From assembly GCA_028695935.1 (NCBI GenBank), contig JAQVHY010000005.1, positions 1 through 48,249 on the forward strand: a stretch of 48,249 bases of DNA. The letters run 5' to 3'. Source of the DNA: Desulfobacca sp. (GTDB lineage Bacteria > Desulfobacterota > Desulfobaccia > Desulfobaccales > Desulfobaccaceae). Below, in pieces: positions 1-48,249 of the stretch. Position 1 is the first letter of the stretch; each line of letters starts with the position of its first letter. Below the pieces are notes generated by a model that saw only the letters and a program-made list of their open reading frames with translations, had not been told where the DNA came from and did no database searches. Made by a program: the position numbers and the translations under genes.

Positions 1-2813
1 CGTTGATTGAGATTTTGACCCTGACTCGGGTATTGAAGATCGAGGGTAAACCTGGAGACTTTCAGGTAGTCTTAAGCCGTCGGCCGCGTTACGTGGATAT
101 CAGCAAATGTTCCGGCTGTGGGGAATGCACCCGGGTCTGCCCCCGGAAAATCCCTGACCCCTATAATCTCGGCCTGAGCTCCACCAAGGCGATCCATGTG
201 CCCTTCCCCCAGGCGGTGCCGTTAGCGGCCTATATCATCCCCGAAGCCTGTCGTTATTTTCAGGGCAAGAAATGCGAAGCCTGTGTAAAAGTGTGTCAAG
301 CCGATGCCATCGATCTTCAGCAAACCGCGCAAATGATGGTCCGGCCCTTTGGGTTAATCATTATGGCTACCGGGGTCGCTGCGGCTCCGGCCCATAATTT
401 CCCCGGATATGAAAATCCTGATGTGGTAACCAGCGAGGAGTTTGAGCGCCTCCTGAGCGCCACCGGTCCTAATGCCGGCAAGTTATTTCGGCCCTCCGAT
501 CAGACCCCTCCCCGCCGCATCGCCTTTATCCAATGCGTAGGTTCGCGGGACCCCCGGCAAGGGGTGGCCTATTGCTCGGCAGTGTGTTGCATGGCCAGCC
601 TGAAAGAGGCGCTGGTGGCCAAAGAAATCAGCCCCGGGGAGGTTGAGGCGACCGTTTTTTATATGGATCTGCGGACTCATGGCAAGGGCTTTGAACGTTA
701 TCTCCAGCAGGCCCAAGACCACGGGGTTAAATTAGTCCGCTCCCGGGTGACCGCGGTGCATCCCCAGAGCGGCGGTGGCGTAAAGCTCCGCTATACTGAC
801 GCTTACGGGCAACCGCAGGCCGATTCATTTGACCTGGCGGTGCTGGCCATCGGCCTGAGGCCCAAAGACAGCTTTAAACAGTGGGCGGGCCAGCTCGGGA
901 TAGATTTAGATGAATACGGCTTTGTCAAGACTGCAACCTTAGTGCCGATCTGCACGGCGCGAGAAGGAGTTTTGATTTGCGGCACCGCCCGCGAACCCAT
1001 GGATATTCCGGAAGCGGTTACCTCGGCCAGTGCCACCGCGGCTGCGGCCTCACAGTTTCTGACCATCAGTGCGCGGATTCACCCGGCCCAGATCAAAATG
1101 CCGGAACCCGGCCAAGTTGCCGACTATCCGCCGCGCATCGGGGTTTTTCTCTGCCATTGCGGAACCAATATTGCCAAAGTTATCGATATCTCAAAATTAG
1201 CTGCGGCAGTCTGGGAGCTGCCCGGGGTTGTCCATGTGGAAGACAACCTGTTTACCTGTTCGGTGGATTCCACCAAGCGGATGACCGAAACCATCAAGGA
1301 TTTAGGACTCAATCGAGTCGTGGTGGCGGCCTGTACGCCTCGCACGCATGAAGTGGTGTTTCGCGAAGTGCTGGCCGAGGCTGGTCTCAATCCGGGCTAT
1401 TTCGCCTTTGCCAATATCCGCGAACAATGCTCCTGGGTGCATCATGATGATCGGGAAGCAGCCCTGGCTAAGGCCAAGCATATCGTTGCCATGGCAGTGG
1501 GTCGGGCCTGGGTGCTGACACCGATTCACCCGCAAGGCTTTCCAGTCAATCCCCAGGCCTTAGTCCTGGGGGGTGGGGTTGCCGGCATGAGCGCCGCCCT
1601 TACCCTTGCCGATCAGGGTTTTCAGACCTATTTAATCGAGCGCGACCGACAATTAGGCGGACTGGCGCGGCAGTTACATTTCACGCTAGAGGGTGATAAT
1701 CCCCAAAAGTTTCTCCAGGAACTAAGAACCGAGGTCTATCGCCACCCCAATATAGAGGTCTTGACTCAGACGGAAGCGGTCCAGGTCACTGGCCATGCTG
1801 GTCAGTTTCAAACCTTGATTAATCAGCAAAGTTCTGCTGGACCGCAGCAACGCTGGCTAGACCATGGGGTCATCATCGTCGCCACCGGGGGCCGACCCTT
1901 TGATCCTCAGGGGCGTTATCTCTACGGCACCGATCCCCGGATTCTCACCCAACTGGAGCTGGAGGCGAGAATTAAGTCCAAAGAGCCGGATTTGGACAAA
2001 GTTCGACAGGTGGTGATGATCCAGTGCGTCGGTTCCCGGGAGCCGGAACACCCTTATTGCAGCCGGATCTGTTGTGCCGAAGCCCTGAAAAACGCCATCC
2101 TGCTCAAAAAGCGCTATCCGCTAATCGCCGTCACCGTGCTTTATCGAGATCTACGGGCCTATGGGTTACGGGAAGTCTACTACCAGCAAGCCAAACAACT
2201 GGGGGTGGAGTTTATTCCTTTTGAACCGGAACGCTCCCCGCATTTAACGGTGACCAAACGGCGACAGTTAAAAGTCGGAGTCTGGGATGAGCTCTTGGAA
2301 CAAGAAGTGAGACTGGAAGCGGACCTGGTGGTATTAAGTACCGGAATCGAACCCGCGGCCGGCAGTGACCGAGTATCTCGATTACTGGGAGTGTCCCAAA
2401 CTTTGGAAGGCTTTTTCCTGGAGGCCCATCAAAAGTTACGCCCGGTCGATGCCGTTAGCGAAGGGATTTTCTTGTGCGGCCTGGCCCATTATCCCAAAAC
2501 GATAGGAGAAAGTGTAGCTCAGGCCCAAGCTGCAGCCATTCGCGCCTCCCGTATTCTATTTCAGATTGAACTGTTCAGCGGCGAGATGGCCGCGGCGATT
2601 GCTCCGGGCAAATGTAGCCACTGCCTGCATTGTCTGGAAGTCTGTCCTTTTGGAGCGGTAAGCCTAAAAACCTCCGGCCTACCCGAAGTCCAAACCGAAG
2701 TCTGTCAAGGCTGCGGCATCTGCGCGGCGGAATGTCCAGCCGAGGCCATCCAGATGAGTCGCGTTTCTGACGCCGAAATAGAGGCCCAAATAGAAGCGGC
2801 TCTACTGCCTTAA
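1..2813 (+). CDS. hdrA: HdrA-like FAD/iron-sulfur protein, 5'-truncated by window edge
   Basis: Flavin- and iron-sulfur-containing electron-transfer protein of the heterodisulfide reductase A family, expected in a soluble Hdr-type complex. The first complete codon is at base 3. The visible product (936 residues) begins where the complete HdrA at 21377 has its residue ~79, so roughly 80 N-terminal residues with the first FAD-binding glycine motif lie outside the window. Visible in order: a ferredoxin motif (C36, C39, C42, C46), a second cluster motif (C83, C91, C94, C98), an IQCVGSRD segment with the HdrA-typical YCSAVCCM, a FLCHCG domain near residue 383, a second FAD-binding GGGVAGMSAA near 520, a repeat of the IQCVGSRE/YCSRICC segment, and two C-terminal ferredoxin motifs near 870 and 901. 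It is therefore a tandem (double) HdrA. Unlike its paralogue it has no GltD-like insertion. A DUF3795 gene follows within 15 bases. The partner proteins must lie upstream, if present. Confidence 0.9.
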   Translation, partial: LIEILTLTRVLKIEGKPGDFQVVLSRRPRYVDISKCSGCGECTRVCPRKIPDPYNLGLSSTKAIHVPFPQAVPLAAYIIPEACRYFQGKKCEACVKVCQADAIDLQQTAQMMVRPFGLIIMATGVAAAPAHNFPGYENPDVVTSEEFERLLSATGPNAGKLFRPSDQTPPRRIAFIQCVGSRDPRQGVAYCSAVCCMASLKEALVAKEISPGEVEATVFYMDLRTHGKGFERYLQQAQDHGVKLVRSRVTAVHPQSGGGVKLRYTDAYGQPQADSFDLAVLAIGLRPKDSFKQWAGQLGIDLDEYGFVKTATLVPICTAREGVLICGTAREPMDIPEAVTSASATAAAASQFLTISARIHPAQIKMPEPGQVADYPPRIGVFLCHCGTNIAKVIDISKLAAAVWELPGVVHVEDNLFTCSVDSTKRMTETIKDLGLNRVVVAACTPRTHEVVFREVLAEAGLNPGYFAFANIREQCSWVHHDDREAALAKAKHIVAMAVGRAWVLTPIHPQGFPVNPQALVLGGGVAGMSAALTLADQGFQTYLIERDRQLGGLARQLHFTLEGDNPQKFLQELRTEVYRHPNIEVLTQTEAVQVTGHAGQFQTLINQQSSAGPQQRWLDHGVIIVATGGRPFDPQGRYLYGTDPRILTQLELEARIKSKEPDLDKVRQVVMIQCVGSREPEHPYCSRICCAEALKNAILLKKRYPLIAVTVLYRDLRAYGLREVYYQQAKQLGVEFIPFEPERSPHLTVTKRRQLKVGVWDELLEQEVRLEADLVVLSTGIEPAAGSDRVSRLLGVSQTLEGFFLEAHQKLRPVDAVSEGIFLCGLAHYPKTIGESVAQAQAAAIRASRILFQIELFSGEMAAAIAPGKCSHCLHCLEVCPFGAVSLKTSGLPEVQTEVCQGCGICAAECPAEAIQMSRVSDAEIEAQIEAALLP

Positions 2814-2825
2814 ACAGGAGTGAGT

Positions 2826-3245
2826 ATGCTCAGAGAAAGTTATTGTGGTCTATGCGACGACTGCCAGTTAGGAAACCGCGATTTTCTGGAAACCGTCTCG
2901 CAGTTAAAGGAATATTTAGATCGTTTCCGGGCCGACTGGTGGATGCACTGTTTTCCCGATGGGGAGGGATTTAGTTTTCCTGAATTTCGCAAAGGAATCA
3001 ACTGGTTTCTATCGCATACCGAATGCCCGGGTTGCAAAGGAGGACGCGGACTGGAAAATTGCCCCATCCGTAGCTGCGCGCGGCAGCGTCATATTGAACA
3101 TTGTTACGAATGTTCAGATCTTAAAGAGTGTAACAGATTCGATCATCTCCTCATTGAATTTCCGGATCTCAAGATCAATCTCCTCCGGCGCCAGTTAAAA
3201 TATAAGGCTTGCCAGTACCACCAACGCCTGGAACAGGCCAAGTAG
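2826..3245 (+). CDS. DUF3795-type cysteine-rich protein
   Basis: Small soluble protein of about 139 residues with many cysteines: C-x2-C-x2-C near the N-terminus (YCGLCDDCQLG), CPGCKGG and CPIRSC in the middle, and CYECSDLKECNRF toward the C-terminus. This matches the DUF3795 family, whose role is unknown; the spacing suggests metal or iron-sulfur binding, which is inference. I chose the ATG at 2826 because AGGAG sits 5 bases upstream; a GTG at 2820 overlaps that ribosome-binding site. It follows the hdrA-like gene closely and is probably co-transcribed with it. Confidence 0.75.
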   Translation: MLRESYCGLCDDCQLGNRDFLETVSQLKEYLDRFRADWWMHCFPDGEGFSFPEFRKGINWFLSHTECPGCKGGRGLENCPIRSCARQRHIEHCYECSDLKECNRFDHLLIEFPDLKINLLRRQLKYKACQYHQRLEQAK

Positions 3246-3315
3246 GTCGGGCAACCTCCCCTTAGAATTTGGGTAATTGATCGTCAATACCTCTAGCCCA
3301 CCACCTCAGATAATT

Positions 3316-4158
3316 TTAATAACTAGAGGGTGGGCTGTGAGGATGAGGTGGTGACGGCCGGGGAGTTCTCTTAGACCCTGGATGGATTACCGAAAATGGC
3401 GCCTGATCCACCGGAGGGAGAATCGTCGCGGGTTTGCCAGGTTCAACTCCGGCCTCTAACGGCGGCGGTGGTTGCACCAGGTTTTCAGGATCGGTATCGT
3501 GGCTCAACTGGAACTCCTGGGTTAGGCGCTGGTAGATGGCCGGAGTAATCGGCTTAACCTGAAAAGCTTTATGGGCCTCACAGATGGCAAAATTCATGGG
3601 TTTCAGGTCGAGCATTTCACCGGTTGTTTTATTCTTTAAGGACAGCGGCTTAGTGGCCTCTAAGAGATAGACCTGATCCCCTGTTGCAATTTCTACCACC
3701 CCATCGGTACCTCGGACGCCAATAATCGTCATCGGAGTTTCAATGGTATAATCCGGCTCTGGGGCCTTATAGAACTTATGGACCACAAACCGCAATTTCC
3801 CGGTCAAAGTGCGCAACAGGCTTTGCCGTTGACCCGTTGCTTCATCTATTAAATATTGAGCGATTTCTAAGGTGGTATTCTCTCCCAAGATCAGCACACT
3901 CTCGTCCTGACACCATAATTTAGCCTTAGATTTGGCCAGGGTGCGGATCTGGTCCCGAGGATATAATTTAGCCCGCAGTTGCGCGGTCTTAAAGCTTTGG
4001 TCAGTAGGGGTTTTTATTTCGGCCTGGCCGGTAAGTGCAATAATCTCGGCCGCTGGTTGTCGATCCTGCGCTGAAACTCCCTGAGCGGCAGTTATGATAA
4101 TAACCAGGCAACTCCATAATACCCGATGCCACCTTAGTCCTTGCCCATGCTCGATCAT
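3316..4158 (-). CDS. Exported FecR-domain protein
   Basis: Predicted periplasmic protein of 280 residues. It begins with a basic stretch and a hydrophobic signal peptide ending near VSAQ (about residue 30). A FecR-like beta domain follows (ALTGQAEIKTP, then LYPRDQIRT, ESVLILGENTTLEI and the FecR-typical ETPMTIIGVRGTDGVVEI near residues 140-160). The tail is proline-rich and low in complexity, ending in runs of P, H and S. FecR domains of this stand-alone kind are usually found in surface or cell-envelope proteins and not in iron-citrate signalling. It starts 38 bases after the TPR/beta-barrel gene on the same strand, and an AAGGA precedes the ATG, so the two form an envelope operon. No sigma factor or FecA-like gene is nearby, so iron sensing is unlikely. 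Confidence 0.8.
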   Translation of the reverse strand: MIEHGQGLRWHRVLWSCLVIIITAAQGVSAQDRQPAAEIIALTGQAEIKTPTDQSFKTAQLRAKLYPRDQIRTLAKSKAKLWCQDESVLILGENTTLEIAQYLIDEATGQRQSLLRTLTGKLRFVVHKFYKAPEPDYTIETPMTIIGVRGTDGVVEIATGDQVYLLEATKPLSLKNKTTGEMLDLKPMNFAICEAHKAFQVKPITPAIYQRLTQEFQLSHDTDPENLVQPPPPLEAGVEPGKPATILPPVDQAPFSVIHPGSKRTPRPSPPHPHSPPSSY

Positions 4159-4196
4159 CGCTTAGTCCTTAGTCCGGTTGACAGGATAACCGCAAA

Positions 4197-5615
4197 TTAG
4201 AAACTGGCCGACATCAACAGTTGATAGATATTACGGTCATACTCGAAATCAGGAATGTTGGAACGCTGGCTGACATGAATATAACCAGCGATTACATCCA
4301 GCCAGGCATTCACCGGACGACGTAACTGGAAATTAACTTCGTAGTAATTATCATGTCGCCGGTAACCAAAAAAGGTATCGTTATTATCGCAGTTGGTACG
4401 GCCATAGGCAAAGGAACCCCAAGCAAAAATTTGGTAAGGGAACATATAGGATAACTCTGTAAGGACCCGATAAGTATTCCCAGACCAGTTCACCCCCTCG
4501 GCCAGTTCCCGCTCCCAAACGCCGCCAATCCGCCAGGCCCCCTTTGCTCCCAGAGCAAGGGTTTGATACAACCCGACCTGATGTAAATAGCCACTGCGCT
4601 TGTAATCCGGGGCCACCTTATAACGGAAACTGCGGTCCTGAAAGAGGTAGGTCAGGTCCCCGGTCAGGATGGGAGTTTCTATTAAACTCAGTCGTAATCC
4701 AGCATTATGAAATTGCGAAAAACGTTCTTCATGCCAAAAGGTCAGATTATAACCATAGGAAGGCTCAATAGTTAAGCGCCCCATGTAATATCTTAAATAA
4801 ATCTCAGCCAAGTTGTCAAAGAAGTTAAACTGATCAAGATTCATATTGATGCCATAATAGCCGGAATAGCGCAGGCCCATAACCATCTGTTCAGTTCGGA
4901 TCGGCCGGTATTCACCCCGCGCCATGATTGGTATCCGCCAGTCTGCCTTATGTTTGTCGGTCGCGAGATATGGTAGGACTGTTTGATCGGGCAGAACCTT
5001 GACGTTGTCATCATATTCAATGCCGGCGGACAGAGTCAGGTCAAAAGGCCGCTCGACCCTGGGACGCGGTGCTTCTAACGCCCTTTCGTAAGCTTTAAAA
5101 GTGGCAGCATACTCCGGAGCCAAAGTGTAACCGGTAGTTAAGGCTGATAAGGCCTCGGTAGGCCGGTCCTTTTGATAAGCACAAAGTCCCAAATAGTAAT
5201 ATACCAGGCCTTCATTGGGGGTCTCAGCTTTGGCCTGCTCCAGCCAACGCCGCGCCTCATCATACTGCCCTAAATAATATAACGTGGCTCCTAAATAAAG
5301 TTTACCGCGGGGAACGCCCGGATCCAGGTTTAGGGCTGCGGTTAAAGCTTCCCGGGCCTGAGAATAGTCGTGTAGCACAAAATTCGTAATACCTAACAGT
5401 AGCTTGATTTCGGCATTTTGCAGGTCAACCGCCTCCGCCTGGAGCAACTGTTCTCGGGCTTCACGATATTGACCGTCAAGGTAAAGTTTGGTGCCCCGAG
5501 CCAGGAGAATCTCCCCCGCTTCTGAAGCCCGGGCCAGAGGGGTTTGCCCCACGTGCCATCCGGAAACCGCCCAAAGGACCAGGAGCAGAACTAAACCTAA
5601 CCTTTGCAGACGCAA
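4197..5615 (-). CDS. TPR-containing outer-membrane beta-barrel protein
   Basis: 472-residue exported protein. A signal peptide (hydrophobic LGLVLLLVLWAVSGW) is followed by about four to five TPR units (roughly residues 32-175, for example DGQYREAREQLLQAEAVDL and LGQYDEARRWLEQAKAETP). The C-terminal ~290 residues are rich in alternating aromatic and polar residues (LRYSGYYGINMNLDQ, RRHDNYYEVNFQL) and end in phenylalanine (LLMSASF), as outer-membrane beta-barrels do. The start is TTG, chosen because AAGGAG lies 8 bases upstream and the signal peptide follows directly. The family resembles surface-lipoprotein-modifier or TPR-porin proteins, but the cargo cannot be read from sequence. It is the first gene of a pair with the FecR-domain gene. 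Confidence 0.78.
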   Translation of the reverse strand: MRLQRLGLVLLLVLWAVSGWHVGQTPLARASEAGEILLARGTKLYLDGQYREAREQLLQAEAVDLQNAEIKLLLGITNFVLHDYSQAREALTAALNLDPGVPRGKLYLGATLYYLGQYDEARRWLEQAKAETPNEGLVYYYLGLCAYQKDRPTEALSALTTGYTLAPEYAATFKAYERALEAPRPRVERPFDLTLSAGIEYDDNVKVLPDQTVLPYLATDKHKADWRIPIMARGEYRPIRTEQMVMGLRYSGYYGINMNLDQFNFFDNLAEIYLRYYMGRLTIEPSYGYNLTFWHEERFSQFHNAGLRLSLIETPILTGDLTYLFQDRSFRYKVAPDYKRSGYLHQVGLYQTLALGAKGAWRIGGVWERELAEGVNWSGNTYRVLTELSYMFPYQIFAWGSFAYGRTNCDNNDTFFGYRRHDNYYEVNFQLRRPVNAWLDVIAGYIHVSQRSNIPDFEYDRNIYQLLMSASF

Positions 5616-5885
5616 GACAAATTCTCCTTATTTTAACTATCCATGATTTAAAGGGCTAATTCCGCTTCCAGATCATGCCAAACCCGAAGTACCAGTTTTA
5701 TTTAGTCGATGCTTCGGGGTAGGAAAACGTCTTTGCTCTTTTAGCACGCGGCCTAGCATAAATCAAGTTTTTTTAAGCTCAGCGCCGGCTTAAATGGACA
5801 AACATACTAACCAGGCATGTTTGGTCTCAAGCCCGGCGCCAAACTCAAAGGTAGGACTGGTTGATGGTTGATGGTTGATCAAACC
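5616..5885. other. Intergenic stretch with short tandem repeat
   Basis: This 270-base gap precedes the TPR/beta-barrel gene. It holds the long imperfect hairpin listed separately and a 7-base tandem repeat (TTGATGG, almost three units) at 5861-5880. No convincing promoter could be assigned, although the TPR gene needs one here or upstream. Confidence 0.5.
5782..5839. repeat. Long imperfect inverted repeat (58-base hairpin)
   Basis: The outer arms are GCGCCGG-CTT on the left and AAGCCCGGCGC on the right, complementary apart from one bulge. The inner arms CAAACAT and ATGTTTG are perfectly complementary. The apex is about 11 bases. There is no U-run after either strand, so it is not a textbook terminator. 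It lies between the small gene at 5886-6101 and the TPR/beta-barrel gene. Confidence 0.6.
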
Positions 5886-6101
5886 CTAACCGGTCTGATT
5901 GTCGAAAAATTCTATCGGTGGCGTGTCATTCGGTGGATTATTGCCCAGAGGCTGATTTAGGTTAGAGCGATGCTGATAAAATTGCTCCAGACGCTGACGG
6001 ATAATCAGCCCTTCTCTACCCATGCGGTCTAGGATATGTTTAGTCAACGGCGAGATTTGGTGATCCCCGACGATCAGCGTGCGTTTGTTCCGCTTTTTCA
6101 A
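5886..6101 (-). CDS. Small hypothetical protein (71 aa)
   Basis: Not recognised. The 71-residue product is basic at the N-terminus (KKRNKRTLIVGDHQ), has a possible helix in the middle (SPLTKHILDRMGREGLIIRQRLEQFYQHR) and a polar, asparagine- and proline-rich tail. It has no signal peptide, membrane segment or cysteine. The start is TTG, supported by a GGAGG five to six bases upstream. That is the main evidence that it is a real gene, together with its isolated position in a region with no competing ORF. It could also be a chance ORF. Confidence 0.45.
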   Translation of the reverse strand: MKKRNKRTLIVGDHQISPLTKHILDRMGREGLIIRQRLEQFYQHRSNLNQPLGNNPPNDTPPIEFFDNQTG

Positions 6102-6528
6102 GGTGCCCTCCAGTTGGCAATATTCTTAAATAGATAGATTATTTTAATTCAAGGATTATGCCAACGGCTAAATAGTTATGGAAAAGCTTTAGACTTCTGG
6201 TCCGCTCCCTGAAAAGTATATACTTTTCCAGGTCGATGCCCAAGCTTTTAAGACCCACCCGTTAGTAAACCGTACCCTTAGACTTACAAAAGCGCCAATG
6301 GTTGAGCCAGAGTCAAATTATAATCAGTTTATCCTGAGTTTGGATTAAAAAAAGTTGAGTCCCTTCGGATTCTGGACCGGTAAAATTTTCCGTTATGGTC
6401 TGTTAAACTATTTGGCCCCCGGTTAAAAAATTTTAATTATTAGCCGCCCCCAGGCCTGCTTAGCTTTAGACCTGGGAACGGCAGGTTTGAGGCTACCTTC
6501 AACCCCGTAAGTCTCAATGCGGGGTGAA
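6102..6528. other. AT-rich intergenic region, 427 bases
   Basis: This lies between the DUF6485 gene and the small 71-aa gene, both on the minus strand. It contains the perfect 18-base palindrome listed separately. It also holds a hairpin with ACCCCG/CGGGGT arms just after the DUF6485 stop (6502-6525) and a CCCAGG/CCTGGG pair near 6450-6475. Neither hairpin has a U-tract. No gene or RNA family was recognised. Confidence 0.5.
6211..6228. promoter_or_regulatory. Perfect 18-base palindrome, possible operator
   Basis: GAAAAGTATATACTTTTC reads identically on both strands with no spacer. A symmetric AT-rich site of this size in an intergenic region is typical of a dimeric-repressor operator. It sits about 110 bases upstream of the 71-aa gene. 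No regulator gene is adjacent, so the binding protein is unknown. Confidence 0.4.
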
Positions 6529-6732
6529 TCATTTCTGTTGCTGGAGTCTTAGGAAGCGAGCGATAGAACGATCATAGGTGCGCTCCACTTCATCTGGAAA
6601 GAAACAGGCCGGGAGTTCGCCTAACTGGCGGTGATAGTGAAGACATTCGCAGCAAATGCCTTTACGTTCGCAAGGCTCATACGTGCAATTACAATACTTC
6701 AGGTTGTTTTCCCGATTAATACATTCTTTCAT
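6529..6732 (-). CDS. DUF6485 small cysteine-rich protein
   Basis: 67-residue protein matching the DUF6485 family by its sequence pattern. It begins [21 protein letters not shown], continues with [14 protein letters not shown], and ends with a conserved [22 protein letters not shown] segment. It has eight cysteines, which suggests a metal site; the function is unknown. Its ATG overlaps the glgA stop codon (ATGA), and AGGAG lies six bases upstream within glgA. It is therefore translationally coupled to glgA and is the last gene of that operon. Confidence 0.8.
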
Positions 6733-8216
6733 AAGGCTCTCCTGATTTCTGTGGTTTTGCGCTTCAAAGTCTGGTGATAGAGTTCCAGATAGGCCCGGGC
6801 CGAGGTCTCCCAGGAAAAATCCTGGGCCATGGCATTTTGCATCAGTTTACTCCATAACGATTTATTCTGATAGGCCTTGATGGCTGATTGCAGGGCCGCC
6901 AAGAAGGCTTCCGGGCTATACTCCTCAAACTGAAAGCCGGTGCCGGTCCCCTTGGCTAAATCTACCGGCTCAACCGTATCCACCAGACCCCCGGTAGCTC
7001 GGACGACCGGGATGGTGCCATACTTCATGGAATAGATCTGATTAAGTCCACAAGGTTCATACCGGGAGGGCATGAGAAACAGATCCGCTCCGGCTTCGAT
7101 AAGGTGGGCCAAGGTGTTATCATAGGCAATTTTAACCCCTAATTTACCGGGGTATTTTTGGGCCTCCTGAGTAAGGAGTTGATGATACTTTTCCTCTCCG
7201 GTGCCTAAAATGACCAGAGTAACCTCCTGAGCCAGCAATTCGGGGAGGACTGCGGCCACCAGATCAAAGCCTTTCTGGTCCGCCAAGCGGGAGATCATGC
7301 CCAGCACGGGGGCCGCAGCTAATTTGCTATCCAGTCCGAATTTTTCCATCAGGGCCTGTTTGTTCTTAGCCTTGCCGGCCAAACTCTGAGGATGGTAATT
7401 GGCTACCAACAGCGGATCGGTGGCCGGATCCCAATTGCTATAATCGACGCCATTGACAATGCCGGTAAGTACTGCGGCCCGGGATTGCAATACCCCTTCT
7501 AGGCCATAGCCAAACTCGGGCGTTTGAATCTCCCGGCTGTACTGGCTACTGACCGTCGTGATGGTATCGGCAAACATGATGCCGCCCTTTAATAAATTGA
7601 TGCTATCGTAATATTCCAGGCCATCAATAGAAAACAGCGACCAGTCCAGGCCCAGTAAGGGGAATTTGGCGCGGTCAAACAGTCCTTGATAGGCCAGATT
7701 GTGAATGGTAAAAACCGAGGCGCTGTCGGCCACCGGGGCCAACCAGGACCAGTCAGTTTTCATATACACCGGGACCAGAGCCGACTGCCAGTCATGACAA
7801 TGGATGATATCTGGTTTAAGGTCGAGGGCCATACAGATCGGTAGGAGGCTGCGAGCCAGAAAGGTATAACGCTCTAAATTGTCGAAATAATCTCCCCGCG
7901 AGGTTCCATATAACTGACTGCGTTCGTAAAACTCATCCCGTTCCACAAAATAGAAGGGTACTCCTCCGGAGGTAGCCGTAAACAGATTAAACTCCAAGAG
8001 GTTCGGACCCAAATTAGCCTTTAAGTTTTCGGCTACTAACGACAAGGAATGATCTCCTTGTTTGATCATGCCATACAGCGGCATGATCACTTGCAGCTTC
8101 AAACCCTGTCTCTGCAAGGCTAAGGGTAAAGTTCCAGCCACATCGGCCAAGCCGCCAGTCTTGGCAAAGGGCACGGCTTCCGGGGTAACAAACAACACGG
8201 TCAACTCTTTGGTCAT
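6729..8216 (-). CDS. glgA: Glycogen synthase (GT5 family)
   Basis: Cytosolic glycosyltransferase that extends alpha-1,4-glucan chains from a nucleotide-glucose donor. The 495-residue length is typical for bacterial GlgA. The N-terminal domain has the donor-binding KTGGLADV motif (residues 19-26) and an [13 protein letters not shown] segment. The C-terminal domain has [18 protein letters not shown] with the catalytic glutamate near residue 385, followed by [14 protein letters not shown] lies 9 bases before the ATG. No other glycogen genes (glgB, glgC, glgP) are nearby. It sits between a NYN-domain gene and a DUF6485 gene in one operon, so its regulation may be tied to those genes. Donor preference (ADP- or UDP-glucose) cannot be fixed from sequence alone. 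Confidence 0.95.
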
Positions 8217-8261
8217 CTAGTCTTTCTCCTATGCTTAAGTTGGACGATCAGGAAACTTAAC

Positions 8262-9083
8262 TTAAGAATGATATTGATAAACCAGGATGATGTCAGAGGC
8301 AATCAGTCCCTTTTCCCCTTCCACCAGGGTAAATTCAAAAATGTGATCCCGACTGGGCAGGTCCTCGGGATAAACCCCGGCGGGTAGATCCTTTTCCATA
8401 AAAAAGACCGAGGTATAAGGCGAGTCTTCCTGCCGGGTATCAGTAACCCAGAGCTTGCCTAAGCTATGGATAAAACGTAAAAAACCATACGCCTTGTCAG
8501 GAAGATACTTGGTACAAACCCCCCGTACCCGGCTGCCCGCCTCGCCCCAGCGGGGGCCACTGGGCTGGGGCGGTTGGGTGGGCGACAGGCCAGGAATCAG
8601 ATAGCCGGAGACAAACAGGTCGACCTCGCGGCGCAAGTTAGCAGAAACATTGGAAAAGGCCACCAATTCCACCCGACAGCCTTTATTTTGCACCATAGTA
8701 ACGACATTACAGAAATCACCGTCACCGGTAAGCAGATAAACCACATCCAATCGGTCCGATTGGGAAATAATATCCAGGGCCATATCCATATCGGCGTTGG
8801 CCTTGCCATAGGTCCGGCCAGCATCATCGGTAAACCAGCGGATCGGCTTTTCAATGACTTTAAAACCCAGGTCGCGCAGGGTAGAAATAAAATTGAGGGT
8901 GGTCTTATAATTGGGATCTGAGCTAGCCCGTTCCTCATCCAGGGCAACATAAGCATTAAGACGGACAACTTCATCCCCGTTGCGGCTGGCAAATCTCCTC
9001 ATCACCTCATACCGCATGCCATAGCCACCATTACGAACAATATTCATGGAATCGACATAAACTCCTACTCTATTATTGGCCAT
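8262..9083 (-). CDS. NYN-domain (LabA/DUF88) protein with C-terminal cold-shock-like domain
   Basis: 273 residues. The N-terminal NYN/PIN-like domain (about 1-165) has the expected acidic residues: D11 in VGVYVDSMNI, the aspartates of KANADMDMALDI near residues 92-104, and the TGDGDF motif near 120. These would hold a metal for RNA cleavage. After a proline-rich linker (SPTQPPQPSGP), the last ~85 residues resemble a cold-shock OB fold (GVCTKYLPDKAYGFLRFI, then SVFFMEKDLP and FEFTLVEGEKGLIASDI). This points to an RNA-binding nuclease, although LabA-type proteins mostly lack tested substrates. It is 45 bases upstream of glgA on the same strand and likely leads that operon. Confidence 0.82.
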   Translation of the reverse strand: MANNRVGVYVDSMNIVRNGGYGMRYEVMRRFASRNGDEVVRLNAYVALDEERASSDPNYKTTLNFISTLRDLGFKVIEKPIRWFTDDAGRTYGKANADMDMALDIISQSDRLDVVYLLTGDGDFCNVVTMVQNKGCRVELVAFSNVSANLRREVDLFVSGYLIPGLSPTQPPQPSGPRWGEAGSRVRGVCTKYLPDKAYGFLRFIHSLGKLWVTDTRQEDSPYTSVFFMEKDLPAGVYPEDLPSRDHIFEFTLVEGEKGLIASDIILVYQYHS

Positions 9084-9260
9084 AAATTCTTAACCTCTAA
9101 ACTTTCTGAACTTTTCCTTTAATCATTTACCTAAGTTTTTGCTAATCTAGTGATTTGTTTATCATCTTGCGCAACAGGCTGTCAAAGTCTTTTTACCCCC
9201 TGGTGGTCCCAACCCGTCGGGCCAAGTATGCCCCGGTCTTTAGATAATCAGCTTTAACCC

Positions 9261-9289
9261 TTGACAAAAATCTGAGACATTATTAATTT
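9261..9289 (+). promoter_or_regulatory. Sigma70-type promoter of hrcA
   Basis: TTGACA, a 17-base spacer and TAATTT. Start of transcription would fall near 9296, about 30 bases before the hrcA ATG. No CIRCE inverted repeat (TTAGCACTC-N9-GAGTGCTAA) is visible here. Confidence 0.65.
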
Positions 9290-9326
9290 TAGTAGGATTA
9301 TATATTTAGGCAGCGAAGAGAGCAAC

Positions 9327-10355
9327 ATGGGCACCCTGGGAGAAAGGGATACCGCAGTCTTAAACACGGTAGTGATCCAATATATTTTATCCGGCGAGCC
9401 GGTCGGTTCCCGAACCGTGGCGAAGAAATCGGGTTTATCTCTCAGCGCGGCCACCATCCGAAACCTGATGGTGGATTTAGAAGAGCAGGGCTTATTGACG
9501 CAACCCCACACCTCAGCGGGTCGAATCCCGACTCCGCTAGGTTTTCGCTATTATGTCGATCATATTTTGCCTACTCAGGATTTGGGGGTGGCGGTCCGCA
9601 AACAGATTGAGAGCGGCTTTATACCGCCGGCTACCGAACTTCACGACCTGCTGCGGCAGACTTCACGGATTTTATCGGCGGTTTCCGGGCATCTAGCCAT
9701 TGTTCGGGCCCCCCGCTTGGCCGCTACCCGGATCCGGCATATTCAATTCATTGACATGGGCGGGAAAAATATCCTGGTGGTGCTGGTTTCCCAGGACGGC
9801 CTGGTGGTCAACCGGTTTATCGAAAGTGAAGAGCAACTTAGCCAGGATCAATTGGATAAATTCAGCCGCTATCTTAACAGCCTCTTCCAAAATTTGACTC
9901 TGGTAGAGGCCCGCAGCCGGGTAGTGGCCCAGATCGAAGAGGAAAAAACCCTGTTTGACACCATGCTTCCTCAAGCCTTGAGTTTGAGTCAGCAGGCCCT
10001 TCAGGATGAAGATGGCGGCGAGCTTTATATTGAAGGCACCAGCCAGCTTTTAGGTTACCCCGAGTTTGCCCATATTGATAAGATTCGCGCCCTGTTTGCC
10101 ACTTTTGAAGAGAAGCACCAGTTAATCGATCTCCTCGATCGGAGTCTGGAAGCCAAGGGAGTTCAGGTCCTTATCAGGCCGGAGGGACATTTTCCGGACA
10201 TCGAACTCAGTCTGGTGGCCTCGCCCTATCAACGGGACCAATCCCCGGTAGGGTCACTAGCCGTAGTGGGACCGATGCGGATGGATTATGCCCGGATAGT
10301 CCCGGTAGTAAAATATACTGCATATCTGGTCAGTGTTTTACTCAATAAATTGTAG
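9327..10355 (+). CDS. hrcA: Heat-inducible transcription repressor HrcA
   Basis: 342-residue repressor of class I heat-shock genes; HrcA normally binds CIRCE operators and is kept folded by GroEL. An N-terminal winged-helix domain (residues ~5-75) includes EPVGSRTVAKKSGLSLSAATIRNLM and the wing segment GLLTQPHTSAGRIPT. The central HrcA domain follows, with the C-terminal IGPE-type segment here as SLAVVGPMRMDYARIVPVVKYTA. Length and start agree with the family. grpE and dnaK follow on the same strand in the usual hrcA-grpE-dnaK order, but 283 bases with a dispersed repeat separate it from grpE. Confidence 0.95.
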   Translation: MGTLGERDTAVLNTVVIQYILSGEPVGSRTVAKKSGLSLSAATIRNLMVDLEEQGLLTQPHTSAGRIPTPLGFRYYVDHILPTQDLGVAVRKQIESGFIPPATELHDLLRQTSRILSAVSGHLAIVRAPRLAATRIRHIQFIDMGGKNILVVLVSQDGLVVNRFIESEEQLSQDQLDKFSRYLNSLFQNLTLVEARSRVVAQIEEEKTLFDTMLPQALSLSQQALQDEDGGELYIEGTSQLLGYPEFAHIDKIRALFATFEEKHQLIDLLDRSLEAKGVQVLIRPEGHFPDIELSLVASPYQRDQSPVGSLAVVGPMRMDYARIVPVVKYTAYLVSVLLNKL

Positions 10356-10445
10356 ACGTAATTCACTGCGGTTATACGTCGGCAGGTGGGGCATTGGTGG
10401 CTGAGCTGGATATTTTGAATTTTCACCTTATCTTTAAATTAAATA

Positions 10446-10584
10446 GTGTCCATCCGGAAACCATTATCCCCTCCACCTTGATGGGGAAGGGCAAGGGTGG
10501 GGCTGAAAAATATTATATAATCTCAATATCCTGAAATTTACCCCCCTCCCACCAGAGGCGGGGGAGTTACCGGATTAAGACTAA
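10446..10584. repeat. Dispersed GC-rich palindromic repeat, family 1 copy A
   Basis: Begins GTGTCCATCCGGAAACC, then CCCCTCCACCTTGATGGGG, an AT-rich centre (ATATTATATAATCTCAATAT) and CCCCCTCCCACCAGAGGCGGGGGAG, ending GGATTAAGACTAA. It shares its ends, centre and order with the copy at 31709. It fills most of the hrcA-grpE gap. Confidence 0.75.
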
Positions 10585-10638
10585 ATAGGATTAAGACTAG
10601 CGGAAAGGAGCCCTGAGAAGGGAAGGAGTTTTGTAGGC

Positions 10639-11235
10639 ATGACTGAAACCAAGGATAATGGATGCCAAATCAACGCCGAACCGATGAAAGAATCGACAAC
10701 TGAAGATACTGAAGCCGTGGCCGCAGAAATTGATCAGGACACCATTCTCCAAAAATTAGAGGAGAAAACTCAAGAAGCGCAGCAAAATTATGAGCGCATG
10801 CTCAGGCTGGCCGCGGAACTGGAAAATCTCAAAAAACGTCAGGAACGAGAACGGGCCGATGTAGTGCAGTTTGCCAACGAATCGCTAATCAAGGAGCTCT
10901 TGCCGGTCGTGGATAACCTGGAGCTGGCTCTGGAACATGGTCGCCAACAAGACGCCCCCCCGGCCATGCTGGAGGGTGTCGACATGGTGTTACGGGGTTT
11001 TCTACAGGCCTTGGCCAAGTTCGGGGTGTCGCAGATAAAGGCCTTGGGAGAGAAATTTGACCCGGCCTTTCATAATGCGGTAATGCAACAAGAAAATGCC
11101 GAGGTGGAGGATCAGACCGTCATTCAGGAGCTTCAGAAGGGCTATCTTCTGCAGAATCGACTATTGCGACCGGCAATGGTGGTAGTGGCCCGTAATACGT
11201 GCGCGGCCCCTACCCGGATAGATGTTAAGGTATAA
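10639..11235 (+). CDS. grpE: Nucleotide exchange factor GrpE
   Basis: 198-residue cochaperone that releases ADP from DnaK. An acidic, disordered N-terminus (~1-35) leads into a long coiled coil (about 35-95, with QEAQQNYERMLRLAAELENLKKR). The C-terminal beta domain carries the signatures GVDMVLRGFLQALAKFGV, GEKFDPAFHNAV and the terminal LLQNRLLRPAMVVVA. The final residues after VVARN are longer and more basic than usual. AAGGAG is about ten bases before the ATG. dnaK begins 45 bases downstream, so the two are co-transcribed. Confidence 0.95.
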   Translation: MTETKDNGCQINAEPMKESTTEDTEAVAAEIDQDTILQKLEEKTQEAQQNYERMLRLAAELENLKKRQERERADVVQFANESLIKELLPVVDNLELALEHGRQQDAPPAMLEGVDMVLRGFLQALAKFGVSQIKALGEKFDPAFHNAVMQQENAEVEDQTVIQELQKGYLLQNRLLRPAMVVVARNTCAAPTRIDVKV

Positions 11236-11280
11236 AAAAATATATATAATTTGATTATTTTTGGGGAGGAAATATAAAAC

Positions 11281-13179
11281 ATGGCAAAAGTCATTGGCAT
11301 TGATTTAGGTACCACTAACTCCTGTGTGGCCATTATGGAGGGGGGAGACCCTAAAGTTATTCCTAATGTGGAAGGCAGCCGCACCACCCCCTCGGTGGTC
11401 GCCTTTACTGATAGCGGCGAACGTCTGGTCGGGCAGATTGCTAAACGCCAGGCGGTGACCAATCCTCAGAATACGGTATTTTCGGTCAAACGTCTGATCG
11501 GGCGGAAATATGCTGACCCTGAGGTGCAAAGGGATATCAAAATCTTACCCTATAAAATTGTTCAGGGCGACAATGGTGATGCCCATGTGGAAATCTTGGG
11601 CAAACAGCACAGCCCGGCGGAAATCTCTTCCATGATCCTCACCAAGATGAAACAGACAGCGGAGGAATATCTGGGGGAAAAGGTCACCGATGCGGTAGTT
11701 ACGGTCCCGGCCTACTTCAATGACTCACAGCGGCAGGCCACCAAAGATGCCGGCCGGATCGCCGGACTCAATGTGTTGCGGATCATTAACGAGCCCACTG
11801 CGGCATCTTTGGCCTATGGTCTGGATAAGAAAAAAGATGAGAAAATCGCGGTCTTTGATTTAGGTGGCGGTACTTTTGATATCTCCATCCTGGAGATCGG
11901 CGAAGGGGTTTTCGAGGTCAAATCGACTAATGGCGACACCCATTTGGGTGGGGATGACTTTGACCAGCGGATTATTGAGTATTTAGCTGACGAATTCCGC
12001 AAGGACCAAGGTATTGATCTGCGTCAGGATCGGATGGCTTTACAGCGTCTCAAGGAAGCTGCTGAAAAGGCCAAGATGGAACTTTCGACTTCCTTGGAAA
12101 CCGAAATCAATCTACCGTTTATCACCGCGGATGCGACCGGCCCCAAGCACATGGTGATTAAATTGTCGCGGGCCAAACTGGAATCTTTGGTTGATGACCT
12201 GATCGGTAAAGTGGTAGAGCCTTGTCGTATAGCACTCAAGGACGCCAATCTGTCGCCGCGAGACATTGATGAGGTTATCCTGGTGGGGGGCATGACCCGC
12301 ATGCCCAAGGTTCAGGAAAAGGTCAAAGAGATTTTTGGCAAAGAACCTCATAAAGGCGTTAATCCGGATGAGGTGGTGGCCATCGGCGCCGCCATCCAGG
12401 GTGGAGTTTTGAAAGGGGAGGTTAAAGATGTGCTGCTCTTGGATGTCACTCCCCTGTCGCTGGGTATTGAAACCTTGGGTGGCGTATTTACCAAACTGAT
12501 CGAAAAGAACACCACGATCCCGACGAAACGGAGTCAGATCTTTTCTACCGCGGCCGACAATCAACCCGCCGTCAGTATCCATGTGCTGCAAGGGGAGCGT
12601 GAAATGGCGGAGAATAACAAGACCCTGGGGCGCTTTGAGTTGGTCGGCATTCCCCCGGCCCCCCGGGGCATTCCCCAGATTGAGGTCACCTTCGACATCG
12701 ACGCCAATGGTATTGTTCATGTTTCAGCTAAAGATCTGGGAACCGGCCGGGAGCAGTCTATCAAGATTACTGCGTCGAGCGGTCTGACGGAGGAGGAAAT
12801 CAAGCGGCTGACTAAGGATGCCGAACTCCATGCCGAAGAAGATAAACGCAAGCGCCAGTTGGCGGAAGCCCGGAACCAGGCCGATACCTTGATCTATACC
12901 ACTGAAAAAAGCCTGGCGGAATTGGGCGATAAAGTGGATCCGGGGGTTAAGTCTAATATCACTGACATCATTGAGCGCCTCAAGCAGGCCATGGGGGGCA
13001 CCGATATTGAAGAAATCAAACGGATCAGCGATGAGCTGATGAAGTCTTCCCACAAATTGGCCGAACAGATCTATGCGCAAACGGCCGGCGGAGCGGGTGG
13101 CGAGACCGCCGGAGCCCGGGAGAAGCCCAAAGGCCCGGAAGAAGAGGTAGTGGAAGCCGAATTCGAGGAAGTTAAGTAA
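11281..13179 (+). CDS. dnaK: Chaperone DnaK (Hsp70)
   Basis: 632-residue ATP-dependent chaperone of normal length. The nucleotide-binding domain starts with the phosphate-1 motif [12 protein letters not shown] (residues 6-17), and includes [15 protein letters not shown], the phosphate-2 motif [13 protein letters not shown] and the adenosine motif [11 protein letters not shown]. The interdomain linker reads [15 protein letters not shown] (residues ~380-394). The substrate domain and helical lid end in the acidic tail [14 protein letters not shown] strong GGGGAGGAAA ribosome-binding site precedes the ATG. It closes the hrcA-grpE-dnaK group and is followed by a clear terminator. dnaJ is not adjacent but lies at 40742. 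Confidence 0.97.
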
Positions 13180-13201
13180 CCTCATCAACTCGACAATCAG
13201 G

Positions 13202-13231
13202 GTGGGGGACTTAGTGTCCCCCACTTTTTTT
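13202..13231 (+). terminator. Intrinsic terminator after dnaK
   Basis: Perfect 9-bp stem GTGGGGGAC / GTCCCCCAC with a TTAGT loop, followed directly by seven T residues. Confidence 0.92.
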
Positions 13232-13256
13232 GTTTATCGTTTAGGATGCCAGCCTT

Positions 13257-15107
13257 ATGTCCTGCCCTTATTGCCGACCGCTGATGGCAGTGGTGCTCGG
13301 AACCCTAATGCTGATGGCGGCCTGTATCCCGCCCGATCTGTTGCCGAAGTCACGTAGCCCAGAGACGGCTGAGAAGCTTTACCAGGAGGGTGAAGGTTTT
13401 TATCGGGTCCACCGCTACGCCGAGGCTCAGAATTACTTTGAACAATATCTCCGCACCTCTCCCCAAGGACGACACCGCCAACTGGCCTGGCTCCGCAGTG
13501 CGGAAATAACTGGGATTCGGGGAAACTGGTCAGCGGCCCGAAGCCGTTATGAAAGGCTGTTAGCCACCCAGCCCGAGGGCACCATAGCCGCCGAAGCGCG
13601 CTATGGTGTCGGCCAGTCCTATTTCAAACAGGGGCAGTATCAACTGGCCATCCAGGTGCTGGATGAACTAACAGCCCCAGACCTAAATCCCCAGCTCCGA
13701 TTTAAGGCGAACGCCTTATTAGCTGATCTAGCACTAAAAACTAACAATGTCTCCCAGGCCTTTGACCGTTTGCTCATGGCCCAACGAGATCTGGAGGTCG
13801 GCGATGCCGAATGGTTCCGAGATCTCAAGACCAGGTGGTTAGAACAGGCGCCATACGAGGAATTGACCCGTCTGGCGGAGCTCTACAGCCAGGAACCATT
13901 AAGCGCGGCGGTACTCCTCCAACTGATCCGCCTGGAATCTCAGAGCGGACAACCGGAACGGGCCCAAGCCTGGTTCGCGACCCTGAAACAGCGGTTTCCG
14001 GATAGTCCGGAAGCAGCCCATGCGGCACGATTAATCGGTCCGGAGTCAACCACGGTTGCAGCAATGGCGATGCCAGCCCTGGGCTGTCTGCTGCCCTTGT
14101 CCGGTGACTACGAAGTAGTAGGCCGGCAGGTGCGGCAGGGCATGGAGCTGGCCGCGACTCAGTCCGGAGTAGAATTAATCTTTGAGGATTGTCAGAATTC
14201 TCCTTCCCTGGCAACCCAGGCCGTAGATCGGTCGGCTCAGAATCAAAGTATTCTGGCGCTGATCGGGCCGTTAACTTCGGCGACGGCTGAAGCCGCGGCC
14301 CAAGCGGCCCAGCGCCAGGGTTTAGCCATCGTCACGCTGACCCAGAAGGCCGGGATTACCGCAACCGGTGACTTGGTTTTCCGGGACTTTTTGACCAGTC
14401 GCATGCAGGTGAAAGCCTTGCTGACCCATCTGGTGGTCCAGCGCGGGGTCCGCCGTTTTGCCATCCTGTACCCGGAATCGGGTTATGGGCAGACTTTCTT
14501 TCGACTTTTTAATGAAGAACTGGGCAGCCAGGGAGGTTTGCTGATCTCCCAGGCCTCGTACCCGGAAGGAACTCATGATTTTTCCGGGGTGATCGCTACT
14601 CTGGCCGCCACCTATCAACCCGCAACTGATGGTTCCCCGGCCTTTGACGCCCTGTTTATTCCTGATGAGGCTGCCAAGGTCGCGGCTATTGCCTCCCAGC
14701 TCAAAGGCAGCGCTCTGGCCGGAGTCCAGTTGCTGGGGACCAATCTGATTAATACGCCGCAAGCTTTAGAAGTCAATGCCGCGGCCCTGGAGGGTATCCT
14801 GTTCCCCGAGGCCTTCTTTGCCGGTGACCCGGATCCGGAGGTCCAGGCATTTGTTCAGGCCTATCAGGCGCGTTTTCATCAGACTCCCCAATACCTGGCA
14901 GCTCAGGGCTTTAGTACAATTAAGCTTTTGGCTGACGTCCTAAAAAACCACCCGGGGATGAGTCGCCCTGATTTAGCCCGGCGGTTGACGGCATGGGATC
15001 GGGTCCCCGGCCTACCCTGGTTTCGCGGCTTTGATTTCCAGCGGCAAGCAGAGTTAGGAATCAAAAATTTAACCATTAAGAACGGTCAGTTACAGATTGC
15101 CCCCTAA
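13257..15107 (+). CDS. TPR lipoprotein with LpoA-like periplasmic-binding domain
   Basis: 616-residue predicted lipoprotein. The signal sequence ends in a lipobox LMAAC with Cys23 as the lipidated residue. Residues ~35-260 are TPR-like helices (EKLYQEGEGFYRVHRYAEAQNYFEQYL and VGQSYFKQGQYQLAIQVL). From about residue 277 a periplasmic-binding-protein type I fold follows (LGCLLPLSGDYEVVGRQVRQGMELA, ALIGPLTSATAEAAA, RRFAILYPESGYGQTFFRLF and VQLLGTNLI). This is the architecture of LpoA-type activators of penicillin-binding proteins. Branched-chain amino-acid-binding proteins share the fold, but the TPR part and lipid anchor favour the LpoA class. It starts right after the dnaK terminator, with AGGA upstream of the ATG, and is followed 23 bases later by a peptidase gene. 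Confidence 0.82.
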   Translation: MSCPYCRPLMAVVLGTLMLMAACIPPDLLPKSRSPETAEKLYQEGEGFYRVHRYAEAQNYFEQYLRTSPQGRHRQLAWLRSAEITGIRGNWSAARSRYERLLATQPEGTIAAEARYGVGQSYFKQGQYQLAIQVLDELTAPDLNPQLRFKANALLADLALKTNNVSQAFDRLLMAQRDLEVGDAEWFRDLKTRWLEQAPYEELTRLAELYSQEPLSAAVLLQLIRLESQSGQPERAQAWFATLKQRFPDSPEAAHAARLIGPESTTVAAMAMPALGCLLPLSGDYEVVGRQVRQGMELAATQSGVELIFEDCQNSPSLATQAVDRSAQNQSILALIGPLTSATAEAAAQAAQRQGLAIVTLTQKAGITATGDLVFRDFLTSRMQVKALLTHLVVQRGVRRFAILYPESGYGQTFFRLFNEELGSQGGLLISQASYPEGTHDFSGVIATLAATYQPATDGSPAFDALFIPDEAAKVAAIASQLKGSALAGVQLLGTNLINTPQALEVNAAALEGILFPEAFFAGDPDPEVQAFVQAYQARFHQTPQYLAAQGFSTIKLLADVLKNHPGMSRPDLARRLTAWDRVPGLPWFRGFDFQRQAELGIKNLTIKNGQLQIAP

Positions 15108-15130
15108 CTGAACAGGACTTGAGGTAAAAA

Positions 15131-16096
15131 ATGACGGTTGGAACCCTTACCCAGGTACCAGGTTTTTTGGTAGGCCATATCAGTGATTTCAAAAGTCTGA
15201 CCGGCTGTACGGTCATCCTGTGCCCGCCTGACACCATCGGCAGTGTGGATGTGCGCGGCTCGGCAGCCGGGACCCGACAACTGGACGCCCTGACCAATTA
15301 TCACATCGTTAATGAGGTGCAGGCCGTGCTGCTCACCGGAGGCAGCGCCTTCGGACTGGATGCCGCGGGCGGGGTCATGGAGTTCCTGGAAGAACGGGGA
15401 CAGGGTTTTGACGTCATCATTACCCGGGTGCCGACGGTGCCCACCGCGGTCATTTTTGACCTGTCCTTGGGAGATTGTCGGGTCCGCCCCGATAAAAATA
15501 TGGGCTATAATGCTTGCCTGCAGGCCAAGGCCGAACCAGTCGCCCAGGGCAGTGTCGGAGCCGGGACCGGGGCTTCGGTCGGCAAACTGCTGAGCACCCC
15601 GCAGGCTACCAAAGGCGGCTTGGGGAGCGTCTGTATATCCGGGCCCCAGGGCCTGTTGGTGGGCGCTTTGGTAGTAGTCAACGCCTTCGGTGATGTGCTC
15701 GATTATCATAGCCAGCAAATCATCGCCGGGGCGCGGCGGACGCCGTCCAGCCCGGAGTTCGTCGGCACCGCGCAACTGATTCGTCAGGGCCGGGTGCGGC
15801 AAAATTTTGGGGAACCTAATACCACCCTGGGCGTGATCGCCACCAATGCGCGGTTGAGCCGCGAACAGGCCCACAAAGTCGCCCAGATGGGCCACAACGG
15901 CCTGGCCCGTTCGATCATCCCGGTGCATACCTTGTTCGACGGCGATATCGTCTTTGTGCTCTCTAACCCTCAGGTCGAAGCCGATCTCCATGTAGTAGGT
16001 CTGCTGGGAGAAAAGGCCTTACGCCTGGCCATTGACCGGGCTATCAAGACGGCCCACGGCCTGGGGGTCCTGCCCGCCTATCAGGATCTGATCTAA
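15131..16096 (+). CDS. P1 family peptidase (DmpA / S58 fold)
   Basis: 321-residue N-terminal-nucleophile hydrolase of the DmpA/L-aminopeptidase-D-esterase family. Recognised by VPGFLVGHISDFKSLTGCTV near the start, the TGGSAFGLDAAGGVMEFLEE motif, GAGTGASVGK, and the NTTLGVIATNARLS segment (N230-T231-T232). In this family the precursor cleaves itself before the nucleophile in this segment; here that would be T231, where the well-studied enzymes have serine. The substrate is unknown. A GAGGT ribosome-binding site precedes the ATG. It probably shares a transcript with the upstream lipoprotein. A hairpin follows the stop. Confidence 0.87.
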   Translation: MTVGTLTQVPGFLVGHISDFKSLTGCTVILCPPDTIGSVDVRGSAAGTRQLDALTNYHIVNEVQAVLLTGGSAFGLDAAGGVMEFLEERGQGFDVIITRVPTVPTAVIFDLSLGDCRVRPDKNMGYNACLQAKAEPVAQGSVGAGTGASVGKLLSTPQATKGGLGSVCISGPQGLLVGALVVVNAFGDVLDYHSQQIIAGARRTPSSPEFVGTAQLIRQGRVRQNFGEPNTTLGVIATNARLSREQAHKVAQMGHNGLARSIIPVHTLFDGDIVFVLSNPQVEADLHVVGLLGEKALRLAIDRAIKTAHGLGVLPAYQDLI

Positions 16097-16399
16097 CCAA
16101 AATTGATCCACGCCAAGATGGAGTTGCCATCTTGCGTCAAACAACTTCAGCCTGGCATGATGCCTGAACCATATTCCGGAACCGTAACTATGTATTGTTG
16201 TATATCAATTGCATCTGCACCGATGTAAATTGTTCTGCTCAACATTTTTTTAACCAATGTCCAAAAACTTTGCTAATCAATTTTCTATGAACCACTAAAA
16301 TGCGGTCCGCTTTTATTTCTCTTTAAAATTCAATTTATCCCAGCAGGGAGGTCAAGGCTGGATGCGGTAACCGACTAGTGATTTTTTATCCAAAAAAAC

Positions 16400-16428
16400 T
16401 TGACAAACGTAGTAGGTCGTTTTATTAT
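16400..16428 (+). promoter_or_regulatory. Sigma70 promoter of the HMA-feoA-feoB operon
   Basis: Consensus TTGACA, a 17-base spacer and TATTAT (five of six to TATAAT). The -10 element overlaps the Fur-like palindrome that begins at 16425, an arrangement suited to repression. Confidence 0.75.
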
Positions 16429-16443
16429 TATTGCAAATGATAA
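16425..16443. promoter_or_regulatory. Fur-like operator
   Basis: TTATTATTG-C-AAATGATAA is a 19-base imperfect palindrome with 7 of 9 positions matching between arms. It resembles the Fur consensus GATAATGATAATCATTATC and covers the -10 element and probable transcription start of the iron-transport operon. Binding by Fur (or a DtxR-type regulator) is inference. Confidence 0.6.
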
Positions 16444-16639
16444 ACAATTGCTAATATTTTAATGGTTTGATAATTTTGATAATTAAGGCCGGTATAAACT
16501 CCAAATTCAGGTGACTTAAGTCGATTAGCATTACGAAGGTATTCAGGTTGAGCGGCAGGCGGTTTTTGATTGTGTTCTTTTAAAGAAAATATATAATTAA
16601 AAGTTTAGGCATTATTATTAAGGATTGAGTCGAAAAGAC

Positions 16640-16990
16640 ATGGCCGGGATTAACACCTTATTAAAATTACGCTCTTACTTAACCGACATCGTGCATCATA
16701 TTCCGGGGCGGGTCCGGCTGCGGTTTTCTCCGGGGTTGCTGCAGCAAGCCGGTCAGATTGATCTGGCGGTCTTTGACAACCTAGGAATTTTTAAAGGCAT
16801 CGAGGTTAACCCCTGGGCCTTGTCGGTCACCATTACTTATGACCCCAACAGATTGCCGCCCCGCTTATGGGAGGCTTTTATTAAGGGGGACAAGGCTGCG
16901 GAGGCCCAAGTCAGCCAGCTCTTGGCAGACCAGAACAAATCGGTCCAATTGACCGATGGTCCCTTGGCGGGGCCGGGCGCGGCCTCCTAG
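16640..16990 (+). CDS. HMA-like domain protein of the feo operon
   Basis: Small soluble protein of about 116 residues. It carries one ferredoxin-like heavy-metal-associated (HMA_2-type) domain, seen in IVHHIPGRVRLRFSP and in the beta-alpha-beta run FDNLGIFKGIEVNPWALSVTITYDP. It lacks the CxxC metal motif of classic HMA domains, so metal binding is unproven. The C-terminal ~35 residues look unstructured. The start is uncertain: an in-frame TTG at 16625 lies directly against the only AAGGA, so I prefer the ATG. It is the first gene after the Fur-like promoter and precedes feoA by about 90 bases. This suggests a role in iron uptake or FeoB regulation. Confidence 0.75.
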   Translation: MAGINTLLKLRSYLTDIVHHIPGRVRLRFSPGLLQQAGQIDLAVFDNLGIFKGIEVNPWALSVTITYDPNRLPPRLWEAFIKGDKAAEAQVSQLLADQNKSVQLTDGPLAGPGAAS

Positions 16991-17081
16991 CCGCTCAGAA
17001 AATTTGAAAAAACTAGTTATCCGGGGGTAGCGCCTCGGGCGATTGCTCAGGTTAAATATTAGGAGGTCTAGGTAATTAAAT

Positions 17082-17312
17082 ATGTGTCCCCTATGTGCGG
17101 TTGAAAATGGCCGGATAGTGGAAGTCATGGATATCCGCGGTGGGCGCGGCATGGCGGGCCGCTTGGCAGTAATGGGTATCTTCCCGGGCAGCCGATTGAG
17201 GATGATCCAAAATGGTCGTCCTGGCCCAGTAATGGTGGCCCTGGACGAAAAACGCTTTGGCATTGGTTATGGAATGGCCCACCGGATTTTTGTCAGACCG
17301 GTGACGGAGTAA
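17082..17312 (+). CDS. feoA: Ferrous iron transport protein FeoA
   Basis: 76-residue SH3-like protein that assists the FeoB ferrous-iron permease. Family features are the glycine-rich strand DIRGGRGMAGRLAVMGIFPGSRLRMIQNG and the closing GPVMVALDEKRFGIGYGMAHRIFV. The N-terminus MCPLCAVENG contains a CPLC pair that is not part of the core fold and could bind metal. AGGAGG lies upstream of the ATG. feoB starts 75 bases downstream. Confidence 0.92.
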   Translation: MCPLCAVENGRIVEVMDIRGGRGMAGRLAVMGIFPGSRLRMIQNGRPGPVMVALDEKRFGIGYGMAHRIFVRPVTE

Positions 17313-17387
17313 AGCGCTGACCACGTCCAATCCGACATTACCAACCTAAAAGCAAAATTAATCTTAGTTTAAGGGCAGGAGAAATGG

Positions 17388-19394
17388 ATGGCTGAAATTA
17401 CCATCTGTTTAGGTGGTAATCCCAATGCCGGTAAGACCACCGTGTTCAATAAGCTGACCGGCGCACATCAGAAGGTCGGAAACTGGCCCGGTGTGACCGT
17501 GGAAAAAAAAGAGGGGGAGTATACCTATCTGGGAAAAACCATCCGGGTGGTAGACTTACCCGGGACTTATAGTCTGACTTCCTACTCCCTGGATGAACGC
17601 ATTGCCAGCGATTTTCTGGTTAAAGAACATCCCGATGTCACCGTGGTCATTGTTGATGCCTCGAACCTGGAGAGCAATCTCTATCTGGCCATCGAGTTGT
17701 TGGAATTAGGTGCCAACCTGGTGATCGATCTGAATATGATGGATGTGGTGCGGCATAAGAAGTGGCAGTTGGATGTCGAGAAACTCTCTAAGACCCTGGG
17801 AGTCCCAGTGATCCCCACGGTGGCCAAAAAAGCCGAAGGCCTGGAAACATTACGCCAGACCATTTTAGCGGCGCGCGATCATCAGCCCGAGCCTTTAAAG
17901 ATTAATTATGGTCTGGAAGTGGAAGAGGCCTTGAGCGCATTGACCGACCTGATCAAACGCTCTAAAGACAGTTCTCTCTATGCCCCCAACCGTTGGCTGG
18001 CTTTAAAGCTATTAGAAAACAATACGCAGATTAAAGAATGGGTTCGGACTCTGCCCAAGGGCGAGCAGATCATTAGTAAATCTGAAGACCTGGCCACGGC
18101 CTTAAATGATCGCTTAGGGCGAGATGTGGAAGCCTTTGTGATCGAAAAACGTTTCGGGTTTATCTCCGGCCTGGTCAGAAAATGCTGCCGCAAGCCCTTG
18201 GGACCCGAGGAAAGAATCTCCATTTCGGATAAAATTGACCAGCTAGTCCTCAACCGTTGGCTGGGCATCCCGATTTTTCTGGTCTTCATGTGGTTTACTT
18301 TTAAACTGGTCTTTGATTTAGGCAATCCCCTGGCCGATTATATCGATACTGGATTCAGCTGGCTGGGAGGGCAGACTACGGCCCTGCTAGGAAAGAACTG
18401 GTTTTCTTCCTTATTGAGTGAGGGGATCATTGGCGGCGTCGGTTCCGTGCTGGTCTTTTTGCCTAATATCTTAATACTCTTTCTGATGATCGGCATTCTG
18501 GAAGACTGCGGTTATATGTCCCGGGCGGCTTTTGTCATGGACCGCTTCATGCAGCGGTTGGGGTTGCACGGCAAATCCTCCATCCCGATGATTTTGGGTT
18601 TTGGCTGTAATATCCCGGCGATCATGGCCTGTCGGACCCTGGAATCTCCCAAAGATCGCATCTTAACCATATTAATCAATCCGTTTATGTCCTGTTCGGC
18701 CCGCCTGCCAATTTATGTCTTATTTGCCGGGGCTTTTTTTCCCCGACAGTCGGGCGCGGTGATCTTCTCCCTGTATATCTTGGGCATGGTGATGGCCATC
18801 CTGACGGCCCTGTTATTCAACAAGCTGTTTTTTAAGGGGGAATCCTCACCGTTGATCATGGAGCTGCCTCCCTACCGCCTACCCACGGTCAAAAACATCG
18901 TCATGCATATGTGGCATCGGGCCAGCGTGTTTATCAAAAATGCCGGCACCATTATTCTGGCCGGGGTGATCATCATCTGGTTGTTGGCCTCGATGCCGGT
19001 AGGGGTGGAGTATGCCAGTGAGCAGAGCTGGATCGGTCAAATCGGGAAAATATTCGCTCCCCTGTTTGCCCCCGCCGGCTTTGGTTTCTGGCAGGCCGCG
19101 GTGGCCTTGATGTTTGGCATCGTCGCCAAGGAAGTGGTGGTGGGGACCTTGGGGACCTTATTGGCGGGCGGCGAAGAGGGATTAAGCGAAGTCTTACCGC
19201 AATTTTTTAACGGCCTCGCGGCCCTGTCCTTCATGGTGATGTCCCTGTTGTATATCCCCTGCATAGCTACTATCGGAGTAATCAGAAGCGAGACCAACTC
19301 CTGGAAATGGACCGGCCTGGCCGTCGGCTGGAGTCTGTTGGTAGGCTGGTTGAGCGCGGTAGTACTCTATCAATTAGGTCAACTATTCGCCTGA
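17388..19394 (+). CDS. feoB: Ferrous iron transporter FeoB
   Basis: 668-residue inner-membrane Fe(II) permease with a cytosolic G domain. G1 is GNPNAGKTT (residues 10-18), G3 is DLPG (56-59) and the G4 position reads NMMD (116-119). The helical linker domain covers about 165-280. The membrane part starts near residue 290 (IPIFLVFMWFTFKLVFDLG). It includes the two Gate motifs with conserved cysteines (LGFGCNIPAIMACRTLESPKDR and INPFMSCSARLPIY) and the VAKEVVVGTLG segment. The length is slightly below that of the E. coli protein (773). It is the third gene of a Fur-box-controlled operon and the last before a 338-base gap. Confidence 0.96.
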   Translation: MAEITICLGGNPNAGKTTVFNKLTGAHQKVGNWPGVTVEKKEGEYTYLGKTIRVVDLPGTYSLTSYSLDERIASDFLVKEHPDVTVVIVDASNLESNLYLAIELLELGANLVIDLNMMDVVRHKKWQLDVEKLSKTLGVPVIPTVAKKAEGLETLRQTILAARDHQPEPLKINYGLEVEEALSALTDLIKRSKDSSLYAPNRWLALKLLENNTQIKEWVRTLPKGEQIISKSEDLATALNDRLGRDVEAFVIEKRFGFISGLVRKCCRKPLGPEERISISDKIDQLVLNRWLGIPIFLVFMWFTFKLVFDLGNPLADYIDTGFSWLGGQTTALLGKNWFSSLLSEGIIGGVGSVLVFLPNILILFLMIGILEDCGYMSRAAFVMDRFMQRLGLHGKSSIPMILGFGCNIPAIMACRTLESPKDRILTILINPFMSCSARLPIYVLFAGAFFPRQSGAVIFSLYILGMVMAILTALLFNKLFFKGESSPLIMELPPYRLPTVKNIVMHMWHRASVFIKNAGTIILAGVIIIWLLASMPVGVEYASEQSWIGQIGKIFAPLFAPAGFGFWQAAVALMFGIVAKEVVVGTLGTLLAGGEEGLSEVLPQFFNGLAALSFMVMSLLYIPCIATIGVIRSETNSWKWTGLAVGWSLLVGWLSAVVLYQLGQLFA

Positions 19395-19732
19395 GCCAAG
19401 TTAGCCTATCCTAGGGGATAGTCGGGTAGTGGACGACTGTCCCCCCCAAGTCGGTTAGCCCCCCCTGACCACAATCAGCCTTATCCTTGGTCTAGATTTT
19501 AGCAACGTCTATCTCACCCCTGGTTACCATTAAGGCATAGCATTTATTGGTATAAAGATTTGTACAATATTTCACAATAACCAGAAACCAGATGACCGTC
19601 AACCGGATAATTTAAGTAGCCAATCAGACGACATAATCTTATTACAATGATAGAAATAAAAACTAAATTGACATAATTTTCCTTTGGGTGTAACTTAATA
19701 TTTTAAACTTTATTCGTGGGGGTCTGGTAGCG
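19395..19732. other. Intergenic region upstream of the hdr operon
   Basis: Nothing coding was seen in these 338 bases. A short CTATCC/GGATAG inverted repeat lies just after feoB, and the second half is AT-rich with the promoter candidate listed below. The plain reading is feoB terminator region plus hdr promoter. Confidence 0.5.
19668..19696 (+). promoter_or_regulatory. Candidate promoter of the hdr-mvhD-metV operon
   Basis: Perfect TTGACA, a 17-base spacer, then TAACTT (weak -10, three of six). It is the only good -35 box in the gap and lies about 40 bases before the hdrC start. Confidence 0.45.
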
Positions 19733-20328
19733 ATGCGAGAGTTGCTGAGCGAACCCTTGAGCCCGAAGACAGGTTTGGGGGAACAACTCCTTGCCGAGCG
19801 CAGGATTTCGGTTTTTGATTGTTACCAATGCCGCAAGTGTTCGGCTGGTTGTCCCCTGACCTTTGCCATGGATTTCTATCCCCACGAAATTATCCGACTT
19901 ACCGCCCTGGGCCAGGAAGATATGGTATTGGAATCCAATACTATCTGGGTCTGCGCCTCCTGTCAGACCTGTACCACCCGCTGCCCCAATGATATCGACA
20001 TTGCCGGAGTGATGGATTATCTTAAGGAGCGCGCCATTGCCACTCATCGCCCGATCCCCCAAAAAAATGTCGCGACCTTTCATCAGGTGTTTTTGGATGA
20101 TGTCCGGCTTTCCGGGGGGCGTTTGCATGAGGCCTTATTATTGCGGATGTACACCAGCCGGAGTGGCGGTGCCATGGCCAAACTGGTAAACGGGACCTTT
20201 ATAGGCGACCTCAAGCTGGGTTTCGAGCTGTTCCGCAAGGGTCGCCTGCGTTTGAAGCCGCCCCAACGGGTCAGAGAATTGATGAATTCATGGAACTATT
20301 TAAAAAGGCCAAGGTCTGGGGGGAATGA
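19733..20328 (+). CDS. hdrC: HdrC iron-sulfur subunit, apparent frameshift near 3' end
   Basis: Iron-sulfur subunit that passes electrons between HdrA and HdrB. Two [4Fe-4S] motifs are present: C30, C33, C36, C40 (CYQCRKCSAGCP) and C74, C77, C80, C84 (CASCQTCTTRCP). The open frame runs to a stop at 20479, but this would overlap hdrB by 155 bases and end in an unrelated basic tail after RVRE. In the next frame, from about 20280, the sequence reads IDEFMELFKKAKVWGE and stops at 20326-20328, overlapping the hdrB ATG as ATGA. This is the expected HdrC C-terminus (total about 198 residues). One base thus seems to be missing near 20276-20281, by mutation or sequencing error. The coordinates given assume the corrected frame. 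The start follows the family: few residues precede the first cluster. Confidence 0.85.
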
Positions 20329-21254
20329 AAGTTTCTTATTATCCGGGTTGCTCATTAGAGAGCACGGCGCGCGACTATGCCGAATCAATCCAAGGCCTAG
20401 CCCGCTGGTTGGACATTCAGTTAGAGGAAATCGACGATTGGAGCTGCTGTGGGGCCACCGCGGCGCACAGCCTGAATGAATTTCTCGCCCTGGCCCTACC
20501 TACCCGCAACCTGTTGTTGGCGGAAGCGGTGGGACTGGATGTGGTGGTACCCTGCGCCCTCTGTTTTAACCGCTTAAAGGCCGCGGAAAAAGTCTTGCTA
20601 GGGCCGGAGGCCGCGCAATTTGAATCCCGTTATTTAACTCATCTGGCTCAAGAGAACGGCTTGGAAACCGGGGCGCAATCAGAAGGGCCAATCAAGGATA
20701 GACTTTACCAAGGAAAAATTAAGATCTGGGATCTGCTGGATTATTTGACTCAGGAAGCGGTTCTCTCCCGGATCACGGCGAAGATCAAACACCCCTTAAA
20801 GGGTCTGAAGACCGTCTGTTATTATGGTTGTTTAGTGGCTCGCCCCCCCAGGGTCACCGATGCCCAACAATGCGAAGATCCCACTAATATGGATCGACTG
20901 GTGGAGGTGTTGGGGGCCAAGGCTTATCCCTGGTCTTATAAAACCGACTGTTGTGGCGCGGGATTGGCGGTGAGCCGACCCGACATCATCGATACCCTGG
21001 TGCAACGGCTCTATGAGCATGCTTTGGAGGCCGAGGCCGAGTGTATTGTGGTGTCTTGTCAGATGTGCCAGGCCAACCTGGATATGGTGCAAAGCCGGAT
21101 TTCTCATAAATTCGGTAAACATTATTATCTGCCGGTGCTTTATTTTACGGAACTGATCGGCCTGGCGCTGGGGATTCCCGGGGTCCGGACCTGGCTGAAA
21201 CGCAATTTTGTTAATCCCTTTCCCCTGCTCATGCGTAAGGGCCTGCTGGATTAG
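20325..21254 (+). CDS. hdrB: HdrB heterodisulfide-reductase-type subunit (two CCG domains)
   Basis: 309-residue subunit that in methanogens holds the two non-cubane clusters of heterodisulfide reductase. Both cysteine-rich CCG motifs are complete: C9, C41-C42-G43, C77, C80 and, in the second half, C165/C169, C209-C210-G211, C245, C248. The C-terminal ~40 residues (IGLALGIPGVRTWLKRNFVNPF) are usual for the family. The substrate in a bacterium without coenzyme M is unknown; within this operon the electrons may go to or from the MetV-linked reductase. The ATG overlaps the stop of the frame-corrected hdrC (ATGA), implying translational coupling. A 122-base gap precedes hdrA. Confidence 0.93.
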   Translation: MKVSYYPGCSLESTARDYAESIQGLARWLDIQLEEIDDWSCCGATAAHSLNEFLALALPTRNLLLAEAVGLDVVVPCALCFNRLKAAEKVLLGPEAAQFESRYLTHLAQENGLETGAQSEGPIKDRLYQGKIKIWDLLDYLTQEAVLSRITAKIKHPLKGLKTVCYYGCLVARPPRVTDAQQCEDPTNMDRLVEVLGAKAYPWSYKTDCCGAGLAVSRPDIIDTLVQRLYEHALEAEAECIVVSCQMCQANLDMVQSRISHKFGKHYYLPVLYFTELIGLALGIPGVRTWLKRNFVNPFPLLMRKGLLD

Positions 21255-21376
21255 AATGATCTGGAATACCGGGGTAGCCTGGCCGGGGGGGGCCCTAACT
21301 GGCGACCAAGCAAAATATCTAGTCACTAAAACATGATTAAATTTAAACACGAAGCTGATCAGGACAGCGCGTTATA

Positions 21377-24300
21377 ATGGCAACTGAAGCAAACCCCAAG
21401 ATTGGCGCGGTGATGGTGGTCGGCGGCGGCATTGCCGGCATGCAGGCCGCCCTGGATACCGCCAACGCCGGCTATAAGGTCTATCTGGTGGAACAGGATA
21501 TCTCGCTGGGCGGGGTTATGGCCCAGTTGGATAAGACCTTCCCGACCAATGATTGTTCCACCTGCATGCTCTCTCCTCGCCTGATTGAAGTGGCCATGCA
21601 CCCGGACATCGAAATCATCACCCTGGCCCAGGTGGAGGCCCTGGAGGGCGAGCCGGGAAATTTTACCGTCACTTTACGTCAGACTCCGCGCTATATTGAT
21701 TTGGATAAGTGTAGTGCCTGTGGGGCCTGTGCCGAGGTCTGCCCGGTGGAGCTACCCTCGATCTTTGATGAGGGCTTAGGCACCCGGCACGCGGCGTTTC
21801 GACATTTTCCCCAGGCCATTCCCTCGGCCTTCGCCATTGAAAAACTGGATCGCCCGCCCTGTGTGGCGGCCTGTCCGGCCAAGTTGAATGTCGAAGGTTA
21901 TGTACAGCTCATTAAGGTGGGCAAGTACGCCGAAGCCGTGCAACTGATCATGGAGCGCTTGCCCCTCCCCAGCGTCCTGGGTCGCATCTGTCCCCATCCG
22001 TGCGAATATCGCTGTCGGCGTAAGGAACTGGATGACCCTATCGCCATTTGCCACCTGAAGCGCTTTGCCGGGGACCGGGTTGAGATCTTAAACCTGCCCT
22101 TGCCGGAAATCACCAAGAAAAACCAGCGCGTGGCGGTTATCGGGTCCGGCCCGGCGGGATTATCCTGCGCTTACCACCTGGCCTTGCGAGGCTATGAGGT
22201 CACCATTTTCGAGGCCCTGCCGGTAACCGGGGGTATGCTGCGGGTCGGTGTTCCTGACTTTCGACTGCCTAAAAATGTGCTGGAGACCGAAATTAACAAT
22301 ATTACCCGGTATGGCGTGGAAATCAAAACCAATGCCGCGCTGGGGCATGATTTTACCCTGGAAGATCTGTTCAATCGGCATTATGAGGCGGTCTTTCTGG
22401 GCCTGGGCTGCCATCTAGGCCGGGCCCTGGGCATCCCGGGCGATGATGCCCAAGGGGTGATCCAGGGGGTGGATTTTCTGCGCTTGCTCAACCTGGGGAA
22501 AAAACCCAGGGTGGGCAAAAACCTGGCAGTGATTGGCGGCGGTAACGTGGCCTTTGACGTGGCCCGCTCGGCCCGCCGTCTCGGGGCCGAGACCGTCACC
22601 ATTATTTACCGACGCTCGCGGGAGGAGATGCCGGCGTTGGAGGAGGAAATTGAAGGCGCCATCTGCGAGGGCATCAATATCCGCTACCTGGAGGCTCCGG
22701 AGCGAGTGATCGTCGAAAACGGTCAGGTGGCGGGCCTGGCCTGTATTCGCATGGAGCTCGGTCCGCCCGACAGTTCCGGCCGTCGCCGCCCTATGCCAAT
22801 CACTGGCTCTGAATTTGTCCTCAATGTCGATATGATCATTCCCGCCATCGGGCAGATGGCCGACCTCTCTTATCTGGAAAATATCGGCCTTAAAACTACC
22901 CGCTTCGGGACCCTGGAATTGGACCCGGTGACTTATCAGACCTCGAGGCCGGGAATTTTTGCCGCCGGGGATGTGCATACCGGTCCCTGGGTCGCCATCG
23001 GCGCCATTGCCGGCGGTATGGAAGCGGCGGAATCCATCGACCGTTACTTGCAAGGGGAAGACCTGGCCGCGGGCCGGGGGCCGGGCGAAGCCGCCCAGGC
23101 CATGCAGAAGTGGGTAGAAATCCCGCTGGATGAGGAAAAGCGGGATCGGGAGCGCATGCCGGTGTTGGATGCGGATGTTTCCTGTTCTACTTTTGAAGAA
23201 GTGGCCAGGGGTTATACCGAGGCCCAGGCTCAGGCCGAGGCCGCCCGTTGTCTCAAGTGTGGGGTCTGTGCCGAGTGTATGCAATGCGTACAGGCCTGTC
23301 AGGCCGGAGCCATTGACCACCTGATGCAGCCCCAGATTCGGGAGCTTAAGGTCGGGGCGCTGATTGTCTCACCCGGATTCCGGCCCTTTAATGCCCGCGA
23401 AAAAGTCGAGTATGGCTATGGCCGCTATCCCAATGTCATCACCTCGCTAGAATTCGAACGTTTACTATCCGCCACCGGACCTAGTGAAGGTCATGTCGAA
23501 CGGCCTTCGGACCACCGCGCTCCGAAAAAAGTGGCCTGGATTCAGTGCGTCGGGTCCCGGGACGCCTCTATCGGTCGAGAGTATTGCTCTTATGTATGTT
23601 GTATGTATGCCACCAAACAGGCGGTGATTGCCAAAGAACACGATCCCGAGGTGGAGCCGACCATCTTTTTTATTGATATGCGGGCCCAGGGCAAAGGCTT
23701 TGACCGCTATTATGAACGGGCCCGAGACCAGATCGGGGTGCGCTATATGCGCTCCATGGTCTCCCGGATCGCCGAAGTGCCCAAAAGTAAAAATTTGGTG
23801 ATTTCTTATTTAGATGCCGCGGGCGAAATCCAGACCGAGGAATTTGATCTGGTAGTCCTCTCCGTGGGCCTGTGCCCCCACCCGCAAGCCGCGGCATTGG
23901 GTAACAAACTGGGTTTTGCCACTAACCGTTGGGGGTTTGCCGAGAACCCGCCCTTAGAGATGGTCTCCACGAGCCGGGAGGGGGTCTTCACCTGCGGCGT
24001 ATTCCAGTCACCCAAGGATATCCCCGAGACCGTCACCCAGGCCTCGGCCGCGGCCGCGGCCGCCGGCGCGCTGTTAGCCGAAGCCCGCAATACCTTGCTC
24101 ACGGTTAAGGAATTTCCGCCGGAACGGGATGTACTCCATGAAGACCCCCGCATCGGCGTGTTTGTCTGCCATTGCGGCATCAATATTGCCGGGGTGGTCG
24201 ATGTGGTGGCGGTGACCGAGTATGTCAAGACCCTGCCCGATGTGGTTTACGCCGATCATTACACCTTTTCCTGTTCTACCGATTCGTTGCAGCGGATGCG

Positions 24301-25813
24301 AGAGGTCATCGAAGAACATCGCCTCAACCGGGTGGTGGTGGCGTCTTGCAGTCCCCGCACCCACGAGCCTTTGTTCCAGGATAATCTGCGTCAGGCCGGT
24401 CTCAATAAATACCTCTTCGAAATGGCCAATATCCGCGATCAGGACTCCTGGGTCCACCAGGCCGAACCGGAGCAGGCGACTGAATTGGCCAAGGAATTAA
24501 TCAGGATGTCGGTAGCTCGGGCCGCCAGACTGGAGCCGCTGCCGGAATTGCCGTTTGAGGTGGACCAGCATGCCCTGGTCATTGGGGGCGGCATTGCCGG
24601 GCTGACCGCGGCCCTGACTCTGGCCGACGCCGGGTATGATACCACCCTGGTGGAAAATGAGAAGGAACTAGGTCGGATTGCCTGGAAACGGCATTATACC
24701 CTGGAGGGCGTTCTGGTCTGGCCTTATGTGGAAAAGCTGGTGGATCGGGTGCTCCAGCATAGCCGCATCGAGGTCATCACCGAGGCGCGAATCGTTGATT
24801 TTTCCGGGCATATCGGCAGGTTTACGACAATCGTGGAAACCAAGGACGGTCGCCGGGAGATTCCCCATGGCGCCACCATTATTGCCACGGCCGCGGTTGA
24901 GTACGAACCGCAAGAATATCTCTACGGTCAACACCCGCAGGTAGTCACGCAACAAAAATTCGAGGACCTGCTGGTCAACCAGCCGGAGTCGATTAAGACC
25001 GCAGACAACATTGTGATGATCCAATGTGTCGGTTCCCGAGAGCCGGATCACCCCTACTGCTCCCGAATCTGTTGCTCGCATGCGGTCCGCAACGCCATCC
25101 AGATCAAGGAGCTTAGCCCCCAGACCCAGGTCTTTATCCTTTACCGGGATATTCGCACCTTTGGCTTTAAAGAGCTGTATTATCAGAAAGCCCGGCAGTT
25201 GGGGGTACAGTTTATCCGCTTTGACCGCGATCAGAAACCTGAAGTCATGGCCGAAGGCGAAGGTCTGAAAGTTAAGGTCTTCGACCAGAACCTGGGAGTG
25301 CCCTTAATCTTGCATGCTGATTTCGTGGCCCTTTCCGTCGCCCTGAGACCCAACCCCTGGGCCGAAGAAGTGGCCCGGGTCTATAAACTGCCCTTTGATG
25401 CCGACCACTTCTTCATGGAGGCCCACCTCAAACTCCGGCCGCTCGATTTTGCCAATGCCGGGTTTTTCTTGGCCGGTCTGGCCCACGGTCCCAAGTTCTC
25501 GGAGGAGCGGATCGCCCAGGGCAAAGGGGCCGCGGCGCGGGCCATGGGCATCCTCTCTAAACAACAGATGTATGTCGGCGGGGCCATAGCCCAGGTAGAT
25601 CCCGAGCATTGTGTCGCCTGTCTGAGCTGTATGCGGGTCTGTCCCTTCCGGGTACCCCGATTCATCCCCGAAGACGGGGTAGTTACAATAGATCCGGCCG
25701 CCTGCCAGGGCTGCGGCATCTGTGCCGCCACCTGTCCGCGCAAGGCCATTGAAGTCAAACACAGCCGCGACGTTCAATGTCTGGCCAAGATTGCCGCGAT
25801 TGCTGGAGCCTGA
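21377..25813 (+). CDS. hdrA: HdrA with inserted GltD/NfnB-like NAD(P)H domain (1478 aa)
   Basis: Very large soluble flavoprotein, the electron hub of this operon. In order: FAD motif GGGIAGM (~16-22), ferredoxin cysteines C112, C115, C118, C122, then an inserted domain at about 158-620 that resembles glutamate synthase small subunit/NfnB. The insertion has PPCVAACP (C162, C166), ICPHPCEYRCRR, FAD motif GSGPAG (256-261), NAD(P)H motif GGGNVAFD (387-394) and GIFAAGDVHTGP (~527-537). HdrA sequence then resumes: cysteines C625-C641, IQCVGSRD (~720), YCSYVCCM (~740), FVCHCG (~928), another FAD motif GGGIAGLTAA (~1070), YCSRICC, and two C-terminal ferredoxin motifs (1412 and 1443). The paralogue at the window start lacks the insertion. 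Three flavin sites plus a pyridine-nucleotide site suggest bifurcation or confurcation with NAD(P)H; that is inference. No selenocysteine is seen. Confidence 0.93.
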   Translation: MATEANPKIGAVMVVGGGIAGMQAALDTANAGYKVYLVEQDISLGGVMAQLDKTFPTNDCSTCMLSPRLIEVAMHPDIEIITLAQVEALEGEPGNFTVTLRQTPRYIDLDKCSACGACAEVCPVELPSIFDEGLGTRHAAFRHFPQAIPSAFAIEKLDRPPCVAACPAKLNVEGYVQLIKVGKYAEAVQLIMERLPLPSVLGRICPHPCEYRCRRKELDDPIAICHLKRFAGDRVEILNLPLPEITKKNQRVAVIGSGPAGLSCAYHLALRGYEVTIFEALPVTGGMLRVGVPDFRLPKNVLETEINNITRYGVEIKTNAALGHDFTLEDLFNRHYEAVFLGLGCHLGRALGIPGDDAQGVIQGVDFLRLLNLGKKPRVGKNLAVIGGGNVAFDVARSARRLGAETVTIIYRRSREEMPALEEEIEGAICEGINIRYLEAPERVIVENGQVAGLACIRMELGPPDSSGRRRPMPITGSEFVLNVDMIIPAIGQMADLSYLENIGLKTTRFGTLELDPVTYQTSRPGIFAAGDVHTGPWVAIGAIAGGMEAAESIDRYLQGEDLAAGRGPGEAAQAMQKWVEIPLDEEKRDRERMPVLDADVSCSTFEEVARGYTEAQAQAEAARCLKCGVCAECMQCVQACQAGAIDHLMQPQIRELKVGALIVSPGFRPFNAREKVEYGYGRYPNVITSLEFERLLSATGPSEGHVERPSDHRAPKKVAWIQCVGSRDASIGREYCSYVCCMYATKQAVIAKEHDPEVEPTIFFIDMRAQGKGFDRYYERARDQIGVRYMRSMVSRIAEVPKSKNLVISYLDAAGEIQTEEFDLVVLSVGLCPHPQAAALGNKLGFATNRWGFAENPPLEMVSTSREGVFTCGVFQSPKDIPETVTQASAAAAAAGALLAEARNTLLTVKEFPPERDVLHEDPRIGVFVCHCGINIAGVVDVVAVTEYVKTLPDVVYADHYTFSCSTDSLQRMREVIEEHRLNRVVVASCSPRTHEPLFQDNLRQAGLNKYLFEMANIRDQDSWVHQAEPEQATELAKELIRMSVARAARLEPLPELPFEVDQHALVIGGGIAGLTAALTLADAGYDTTLVENEKELGRIAWKRHYTLEGVLVWPYVEKLVDRVLQHSRIEVITEARIVDFSGHIGRFTTIVETKDGRREIPHGATIIATAAVEYEPQEYLYGQHPQVVTQQKFEDLLVNQPESIKTADNIVMIQCVGSREPDHPYCSRICCSHAVRNAIQIKELSPQTQVFILYRDIRTFGFKELYYQKARQLGVQFIRFDRDQKPEVMAEGEGLKVKVFDQNLGVPLILHADFVALSVALRPNPWAEEVARVYKLPFDADHFFMEAHLKLRPLDFANAGFFLAGLAHGPKFSEERIAQGKGAAARAMGILSKQQMYVGGAIAQVDPEHCVACLSCMRVCPFRVPRFIPEDGVVTIDPAACQGCGICAATCPRKAIEVKHSRDVQCLAKIAAIAGA

Positions 25814-25875
25814 TAAATATGTCGATCTCGTATCCCGTAGTGGTTAAATTGCTATGAAAAATCGGTTGTAAAACC

Positions 25876-26319
25876 ATGGCCTTTACTCCCAAAATTGAAG
25901 CATTGATCTGTACTTATTGTACTTACACCGCTGCGGATATGGCGGGCGCGGCCCGCATGCAATATCCCGCCACCGTCCGCATTGTCAAATATTTATGCAC
26001 CGGTCGGATTGATATCCTGCATATACTTAAGGCCTTTGAGGCCGGAGCCGACGCCGTGATGGTGAGTGGCTGCGAAGTCGGGGATTGTCATTTCCTGGAA
26101 GGCAATCTCCGGGCCCAAGAGCGGGTAGAATACACCAAACATCTCCTGGATGAGATCGGTATCGGCGGGGAGCGCCTAGAGATGTTTCATATCGGCGCCT
26201 CCGATGCCCCCCAATGGGCCGAAGCCGTCCGCCAGATGACCGAACGGGTCCAAGCCCTGGGTCCCAATCCCTTGACAGTAAAGCGCCGGTCAGAGGTCCA
26301 GGTCGAGGAGAAGTCATGA
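25876..26319 (+). CDS. mvhD: MvhD/FrhD-type [2Fe-2S] electron-transfer subunit
   Basis: 147-residue protein of the MvhD family, which links an electron donor (hydrogenase or other) to HdrA. The conserved cysteines are in LICTYCTYTAADMAG (C12, C15), VKYLCTGRID (C41) and VSGCEVGDCHFLEGN (two cysteines near 66 and 71), the ligands of a [2Fe-2S] cluster. No hydrogenase genes are present, so the partner is likely HdrA and MetV. The metV ATG overlaps its stop as ATGA. A gap of 62 bases separates it from hdrA. Confidence 0.92.
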   Translation: MAFTPKIEALICTYCTYTAADMAGAARMQYPATVRIVKYLCTGRIDILHILKAFEAGADAVMVSGCEVGDCHFLEGNLRAQERVEYTKHLLDEIGIGGERLEMFHIGASDAPQWAEAVRQMTERVQALGPNPLTVKRRSEVQVEEKS

Positions 26320-26990
26320 TTATTGCTGAGAGAAAACCGTTCGACGAAATCAAACAGATGATCAAAGATTATCCCAAGGTGCTGATCGTCGGCTGCGGCA
26401 CCTGTGTGGCCGTCTGCCTGGCAGGAGGTGAAAAAGAAGTCGGCATCCTCGCCGCCGAACTGCGGATGGCCCTGGAATTGGAAGGAAAGAAGATCGAAAT
26501 CGGTGAAACTACCGTGGAACGGCAATGTGATCGGGAATTCCTGGAGGCCATTGCCAGCCAGGTGGAGCAATATGACGCGGTGATATCGATGGCCTGCGGC
26601 GTCGGGGTGCAGTTCCTGGCCGAGATGTATCCCGAGAAACCAGTCTTTCCCGCGGTTAACACCACCTTTTTGGGGGCCAACGAAGATATCGGGTTCTATA
26701 CGGAGCGCTGTTCCGCCTGTAGCACCTGTTACTTAGCCCTGACCGGCGGTATCTGCCCGGTGACCATGTGTTCCAAGGGTCTGCTCAATGGCCCCTGCGG
26801 CGGACCGGTAAATGGCATGTGCGAAGTGGATCGCACCCGCCCCTGTGCCTGGTGCCAGATCTATGAGCGCCTGAAGCAACAGGGACGACTGGATTTATTA
26901 AAGGGAGTGGTTCCGGCACGGGAGTTTAAGACCAAACCGGCTCAATTTATCCACCCGGCCTATAAGAAGAAATTCGAGCGACCGCAATAA
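26316..26990 (+). CDS. metV: MetV: C-terminal-type, metal-binding subunit of methylenetetrahydrofolate reductase
   Basis: 224-residue protein of the methylene-THF reductase C-terminal (MetV) family. Family features are VLIVGCGTCVAVCLAGGEKEV near residue 22-42, ISMACGVGVQFLAE, and a cysteine-rich C-terminal half (RCSACSTCYLALTGGICPVTMCSKGLLNGPCGG, then GMCEVDRTRPCAWCQIYERL). In acetogens and related bacteria MetV joins MetF to HdrABC-MvhD. The ATG is fixed by its ATGA overlap with mvhD; an upstream in-frame start at 26214 would lie inside mvhD. The expected metF gene is absent on either side: a repeat and trmO follow. MetV thus must pair with a MetF encoded elsewhere, or work without it. Confidence 0.88.
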   Translation: MIIAERKPFDEIKQMIKDYPKVLIVGCGTCVAVCLAGGEKEVGILAAELRMALELEGKKIEIGETTVERQCDREFLEAIASQVEQYDAVISMACGVGVQFLAEMYPEKPVFPAVNTTFLGANEDIGFYTERCSACSTCYLALTGGICPVTMCSKGLLNGPCGGPVNGMCEVDRTRPCAWCQIYERLKQQGRLDLLKGVVPAREFKTKPAQFIHPAYKKKFERPQ

Positions 26991-27087
26991 ATCATCATGG
27001 AAGCAAGAGGTGGTTAAGATCTTGGTTGCTTGTGTTGTTTCTCAGATATACTTAATATTATTTATTAAATATTGCCATCCCGCTGGA

Positions 27088-27178
27088 TTAGGGAGGGCCA
27101 GGGTGGGGGTGAAATAATTACTCTCCTCTCTCGCATTTTCCCCTCCCCCAACCCCTCCCACCAAGGGAGGGGAGATTT
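27088..27178. repeat. Dispersed GC-rich palindromic repeat, family 1 copy B (partial)
   Basis: Shares GGGAGGGCCAGGGTGGGGGTGAAA on the left and CCCCTCCCACCAAGGGAGGGGAG on the right with the copy at 31709, but the outer GTGTCCATCC end is missing and the AT-rich centre differs. It lies just after metV and its C-rich/G-rich arms can pair. Confidence 0.65.
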
Positions 27179-27271
27179 GAATCAATGATCAGGAAAATTA
27201 CTTCCGGGATAGGACACTAGCAAAGTCCGTAGGGGTGACCCGGCGGGTCGCCCCGACCATAAGTTATCGAT

Positions 27272-27709
27272 ATGGAAATCATTCTAAAACCGATCGGCTT
27301 TGTGCGCCATGATTCCCCCACCGTTCCCCGCCATTGGACGGTCTCCGAAGTACACGGCACCTTAGAAATCGATCCGCAGTATCTGGAAGGTCTCAAAGAT
27401 ATCAGGGTGGGGCAACGTATCCTGGTGATTTTCCATTTCCATCAAAGCCCGGAATTTAGCCCCCCATCCCTGACCCAGTGCCCGCCGCATCGCCGGGAGC
27501 GACTAGGGGTGTTCAGCATCTGTTCACCCATCCGGCCCAATCCCATCGGCCTGTCGCGGCTGGAAGTTTTGGCGATCGAGGGCCCTATCCTTCGGGTCAA
27601 AGGTTTGGATATGCTGGATGGCACCCCGATTCTGGACATCAAACCCCACATCGAAGACAAGCATAGCTTACCGAGTTTCCCCGGCCAACGGCGGCCCGAT
27701 ACTCCCTAA
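27272..27709 (+). CDS. trmO: TrmO-type tRNA m6t6A37 methyltransferase
   Basis: 145-residue SAM-dependent enzyme of the TrmO/YaeB (TsaA) family, which in known members methylates t6A37 of tRNA-Thr. Family motifs: IGFVRHDS at the N-terminus, HFHQSPEF, the signature FSICSPIRPNPIGLSRLEVL and LDMLDGTPILDIKPHIE. It is a single-domain short form, lacking the C-terminal domain of the E. coli enzyme. It stands alone between repeats and the convergent cupin gene. Confidence 0.88.
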   Translation: MEIILKPIGFVRHDSPTVPRHWTVSEVHGTLEIDPQYLEGLKDIRVGQRILVIFHFHQSPEFSPPSLTQCPPHRRERLGVFSICSPIRPNPIGLSRLEVLAIEGPILRVKGLDMLDGTPILDIKPHIEDKHSLPSFPGQRRPDTP

Positions 27710-27825
27710 TACAAAGTTCCCATTCAAATGCAACAAACTAATAAAATAACATATTGATTGAATTAATTAATTATCTTTAACAGAAAACCGGAAACAGCAA
27801 ACAGCAAACGGGATAAGCCGCTTTC

Positions 27826-28098
27826 TTACCCGAATTTATAGACTTTTCTGATGGTTTGCTTCACTTCCCAGGTACAACTCAAGCCCTGGGGAAATTTTAC
27901 CAGATCCCCGGCCTTAATCTCTACCTCCTCGCCATCGGGGCAGCGCACCGTGACCAGGCCCTCCTTGACATAGGCGGTCTCATCGGTGTCGTAAGACCAA
28001 TCAAAGGTGCTGGGTTCACATTCCCAGGGGCTCCAGCTTTCTACCCCTAAAGCCTGCAACTGCTCCGGGGAAGGTTTCTCTATAGTGATTTTGCCCAT
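27826..28098 (-). CDS. Small cupin-domain protein
   Basis: 90-residue single-domain cupin of the DUF861 (Cupin_3) type: WSPWECEPSTFDWSYDTDETAYVKEGLVTVRCPDG forms the first part and AGDLVKFPQGLSCTWEV the second. The metal-binding histidines of classic cupins are mostly replaced (D-E-T-A-Y and C-T-W), so it may not be an enzyme. AAGG lies before the ATG. It is the third and last gene of the guaB operon, 36 bases behind the unknown gene. Confidence 0.8.
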   Translation of the reverse strand: MGKITIEKPSPEQLQALGVESWSPWECEPSTFDWSYDTDETAYVKEGLVTVRCPDGEEVEIKAGDLVKFPQGLSCTWEVKQTIRKVYKFG

Positions 28099-28134
28099 AA
28101 TTGACCTTTTCCAAATTTGTGGGTTTAAGTTAGA

Positions 28135-28656
28135 TCACGATTCAGACCGTCCCCAGACCCAAAGGTAAGATAGTACTAACGCCGCAATGTCGGGGGCCAG
28201 ATGGATGATAAGATCCGCTTTCTGGCAGGGCAGCCGGGTGGCCCGGAAAGAGCCTTGGATCTGCAACTGCACGGTCCGGGAAGGTCCGGAAGTGAGCCTA
28301 AGTTTTGAGTCCTCCGAAAAGACAAACAGATTGCGGCCGGGGACATGAAATGCCGCCAGGATCACCGGCTGTAACGTTCCCAGAGGCGCGGCCGCGGTAG
28401 TTGGCAAGGTCAGATTATGATGGGCGGCGCAGGTCTGGATGTCCGGGATCAACACTGACGTCGGCGGCAGCGACAAATCCAGGACGATGCCCGGTGGTTC
28501 ATCTGAGGCAAATTCAGTTTGGGTCTTAAGACCATCTACCCTAAGGATGAAAGGGCCGTCATGACGGTCCCAGAGCAAAGTAGTGGGACCATCATTGTCC
28601 AACAACAGTTTTTCGGCCGGATAGAGGGCCTTAACCTGGTGGCATGGAAGTAGCAT
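28135..28656 (-). CDS. Hypothetical protein between guaB and cupin genes
   Basis: Not recognised. The 173-residue product seems largely beta-strand (LLDNDGPTTLLWDRHDGPFILRVDG and GIVLDLSLPPTSVLIPD), with three cysteines and a hydrophobic C-terminal stretch (LAPDIAALVLSYLWVWG). There is no signal peptide at the N-terminus. GGAG six bases upstream of the ATG and tight spacing (37 bases from guaB, 36 from the cupin gene) support a real gene in the guaB operon. Confidence 0.65.
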   Translation of the reverse strand: MLLPCHQVKALYPAEKLLLDNDGPTTLLWDRHDGPFILRVDGLKTQTEFASDEPPGIVLDLSLPPTSVLIPDIQTCAAHHNLTLPTTAAAPLGTLQPVILAAFHVPGRNLFVFSEDSKLRLTSGPSRTVQLQIQGSFRATRLPCQKADLIIHLAPDIAALVLSYLWVWGRSES

Positions 28657-28693
28657 AATTAGCTCCCAATGAATGTTTTAACCTTGGTTTTTC

Positions 28694-30259
<1,566 letters not shown>

Positions 30260-30270
30260 TTAATCGGGTC

Positions 30271-30295
30271 AAAAAAGGCTACTTCGTTAATAGCC
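30271..30295 (-). terminator. Intrinsic terminator or attenuator upstream of guaB
   Basis: On the minus strand, a stem GGCTATT / AAGTAGCC (seven pairs, one G-U) with an AACGA loop is followed by TTTTTT. It can end the Ppx transcript. It also lies 45 bases before the guaB ATG with no promoter visible in between, so it could act as a leader attenuator. Confidence 0.75.
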
Positions 30296-30367
30296 CCGGT
30301 AGCTGCTCTAGGCCTTACAACTGGTTGGACCCGGTTTCCAGGTTTTTATAAACTTTTAACGCAGCTT

Positions 30368-31423
30368 TCAATAGGAATTTATCAACCAGGGGCTTTGATT
30401 CTGATCTATGGTATCGGAATTCTGATTTGCCGATATTTCTTCAGCCAGTTGCAACAACACTCCTTCCAGCAACCCGGCATCAATCACCACCAGGGAGGCT
30501 TGGTGGAATAATGCCAGAATTTCCTGGATAATTAGTGCTCCCGCGACAATTACCCCGGCCTTGCCAGGTTCCAGACCGGGCAACTGGCTACGCTCGGCCT
30601 CGGTTCGGGTTACCAGTTGGCCGGTAAGGCGGTCCACCGTATCCCGGCTTAAAACCAGATTGTTGATGCGCTGGGGCGCATAATCCGTCATTCCCAAAGA
30701 TATCGCCGCCAAGGTGGTCACGGTCCCGGCGGTTCCCACTAAGCGCCATCGACCATTTAGTCGGGGGTTAGACAAAAAGGTCTCGGGCAACTGCCGGAGC
30801 TGATGTTGAATTTCGGCCCGCAGGGCCAGCAGTTCAGCCTTGGTGGGCGGATCGTTGATCAACCAGCTCTGGGTCAGAGTTGAGGCTCCCAGCGGCAGGC
30901 TGGCAAAGTTCGCCTCCTGGCCCGGCAACACCAACGCCCATTCCGTGCTCCCGCCACCAACATCGAATACCAGCAGGGGTTGATCATCATCCGCCGCCGG
31001 GGTCAGCACCGAGAGGACGCCGGCTAGGCTGAGGCCGGCCTCCTGGGCCGGACTGAGGACCTCCACGCTGAGACCGGTCTGCTGGTAGAGCTGATCTAAA
31101 AAGGCCTGACGATTCCGGGCCTGGCGCACCGCCTGAGTGGCCACGGCCCGATTTGCCGCCACCTTAAGCAGCCGGAGATCCTGGCAAAACTCGTTTAATA
31201 CTGCCAGGCTGCGGGCCATCGGCACCGGAGCTAAGTATCCCGTCGGCACCAGCCCCTGACCCAGATGGGTAATGGCTCGTTTGCGGAGGAGGAGTTGAAC
31301 ATTACCTGCTTTGTTCCCGAGCGCGGCGATGGCCAGACGGATGGTCAAGCTGCCGATATCGATGGCGGCAATCGTAACTTCCGACCGGTTAAGCCGGGTT
31401 TCGCCAGTTATAAGGTTAATCAA
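30368..31423 (-). CDS. Ppx/GppA family exopolyphosphatase / pppGpp phosphohydrolase
   Basis: 351 residues with the ASKHA-fold signatures of the Ppx/GppA family: VTIAAIDIGSLTIRLAIAALG (phosphate-1 loop, with L-T in place of the usual N-S), RAVATQAVRQARNR, the VFDVGGGSTEWALVL phosphate-2 loop near residue 155, and GTAGTVTTLAAISLGM. It lacks the C-terminal HD domain of long Ppx proteins, like other short bacterial members. Whether it cleaves polyphosphate or pppGpp cannot be told. The start is TTG, lying inside the last codons of the upstream small gene (ATTGATTAA); translation is probably coupled since there is no good ribosome-binding site. Confidence 0.88.
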   Translation of the reverse strand: MINLITGETRLNRSEVTIAAIDIGSLTIRLAIAALGNKAGNVQLLLRKRAITHLGQGLVPTGYLAPVPMARSLAVLNEFCQDLRLLKVAANRAVATQAVRQARNRQAFLDQLYQQTGLSVEVLSPAQEAGLSLAGVLSVLTPAADDDQPLLVFDVGGGSTEWALVLPGQEANFASLPLGASTLTQSWLINDPPTKAELLALRAEIQHQLRQLPETFLSNPRLNGRWRLVGTAGTVTTLAAISLGMTDYAPQRINNLVLSRDTVDRLTGQLVTRTEAERSQLPGLEPGKAGVIVAGALIIQEILALFHQASLVVIDAGLLEGVLLQLAEEISANQNSDTIDQNQSPWLINSY

Positions 31424-31622
31424 TGGAGATCTCAGGGAAATGTTCTGATGATTCTGATGGTTGGCGGCCTTTTTCTAGATTTTCCAGCCGGGTTAAGATT
31501 TCTTCCAGCAGGATAATCCGTTCGTTGATTTTCCAATACCAGCAATTGACTTCCCGGAGCAGAAAAAAAATCCCGATAGCCACCAGGATGATGATAATGG
31601 TCGAGAGGTTGAAATCAAACAT
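31416..31622 (-). CDS. Small single-pass membrane protein
   Basis: 68 residues: one N-terminal transmembrane helix (LSTIIIILVAIGIFFLL) followed by a helical, probably coiled segment (KINERIILLEEILTRLENLEKG) and a polar tail. Family not recognised. The coding end overlaps the start of the Ppx/GppA gene by eight bases, so the two form an operon. Confidence 0.7.
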   Translation of the reverse strand: MFDFNLSTIIIILVAIGIFFLLREVNCWYWKINERIILLEEILTRLENLEKGRQPSESSEHFPEISID

Positions 31623-31931
31623 AACCTAAAGCCTTTGTGTCTAATGCCGTTTTCAGTTTTCGGTTTTCTATTAGAATGATTGATTTAATCAGTATATTTT
31701 TTTAATTGGTGTCCATCCGGAAACCCTTTTTCCCCTCCCCCTTGAGGGGGGAGGGTTAGGGTGGGGGTGAAAAATATCATATCATTTCAATGCCTTAAAA
31801 TTTGTACCCCCTCCCCCCAACCCCCTCCCACCAGGGGCGGGGGAGTTTCGGGATTAAAACTAATTATGGTCTTAGCGCCTGTTAGTACTCCAGGGAGGAC
31901 GCACCTCCTCCCTGGAGCAGGGTTCGCCGGA
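31623..31931. other. Intergenic region with repeat and polypyrimidine tract
   Basis: 309 bases between the small membrane gene and the thioredoxin-like gene. It contains family-1 repeat copy C and a low-complexity TTTTCAGTTTTCGGTTTTC tract near 31650-31670. No coding sequence is apparent. Confidence 0.55.
31709..31864. repeat. Dispersed GC-rich palindromic repeat, family 1 copy C (most complete)
   Basis: About 156 bases. Starts GTGTCCATCCGGAAACC, then CCCCTCCCCCTTGAGGGGGG, GGGTTAGGGTGGGGGT, an AT-rich centre, CCCCCTCCCACCAGGGGCGGGGGAG and ends GGATTAAAACTAAT. Both outer blocks can fold into G/C hairpins. It shares this order with copy A (10446) and, in degenerate form, copy D (37537). Confidence 0.8.
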
Positions 31932-32504
31932 TTAAGGAATCAACCGGTAGGGCGCGGCTTTTTTGGTCCAGCTACTCTGAGAATATTTATTGGTTAAGAC
32001 GTTGTAGACCTCTTTTAGGGGTTGGGGATCATTTTCCTTTTTATACCGGCTGACCCCGCGGAAAAAGACGGCTTCCGCAGCCGCGTCGCTATTGGGATAG
32101 CTCTCGATAACCTGATCAAACAGGCTTATGGCCTCGGCATACTGCTCGCTATCCAAATGCCAGCGGCCCTTGGCCACCGTAAAGGTCGGGATAAAATCTT
32201 CCGGGGCCAGAAAGCCGACGGTGCGATAATGTTCCCCGCCTTCGGCGTCCAGGACTAGCAGGGTGGGGGTCCATTTTACCTTAAATTGGTCCATCAGGAC
32301 CTGGTGGGAAGATTCAATCTGCACCGGAATAAAATTGGCCTCAATAAAGCTAATCACTGCTTCCTGTGGATACGTAACTGCATCCATCTGTTGACAACCG
32401 ATTCACTTGGGGTTGAAGAAATCTACCAGGAGAGGGCGATTGCCCCCGCGGGCTAAATCCTGCGCCTGACCAAGATCGGTCAGCCAGTTAATTTTTGATG
32501 CCAT
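31932..32504 (-). CDS. Thioredoxin-fold/TPR selenoprotein (in-frame UGA read as Sec34)
   Basis: Predicted 190-residue redox protein. Read from the ATG at 32504 (TAAGGAGG ribosome-binding site about nine bases upstream), the frame runs uninterrupted except for one TGA at 32405-32403. It gives LLVDFFNPK-U-IGCQQMDAVTYP, so U34 and C37 form a U-x-x-C active site where thioredoxin-like relatives have C-x-x-C. The typical KWTPTLLVLD with cis-proline (P80) follows. The C-terminal ~70 residues are TPR-like (EQYAEAISLFDQVIESYPNSDAAAEAVFFRGVSRY). A naive annotation would start at the internal ATG at 32387 and lose the active site. A bSECIS-like hairpin follows the TGA. It is probably a cytosolic thiol or peroxide-handling protein. 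The alternative is a nonsense mutation, but the intact flanking frame argues against it. Confidence 0.85.
32367..32386 (-). promoter_or_regulatory. bSECIS-like hairpin downstream of the UGA codon
   Basis: On the coding (minus) strand the arms TGGATGC and GTATCCA form seven pairs (one G-U) around an AGTTAC loop. The apical loop begins 23 bases after the UGA and has G at its second position, consistent with the known bacterial SECIS pattern (loop 16-37 bases after UGA, a G among the first two loop bases). Confidence 0.6.
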
Positions 32505-32640
32505 CGGAACTTCCTCCTTACCCGGGTATTTAGATCACGGCCCTACTGACCGCTTGGTTAAAAGCTAACCATTGATCACCCTTAAGGCAAGGCGGGTGCC
32601 GAGTCTGAGGGATAAGCTCGGTTCAACTACTAGAAGCTTC

Positions 32641-32730
32641 TAATACCAAGTTGTTATCAAAAAGGGAATATCCTCATTGTAGGAGCTTGATTTAGCAAGC
32701 CCTTTAGGGCGCAATGAATTGCGCCCCTAC
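32641..32730. repeat. 90-base palindromic repeat, family 2 copy 1
   Basis: Starts TAATACCAAG and ends GCGCCCCTAC. Contains a perfect hairpin GGGCGCAAT-GA-ATTGCGCCC. It agrees with the copy at 33362 at 76 of 90 positions without gaps, in the same orientation, and the pair flanks hpt. Confidence 0.85.
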
Positions 32731-32759
32731 GGTTAAATTAATTTTTTGAACGCAACCTG

Positions 32760-33284
32760 TTATAACTCTAGTTCATAGACCTCGGCATAAGTGCGGTGTT
32801 GCTCGCCGCAATCCAGGCCGTAACCGACCAGAAAGCCCTTTTCGACCACAAAGCCCACGTAATCCAGGGGCACCTCTACCTGACGGCGCTCTTTCTTATC
32901 GATCAAACAACAGACTTTCAGGGATTTCGGGCGGTGGCTGTTGAGGTGCCTGATTAAAAAGTCCAGGGTCAACCCGACATCAATAATGTCTTCGACGATC
33001 AATACATGGCGGTCACGGATCGGATATTCAATGTCCTTGCTGATCCACACTTCCCCGGCTGATTCGGAACCGGCCCCGTAGCTGCGCAACCGGACAAAAT
33101 CCACCTCTACCGGGTAATCCAGGGCGCGCACCAGGTCGGCCATGAAGATAAATACCCCCTTGAGGATGCCGATCAGGATGACATTTTTTCCCGCATAATC
33201 CTTACTGATCTGCGCTGCCAGTTGGCGGACGCGTTGATCAAGTGCTTCTTTGGAGAGCAGCAAGCGTTTCTGGCCAGTCATCAT
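32760..33284 (-). CDS. hpt: Hypoxanthine (guanine) phosphoribosyltransferase
   Basis: 174-residue purine-salvage enzyme that makes IMP or GMP from free base and PRPP. The PRPP-binding loop is HVLIVEDIIDVGLTLDFL near residues 92-109 (consensus VEDIIDTG; here V replaces T). Early motifs are ILIGILKGVFIFMADLVRAL and VDFVRLRSYGAGSES. The C-terminal YVGFVVEKGFLVGYGLDCGEQHR matches the usual YVGF...FVVGYGLDY pattern. The gene is monocistronic and sits between two copies of a 90-base repeat. Confidence 0.95.
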   Translation of the reverse strand: MMTGQKRLLLSKEALDQRVRQLAAQISKDYAGKNVILIGILKGVFIFMADLVRALDYPVEVDFVRLRSYGAGSESAGEVWISKDIEYPIRDRHVLIVEDIIDVGLTLDFLIRHLNSHRPKSLKVCCLIDKKERRQVEVPLDYVGFVVEKGFLVGYGLDCGEQHRTYAEVYELEL

Positions 33285-33361
33285 TTATCCCTATAAAATT
33301 ATTTACCTATTGGCTAGGGCAGCATAATTAATCAGTCGGGCTTTGTCAAACATTTTGGGTT

Positions 33362-33451
33362 TAATACCAAGCTGTCATCCAAAAAGTAATATTCTGATTG
33401 TAGGGGCGTGATTTATCACGCCCTAAAGGGTGCAATGAATTGCGCCCCTAC
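33362..33451. repeat. 90-base palindromic repeat, family 2 copy 2
   Basis: Second copy of the element at 32641. Contains a perfect hairpin GGGCGTGAT-TT-ATCACGCCC and the shared TGCAATGAATTGCGCCCCTAC end. Compensating substitutions between the copies keep the stems, for example GGGCG in the right hairpin of copy 1. Confidence 0.85.
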
Positions 33452-33550
33452 CCAAAACTATTCAATACCGCCGACAAAGACCATCATTGTCTAATTGACC
33501 GCAAATAATTATAAGAACGGCCTTAAACCGGACCAACCGCTGCCCAGGGG

Positions 33551-35734
33551 CTATTTGGTGGTCAGCCGGAAAACTCCGTCCCAATCCGGTCCTAGCTGCT
33601 GTCCGGCCAGAGTTTGACAGCGCGCCAAAAATTTTTGGGCCGGGCCATCCATCGGGCGCAGCTCCAGGACCTGCTGGAATAACGCTTGGGCCTCAGTCCA
33701 GCGTTGCCGGCGATAAAGGGCCAACCCCTGGGCAAAGAGTTCCCGCACCTGGACCATTACCGGCTCTAACTGGCCTTTCGGAGCCAATACTTCATAGACC
33801 CGTACCGGCGTCGCCCGACCCTTTACCGCGAGCACATCGAGCTCCCGCAGTTCCACCTGAGCCGCCGCCTGGGCCGCGGTGGTTTCACTGATCAGGATGC
33901 CGCTGTTGTAACTCTTGTTGGCGCCTTCCAGGCGCGAGGCCAGGTTAACCGCATCCCCGATGACCGTGAAATCAAAACGGGTGTTCGACCCCAGGTTGCC
34001 GACCACCACCTCGCCGGTATTGATGCCCATGCGGGCCGAAAACTGGGGCAGCCCCCGAGCCTGCCACTCAGACCGGAGCCTGGTTAGCTGCTGTTGTTGT
34101 TCCAGGGCCGCCAGGCAGGCGCGGGCGGCATGATCCGGCTGCGAGATCGGCGCTCCCCAGAAGGCCATGATGGCATCGCCCTCGTATTTGTCGATGATGC
34201 CGCCGCGGGCCAGGATGATGTCGGTCATCTGGGTGAGATACTCATTGAGCAGGGTGACTAAGTCCTCCGGGCTAAGTCCTTCGGAGACACTGGTAAAACC
34301 GGCCAGATCGGAGAAAAATATGGTCATTTCCCGGCGTTCGCCGCCCAACCGCAGTTTATCAGGATTTTTAAGCAGATCCTGAATCAGGGTATCTGACATG
34401 TAGTGGGCGAACGTGCGCCGGATCACCCGCTTTTGCCGCCCTTCGGTAGAATAGCTGTACGCCGCGCTCACTCCGAAGGCAAAGACCACCGCCACCAGCG
34501 GGGGCACCGCGTCCAGCCACACGCCGCTGACAAATAACCACACCGCCAGGGCCGTGGTCAGAGCCAGGTAGCCGATCAGCGACAGCAAGGTCAACCATAG
34601 GGCCGGGACCCAGAGCACGGTCAGGGCGGCAGCCAGGCTGATTCCCAGGGTCAGCAGGAGGGCGCCAACGCGGGGCAGAGGCACCAGGAAATCGCGGTTT
34701 AACAGATTATCCAACAGGGTGGCCTGAATGGCGACCCCCGGATAGATCGGCGACAGGGGCGTCGGTTTCAGGTCATAGAGACCAGGAGCGGTGAACCCCA
34801 CCAGCACCCATTTCTGCGAAAATTCGGAGAGGGGATGTGTCGGTTGTTCCCCGGCCTGGGATTGGACATAAGATTGAATCACATTGGCCGCAACATAGCG
34901 GCGATATGGTCGAGGACCAGGGCGATATTTGAGGAGCAAGCTGCCGTCCGGGAGCAAGGGAATGTTTTCACTGAAATACGGCCCCCGGGTTTTATTAGGG
35001 CCAGTTGACTCTAGTTGGAGGCCCCGCAGTTGCCAGGTCAGGGTGTTGACCCGGTGGTGATGCAAGTAAGCCGCCATGGCCAGTTGCGGCCACCAGCGGC
35101 CCTGAAACGGCACCAAGAGCGTCAAGCGCCGGTACACCCCATCACTATCCGGCCGGGCTTCAACATTCCCCAAGCCCGCGGCCGCGGCGCGCAGGGGTGG
35201 AACGGGCAACACAACCGATTGATAGCCCGGCTCCGCCACCAGCGGTTGCCCGGCCACAATCAGGCCCTGGTTCTGCAGCCCGTCTGGGTGGAGGCCATTA
35301 TCCTTCCTGGGGTTACGGGTAAAAAACAGCGGCAAAAATCCATTGTCGGCCCGGTCCAGGCTCTGAGCCAGCCTCAAGTCGTCCTCCTGACCATAGGAGG
35401 AGCCTTCGGTAAACAACACATCAAAGATAATCGCAGTGGCCCCCGCCTGTCGGCAATAGTCGATGATGGGGGCATACATCTGCCGGGGCCAAGGCCAGGT
35501 CAGCCCTTGGCTCTGATAAAAATCCAGACTGGCCTGATCCACCTCAATCAGGACAATATCCGCCGGGCGGGGACGAGAGGGCAGCGCCTTCTGAAACAAC
35601 AGGTCCAGGGTCTGGAGACTGTAACCTTCCAATAGCCCGCTGAATTCCAACCCCAGGACCAGCAACCCCACCAGCAGGCCGATCACCAGGCCAGCACCGA
35701 GCTTTCGAGTCCAGGTTTGAGAAGTCGCTTGCAA
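33551..35734 (-). CDS. CHASE2-domain adenylate/guanylate cyclase
   Basis: 727-residue membrane sensor enzyme. An N-terminal transmembrane helix (~11-33) is followed by a periplasmic CHASE2 sensor domain (~45-340, with DIVLIEVDQASLDF, WPWPRQMYAPIIDY and IFDVLFTEGSSYG). Three more transmembrane helices lie at ~355-425 and the class III cyclase domain at ~465-650. The metal-binding aspartates are in FFSDLAGFTSVSE (near 473) and YEGDAIMAFWG (near 516), and the preceding lysine in IDKYEGD favours ATP as substrate. The C-terminal ~60 residues look like one TPR (ALYRRQRWTEAQALFQQVLEL). The start is TTG with weak ribosome-binding support. The signal sensed is unknown. TPR and small exported-protein genes lie just upstream on the same strand. 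Confidence 0.92.
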   Translation of the reverse strand: MQATSQTWTRKLGAGLVIGLLVGLLVLGLEFSGLLEGYSLQTLDLLFQKALPSRPRPADIVLIEVDQASLDFYQSQGLTWPWPRQMYAPIIDYCRQAGATAIIFDVLFTEGSSYGQEDDLRLAQSLDRADNGFLPLFFTRNPRKDNGLHPDGLQNQGLIVAGQPLVAEPGYQSVVLPVPPLRAAAAGLGNVEARPDSDGVYRRLTLLVPFQGRWWPQLAMAAYLHHHRVNTLTWQLRGLQLESTGPNKTRGPYFSENIPLLPDGSLLLKYRPGPRPYRRYVAANVIQSYVQSQAGEQPTHPLSEFSQKWVLVGFTAPGLYDLKPTPLSPIYPGVAIQATLLDNLLNRDFLVPLPRVGALLLTLGISLAAALTVLWVPALWLTLLSLIGYLALTTALAVWLFVSGVWLDAVPPLVAVVFAFGVSAAYSYSTEGRQKRVIRRTFAHYMSDTLIQDLLKNPDKLRLGGERREMTIFFSDLAGFTSVSEGLSPEDLVTLLNEYLTQMTDIILARGGIIDKYEGDAIMAFWGAPISQPDHAARACLAALEQQQQLTRLRSEWQARGLPQFSARMGINTGEVVVGNLGSNTRFDFTVIGDAVNLASRLEGANKSYNSGILISETTAAQAAAQVELRELDVLAVKGRATPVRVYEVLAPKGQLEPVMVQVRELFAQGLALYRRQRWTEAQALFQQVLELRPMDGPAQKFLARCQTLAGQQLGPDWDGVFRLTTK

Positions 35735-35789
35735 GATTCAGCTTTCTGGTCGCGTCGACAGGTAAGACTATGGGATTAATATATGAAGC

Positions 35790-36563
35790 CTACCAGTTAT
35801 CAGGAACCCTTAATTCAGTTAAATGGCGCTGGGCCTGGCGCCGGTCATCCGCCAGTCCCGGCGGGTGGATAGCATGGCGGCTAGATCTGAGCACTGCCTG
35901 GAATTCCTGACCGGCCTGGGCGGTTTTACCCAGGCGCAGCAAGGTCTCGGCCAGATAGAGGTGATTAGTGCTGGTCTCCGGGGCCAGCCGGACCGCAGCG
36001 CTCAAGTGGCGGAGGGATTTATCCAGGTCGCCGACCGAAAAGGGCCACCCCGGAGCCTCGTAATAGATGCGGCCCAACACCCGGTGGGCCCCGGCCTGGT
36101 CGTAGGTCTCATCCAGGGCCAGGGCCCGATGCAGTTCTTGTAAAATGCGGGGCAACAGCCGCCGTCCTTGAACCATGCTACCGACATCGGCCAAGCCACA
36201 AAGATGCATCGCCAGCCAGTAATGACCCTCAACCGCCTCAGGCCGGGCCTGGAGCAATGATTCCGCGTAGCGCCGGCCTGATTGATAAAACTGCCGCCGC
36301 TGCTTCTCTTCAGCCAGATCCCCCAGGATAAAGCAAACCTGGGCTAACCGGGTCAGCAACTGCGGGGGTCCCTGGCCGTCCGGGGGCAACAGCCGTTCGT
36401 AAATAGTTAAGGCCTGGCGCGCCTGAGCAAAATCCAGGGTGGGACTGTGGATAAGTTTCTCGGCCTCGGCCCATTGACCGGCGTTAATGGATGAAGCCAC
36501 AAGCGCCAAGATTACCATCAGCCCCAGCAGTCTGAAAATTGGGGGAAATTTAGTCAGGCTCAT
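35790..36563 (-). CDS. Exported TPR-repeat protein
   Basis: About 257 residues. The start is placed at the internal ATG (MSLTKFPPIFRLLGLMVILALVASSI), which gives a signal anchor and overlaps the upstream gene by 14 bases; the longer frame to 36749 encodes no plausible protein and lies inside the neighbour. The rest is helical repeats (LTIYERLLPPDGQGPPQLLTRLAQVCFIL, DQAGAHRVLGRIYYEAPGWPFSVGDLDKSLRHLSAAVRL, NHLYLAETLLRLGKTAQAGQEFQAVL). This resembles the TRAP-type/TPR proteins that note YEAPGWP-type gaps between repeats. It acts in the envelope; the function is unknown. Confidence 0.72.
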   Translation of the reverse strand: MSLTKFPPIFRLLGLMVILALVASSINAGQWAEAEKLIHSPTLDFAQARQALTIYERLLPPDGQGPPQLLTRLAQVCFILGDLAEEKQRRQFYQSGRRYAESLLQARPEAVEGHYWLAMHLCGLADVGSMVQGRRLLPRILQELHRALALDETYDQAGAHRVLGRIYYEAPGWPFSVGDLDKSLRHLSAAVRLAPETSTNHLYLAETLLRLGKTAQAGQEFQAVLRSSRHAIHPPGLADDRRQAQRHLTELRVPDNW

Positions 36564-37014
36564 CTTTTTGAATATGATGGACCCGTAGATAGACCTGTCG
36601 GCCACCCAGGGGCACCAACTCCCCATAGAGGATAATGGGGTCCAACCGACGCAATTGATAATTGCGCTGCTGGGCTTCGTCCATGGCCGCGCGGTCAAAA
36701 TAATTCTGCATGTCCGGGCTGCCATAGAGGGCAAACCACTCCAGGTCACCCCAGCTTAGGGGATGACGGAGCTGATTAAAATAATAGTAGCCCGGAGCTG
36801 GATCATATTCCAAAAATTGCCAGAAATAGGCCCGACAGCTGATCTTCTGGCCGGGAGCGAGATCCGGCCACCCCGTTTGTAACTGGCTGAATTCAATGGG
36901 AGTATAATCCTCGGCCACCCAGGATGACGGCCGGGGCCGCACCTGACCACAGGACCACGTGAGCCCGATCACGACCAGGCAAATAATTAGGGCCGGTAAT
37001 TTTCTGGCGGGCAT
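36550..37014 (-). CDS. Small exported protein, possible lipoprotein
   Basis: 154 residues. The N-terminus ALIICLVVIGLTWSCG is a signal sequence; cysteine 22 could be lipidated, though T-W-S-C is a poor lipobox. The mature part has many aromatic residues (CRAYFWQFLEYDPAPGYYYFNQLRHPLSWGDLEWFALYG) and a strand-rich end (GGRQVYLRVHHIQ). Family not recognised. The end overlaps the TPR gene by 14 bases and it lies in the same direction as the cyclase gene. Confidence 0.65.
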   Translation of the reverse strand: MPARKLPALIICLVVIGLTWSCGQVRPRPSSWVAEDYTPIEFSQLQTGWPDLAPGQKISCRAYFWQFLEYDPAPGYYYFNQLRHPLSWGDLEWFALYGSPDMQNYFDRAAMDEAQQRNYQLRRLDPIILYGELVPLGGRQVYLRVHHIQKDEPD

Positions 37015-37164
37015 GCATTTCTACCTGAGCTGTTTCTGCCAGTATAACCGCTAGTTCACCAGGTTGACAACCCTTTTCCCTAGAATCCCCCCACCCAGGG
37101 CTTGCAATTACGCCCCGGAGACGGTTAAATATTGATATAATCGGCTGCGAGAAGGAGAGAGGCG

Positions 37165-37440
37165 ATGTCATATCCAGTGATTGTACGCCGCCATGATGGG
37201 GTTCAGTCCTACCTGGTGTTGGATGATTATCCGCGGGAATTGCTGCGTCATTACGGCTTCCAGAGCGAGTTTGAAATCCGCCGCTGGTATGGTTCGATTG
37301 ACGCTTTCGACGCCTTGGAGCAATGGGCCGGGATGATGGGCGAAAGCCCGCTGGATGATATCTATCTGATCATCACCAGCGAGCATTGGGAGTACGACTC
37401 GGATAAGTCGCTGTGGGATGAGTGTCAATGGCCTTATTGA
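37165..37440 (+). CDS. Small hypothetical protein (91 aa)
   Basis: Not recognised. The 91-residue acidic, cytosolic protein is rich in tryptophan, tyrosine and aspartate (IRRWYGSIDAFDALEQWAGMMGESPLDDIYLIITSEHWEYDSDKSLWDECQW). A clear GGAG ribosome-binding site (in GAAGGAGAGAGGCG) before the ATG supports the gene. It diverges from the envelope operon and stands alone. Confidence 0.6.
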   Translation: MSYPVIVRRHDGVQSYLVLDDYPRELLRHYGFQSEFEIRRWYGSIDAFDALEQWAGMMGESPLDDIYLIITSEHWEYDSDKSLWDECQWPY

Positions 37441-37776
37441 TTTTATCCAGTTTCCTGTTTTTAGTTTTCTGTTTTCTGTTGAAATGCTTAATCTAATCAA
37501 TGCCTTAAGTGAAGAGTTTGTTGCATTTGAATAAAACCTTGGTATTACCCTTGATGGGATAAGTTCGGGATGGGGTTAAAAATATTATAGAATATCATTA
37601 TGCTGAAATTTACTTCCGCCTCCCTTCACTTCCTCCCAGCAGAACCGGGTGAGTTCAAGACCCTTAATTATGGAAGGTATTGCTGGGACCAGGCAATAGC
37701 TTGCTTTGGCAAAGATATAGGTATAAGCCCCCGTAGACCCCTCCGCTTTAACAAAACTACGTTTATATCTCGCCTG
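37441..37776. other. Intergenic region with tandem pyrimidine tract and degenerate repeat
   Basis: 336 bases after the 91-aa gene. A TTTTCTGTTTTCTGTT-type tract spans 37448-37480 and the degenerate repeat copy D fills the middle. No gene was found. Confidence 0.5.
37537..37672. repeat. Dispersed repeat, family 1 copy D (degenerate)
   Basis: Keeps the order of copy C: CCCTTGATGGGATAAGTTCGGGATGGGGT, an AT-rich centre (AAAAATATTATAGAATATCATTATGCTGAAATTTA), CCTCCCAGCAGAACCGGGTGAG and CTTAATTATGG. Many substitutions have disrupted the G/C hairpins, suggesting an older copy. Confidence 0.5.
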
Positions 37777-39015
37777 CTACCCAGCGTCGAGCATAATCCG
37801 CGCTAGGACCTGGCAATCGCCGATCAGGTTCTCCAGGGTAGTATATTCATTGGGCTGATGAGCGGTATCACATACCGTCATCCATACTGCCGCGGGTAAT
37901 CCGACCCGGCGGAACAGGGCTGCCACGGTACTTCCGCCGATCCCCCCGGGCCGGGCCGGCCGTTGATAGACTTCCTCTATGGCCCGACACAGGGCCTGAA
38001 CTACCGGGGCCTCAATCGGCGTGGCCGGAGGGCTCTGCACCTCCTGTACGGGTTGGATATTGATTTCGACCCCGAAGCGCATCTGGAGAGTAGAGGCAAT
38101 CTCGGTAACCCGGGTTTTGACCAGACTTAGATCATAGACCGGTAAAACCCGGCAATCCAGGTAAAACACATCATGGCCGGGCACGGTATTGATATTCGGA
38201 ACATTGGCCTCTTTTTTGGTCGGCTCAAAGGTACTGACCGGGGGGAAAAACAGGGTATCGGTCTGGCTGAATTCCTTCCGTAAAGTTTCCAGGGCGACGA
38301 TCAGGTGGGCGCAGGCGCGCAGGGTATTGATGCCCAGTTGCGGTTTGCTGGCATGACACTGGCGGCCCTTGATTTCGAACCGCAGCCACAGCAGGCTTTT
38401 CTCCGAAATTTCCACCAGGGTGCCGTCGGCATTGCCGGAATCCGGCACAATGATCAGATCTCGTTCGGAAAATAGCTCCCGATGATGGTCCATAAGGTAA
38501 CCCAGACCTTTTTGGCTGCCGGTTTCCTCATCCGAGACCAGGGCCAGGGCTACCTGACGGGTAGGGGTCAGGCCCTCATCCATCAAGGCCTTAACCGCAA
38601 ACCAGGAAATGACAATGCCGTGATGGTCGTCTTCAGTGCCGCGGCCGTACAGCCGATCACCTTCGACCCGCAGGGTAAAGGGATCAGATTCCCAGAGCTG
38701 CAACTCACCTGCCGGCACTACATCCAGGTGGCTTAGAATCCACAAGGTTTCCGGTCGTGAACCAGGAAGCCGGGCCACCAGATTAGGGCGGCTGCCGCCA
38801 GCTACCCGGTCATCCGGGGCCGGATAGTTTTCCACCTTTAGACCTAGTTGGGTCAAGGCCTCGGTCACAAAAGCGGCCTTGTCGCCCTCTCCGGGGCCGT
38901 CAGAGTCCGGACCGACGGCCACCCGCCGGACCAGTTCCCGTTGCACAGCGATCATCTCGTCGCGGTATCCGGCGATCCGCGATTTTACCCGTTCAAATTG
39001 GCGATCCTGCGGCAT
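37777..39015 (-). CDS. M20 family metallopeptidase / amidohydrolase
   Basis: 412-residue dizinc hydrolase of the ArgE/DapE/CPG2 group. Metal ligands are visible: H96 and D98 in LSHLDVVP, D129/D130 in GTEDDHHG, the E163-E164 pair in SDEETGSQKG, and D near 190 in IIVPDSGN. A dimerisation domain occupies about 205-320 and the last ligand is near H391 (VCDTAHQPNEY). The substrate cannot be told; lack of neighbours from arginine or lysine synthesis argues against assigning ArgE or DapE. The gene stands alone with AGGGGG before the ATG. Confidence 0.88.
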   Translation of the reverse strand: MPQDRQFERVKSRIAGYRDEMIAVQRELVRRVAVGPDSDGPGEGDKAAFVTEALTQLGLKVENYPAPDDRVAGGSRPNLVARLPGSRPETLWILSHLDVVPAGELQLWESDPFTLRVEGDRLYGRGTEDDHHGIVISWFAVKALMDEGLTPTRQVALALVSDEETGSQKGLGYLMDHHRELFSERDLIIVPDSGNADGTLVEISEKSLLWLRFEIKGRQCHASKPQLGINTLRACAHLIVALETLRKEFSQTDTLFFPPVSTFEPTKKEANVPNINTVPGHDVFYLDCRVLPVYDLSLVKTRVTEIASTLQMRFGVEINIQPVQEVQSPPATPIEAPVVQALCRAIEEVYQRPARPGGIGGSTVAALFRRVGLPAAVWMTVCDTAHQPNEYTTLENLIGDCQVLARIMLDAG

Positions 39016-39462
39016 TAGTCCAACCCCCTATCATTCTGAATGTCATGGAATCATCTTGCTCAACACATCATACCGTTAAGACCGGCGCTTGGCAAGCCTG
39101 GGATGGGGGCTTTAGCCCTATCAGATTAAAAAGTTTGTTTAAGAGTTCAGTAGTCAGTGACCAGTGATCAGTGATCAAAAAGCTCGGCTAATTTCAGTAG
39201 TTATCTATTTGTAAAACCTGGCCTTGGCGATTATCGCCTTTATCCAGATAAATATTTTTTTAACAGAAAACAGAAAACTAACAACTGGCATCTGGCATCT
39301 GGCAACTAACAACTGACAACAGAACGCTAACAAGATTGCCTGGTCGGACCCCTTAGGCCACCCGGACCTGATAAATTTACGGTCAATTTTGCTTTTTAAT
39401 CACTTGACATCCATTTAGGGGCAACATAAACTACTCCGAAAACCAGATCTAAAGGATGGTGC
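39016..39462. other. Intergenic region with low-complexity repeats
   Basis: 447 bases upstream of the YggT gene. It contains CAGTGATCAGTGATCA-type repeats (39148-39176), GGCATCTGGCATCTGGCAAC repeats with ACAACTGACAACAG (39262-39322) and then the YggT promoter. Nothing codes. Confidence 0.55.
39404..39432 (+). promoter_or_regulatory. Promoter of the YggT-DivIVA-DUF167 operon
   Basis: Perfect TTGACA, 17-base spacer, TAAACT (four of six to TATAAT). Transcription would start about 25 bases before the YggT ATG. Confidence 0.65.
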
Positions 39463-39774
39463 ATGTTTATTGTAGCCAACTTTCTCAATGCTCTGGCCTA
39501 TGTCCTGAGCATTGTGCTGAACATCTATATGTGGCTGATCATCGCCCGGGCCATCCTCTCCTGGGTCAATCCTGATCCTTACAATCCAATTGTGCGATTT
39601 CTCTATAATATTACCGAACCGGTGTTAAGTTATGTCCGACGGCGGTTACCGATGGTCTATGGTGGTTTGGATTTATCGCCGTTGGTGGTATTATTGATAA
39701 TTGTCTTCTGCAACTATTTTGTCGTGCAGACGCTGCGGGATTTAGCCAGAGCTTTGATTAGCGCGGGTTATTAG
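39463..39774 (+). CDS. YggT family membrane protein
   Basis: 103-residue inner-membrane protein with the YggT fold: two hydrophobic segments (FLNALAYVLSIVLNIYMWLIIARAILSW and SPLVVLLIIVFCNYFVVQTL) around the conserved WVNPDPYNPIVRFLYNITEPVL. YggT proteins often neighbour sepF/divIVA and pyrroline-carboxylate reductase genes and have been linked to division or ion stress; the role is not certain. AAGGATGGTG precedes the ATG. The DivIVA gene begins 10 bases after the stop. Confidence 0.92.
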   Translation: MFIVANFLNALAYVLSIVLNIYMWLIIARAILSWVNPDPYNPIVRFLYNITEPVLSYVRRRLPMVYGGLDLSPLVVLLIIVFCNYFVVQTLRDLARALISAGY

Positions 39775-39784
39775 GAGGCTGAGG

Positions 39785-40261
39785 ATGGAGGTCAAACTGA
39801 CTCCGGCGGATATCCGGCAGCAACAGTTCCGGGTTGCCTTTCGCGGCTTCAATATCAAAGAAGTTGATCTGTTCCTGGATCAGGTAGCCGAAGCTCTAGG
39901 TCTCCTCATGCAGGAAAATGAGACGCTCCGGGGGGAAGTGCAACGTCGCCAGGCAGAGCTCGCGGAATTCAAAAAACGCGAACAACTTTTAAAAGATACG
40001 CTGATTAATGCCCAGCAGATCATCGAGACTATGAAGCTCAACGCCCAAAAAGAGGCAGAGATCATTATTAACGAAGCCGAACTCAAGGCCGAGAAAATTC
40101 TCCGGGATTCCTATCAACGGCAAGCACGCATCAAAAATGAGATCGAGGAGCTGAAGAAATTTAAGGCCATGTTTAACGCCCAGCTTCGAGGGGTTATCGA
40201 TAATCACCTCCGGCTGTTAGAGACCGAGGAAGAACCAGGGCCGCCAGAATCCAGCCAATAG
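39785..40261 (+). CDS. DivIVA domain protein
   Basis: 158-residue cytosolic coiled-coil protein. The conserved N-terminal DivIVA motif is LTPADIRQQQFRVAFRGFNIKEVDLFLDQVAEAL (membrane-curvature-binding segment). A long heptad region (~40-140) and an acidic tail follow. In Gram-positives DivIVA marks poles and septa; in deltaproteobacteria its job is less clear. It sits between YggT and DUF167 genes, the usual order. TAGGAGG lies upstream of the ATG. Confidence 0.9.
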   Translation: MEVKLTPADIRQQQFRVAFRGFNIKEVDLFLDQVAEALGLLMQENETLRGEVQRRQAELAEFKKREQLLKDTLINAQQIIETMKLNAQKEAEIIINEAELKAEKILRDSYQRQARIKNEIEELKKFKAMFNAQLRGVIDNHLRLLETEEEPGPPESSQ

Positions 40262-40280
40262 TATAACTTCACTAGTTACC

Positions 40281-40586
40281 ATGTCTTATTTTCAGCCTAT
40301 TACTACCGGTTATCTCCTTAAGCTTAAAGTTGTCCCTGGTGCCAGTCATACCCAGGTCGCCGAGATTTATGGTGATCAATTAAAAATCCGGGTCGCCGCC
40401 CCACCCCAGAGAGGTGCCGCCAACGAGGCCCTATTGGCCTTTCTGGCCCAGCGTCTGGGGATCCCTAAAAGCGGCTTGCGACTCAAAAGCGGGGGCCGGG
40501 ACCGAGCCAAGGTGGTGGAAGTGTTAGATTCCAGCCCCGAGCTGGCGGCGAAGCTTCAAGCCCTGGCTCCAGAGGACAGGAAATGA
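40281..40586 (+). CDS. DUF167 (YggU) family protein
   Basis: 101-residue protein of the UPF0235/YggU family: LKVVPGASHTQVAEIYGDQLKIRVAAPPQRGAANEALLAFLAQRLG is the signature. Function unknown. It follows the DivIVA gene by 19 bases and closes the YggT-DivIVA-DUF167 operon. Confidence 0.92.
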   Translation: MSYFQPITTGYLLKLKVVPGASHTQVAEIYGDQLKIRVAAPPQRGAANEALLAFLAQRLGIPKSGLRLKSGGRDRAKVVEVLDSSPELAAKLQALAPEDRK

Positions 40587-40645
40587 TTCTCAGAGTGTGG
40601 ATCACCCCAGATAAAAAACTGGCCCCAGCTCAGCGACCCCGCCCC

Positions 40646-40674
40646 TTGACAAAATGTTTTAAGATGATTACGAA
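40646..40674 (+). promoter_or_regulatory. Candidate dnaJ promoter
   Basis: TTGACA, 17 bases, TACGAA (weak -10). No CIRCE and no sigma-32-like CCCCAT box were seen between DUF167 and dnaJ. Confidence 0.4.
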
Positions 40675-40741
40675 AAATAACGATAATATATTAATTACAT
40701 ACGGTTATTAGAACCGCACCCCTGAGAGAGCTTATGGCGTA

Positions 40742-41863
40742 ATGAACGACAAGGCAGACTATTATCAGGTTCTGGGAGTTAACCGGGACGCCGATGCTGA
40801 TCAGATTAAGCATGCCTACCGGCGTCAAGCCTTGAAATACCATCCTGACCGCAATCCCGGTAACCAACAGGCGGAAGAGAAATTTAAGGAAGCAGCCGAG
40901 GCTTACGAAGTCTTAATTGATCCTGCCAAACGCCAATTATATGACCAGTTTGGCCATGCCGGCTTGCGGGATGTCCATTTTGGAGGCTTCAGCGATTTCG
41001 AGGAGATCTTTTCCAGCTTTGGTGACATCTTCGAAGATTTTTTCGGCTTTGGCCGACGTCGTCAGGCTCGCAACCGCCCCAGACAAGGTGCCGACCTGCG
41101 TTATGATCTGGAGATCGGTTTTCTGGATGCGGTCTTTGGCCTGGAAACTGATATCGAAGTGGCCAAATCAACCAGATGCGAAACCTGCGACGGCAGTGGC
41201 GTTAAGCCGGGCAGTCGTAAACAGACCTGCCCTTTTTGTGGCGGCCATGGTCAGGTCAGCCAGACGCGCGGCTTTTTCCGGGTCAATACTACCTGTCCGC
41301 ATTGTCGCGGCACGGGCACGATAATTAGCGATCCCTGTCCGCACTGCCACGGGCAGGGCAGCATCAAACAGAAAAAGAAAGTTCATCTCAAAATCCCCCC
41401 CGGAGTTGATAACGGCACCCGGCTACGGTTGCGCAACGAAGGCTCGATGGGACAATTTGGCGGGCCGCCGGGGGATCTATATATTGATCTTCGGGTGACG
41501 CCGCACCCACATTTTGCCCGCGAGGGGGCAAATCTGTTCTATCGTTTGGAAGTATCCTTTGTCCAGGCCGCCTTGGGGGCCGAAGTCGAGGTGCCGACAT
41601 TAACCGCCCAAACTAAACTAAATATTCCCCCGGGGACGCAGCCCGGTGCCCACTTTCGCCTGGCCGGGGAAGGGGTACCTAGCCTCAGGAGTAATAACCG
41701 CGGTGACCTGGTGGTTGAATTAGATTTAAAGACCCCGCAAGACCTTACTCCCAAGCAGGAAGAATTGCTCCGGGAATTTTTGGAACTGGAAAAGGCTAAC
41801 CAATCTGGATCTACCAGTTCCAGAAAAAAGCGACCGCACCAGTCGCAGCCGCTGTTCAAGTAA
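40742..41863 (+). CDS. dnaJ: Chaperone DnaJ (Hsp40, type I)
   Basis: 373-residue cochaperone that stimulates DnaK ATPase. The J domain has YHPDRNPG with HPD at 34-36. The region after it is short in glycine but rich in phenylalanine ([25 protein letters not shown]). The zinc domain has four CxxCxGxG-type repeats ([27 protein letters not shown] and CPHCHGQGS) at about 145-205. Two beta domains follow, then a basic tail ([12 protein letters not shown]). The gene is 27 kb from dnaK, an arrangement less common than dnaK-dnaJ. It faces uvrB convergently. Confidence 0.96.
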
Positions 41864-41911
41864 TTAAATGGCCCGGCTAACCAGCCCAACTCGCGGCGGG
41901 CTCCTGCAAAA

Positions 41912-43906
41912 TTAGAGCCGCAGTTGCGCGGCCTCCAGGGCCTTGATCTGATCACGTAAAGCTGCAGCCCGTTCGAATTCAAGTTTTTTGGCCGCGGCCC
42001 GCATCTCTTTCTTTAATCTGGTTATCTGACGGGAGCGGTCCTGAGGTAAAAGGTAAGGGACGGCTTCTTCTTGAACCAGCGGCACCGTGACATAGTCCCG
42101 TTCATAGACCGAAGCCATGACGTTCTGAATCCCCTTTTGGATGGAGGTCGGGGTAATGCGATGGCGGCGGTTATACTCCTGCTGTACCTGGCGGCGGCGA
42201 TTGGTCTCGGCAATGGCCGACCGCATGGAGGGCGTGGTATTATCGGCATAGAGCAGGACTTCGCCGCGTACATTACGGGCCGCCCGGCCGCAGGTCTGGA
42301 TGAGCGAACGCTCGGACCGCAAAAACCCCTCTTTATCGGCATCCAGGATGGCCACCAACGACACTTCCGGGAGATCCAGCCCTTCCCTGAGCAGGTTAAT
42401 ACCGATCAGCACCTCGAAGACCCCTAAACGCAGATCCCGCAAGATTTCCATGCGTTCCAAGGTGGTAATATCCGAATGCAGATAACGGGCTTTAATGCCC
42501 AACTCTTGAAAGTACTCGGTCAGGTCTTCGGCCATGCGCTTGGTCAGGGTGGTAACCAGCACCCGTTCGCCGCGGGCCAACCGGGCCCGGACTTCCCCTA
42601 ACAGGTCGTCAACCTGATGGGTAGCGGGTTTGACGGTGATCTGCGGATCCATCAACCCGGTGGGCCGGACGATCTGTTCCACCACTCGCGTCCCGGCCTG
42701 TTCCAGCTCATAAGGCCCCGGCGTGGCCGAGACATAGATGACCTGTTGCACCCGCTCGGTAAATTCCTCAAAGCTTAAGGGGCGGTTGTCCAGGGCCGAA
42801 GGCAGCCGGAAACCATACTCTACCAGGGTCTGTTTTCGGGACCGATCGCCTCGGTACATGCCCTGCAACTGGGGCACCGCGATGTGACTTTCATCGATCA
42901 CCACCAAGGATTCCCGCGGCAGGTAATCAATCAGAGTCGGCGGCGGCTCGCCCGGCCCGCGGCCGGTAAGATGGCGGGAATAATTTTCAATCCCGTGGCA
43001 AAACCCTAGCTCTTGCAGCATCTCCAGATCAAAGCGGGTGCGTTCTTGTAACCGCTGGGCTTCCAACAGCTTGCCGTGCGCCTGAAACCAGGCCAGCCGC
43101 TCCACTAGCTCGGCCTCAATCGCGGCCATGGCCTGCTCCCGGCGCCAATCCGGCGTGACATAGTGGCTGGCCGGGTAGATAGTCACCTTTTTAAGCTGGC
43201 GCCTGGTCTCCCCGCGCAAAGGATCGATTTCCCGGATGCCCTCGATAAGATCTCCCCAGAACTCCACCCGGATAGCCCGCTCTTCTTCATAGGCCGGGAA
43301 GATCTCCAGGCGGTCGCCCCGTACCCGGAAGGTGCCACGGTGAAAATCGACATCATTGCGCTCATACAAAATTTCCACCAGCTTGCGCTGCACTTCCTGT
43401 CGGTCCTTGGTCATCCCCTCTTCCAGGTAGAGCAGCATGCCATGGTAGGCCTCCGGCGACCCCAAACCATAAATACAAGAGACACTGGCGACAATGATGA
43501 CATCATTGCGGTCCAACAGGGAGCGGGTGGCGGAGTGGCGCAACCGGTCGATGGCATCGTTGATCGAGGAATCCTTTTCAATATACAGATCGGCCTGCGG
43601 GATATAGGCCTCGGGCTGGTAATAATCGTAATAGCTGACAAAATATTCGACCGCGTTCTCCGGAAAGAACTCCTTAAACTCCCCGTAAAGCTGGCCGGCC
43701 AGGGTCTTATTCGGCGCCAGCACCAGGGTCGGCCGGTTCACCTGGGCAATGACCTGGGCAATGGTAAAGGTCTTGCCGGAACCGGTAACCCCCAGCAGCA
43801 CCTGATGCGGATAACCGGCCCGCACCCCGGCCACCAGTTGCTTGATCGCCTGGGGCTGGTCGCCTTGGGGCTTAAAGGCGGTGACGAGTTTGAACTTGTC
43901 GGGCAT
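41912..43906 (-). CDS. uvrB: Excinuclease ABC subunit B
   Basis: 664-residue DNA-repair helicase-like subunit of UvrABC that loads onto damaged DNA. Walker A is VTGSGKTF (residues 40-47); the beta-hairpin that probes the strand is [15 protein letters not shown] near 88-102; Walker B is VVIDESH near 340. The helicase motifs include the [10 protein letters not shown] segment and [27 protein letters not shown]. The C-terminal UVR motif [23 protein letters not shown] binds UvrC. No good ribosome-binding site precedes the ATG. Confidence 0.97.
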
Positions 43907-43907
43907 T

Positions 43908-43955
43908 GGTTGTTAGTTTTAGTTGTTAGTTTTAGTTGTTAGTGGTCAGTTTAAT
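43908..43955. repeat. Low-complexity TTAGTTTTAGTTGTTAG repeats
   Basis: Tandem GTTGTTAGTTTTA units just upstream of uvrB. Similar pyrimidine/purine low-complexity tracts recur near 27782, 31650, 37448 and 39262. Confidence 0.7.
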
Positions 43956-44039
43956 TTTTACTATTCGACTTTGGTTGTTAGTGACTCTGGGCAAAGTCTA
44001 TATGAAATAGAAAGATAACCAAATTATAAGACCCCGGTG

Positions 44040-44060
44040 GCACAGGTTTTTAACCTGTGC
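44040..44060. repeat. Perfect short inverted repeat
   Basis: GCACAGGTT-TTT-AACCTGTGC: nine-base arms around three T. It lies between cysS and uvrB. There is no U-tract on the minus strand, so it is not a standard terminator of cysS. Confidence 0.65.
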
Positions 44061-44144
44061 ATATACCGAAAAGCCTGAACAGCAGTACCAATCCCCTGGT
44101 TTATTTAAAGATCTCACCGCCCTTGCTTAATCCCTATAGTAACT

Positions 44145-45623
44145 TTAACTGCTTTTTACCCGCCAGACAGTGCCTTGCGGGGTATCCTCCAGCAGGATGC
44201 CCAATTCAGTCAACTGACTGCGGATGGCATCCGCCCGGGCCCAATCCTTCTGTTGCCGGGCCTGACGCCGCGCCTCAATCAGTCTGTCGATCTCTTCCGG
44301 CGAAATCTTTAAATCTTCGGTTTTTTGCCTTAAGTGGCGGACCATCTCGGTCGGCTCGGCCTGAAGCAGATTGAGGGGGTGACCCAGGGTGATCATTATC
44401 TCTCCCAGCCGGCGCAACAGCTCCAGGGTGGCGTGCTCAGTGGGCGATTGCTCCAGGACCCGGTTAAGGAGACGCGCCGCCTCAAACAGATGTCCCAGGG
44501 CCTGGGCGGTGTTAAAATCATCATCCATGGCCGCTGCAAAGCGGGCCGGCAGGCTGAGCAGACGCTCCTGCTCCTCCACCGACAGAGCCGGACATGCCGA
44601 ATCGGGTGAAACTGCCGGGGCCAGCCCCGGATTGCCGCCAGTCAATTCCTTAATCTTGGCCAGCGGGGCATACAGACGCAGCAGCGCGGTTTCGGCCTCG
44701 GCCAGGGCGGCATCAGAAAAATCCAAAGGGCTGCGATAATGGCTGTGGATCAGGAAAAAGCGCACCACCTCAGGATGAAAGCGGGCCAGGACCTCGCGCA
44801 CCGTAAAGAAATTCCCCAGAGACTTGGACATCTTTTCCTGGTTAATGGTGACTAGGCCGTTGTGCAGCCAGTAACGCACAAAGGGCTGGCCGGTAGCGGC
44901 CTCGGATTGGGCAATCTCATTTTCATGGTGAGGGAAGATCAGGTCCTGGCCGCCGCCATGAATATCTATGGTAGCGCCCAGATAACGCATACACATGGCC
45001 GAACATTCAATGTGCCAGCCCGGGCGGCCCGGTCCCCAGGGGCTGTCCCATACCGGCTCACCCGGTTTGCTGGCCTTCCACAGCACAAAATCCAAAGGAT
45101 TGTCTTTGTGGACGTCCACTTCCACCCGGGCCCCGGCCTGCATGTCTTCCAGGCTGCGCCCCGAGAGTTTGCCGTAACCATCAAACCGGGCCACTGGAAA
45201 ATAGACGTCGCCGCCCCGCTGATAGGCGAAACCCTTGGCCTCTAAGCTGGCGATAAGATCGATGATTTCCTTAATGTGCTCGGTGGCCCGGGGTTCGATA
45301 TCCGCCGGGGCCACCCCCAGGGCCGCCATATCCGCTTGAAAGGCCGCGATATATTTTTCGGCAATGGCCTGGCAGGTAGTATTTTCCTGCCGGGCCCGGT
45401 TGATGATCTTATCATCGACATCGGTGAAATTGCGCACCCAGGTGACTTTGAGACCCCGATACCGTAAATAGCGGACGATGACATCAAAAACCACCGCGGA
45501 ACGCGCGTGGCCGATATGGCAATCATCATAGACCGTCACCCCGCAGGCATAAATCCCCACCCGGCCTGCCGCTTGGGGGATGAATTCCTCTTTACGTTTT
45601 CCCAAGGTATTGTAAACTCGCAC
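44145..45623 (-). CDS. cysS: Cysteinyl-tRNA synthetase
   Basis: 492-residue class I aminoacyl-tRNA synthetase that charges tRNA-Cys. HIGH is at 36-39 in DDCHIGHARS; the zinc ligand Cys27 lies in IYACGVTVYD, with further ligands in WHIECSAMC and HHENEIAQSE. KMSKS is near residue 266. The C-terminal helical domain ends with a short segment containing LIEARRQARQQKDWARADAIRSQL. The start is GTG, chosen because GGAG lies ten bases upstream and MRVYNTLGKRKEEF aligns with the family. It is divergent from the PC4-like gene. Confidence 0.97.
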   Translation of the reverse strand: MRVYNTLGKRKEEFIPQAAGRVGIYACGVTVYDDCHIGHARSAVVFDVIVRYLRYRGLKVTWVRNFTDVDDKIINRARQENTTCQAIAEKYIAAFQADMAALGVAPADIEPRATEHIKEIIDLIASLEAKGFAYQRGGDVYFPVARFDGYGKLSGRSLEDMQAGARVEVDVHKDNPLDFVLWKASKPGEPVWDSPWGPGRPGWHIECSAMCMRYLGATIDIHGGGQDLIFPHHENEIAQSEAATGQPFVRYWLHNGLVTINQEKMSKSLGNFFTVREVLARFHPEVVRFFLIHSHYRSPLDFSDAALAEAETALLRLYAPLAKIKELTGGNPGLAPAVSPDSACPALSVEEQERLLSLPARFAAAMDDDFNTAQALGHLFEAARLLNRVLEQSPTEHATLELLRRLGEIMITLGHPLNLLQAEPTEMVRHLRQKTEDLKISPEEIDRLIEARRQARQQKDWARADAIRSQLTELGILLEDTPQGTVWRVKSS

Positions 45624-45739
45624 TCCGAGAGGCTCCTTTTCTGCGGGCGATTAAAAAATTTCTTGACTTGGGCGCCAAGATCAGAGAAGTCTTTCTCAAG
45701 GTCGGGGTAAACCGGCCAGTCCATTGATCAGGGGGAAGC

Positions 45740-46000
45740 ATGAGCAAGGTCATCGACCATTTCAGCAAGAATGCCCGGGAAGAAATCTTTTTATCGTTAT
45801 CCGAATATAAAGGCCATCGCCTGATCGATCTTCGGGTCCATGTGCCCGGCGACGCCGAGGACGAATGGATTCCGACTCGCAAGGGTATTTCGTTGGCCGT
45901 CGGTTTATATCCCAGCTTTAAGCGGGCCTTGGCCAAACTGGAAACCGCCCTGATTGACCAGGGGCTGCTGGACCCGGAGGACCTGGCTCCGACCGATTAA
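45740..46000 (+). CDS. PC4/p15-like transcriptional coactivator domain protein
   Basis: 86-residue protein of the PC4 (p15) family: REEIFLSLSEYKGHRLIDLRVHVPGDAEDEWIPTRKGISLAVGLYPSFKRALAKLETAL. Bacterial members form dimers that bind single-stranded DNA and act in DNA repair or transcription, although few have been tested. It is followed 126 bases later by polX. Confidence 0.85.
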   Translation: MSKVIDHFSKNAREEIFLSLSEYKGHRLIDLRVHVPGDAEDEWIPTRKGISLAVGLYPSFKRALAKLETALIDQGLLDPEDLAPTD

Positions 46001-46126
46001 CCTCTTACTGAAAGGTCAATAGCTCCTGCCGCCCTGGCAAGTTATTGATAATAATAACCCATGATGGGTCCGCGGGCAACTGCAAAAGCCGCGACGGGGG
46101 CCTTCTAACCAACAAGGCGCGAGACC

Positions 46127-47851
46127 ATGAAAAACCAGGAAATCGCCCGCATCTTTAATGAGTTGGCCGAATACTTGGAAATGGAAGGGGTAGCCTTTAA
46201 GCCTTATGCTTATCAGAAGGCGGCCCTGACTTTGGAAAATTTAAAAGACGATGTCGCGACCATCTATGACCAGGGAGGGCTGAAGGCGCTCAAGAAGATC
46301 CCCGGGGTCGGCGAAAGCATGGCCTTAAAAATCGAGGAATATCTCAAGACCGGGAAGATTCAGTATTATGAAGAATTCAAACAGCGGCTGCCCATCGAGT
46401 TAGACGAAATCATGGCGGTGGAAGGCCTGGGGCCCAAAAAGGCCAAGATCCTTTACGAGCACTTAGGCATCCGCACCTTAGCCGACCTGGAAGCTGCGGC
46501 CCAGGCCCATCAGATCGCACCGTTGTTCGGTTTTGGCGCCAAGACCGAAGCCAATATCTTAGAAGCCATTGAATTCGTCAAGCGCAGTAAGGGCCGCTTT
46601 CTGCTGGGGGAAATTCTGCCCCTGGCCGAGGCGGTGCGGGACCGACTGAGCCGCTTGCCGGAAGTGCAGCACATCGACATTGCGGGTTCCGTGCGGCGCA
46701 TGAAGGAAACCATCGGGGACGTGGATTTTCTGGTAATTTCCAAAACTCCCGACCCGGTGATGGAGTTTTTTGTGTCCTTGCCGGAGGTGGTCCGGGTCTG
46801 GGGCCAGGGCCACACCAAGTCCTCGGTGCGGACTAAGCCGGGCTTTGATATGGATCTGAGGGTGATCCCGGCCGCGAGCTACGGCGCCGCGCTGCAATAT
46901 TTCACCGGCTCCAAGGAACACAATATTGCCCTGCGCAAGATCGCCATCGACCAAGGTTATAAGCTCAGTGAATATGGGCTGTTCAAAGGCGTTGCGGCCA
47001 TCGCCGCGGCGACCGAGGAGGAAGTTTATGGGGCCTTGGGGCTGCCCTGGATTCCCCCGGAACTACGGGAAGATCGGGGCGAAATCGAAGCCGCCGCCGC
47101 GGGTAAGTTGCCAAAACTGATAGATTATACCGACATAAGGGGCGATCTCCATGTGCACAGCAATTGGAACGGCGGGGCTAATGCCATTAGCGATATTGCC
47201 GCCGCGGCCCGGCAACTGGGATACGAATACATCGGGATTGCCGACCATACCAAGTTTCTGCGCATTGAGCGGGGGCTCGATGAAGCTACTCTGGAAAAGC
47301 GCAACCAGGAAATTGATCAACTCAATCAGCAGCTTAAAGACTCCGGGGATGATTTTATCATCCTCAAGGGCTGCGAAGCCAACATCATGGCGGATGGCTC
47401 GATTGATATCACCGATGCGTCTCTGGCCCAGCAGGATTTTGTCATTGCCGGGGTCCATTCCCAGTTCAAGATGACCCCGGAACAGATGACCGACCGGGTT
47501 ATCACCGCCATGCATAATCCGCATGTCGATATCATCGCCCATCCCACCGGCCGCGTCTTAAAAAAGCGCTCCGAGTATGACATCAATTTGGATCAGCTGA
47601 TCAAAGCGGCCCAAGCCACCGGCACCGTCTTAGAAATCAACGCCTACCCGGAAAGACTGGACCTGGATGATCTCAATATCCTCAAGGCCAAACAGGCGGG
47701 CGTCCGATTGATTATTAATAGCGACGCCCATCATATCGACCAGCTCCGGTATATGAAATATGGCATCGGCCAGGCCCGCCGCGGCTGGGCCGAAAAACAG
47801 GACATCATCAACGCCTGGCCGGTGGCGGAGATGTTGAATATGTTGAAGTAA
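46127..47851 (+). CDS. polX: Bacterial family X DNA polymerase with PHP domain
   Basis: 574-residue repair polymerase/3'-5' exonuclease. N-terminal helix-hairpin-helix segments (KKIPGVGESMALKIEEYL and AVEGLGPKKAKILYEHLG) bind DNA. The polymerase palm contains GSVRRMKETIGDVDFLVIS near 190-205 with the metal-binding aspartates. The C-terminal PHP domain (~335-570) has DLHVHSNWNGGANAI, GIADHTKF, CEANIMADGSID, VHSQF, AHPTGR and NSDAHH, the full set of metal ligands. Length and domain order are normal for bacterial PolX. Confidence 0.96.
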   Translation: MKNQEIARIFNELAEYLEMEGVAFKPYAYQKAALTLENLKDDVATIYDQGGLKALKKIPGVGESMALKIEEYLKTGKIQYYEEFKQRLPIELDEIMAVEGLGPKKAKILYEHLGIRTLADLEAAAQAHQIAPLFGFGAKTEANILEAIEFVKRSKGRFLLGEILPLAEAVRDRLSRLPEVQHIDIAGSVRRMKETIGDVDFLVISKTPDPVMEFFVSLPEVVRVWGQGHTKSSVRTKPGFDMDLRVIPAASYGAALQYFTGSKEHNIALRKIAIDQGYKLSEYGLFKGVAAIAAATEEEVYGALGLPWIPPELREDRGEIEAAAAGKLPKLIDYTDIRGDLHVHSNWNGGANAISDIAAAARQLGYEYIGIADHTKFLRIERGLDEATLEKRNQEIDQLNQQLKDSGDDFIILKGCEANIMADGSIDITDASLAQQDFVIAGVHSQFKMTPEQMTDRVITAMHNPHVDIIAHPTGRVLKKRSEYDINLDQLIKAAQATGTVLEINAYPERLDLDDLNILKAKQAGVRLIINSDAHHIDQLRYMKYGIGQARRGWAEKQDIINAWPVAEMLNMLK

Positions 47852-48249
47852 CCTCCTCCATCGTCTCCTTTACCTCGTTCCCCAGCTTTGATTAGGAACG
47901 CTAAGACTTGAGGGAATAAAAAAATGCTCGATGCTTTGGTGAACAAAAAATATCCATCAATAACGATCCAAGGTGTGCTCCTTGCCTCTTCGGTACTCTA
48001 TTTGGAACATGGACCAAATAAGTTAATTGTTTTAAGTGTTATTATTATTTTAGCTTTATTTGTGCTTCAAGCTATTAATCATAGATTTTATTACTATTTT
48101 CGTAATTGATCACAGGGTCTAAAAAAAAAAGAGAAGGGCAGCATTTTTAGCTGACGACAAATTTAATTTTGTGATAAAGCTGTTCTCAGAAATTGGCAAA
48201 AGGACAGCATGTCACAGAGCACTTATTGCATACGAGGGCGCCAGTTAGG
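47852..48249. other. AT-rich terminal stretch
   Basis: After polX the base composition drops to AT-rich. It contains one small membrane ORF, a run of ten A at 48122-48131 and no recognised feature up to the window end. On the minus strand a short open frame enters from the edge, ending in CNKCSVTCCPFANF; too short to judge. Confidence 0.4.
47924..48109 (+). CDS. Small hypothetical membrane protein (61 aa)
   Basis: Not recognised. The 61 residues form two hydrophobic stretches (ITIQGVLLASSVLYL and LIVLSVIIILALFVLQAI) and a short aromatic tail (HRFYYYF). A GAGGGA lies upstream of the ATG. Base composition is far more AT-rich than its neighbours, compatible with a transferred segment or non-functional sequence. 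Confidence 0.4.
   Translation: MLDALVNKKYPSITIQGVLLASSVLYLEHGPNKLIVLSVIIILALFVLQAINHRFYYYFRN

Follow-up and report, generated by a model that had tools for sequence, protein, structure and literature searches.

A gene on the reverse strand of the Desulfobacca sp. contig JAQVHY010000005.1 is predicted, with a probability that we place at roughly 93%, to encode a selenoprotein with thiol-disulfide oxidoreductase activity, in which the UGA at codon 34 is read as selenocysteine (Sec). The backing for this reading is comparative throughout, namely conservation of the UGA, exchange of Sec and Cys between homologues, an RNA hairpin, and the presence of the Sec machinery, and from these we infer Sec insertion. 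Coordinates are given in Table 1 and refer to the window, i.e. the whole stretch of 48,249 nucleotides that was analyzed.

With TGA34 taken as Sec, the translation reads MASKINWLTDLGQAQDLARGGNRPLLVDFFNPKUIGCQQM..., and this TGA is the sole one in frame across the 190 codons. The ribosome-binding site upstream of the ATG at 32504 is a good one, and most orthologues in the class carry purine-rich AGGAG-type sites at the position equivalent to TAAGGAGG. A previous sequence-only reading had proposed this start and ribosome-binding site with a single TGA in a continuous frame, which proved exact (190 codons, TGA at codon 34). It had also placed the TGA at the first position of a C-x-x-C motif and described a conventional ORF that begins at an internal ATG six codons further on and lacks the active site; both statements were borne out, the former by a U-I-G-C motif whose first position is Cys in 28 of 135 homologues, the latter by an ORF of 151 amino acids from 32387. 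No Shine-Dalgarno-like sequence precedes this internal ATG, where the letters read GAATCGGTTGTCAACAG, and the ORF that starts there is most likely a false start by which the active site is lost.

Table 1. Features of the selenoprotein gene and of adjacent sequence in the window
Feature	Position	Strand	Basis or remark
Selenoprotein gene	31932..32504	-	190 codons with TGA34 read through
Start ATG	32504-32502	-	sequence
Shine-Dalgarno TAAGGAGG	32513..32520	-	sequence
TGA codon 34, predicted to be read as selenocysteine (U of U-I-G-C)	32403..32405	-	TGA in 105/135 homologues, Cys in 28
Cys37 codon, predicted resolving Cys of UxxC	32394..32396	-	invariant in 20 class orthologues
Stop TAA	31934-31932	-	sequence
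Conventional ORF, 151 aa from internal ATG (codon 40)	31932..32387	-	UxxC motif absent
Bacterial SECIS hairpin	32368..32385	-	stem GGAUGC/GUAUCC (32385-32380 with 32373-32368), apical loop AGUUAC (32379-32374)
Identical 20-base stretch GTAGGGGCGCAATTCATTGC	32711-32730 and 33432-33451	-	both sides of hpt; none expected by chance
G-rich/C-rich palindromic intergenic sequence	31733-31850	-	CCCACCCTAACCCTCCCCCC...GGGGGAGGGG
68-codon ORF	31416-31622	-	hydrophobic N-terminus, between selenoprotein gene and ppx/gppA gene

Conservation and decoding of the in-frame TGA

Full-length orthologues were detected in 20 of the 29 genomes of the class; these are 52-78% identical, and every one has a single TGA, located at the corresponding codon. 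The other nine genomes, including one from the same genus (G005, 93% complete) and all four from the sister genus, had no full-length orthologue. Across the phylum, 84 of 395 sampled genomes gave a full-length or near-full-length match, most with one TGA, while strong matches (E below 1e-40), in both TGA and stop-free forms, were obtained in 40 of 48 Geobacteraceae genomes, and the family is present in some Nitrospirota as well. Scanning public genomes with the single protein returned no relatives, and scanning them with an alignment as query returned 15 named loci from Desulfobaccales and Deltaproteobacteria metagenome-assembled genomes (MAGs), relatives that by themselves would point to Desulfobaccia of the Thermodesulfobacteriota as the probable origin of the window. 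A codon-by-codon comparison of 135 non-redundant homologues, drawn from Thermodesulfobacteriota plus a single Nitrospirae MAG, revealed TGA at the Sec column in 105, TGC or TGT in 28, GAT (Asp) in one and GAG (Glu) in one, with the flanking frame conserved around the TGA in the 105. The Cys at residue 34 that the sequence-only reading had proposed to look for in relatives was thereby found, in some cases in homologues that share a genus or family with Sec-bearing ones. Residues encoded 5' of the TGA, namely W7, L11, D28, F29, N31 and P32, are invariant across the class.

The genome also holds the dedicated decoding machinery: selA (506 bits), selB (385 bits), a tRNA-Sec gene (selC) that scores 79 bits, above the gathering score, and is called as tRNA-SeC with anticodon tca, and selD, whose known UxxK motif is itself encoded with an in-frame TGA. 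All four genes that the sequence-only reading had proposed to look for, among them the three (selA, selB and selC) whose absence it had taken to speak against Sec, are hence present.

The hairpin starts 17 nt past the UGA and its apical loop 23 nt past it, and the 27-nt fold in the window has an energy of -8.6 kcal/mol with a z-score of -3.28. In the bacterial SECIS (bSECIS) model, an apical loop of 3-9 nt and an upper stem of 4-16 bp lie 16-37 nt from the UGA, with a G within the first two loop positions and a minimum free energy of -7.5 kcal/mol or lower (PMC13188914). The hairpin satisfies every one of these constraints, with a 6-nt loop, a stem of 6-7 bp, a G at loop position 2, a spacing of 23 nt and the energy given above. 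It was recovered independently by RNAalifold from the alignment alone; an Rfam scan of the window gave no match at gathering thresholds. In the class set, 100% of the cells in the hairpin are paired. Phylum-wide, 90 of 105 TGA genes but none of the 28 Cys genes form the complete set of six pairs, and the mean number of paired positions is 5.64 of 6, compared to 3.93 +/- 0.08 after random synonymous codon replacement (500 draws, maximum 4.26). In the other 15 TGA genes the set is incomplete in the fixed register, and the stem of some of these may be shifted or shorter. One G-C pair has become A-U in the window's genus, with both sides changed, and the same column pair is A-U in 57 and G-C in 26 sequences across the phylum. 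Codon choice within the hairpin is similarly skewed: in the class, Gly is encoded by GGT in 18 of 18 cases (background 0.06) and Thr by ACG in 20 of 20 (background 0.15), and phylum-wide ACG is used in 72 of 75 TGA genes vs 2 of 21 Cys genes. Judged from these alignments, the pairing and the codon bias cannot come from the protein sequence alone.

These data also bear on two other accounts of the TGA. If translation really stopped there, or if the TGA had arisen by pseudogene mutation or as a sequencing error, the functional product would be the 151-amino-acid protein from the internal ATG; such an ORF does exist, and TGA is the ordinary terminator of 5 of the 26 window ORFs checked, but the same codon recurs in 105 independent homologues with a conserved flanking frame, residues upstream of it are invariant across the class, and the internal ATG comes without a ribosome-binding site. 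We consider this account highly improbable, and pseudogene, sequencing error and true stop alike are refuted by the comparative data; for a sequencing error, which the sequence-only reading had named as a way in which it could fail, the identical codon in 105 independent genes is decisive. Even harder to credit is a genome-wide change of code by which UGA would specify an ordinary amino acid (Trp or Cys). The frame is indeed open when TGA is read as a residue, but TGA terminates other window ORFs and many orthologues of the selenoprotein gene itself, a dedicated tRNA-Sec, SelA and SelB are present, and the downstream hairpin goes with the TGA, being absent from Cys homologues. Such a change of code would require in-frame TGA codons in a large number of ordinary genes, which were not seen, and genome-wide recoding was rejected. 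Site-specific Sec insertion at codon 34 is the reading that we retain.

Sec/Cys exchange and genomic context

In a quick tree of the 135 proteins, built with the Sec column masked, with no root inferred and with some long branches, at least four Sec/Cys changes are needed. The 19 Cys forms from Geobacteraceae make up one clade nested in Sec forms, Sec and Cys forms occur in neighbouring clades of Geobacteraceae, and one further Cys form (L103) falls within a Sec clade that includes a member of the same genus (L142). Nesting of Cys forms in Sec clades therefore suggests that Sec was replaced by Cys, the inferred direction of change, and that the hairpin is no longer formed in the resulting Cys genes.

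Several more distant or atypical sequences were encountered as well. Within the divergent family f58 (L104-L106, L108-L113), Cys stands in place of Sec, and several of these Cys forms have also lost the second Cys to Ser (CxGS); in two members the first motif position is Asp or Glu instead. This is an apparent loss of the usual redox motif. One Geobacteraceae homologue (L210; G440:C9:44374-44924) has a split frame with three TGA codons and is a possible decaying copy or frameshift. Thioredoxin-like relatives with one TGA, mostly shorter and about 27-35% identical (L035, L036, G012:C28, G026:C176, G027:C53, G028:C16 and G002:C52), probably represent a second, separate group of Sec thioredoxins in the class.

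No neighbouring gene was found to be shared across the family. The window gene is flanked by hpt and a ppx/gppA-guaB group, and the 68-codon ORF next to it has no Pfam match. In 33 loci, including L124, the homologue is immediately followed, on the same strand, by a phospholipase-D-type (cardiolipin synthase-like) gene, an arrangement seen in Geobacteraceae; no such gene lies beside the window gene. The two copies of GTAGGGGCGCAATTCATTGC belong to a longer similar intergenic sequence, which looks like a short interspersed repeat, and the intergenic palindrome suggests a REP-like element of the genome; letters that resemble it are also found, in frame, towards the end of the selD region (L056).

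Protein architecture and proposed activity

The best Pfam match, Thioredoxin_2 (PF13098), covers residues 18-105 at 47.8 bits against a cut-off of 27 and is shared by all 20 class orthologues. Behind this domain, TPR models of Pfam come near but stay below their cut-offs, and TPR matches are sporadic among the 20 orthologues. An AlphaFold2 model built from these orthologues (mean pLDDT 93.8, pTM 0.90) displays a thioredoxin fold followed by helices at residues 101-118, 122-135, 140-157, 161-173 and 178-188, corresponding to a thioredoxin-like N-terminal part (~1-113) and TPR-like C-terminal helices (~115-188). In this model, a confidently predicted thioredoxin domain is followed by two TPR-like helix hairpins, an arrangement that resembles CnoX (YbbN). 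Homologues span profile positions 1-189, and the C-terminal tail is kept in nearly all of them. Invariant residues include C37 and W78-T79-P80, and in thioredoxins the W-T-P segment carries the cis-proline. Since no signal peptide is evident by eye, the protein is probably cytosolic.

In the proposed mechanism, SelB and tRNA-Sec would decode UGA34 as selenocysteine, steered by the downstream hairpin. Sec34 would then attack a client at a disulfide or at another oxidised sulfur, and the mixed selenosulfide so formed would be resolved by Cys37, a division of labour between Sec nucleophile and Cys resolver that is the established chemistry of UxxC redoxins; the product would presumably work in the reducing direction. 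The C-terminal pair of TPR-like hairpins could hold a client or partner protein as in the chaperedoxin CnoX, and by this analogy we rate client binding by the tail at somewhat less than an even chance. More tentative, and on balance doubtful, is the broader picture of a selenium-based, CnoX-like chaperedoxin of anaerobes, that is, a mini thioredoxin-TPR protein with Sec prevailing at the active site, possibly as the ancestral state, and with a few lineages, including the Geobacteraceae clade, that would have switched to Cys and lost the SECIS.

Other roles for the same fold were also weighed. The protein may instead simply carry electrons, as a thioredoxin or DsbD-gamma does, to a partner such as a peroxiredoxin or a methionine sulfoxide reductase, with a tail that is structural and binds no client. 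Its best Pfam match and best fold matches (Thioredoxin_2 and DsbD C-terminal domains) and the sub-threshold, sporadic TPR hits would fit this role, but the C-terminal helices are modelled confidently and the tail persists in nearly all homologues, and we view it as a serious candidate that nonetheless falls well short of probable. An involvement of the thioredoxin half in the sulfur, selenium or persulfide metabolism of sulfate or metal reducers, and not in protein disulfides, appears unlikely: most of the family comes from Thermodesulfobacteriota, whose members are largely anaerobic, with some Nitrospirota besides, but it has no conserved sulfur-metabolism neighbour, with the window gene lying between hpt and the ppx/gppA-guaB group. 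Thiol-disulfide exchange is the activity that we predict for the Sec-bearing domain.

Relation to known systems

The thioredoxin half has its best solved-structure match in the C-terminal (gamma) domain of DsbD, which is periplasmic and part of a membrane protein, carries a CxxC motif and lacks TPR. The thioredoxin-like selenoproteins with curated NCBIfam models (TsoB, Trx7/PDZ, VPGUxxT) show weak domain-level similarity to the window protein; they score far under the curated cut-offs (e.g. 45 vs 805 bits) and differ in architecture and Sec motif, and none of the curated NCBIfam models covers the family. Across its full length, the window protein was matched by Foldseek to E. coli YbbN/CnoX (PDB 3qou; 199 columns, identity 14-16%), a thioredoxin-TPR chaperedoxin (PMC8129009); a phmmer search of the PDB with the window protein did not return the YbbN entries. 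Both proteins have a thioredoxin domain followed by TPR helices and a presumed cytosolic location, whereas CnoX has a larger TPR domain of two five-helix subdomains (PMC8129009) and E. coli CnoX has SxxC in place of UxxC. In sequence, the TPR part resembles YbgF/CpoB/BamD.

The gene deserves correct annotation: standard gene calling would place the start after the active site, and database entries that come from automatic annotation can therefore lack the catalytic residue. The family is unusually clean material for the study of selenocysteine evolution, with closely related Sec and Cys members of which the former keep the RNA signal and the latter have lost it; it includes cultivable Geobacter relatives, and in it a Sec thioredoxin is linked to a TPR tail, by which possible clients could be sought.

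In genome G441, which may be that of G. uraniireducens Rf4, the sole PF13098 match with a TGA is a member of the window gene's family. A Sec 'thiol:disulfide interchange protein' family was predicted by Zhang and Gladyshev in 2005-2006 (PMC1794560, PMC2398784, PMC13188914), and it is listed in Syntrophus aciditrophicus, G. metallireducens and G. uraniireducens (PMC1794560), as Trx-like 2 (thiol disulfide interchange protein; cd02953, UxxC; PMC2398784), and as PF13098 with UxxC (WP_011366075.1; PMC13188914). The window gene's family shares with it the Pfam domain, the UxxC motif, the DsbD-gamma-like fold and the phylum, and by domain, motif and the G441 gene the two are probably the same. Of the sequence-only reading's view that a thioredoxin-TPR combination made an unusual candidate selenoprotein, the TPR part stands in the structure model, although the Pfam TPR scores lie just under the cut-offs, but the novelty does not, since a Sec family of the same domain and motif had been predicted earlier. 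The accessible papers on that family mention neither a TPR tail nor such breadth, and a search of open-licence papers found none that describes tetratricopeptide repeats on a Sec thioredoxin. Three things seem undescribed: the TPR half, the breadth of the distribution with Sec in the majority, and the Sec/Cys changes with loss of the hairpin. Overall, the gene almost certainly encodes a selenoprotein and its SECIS is well supported; it comes from a family of a known kind and is not a new kind of system.
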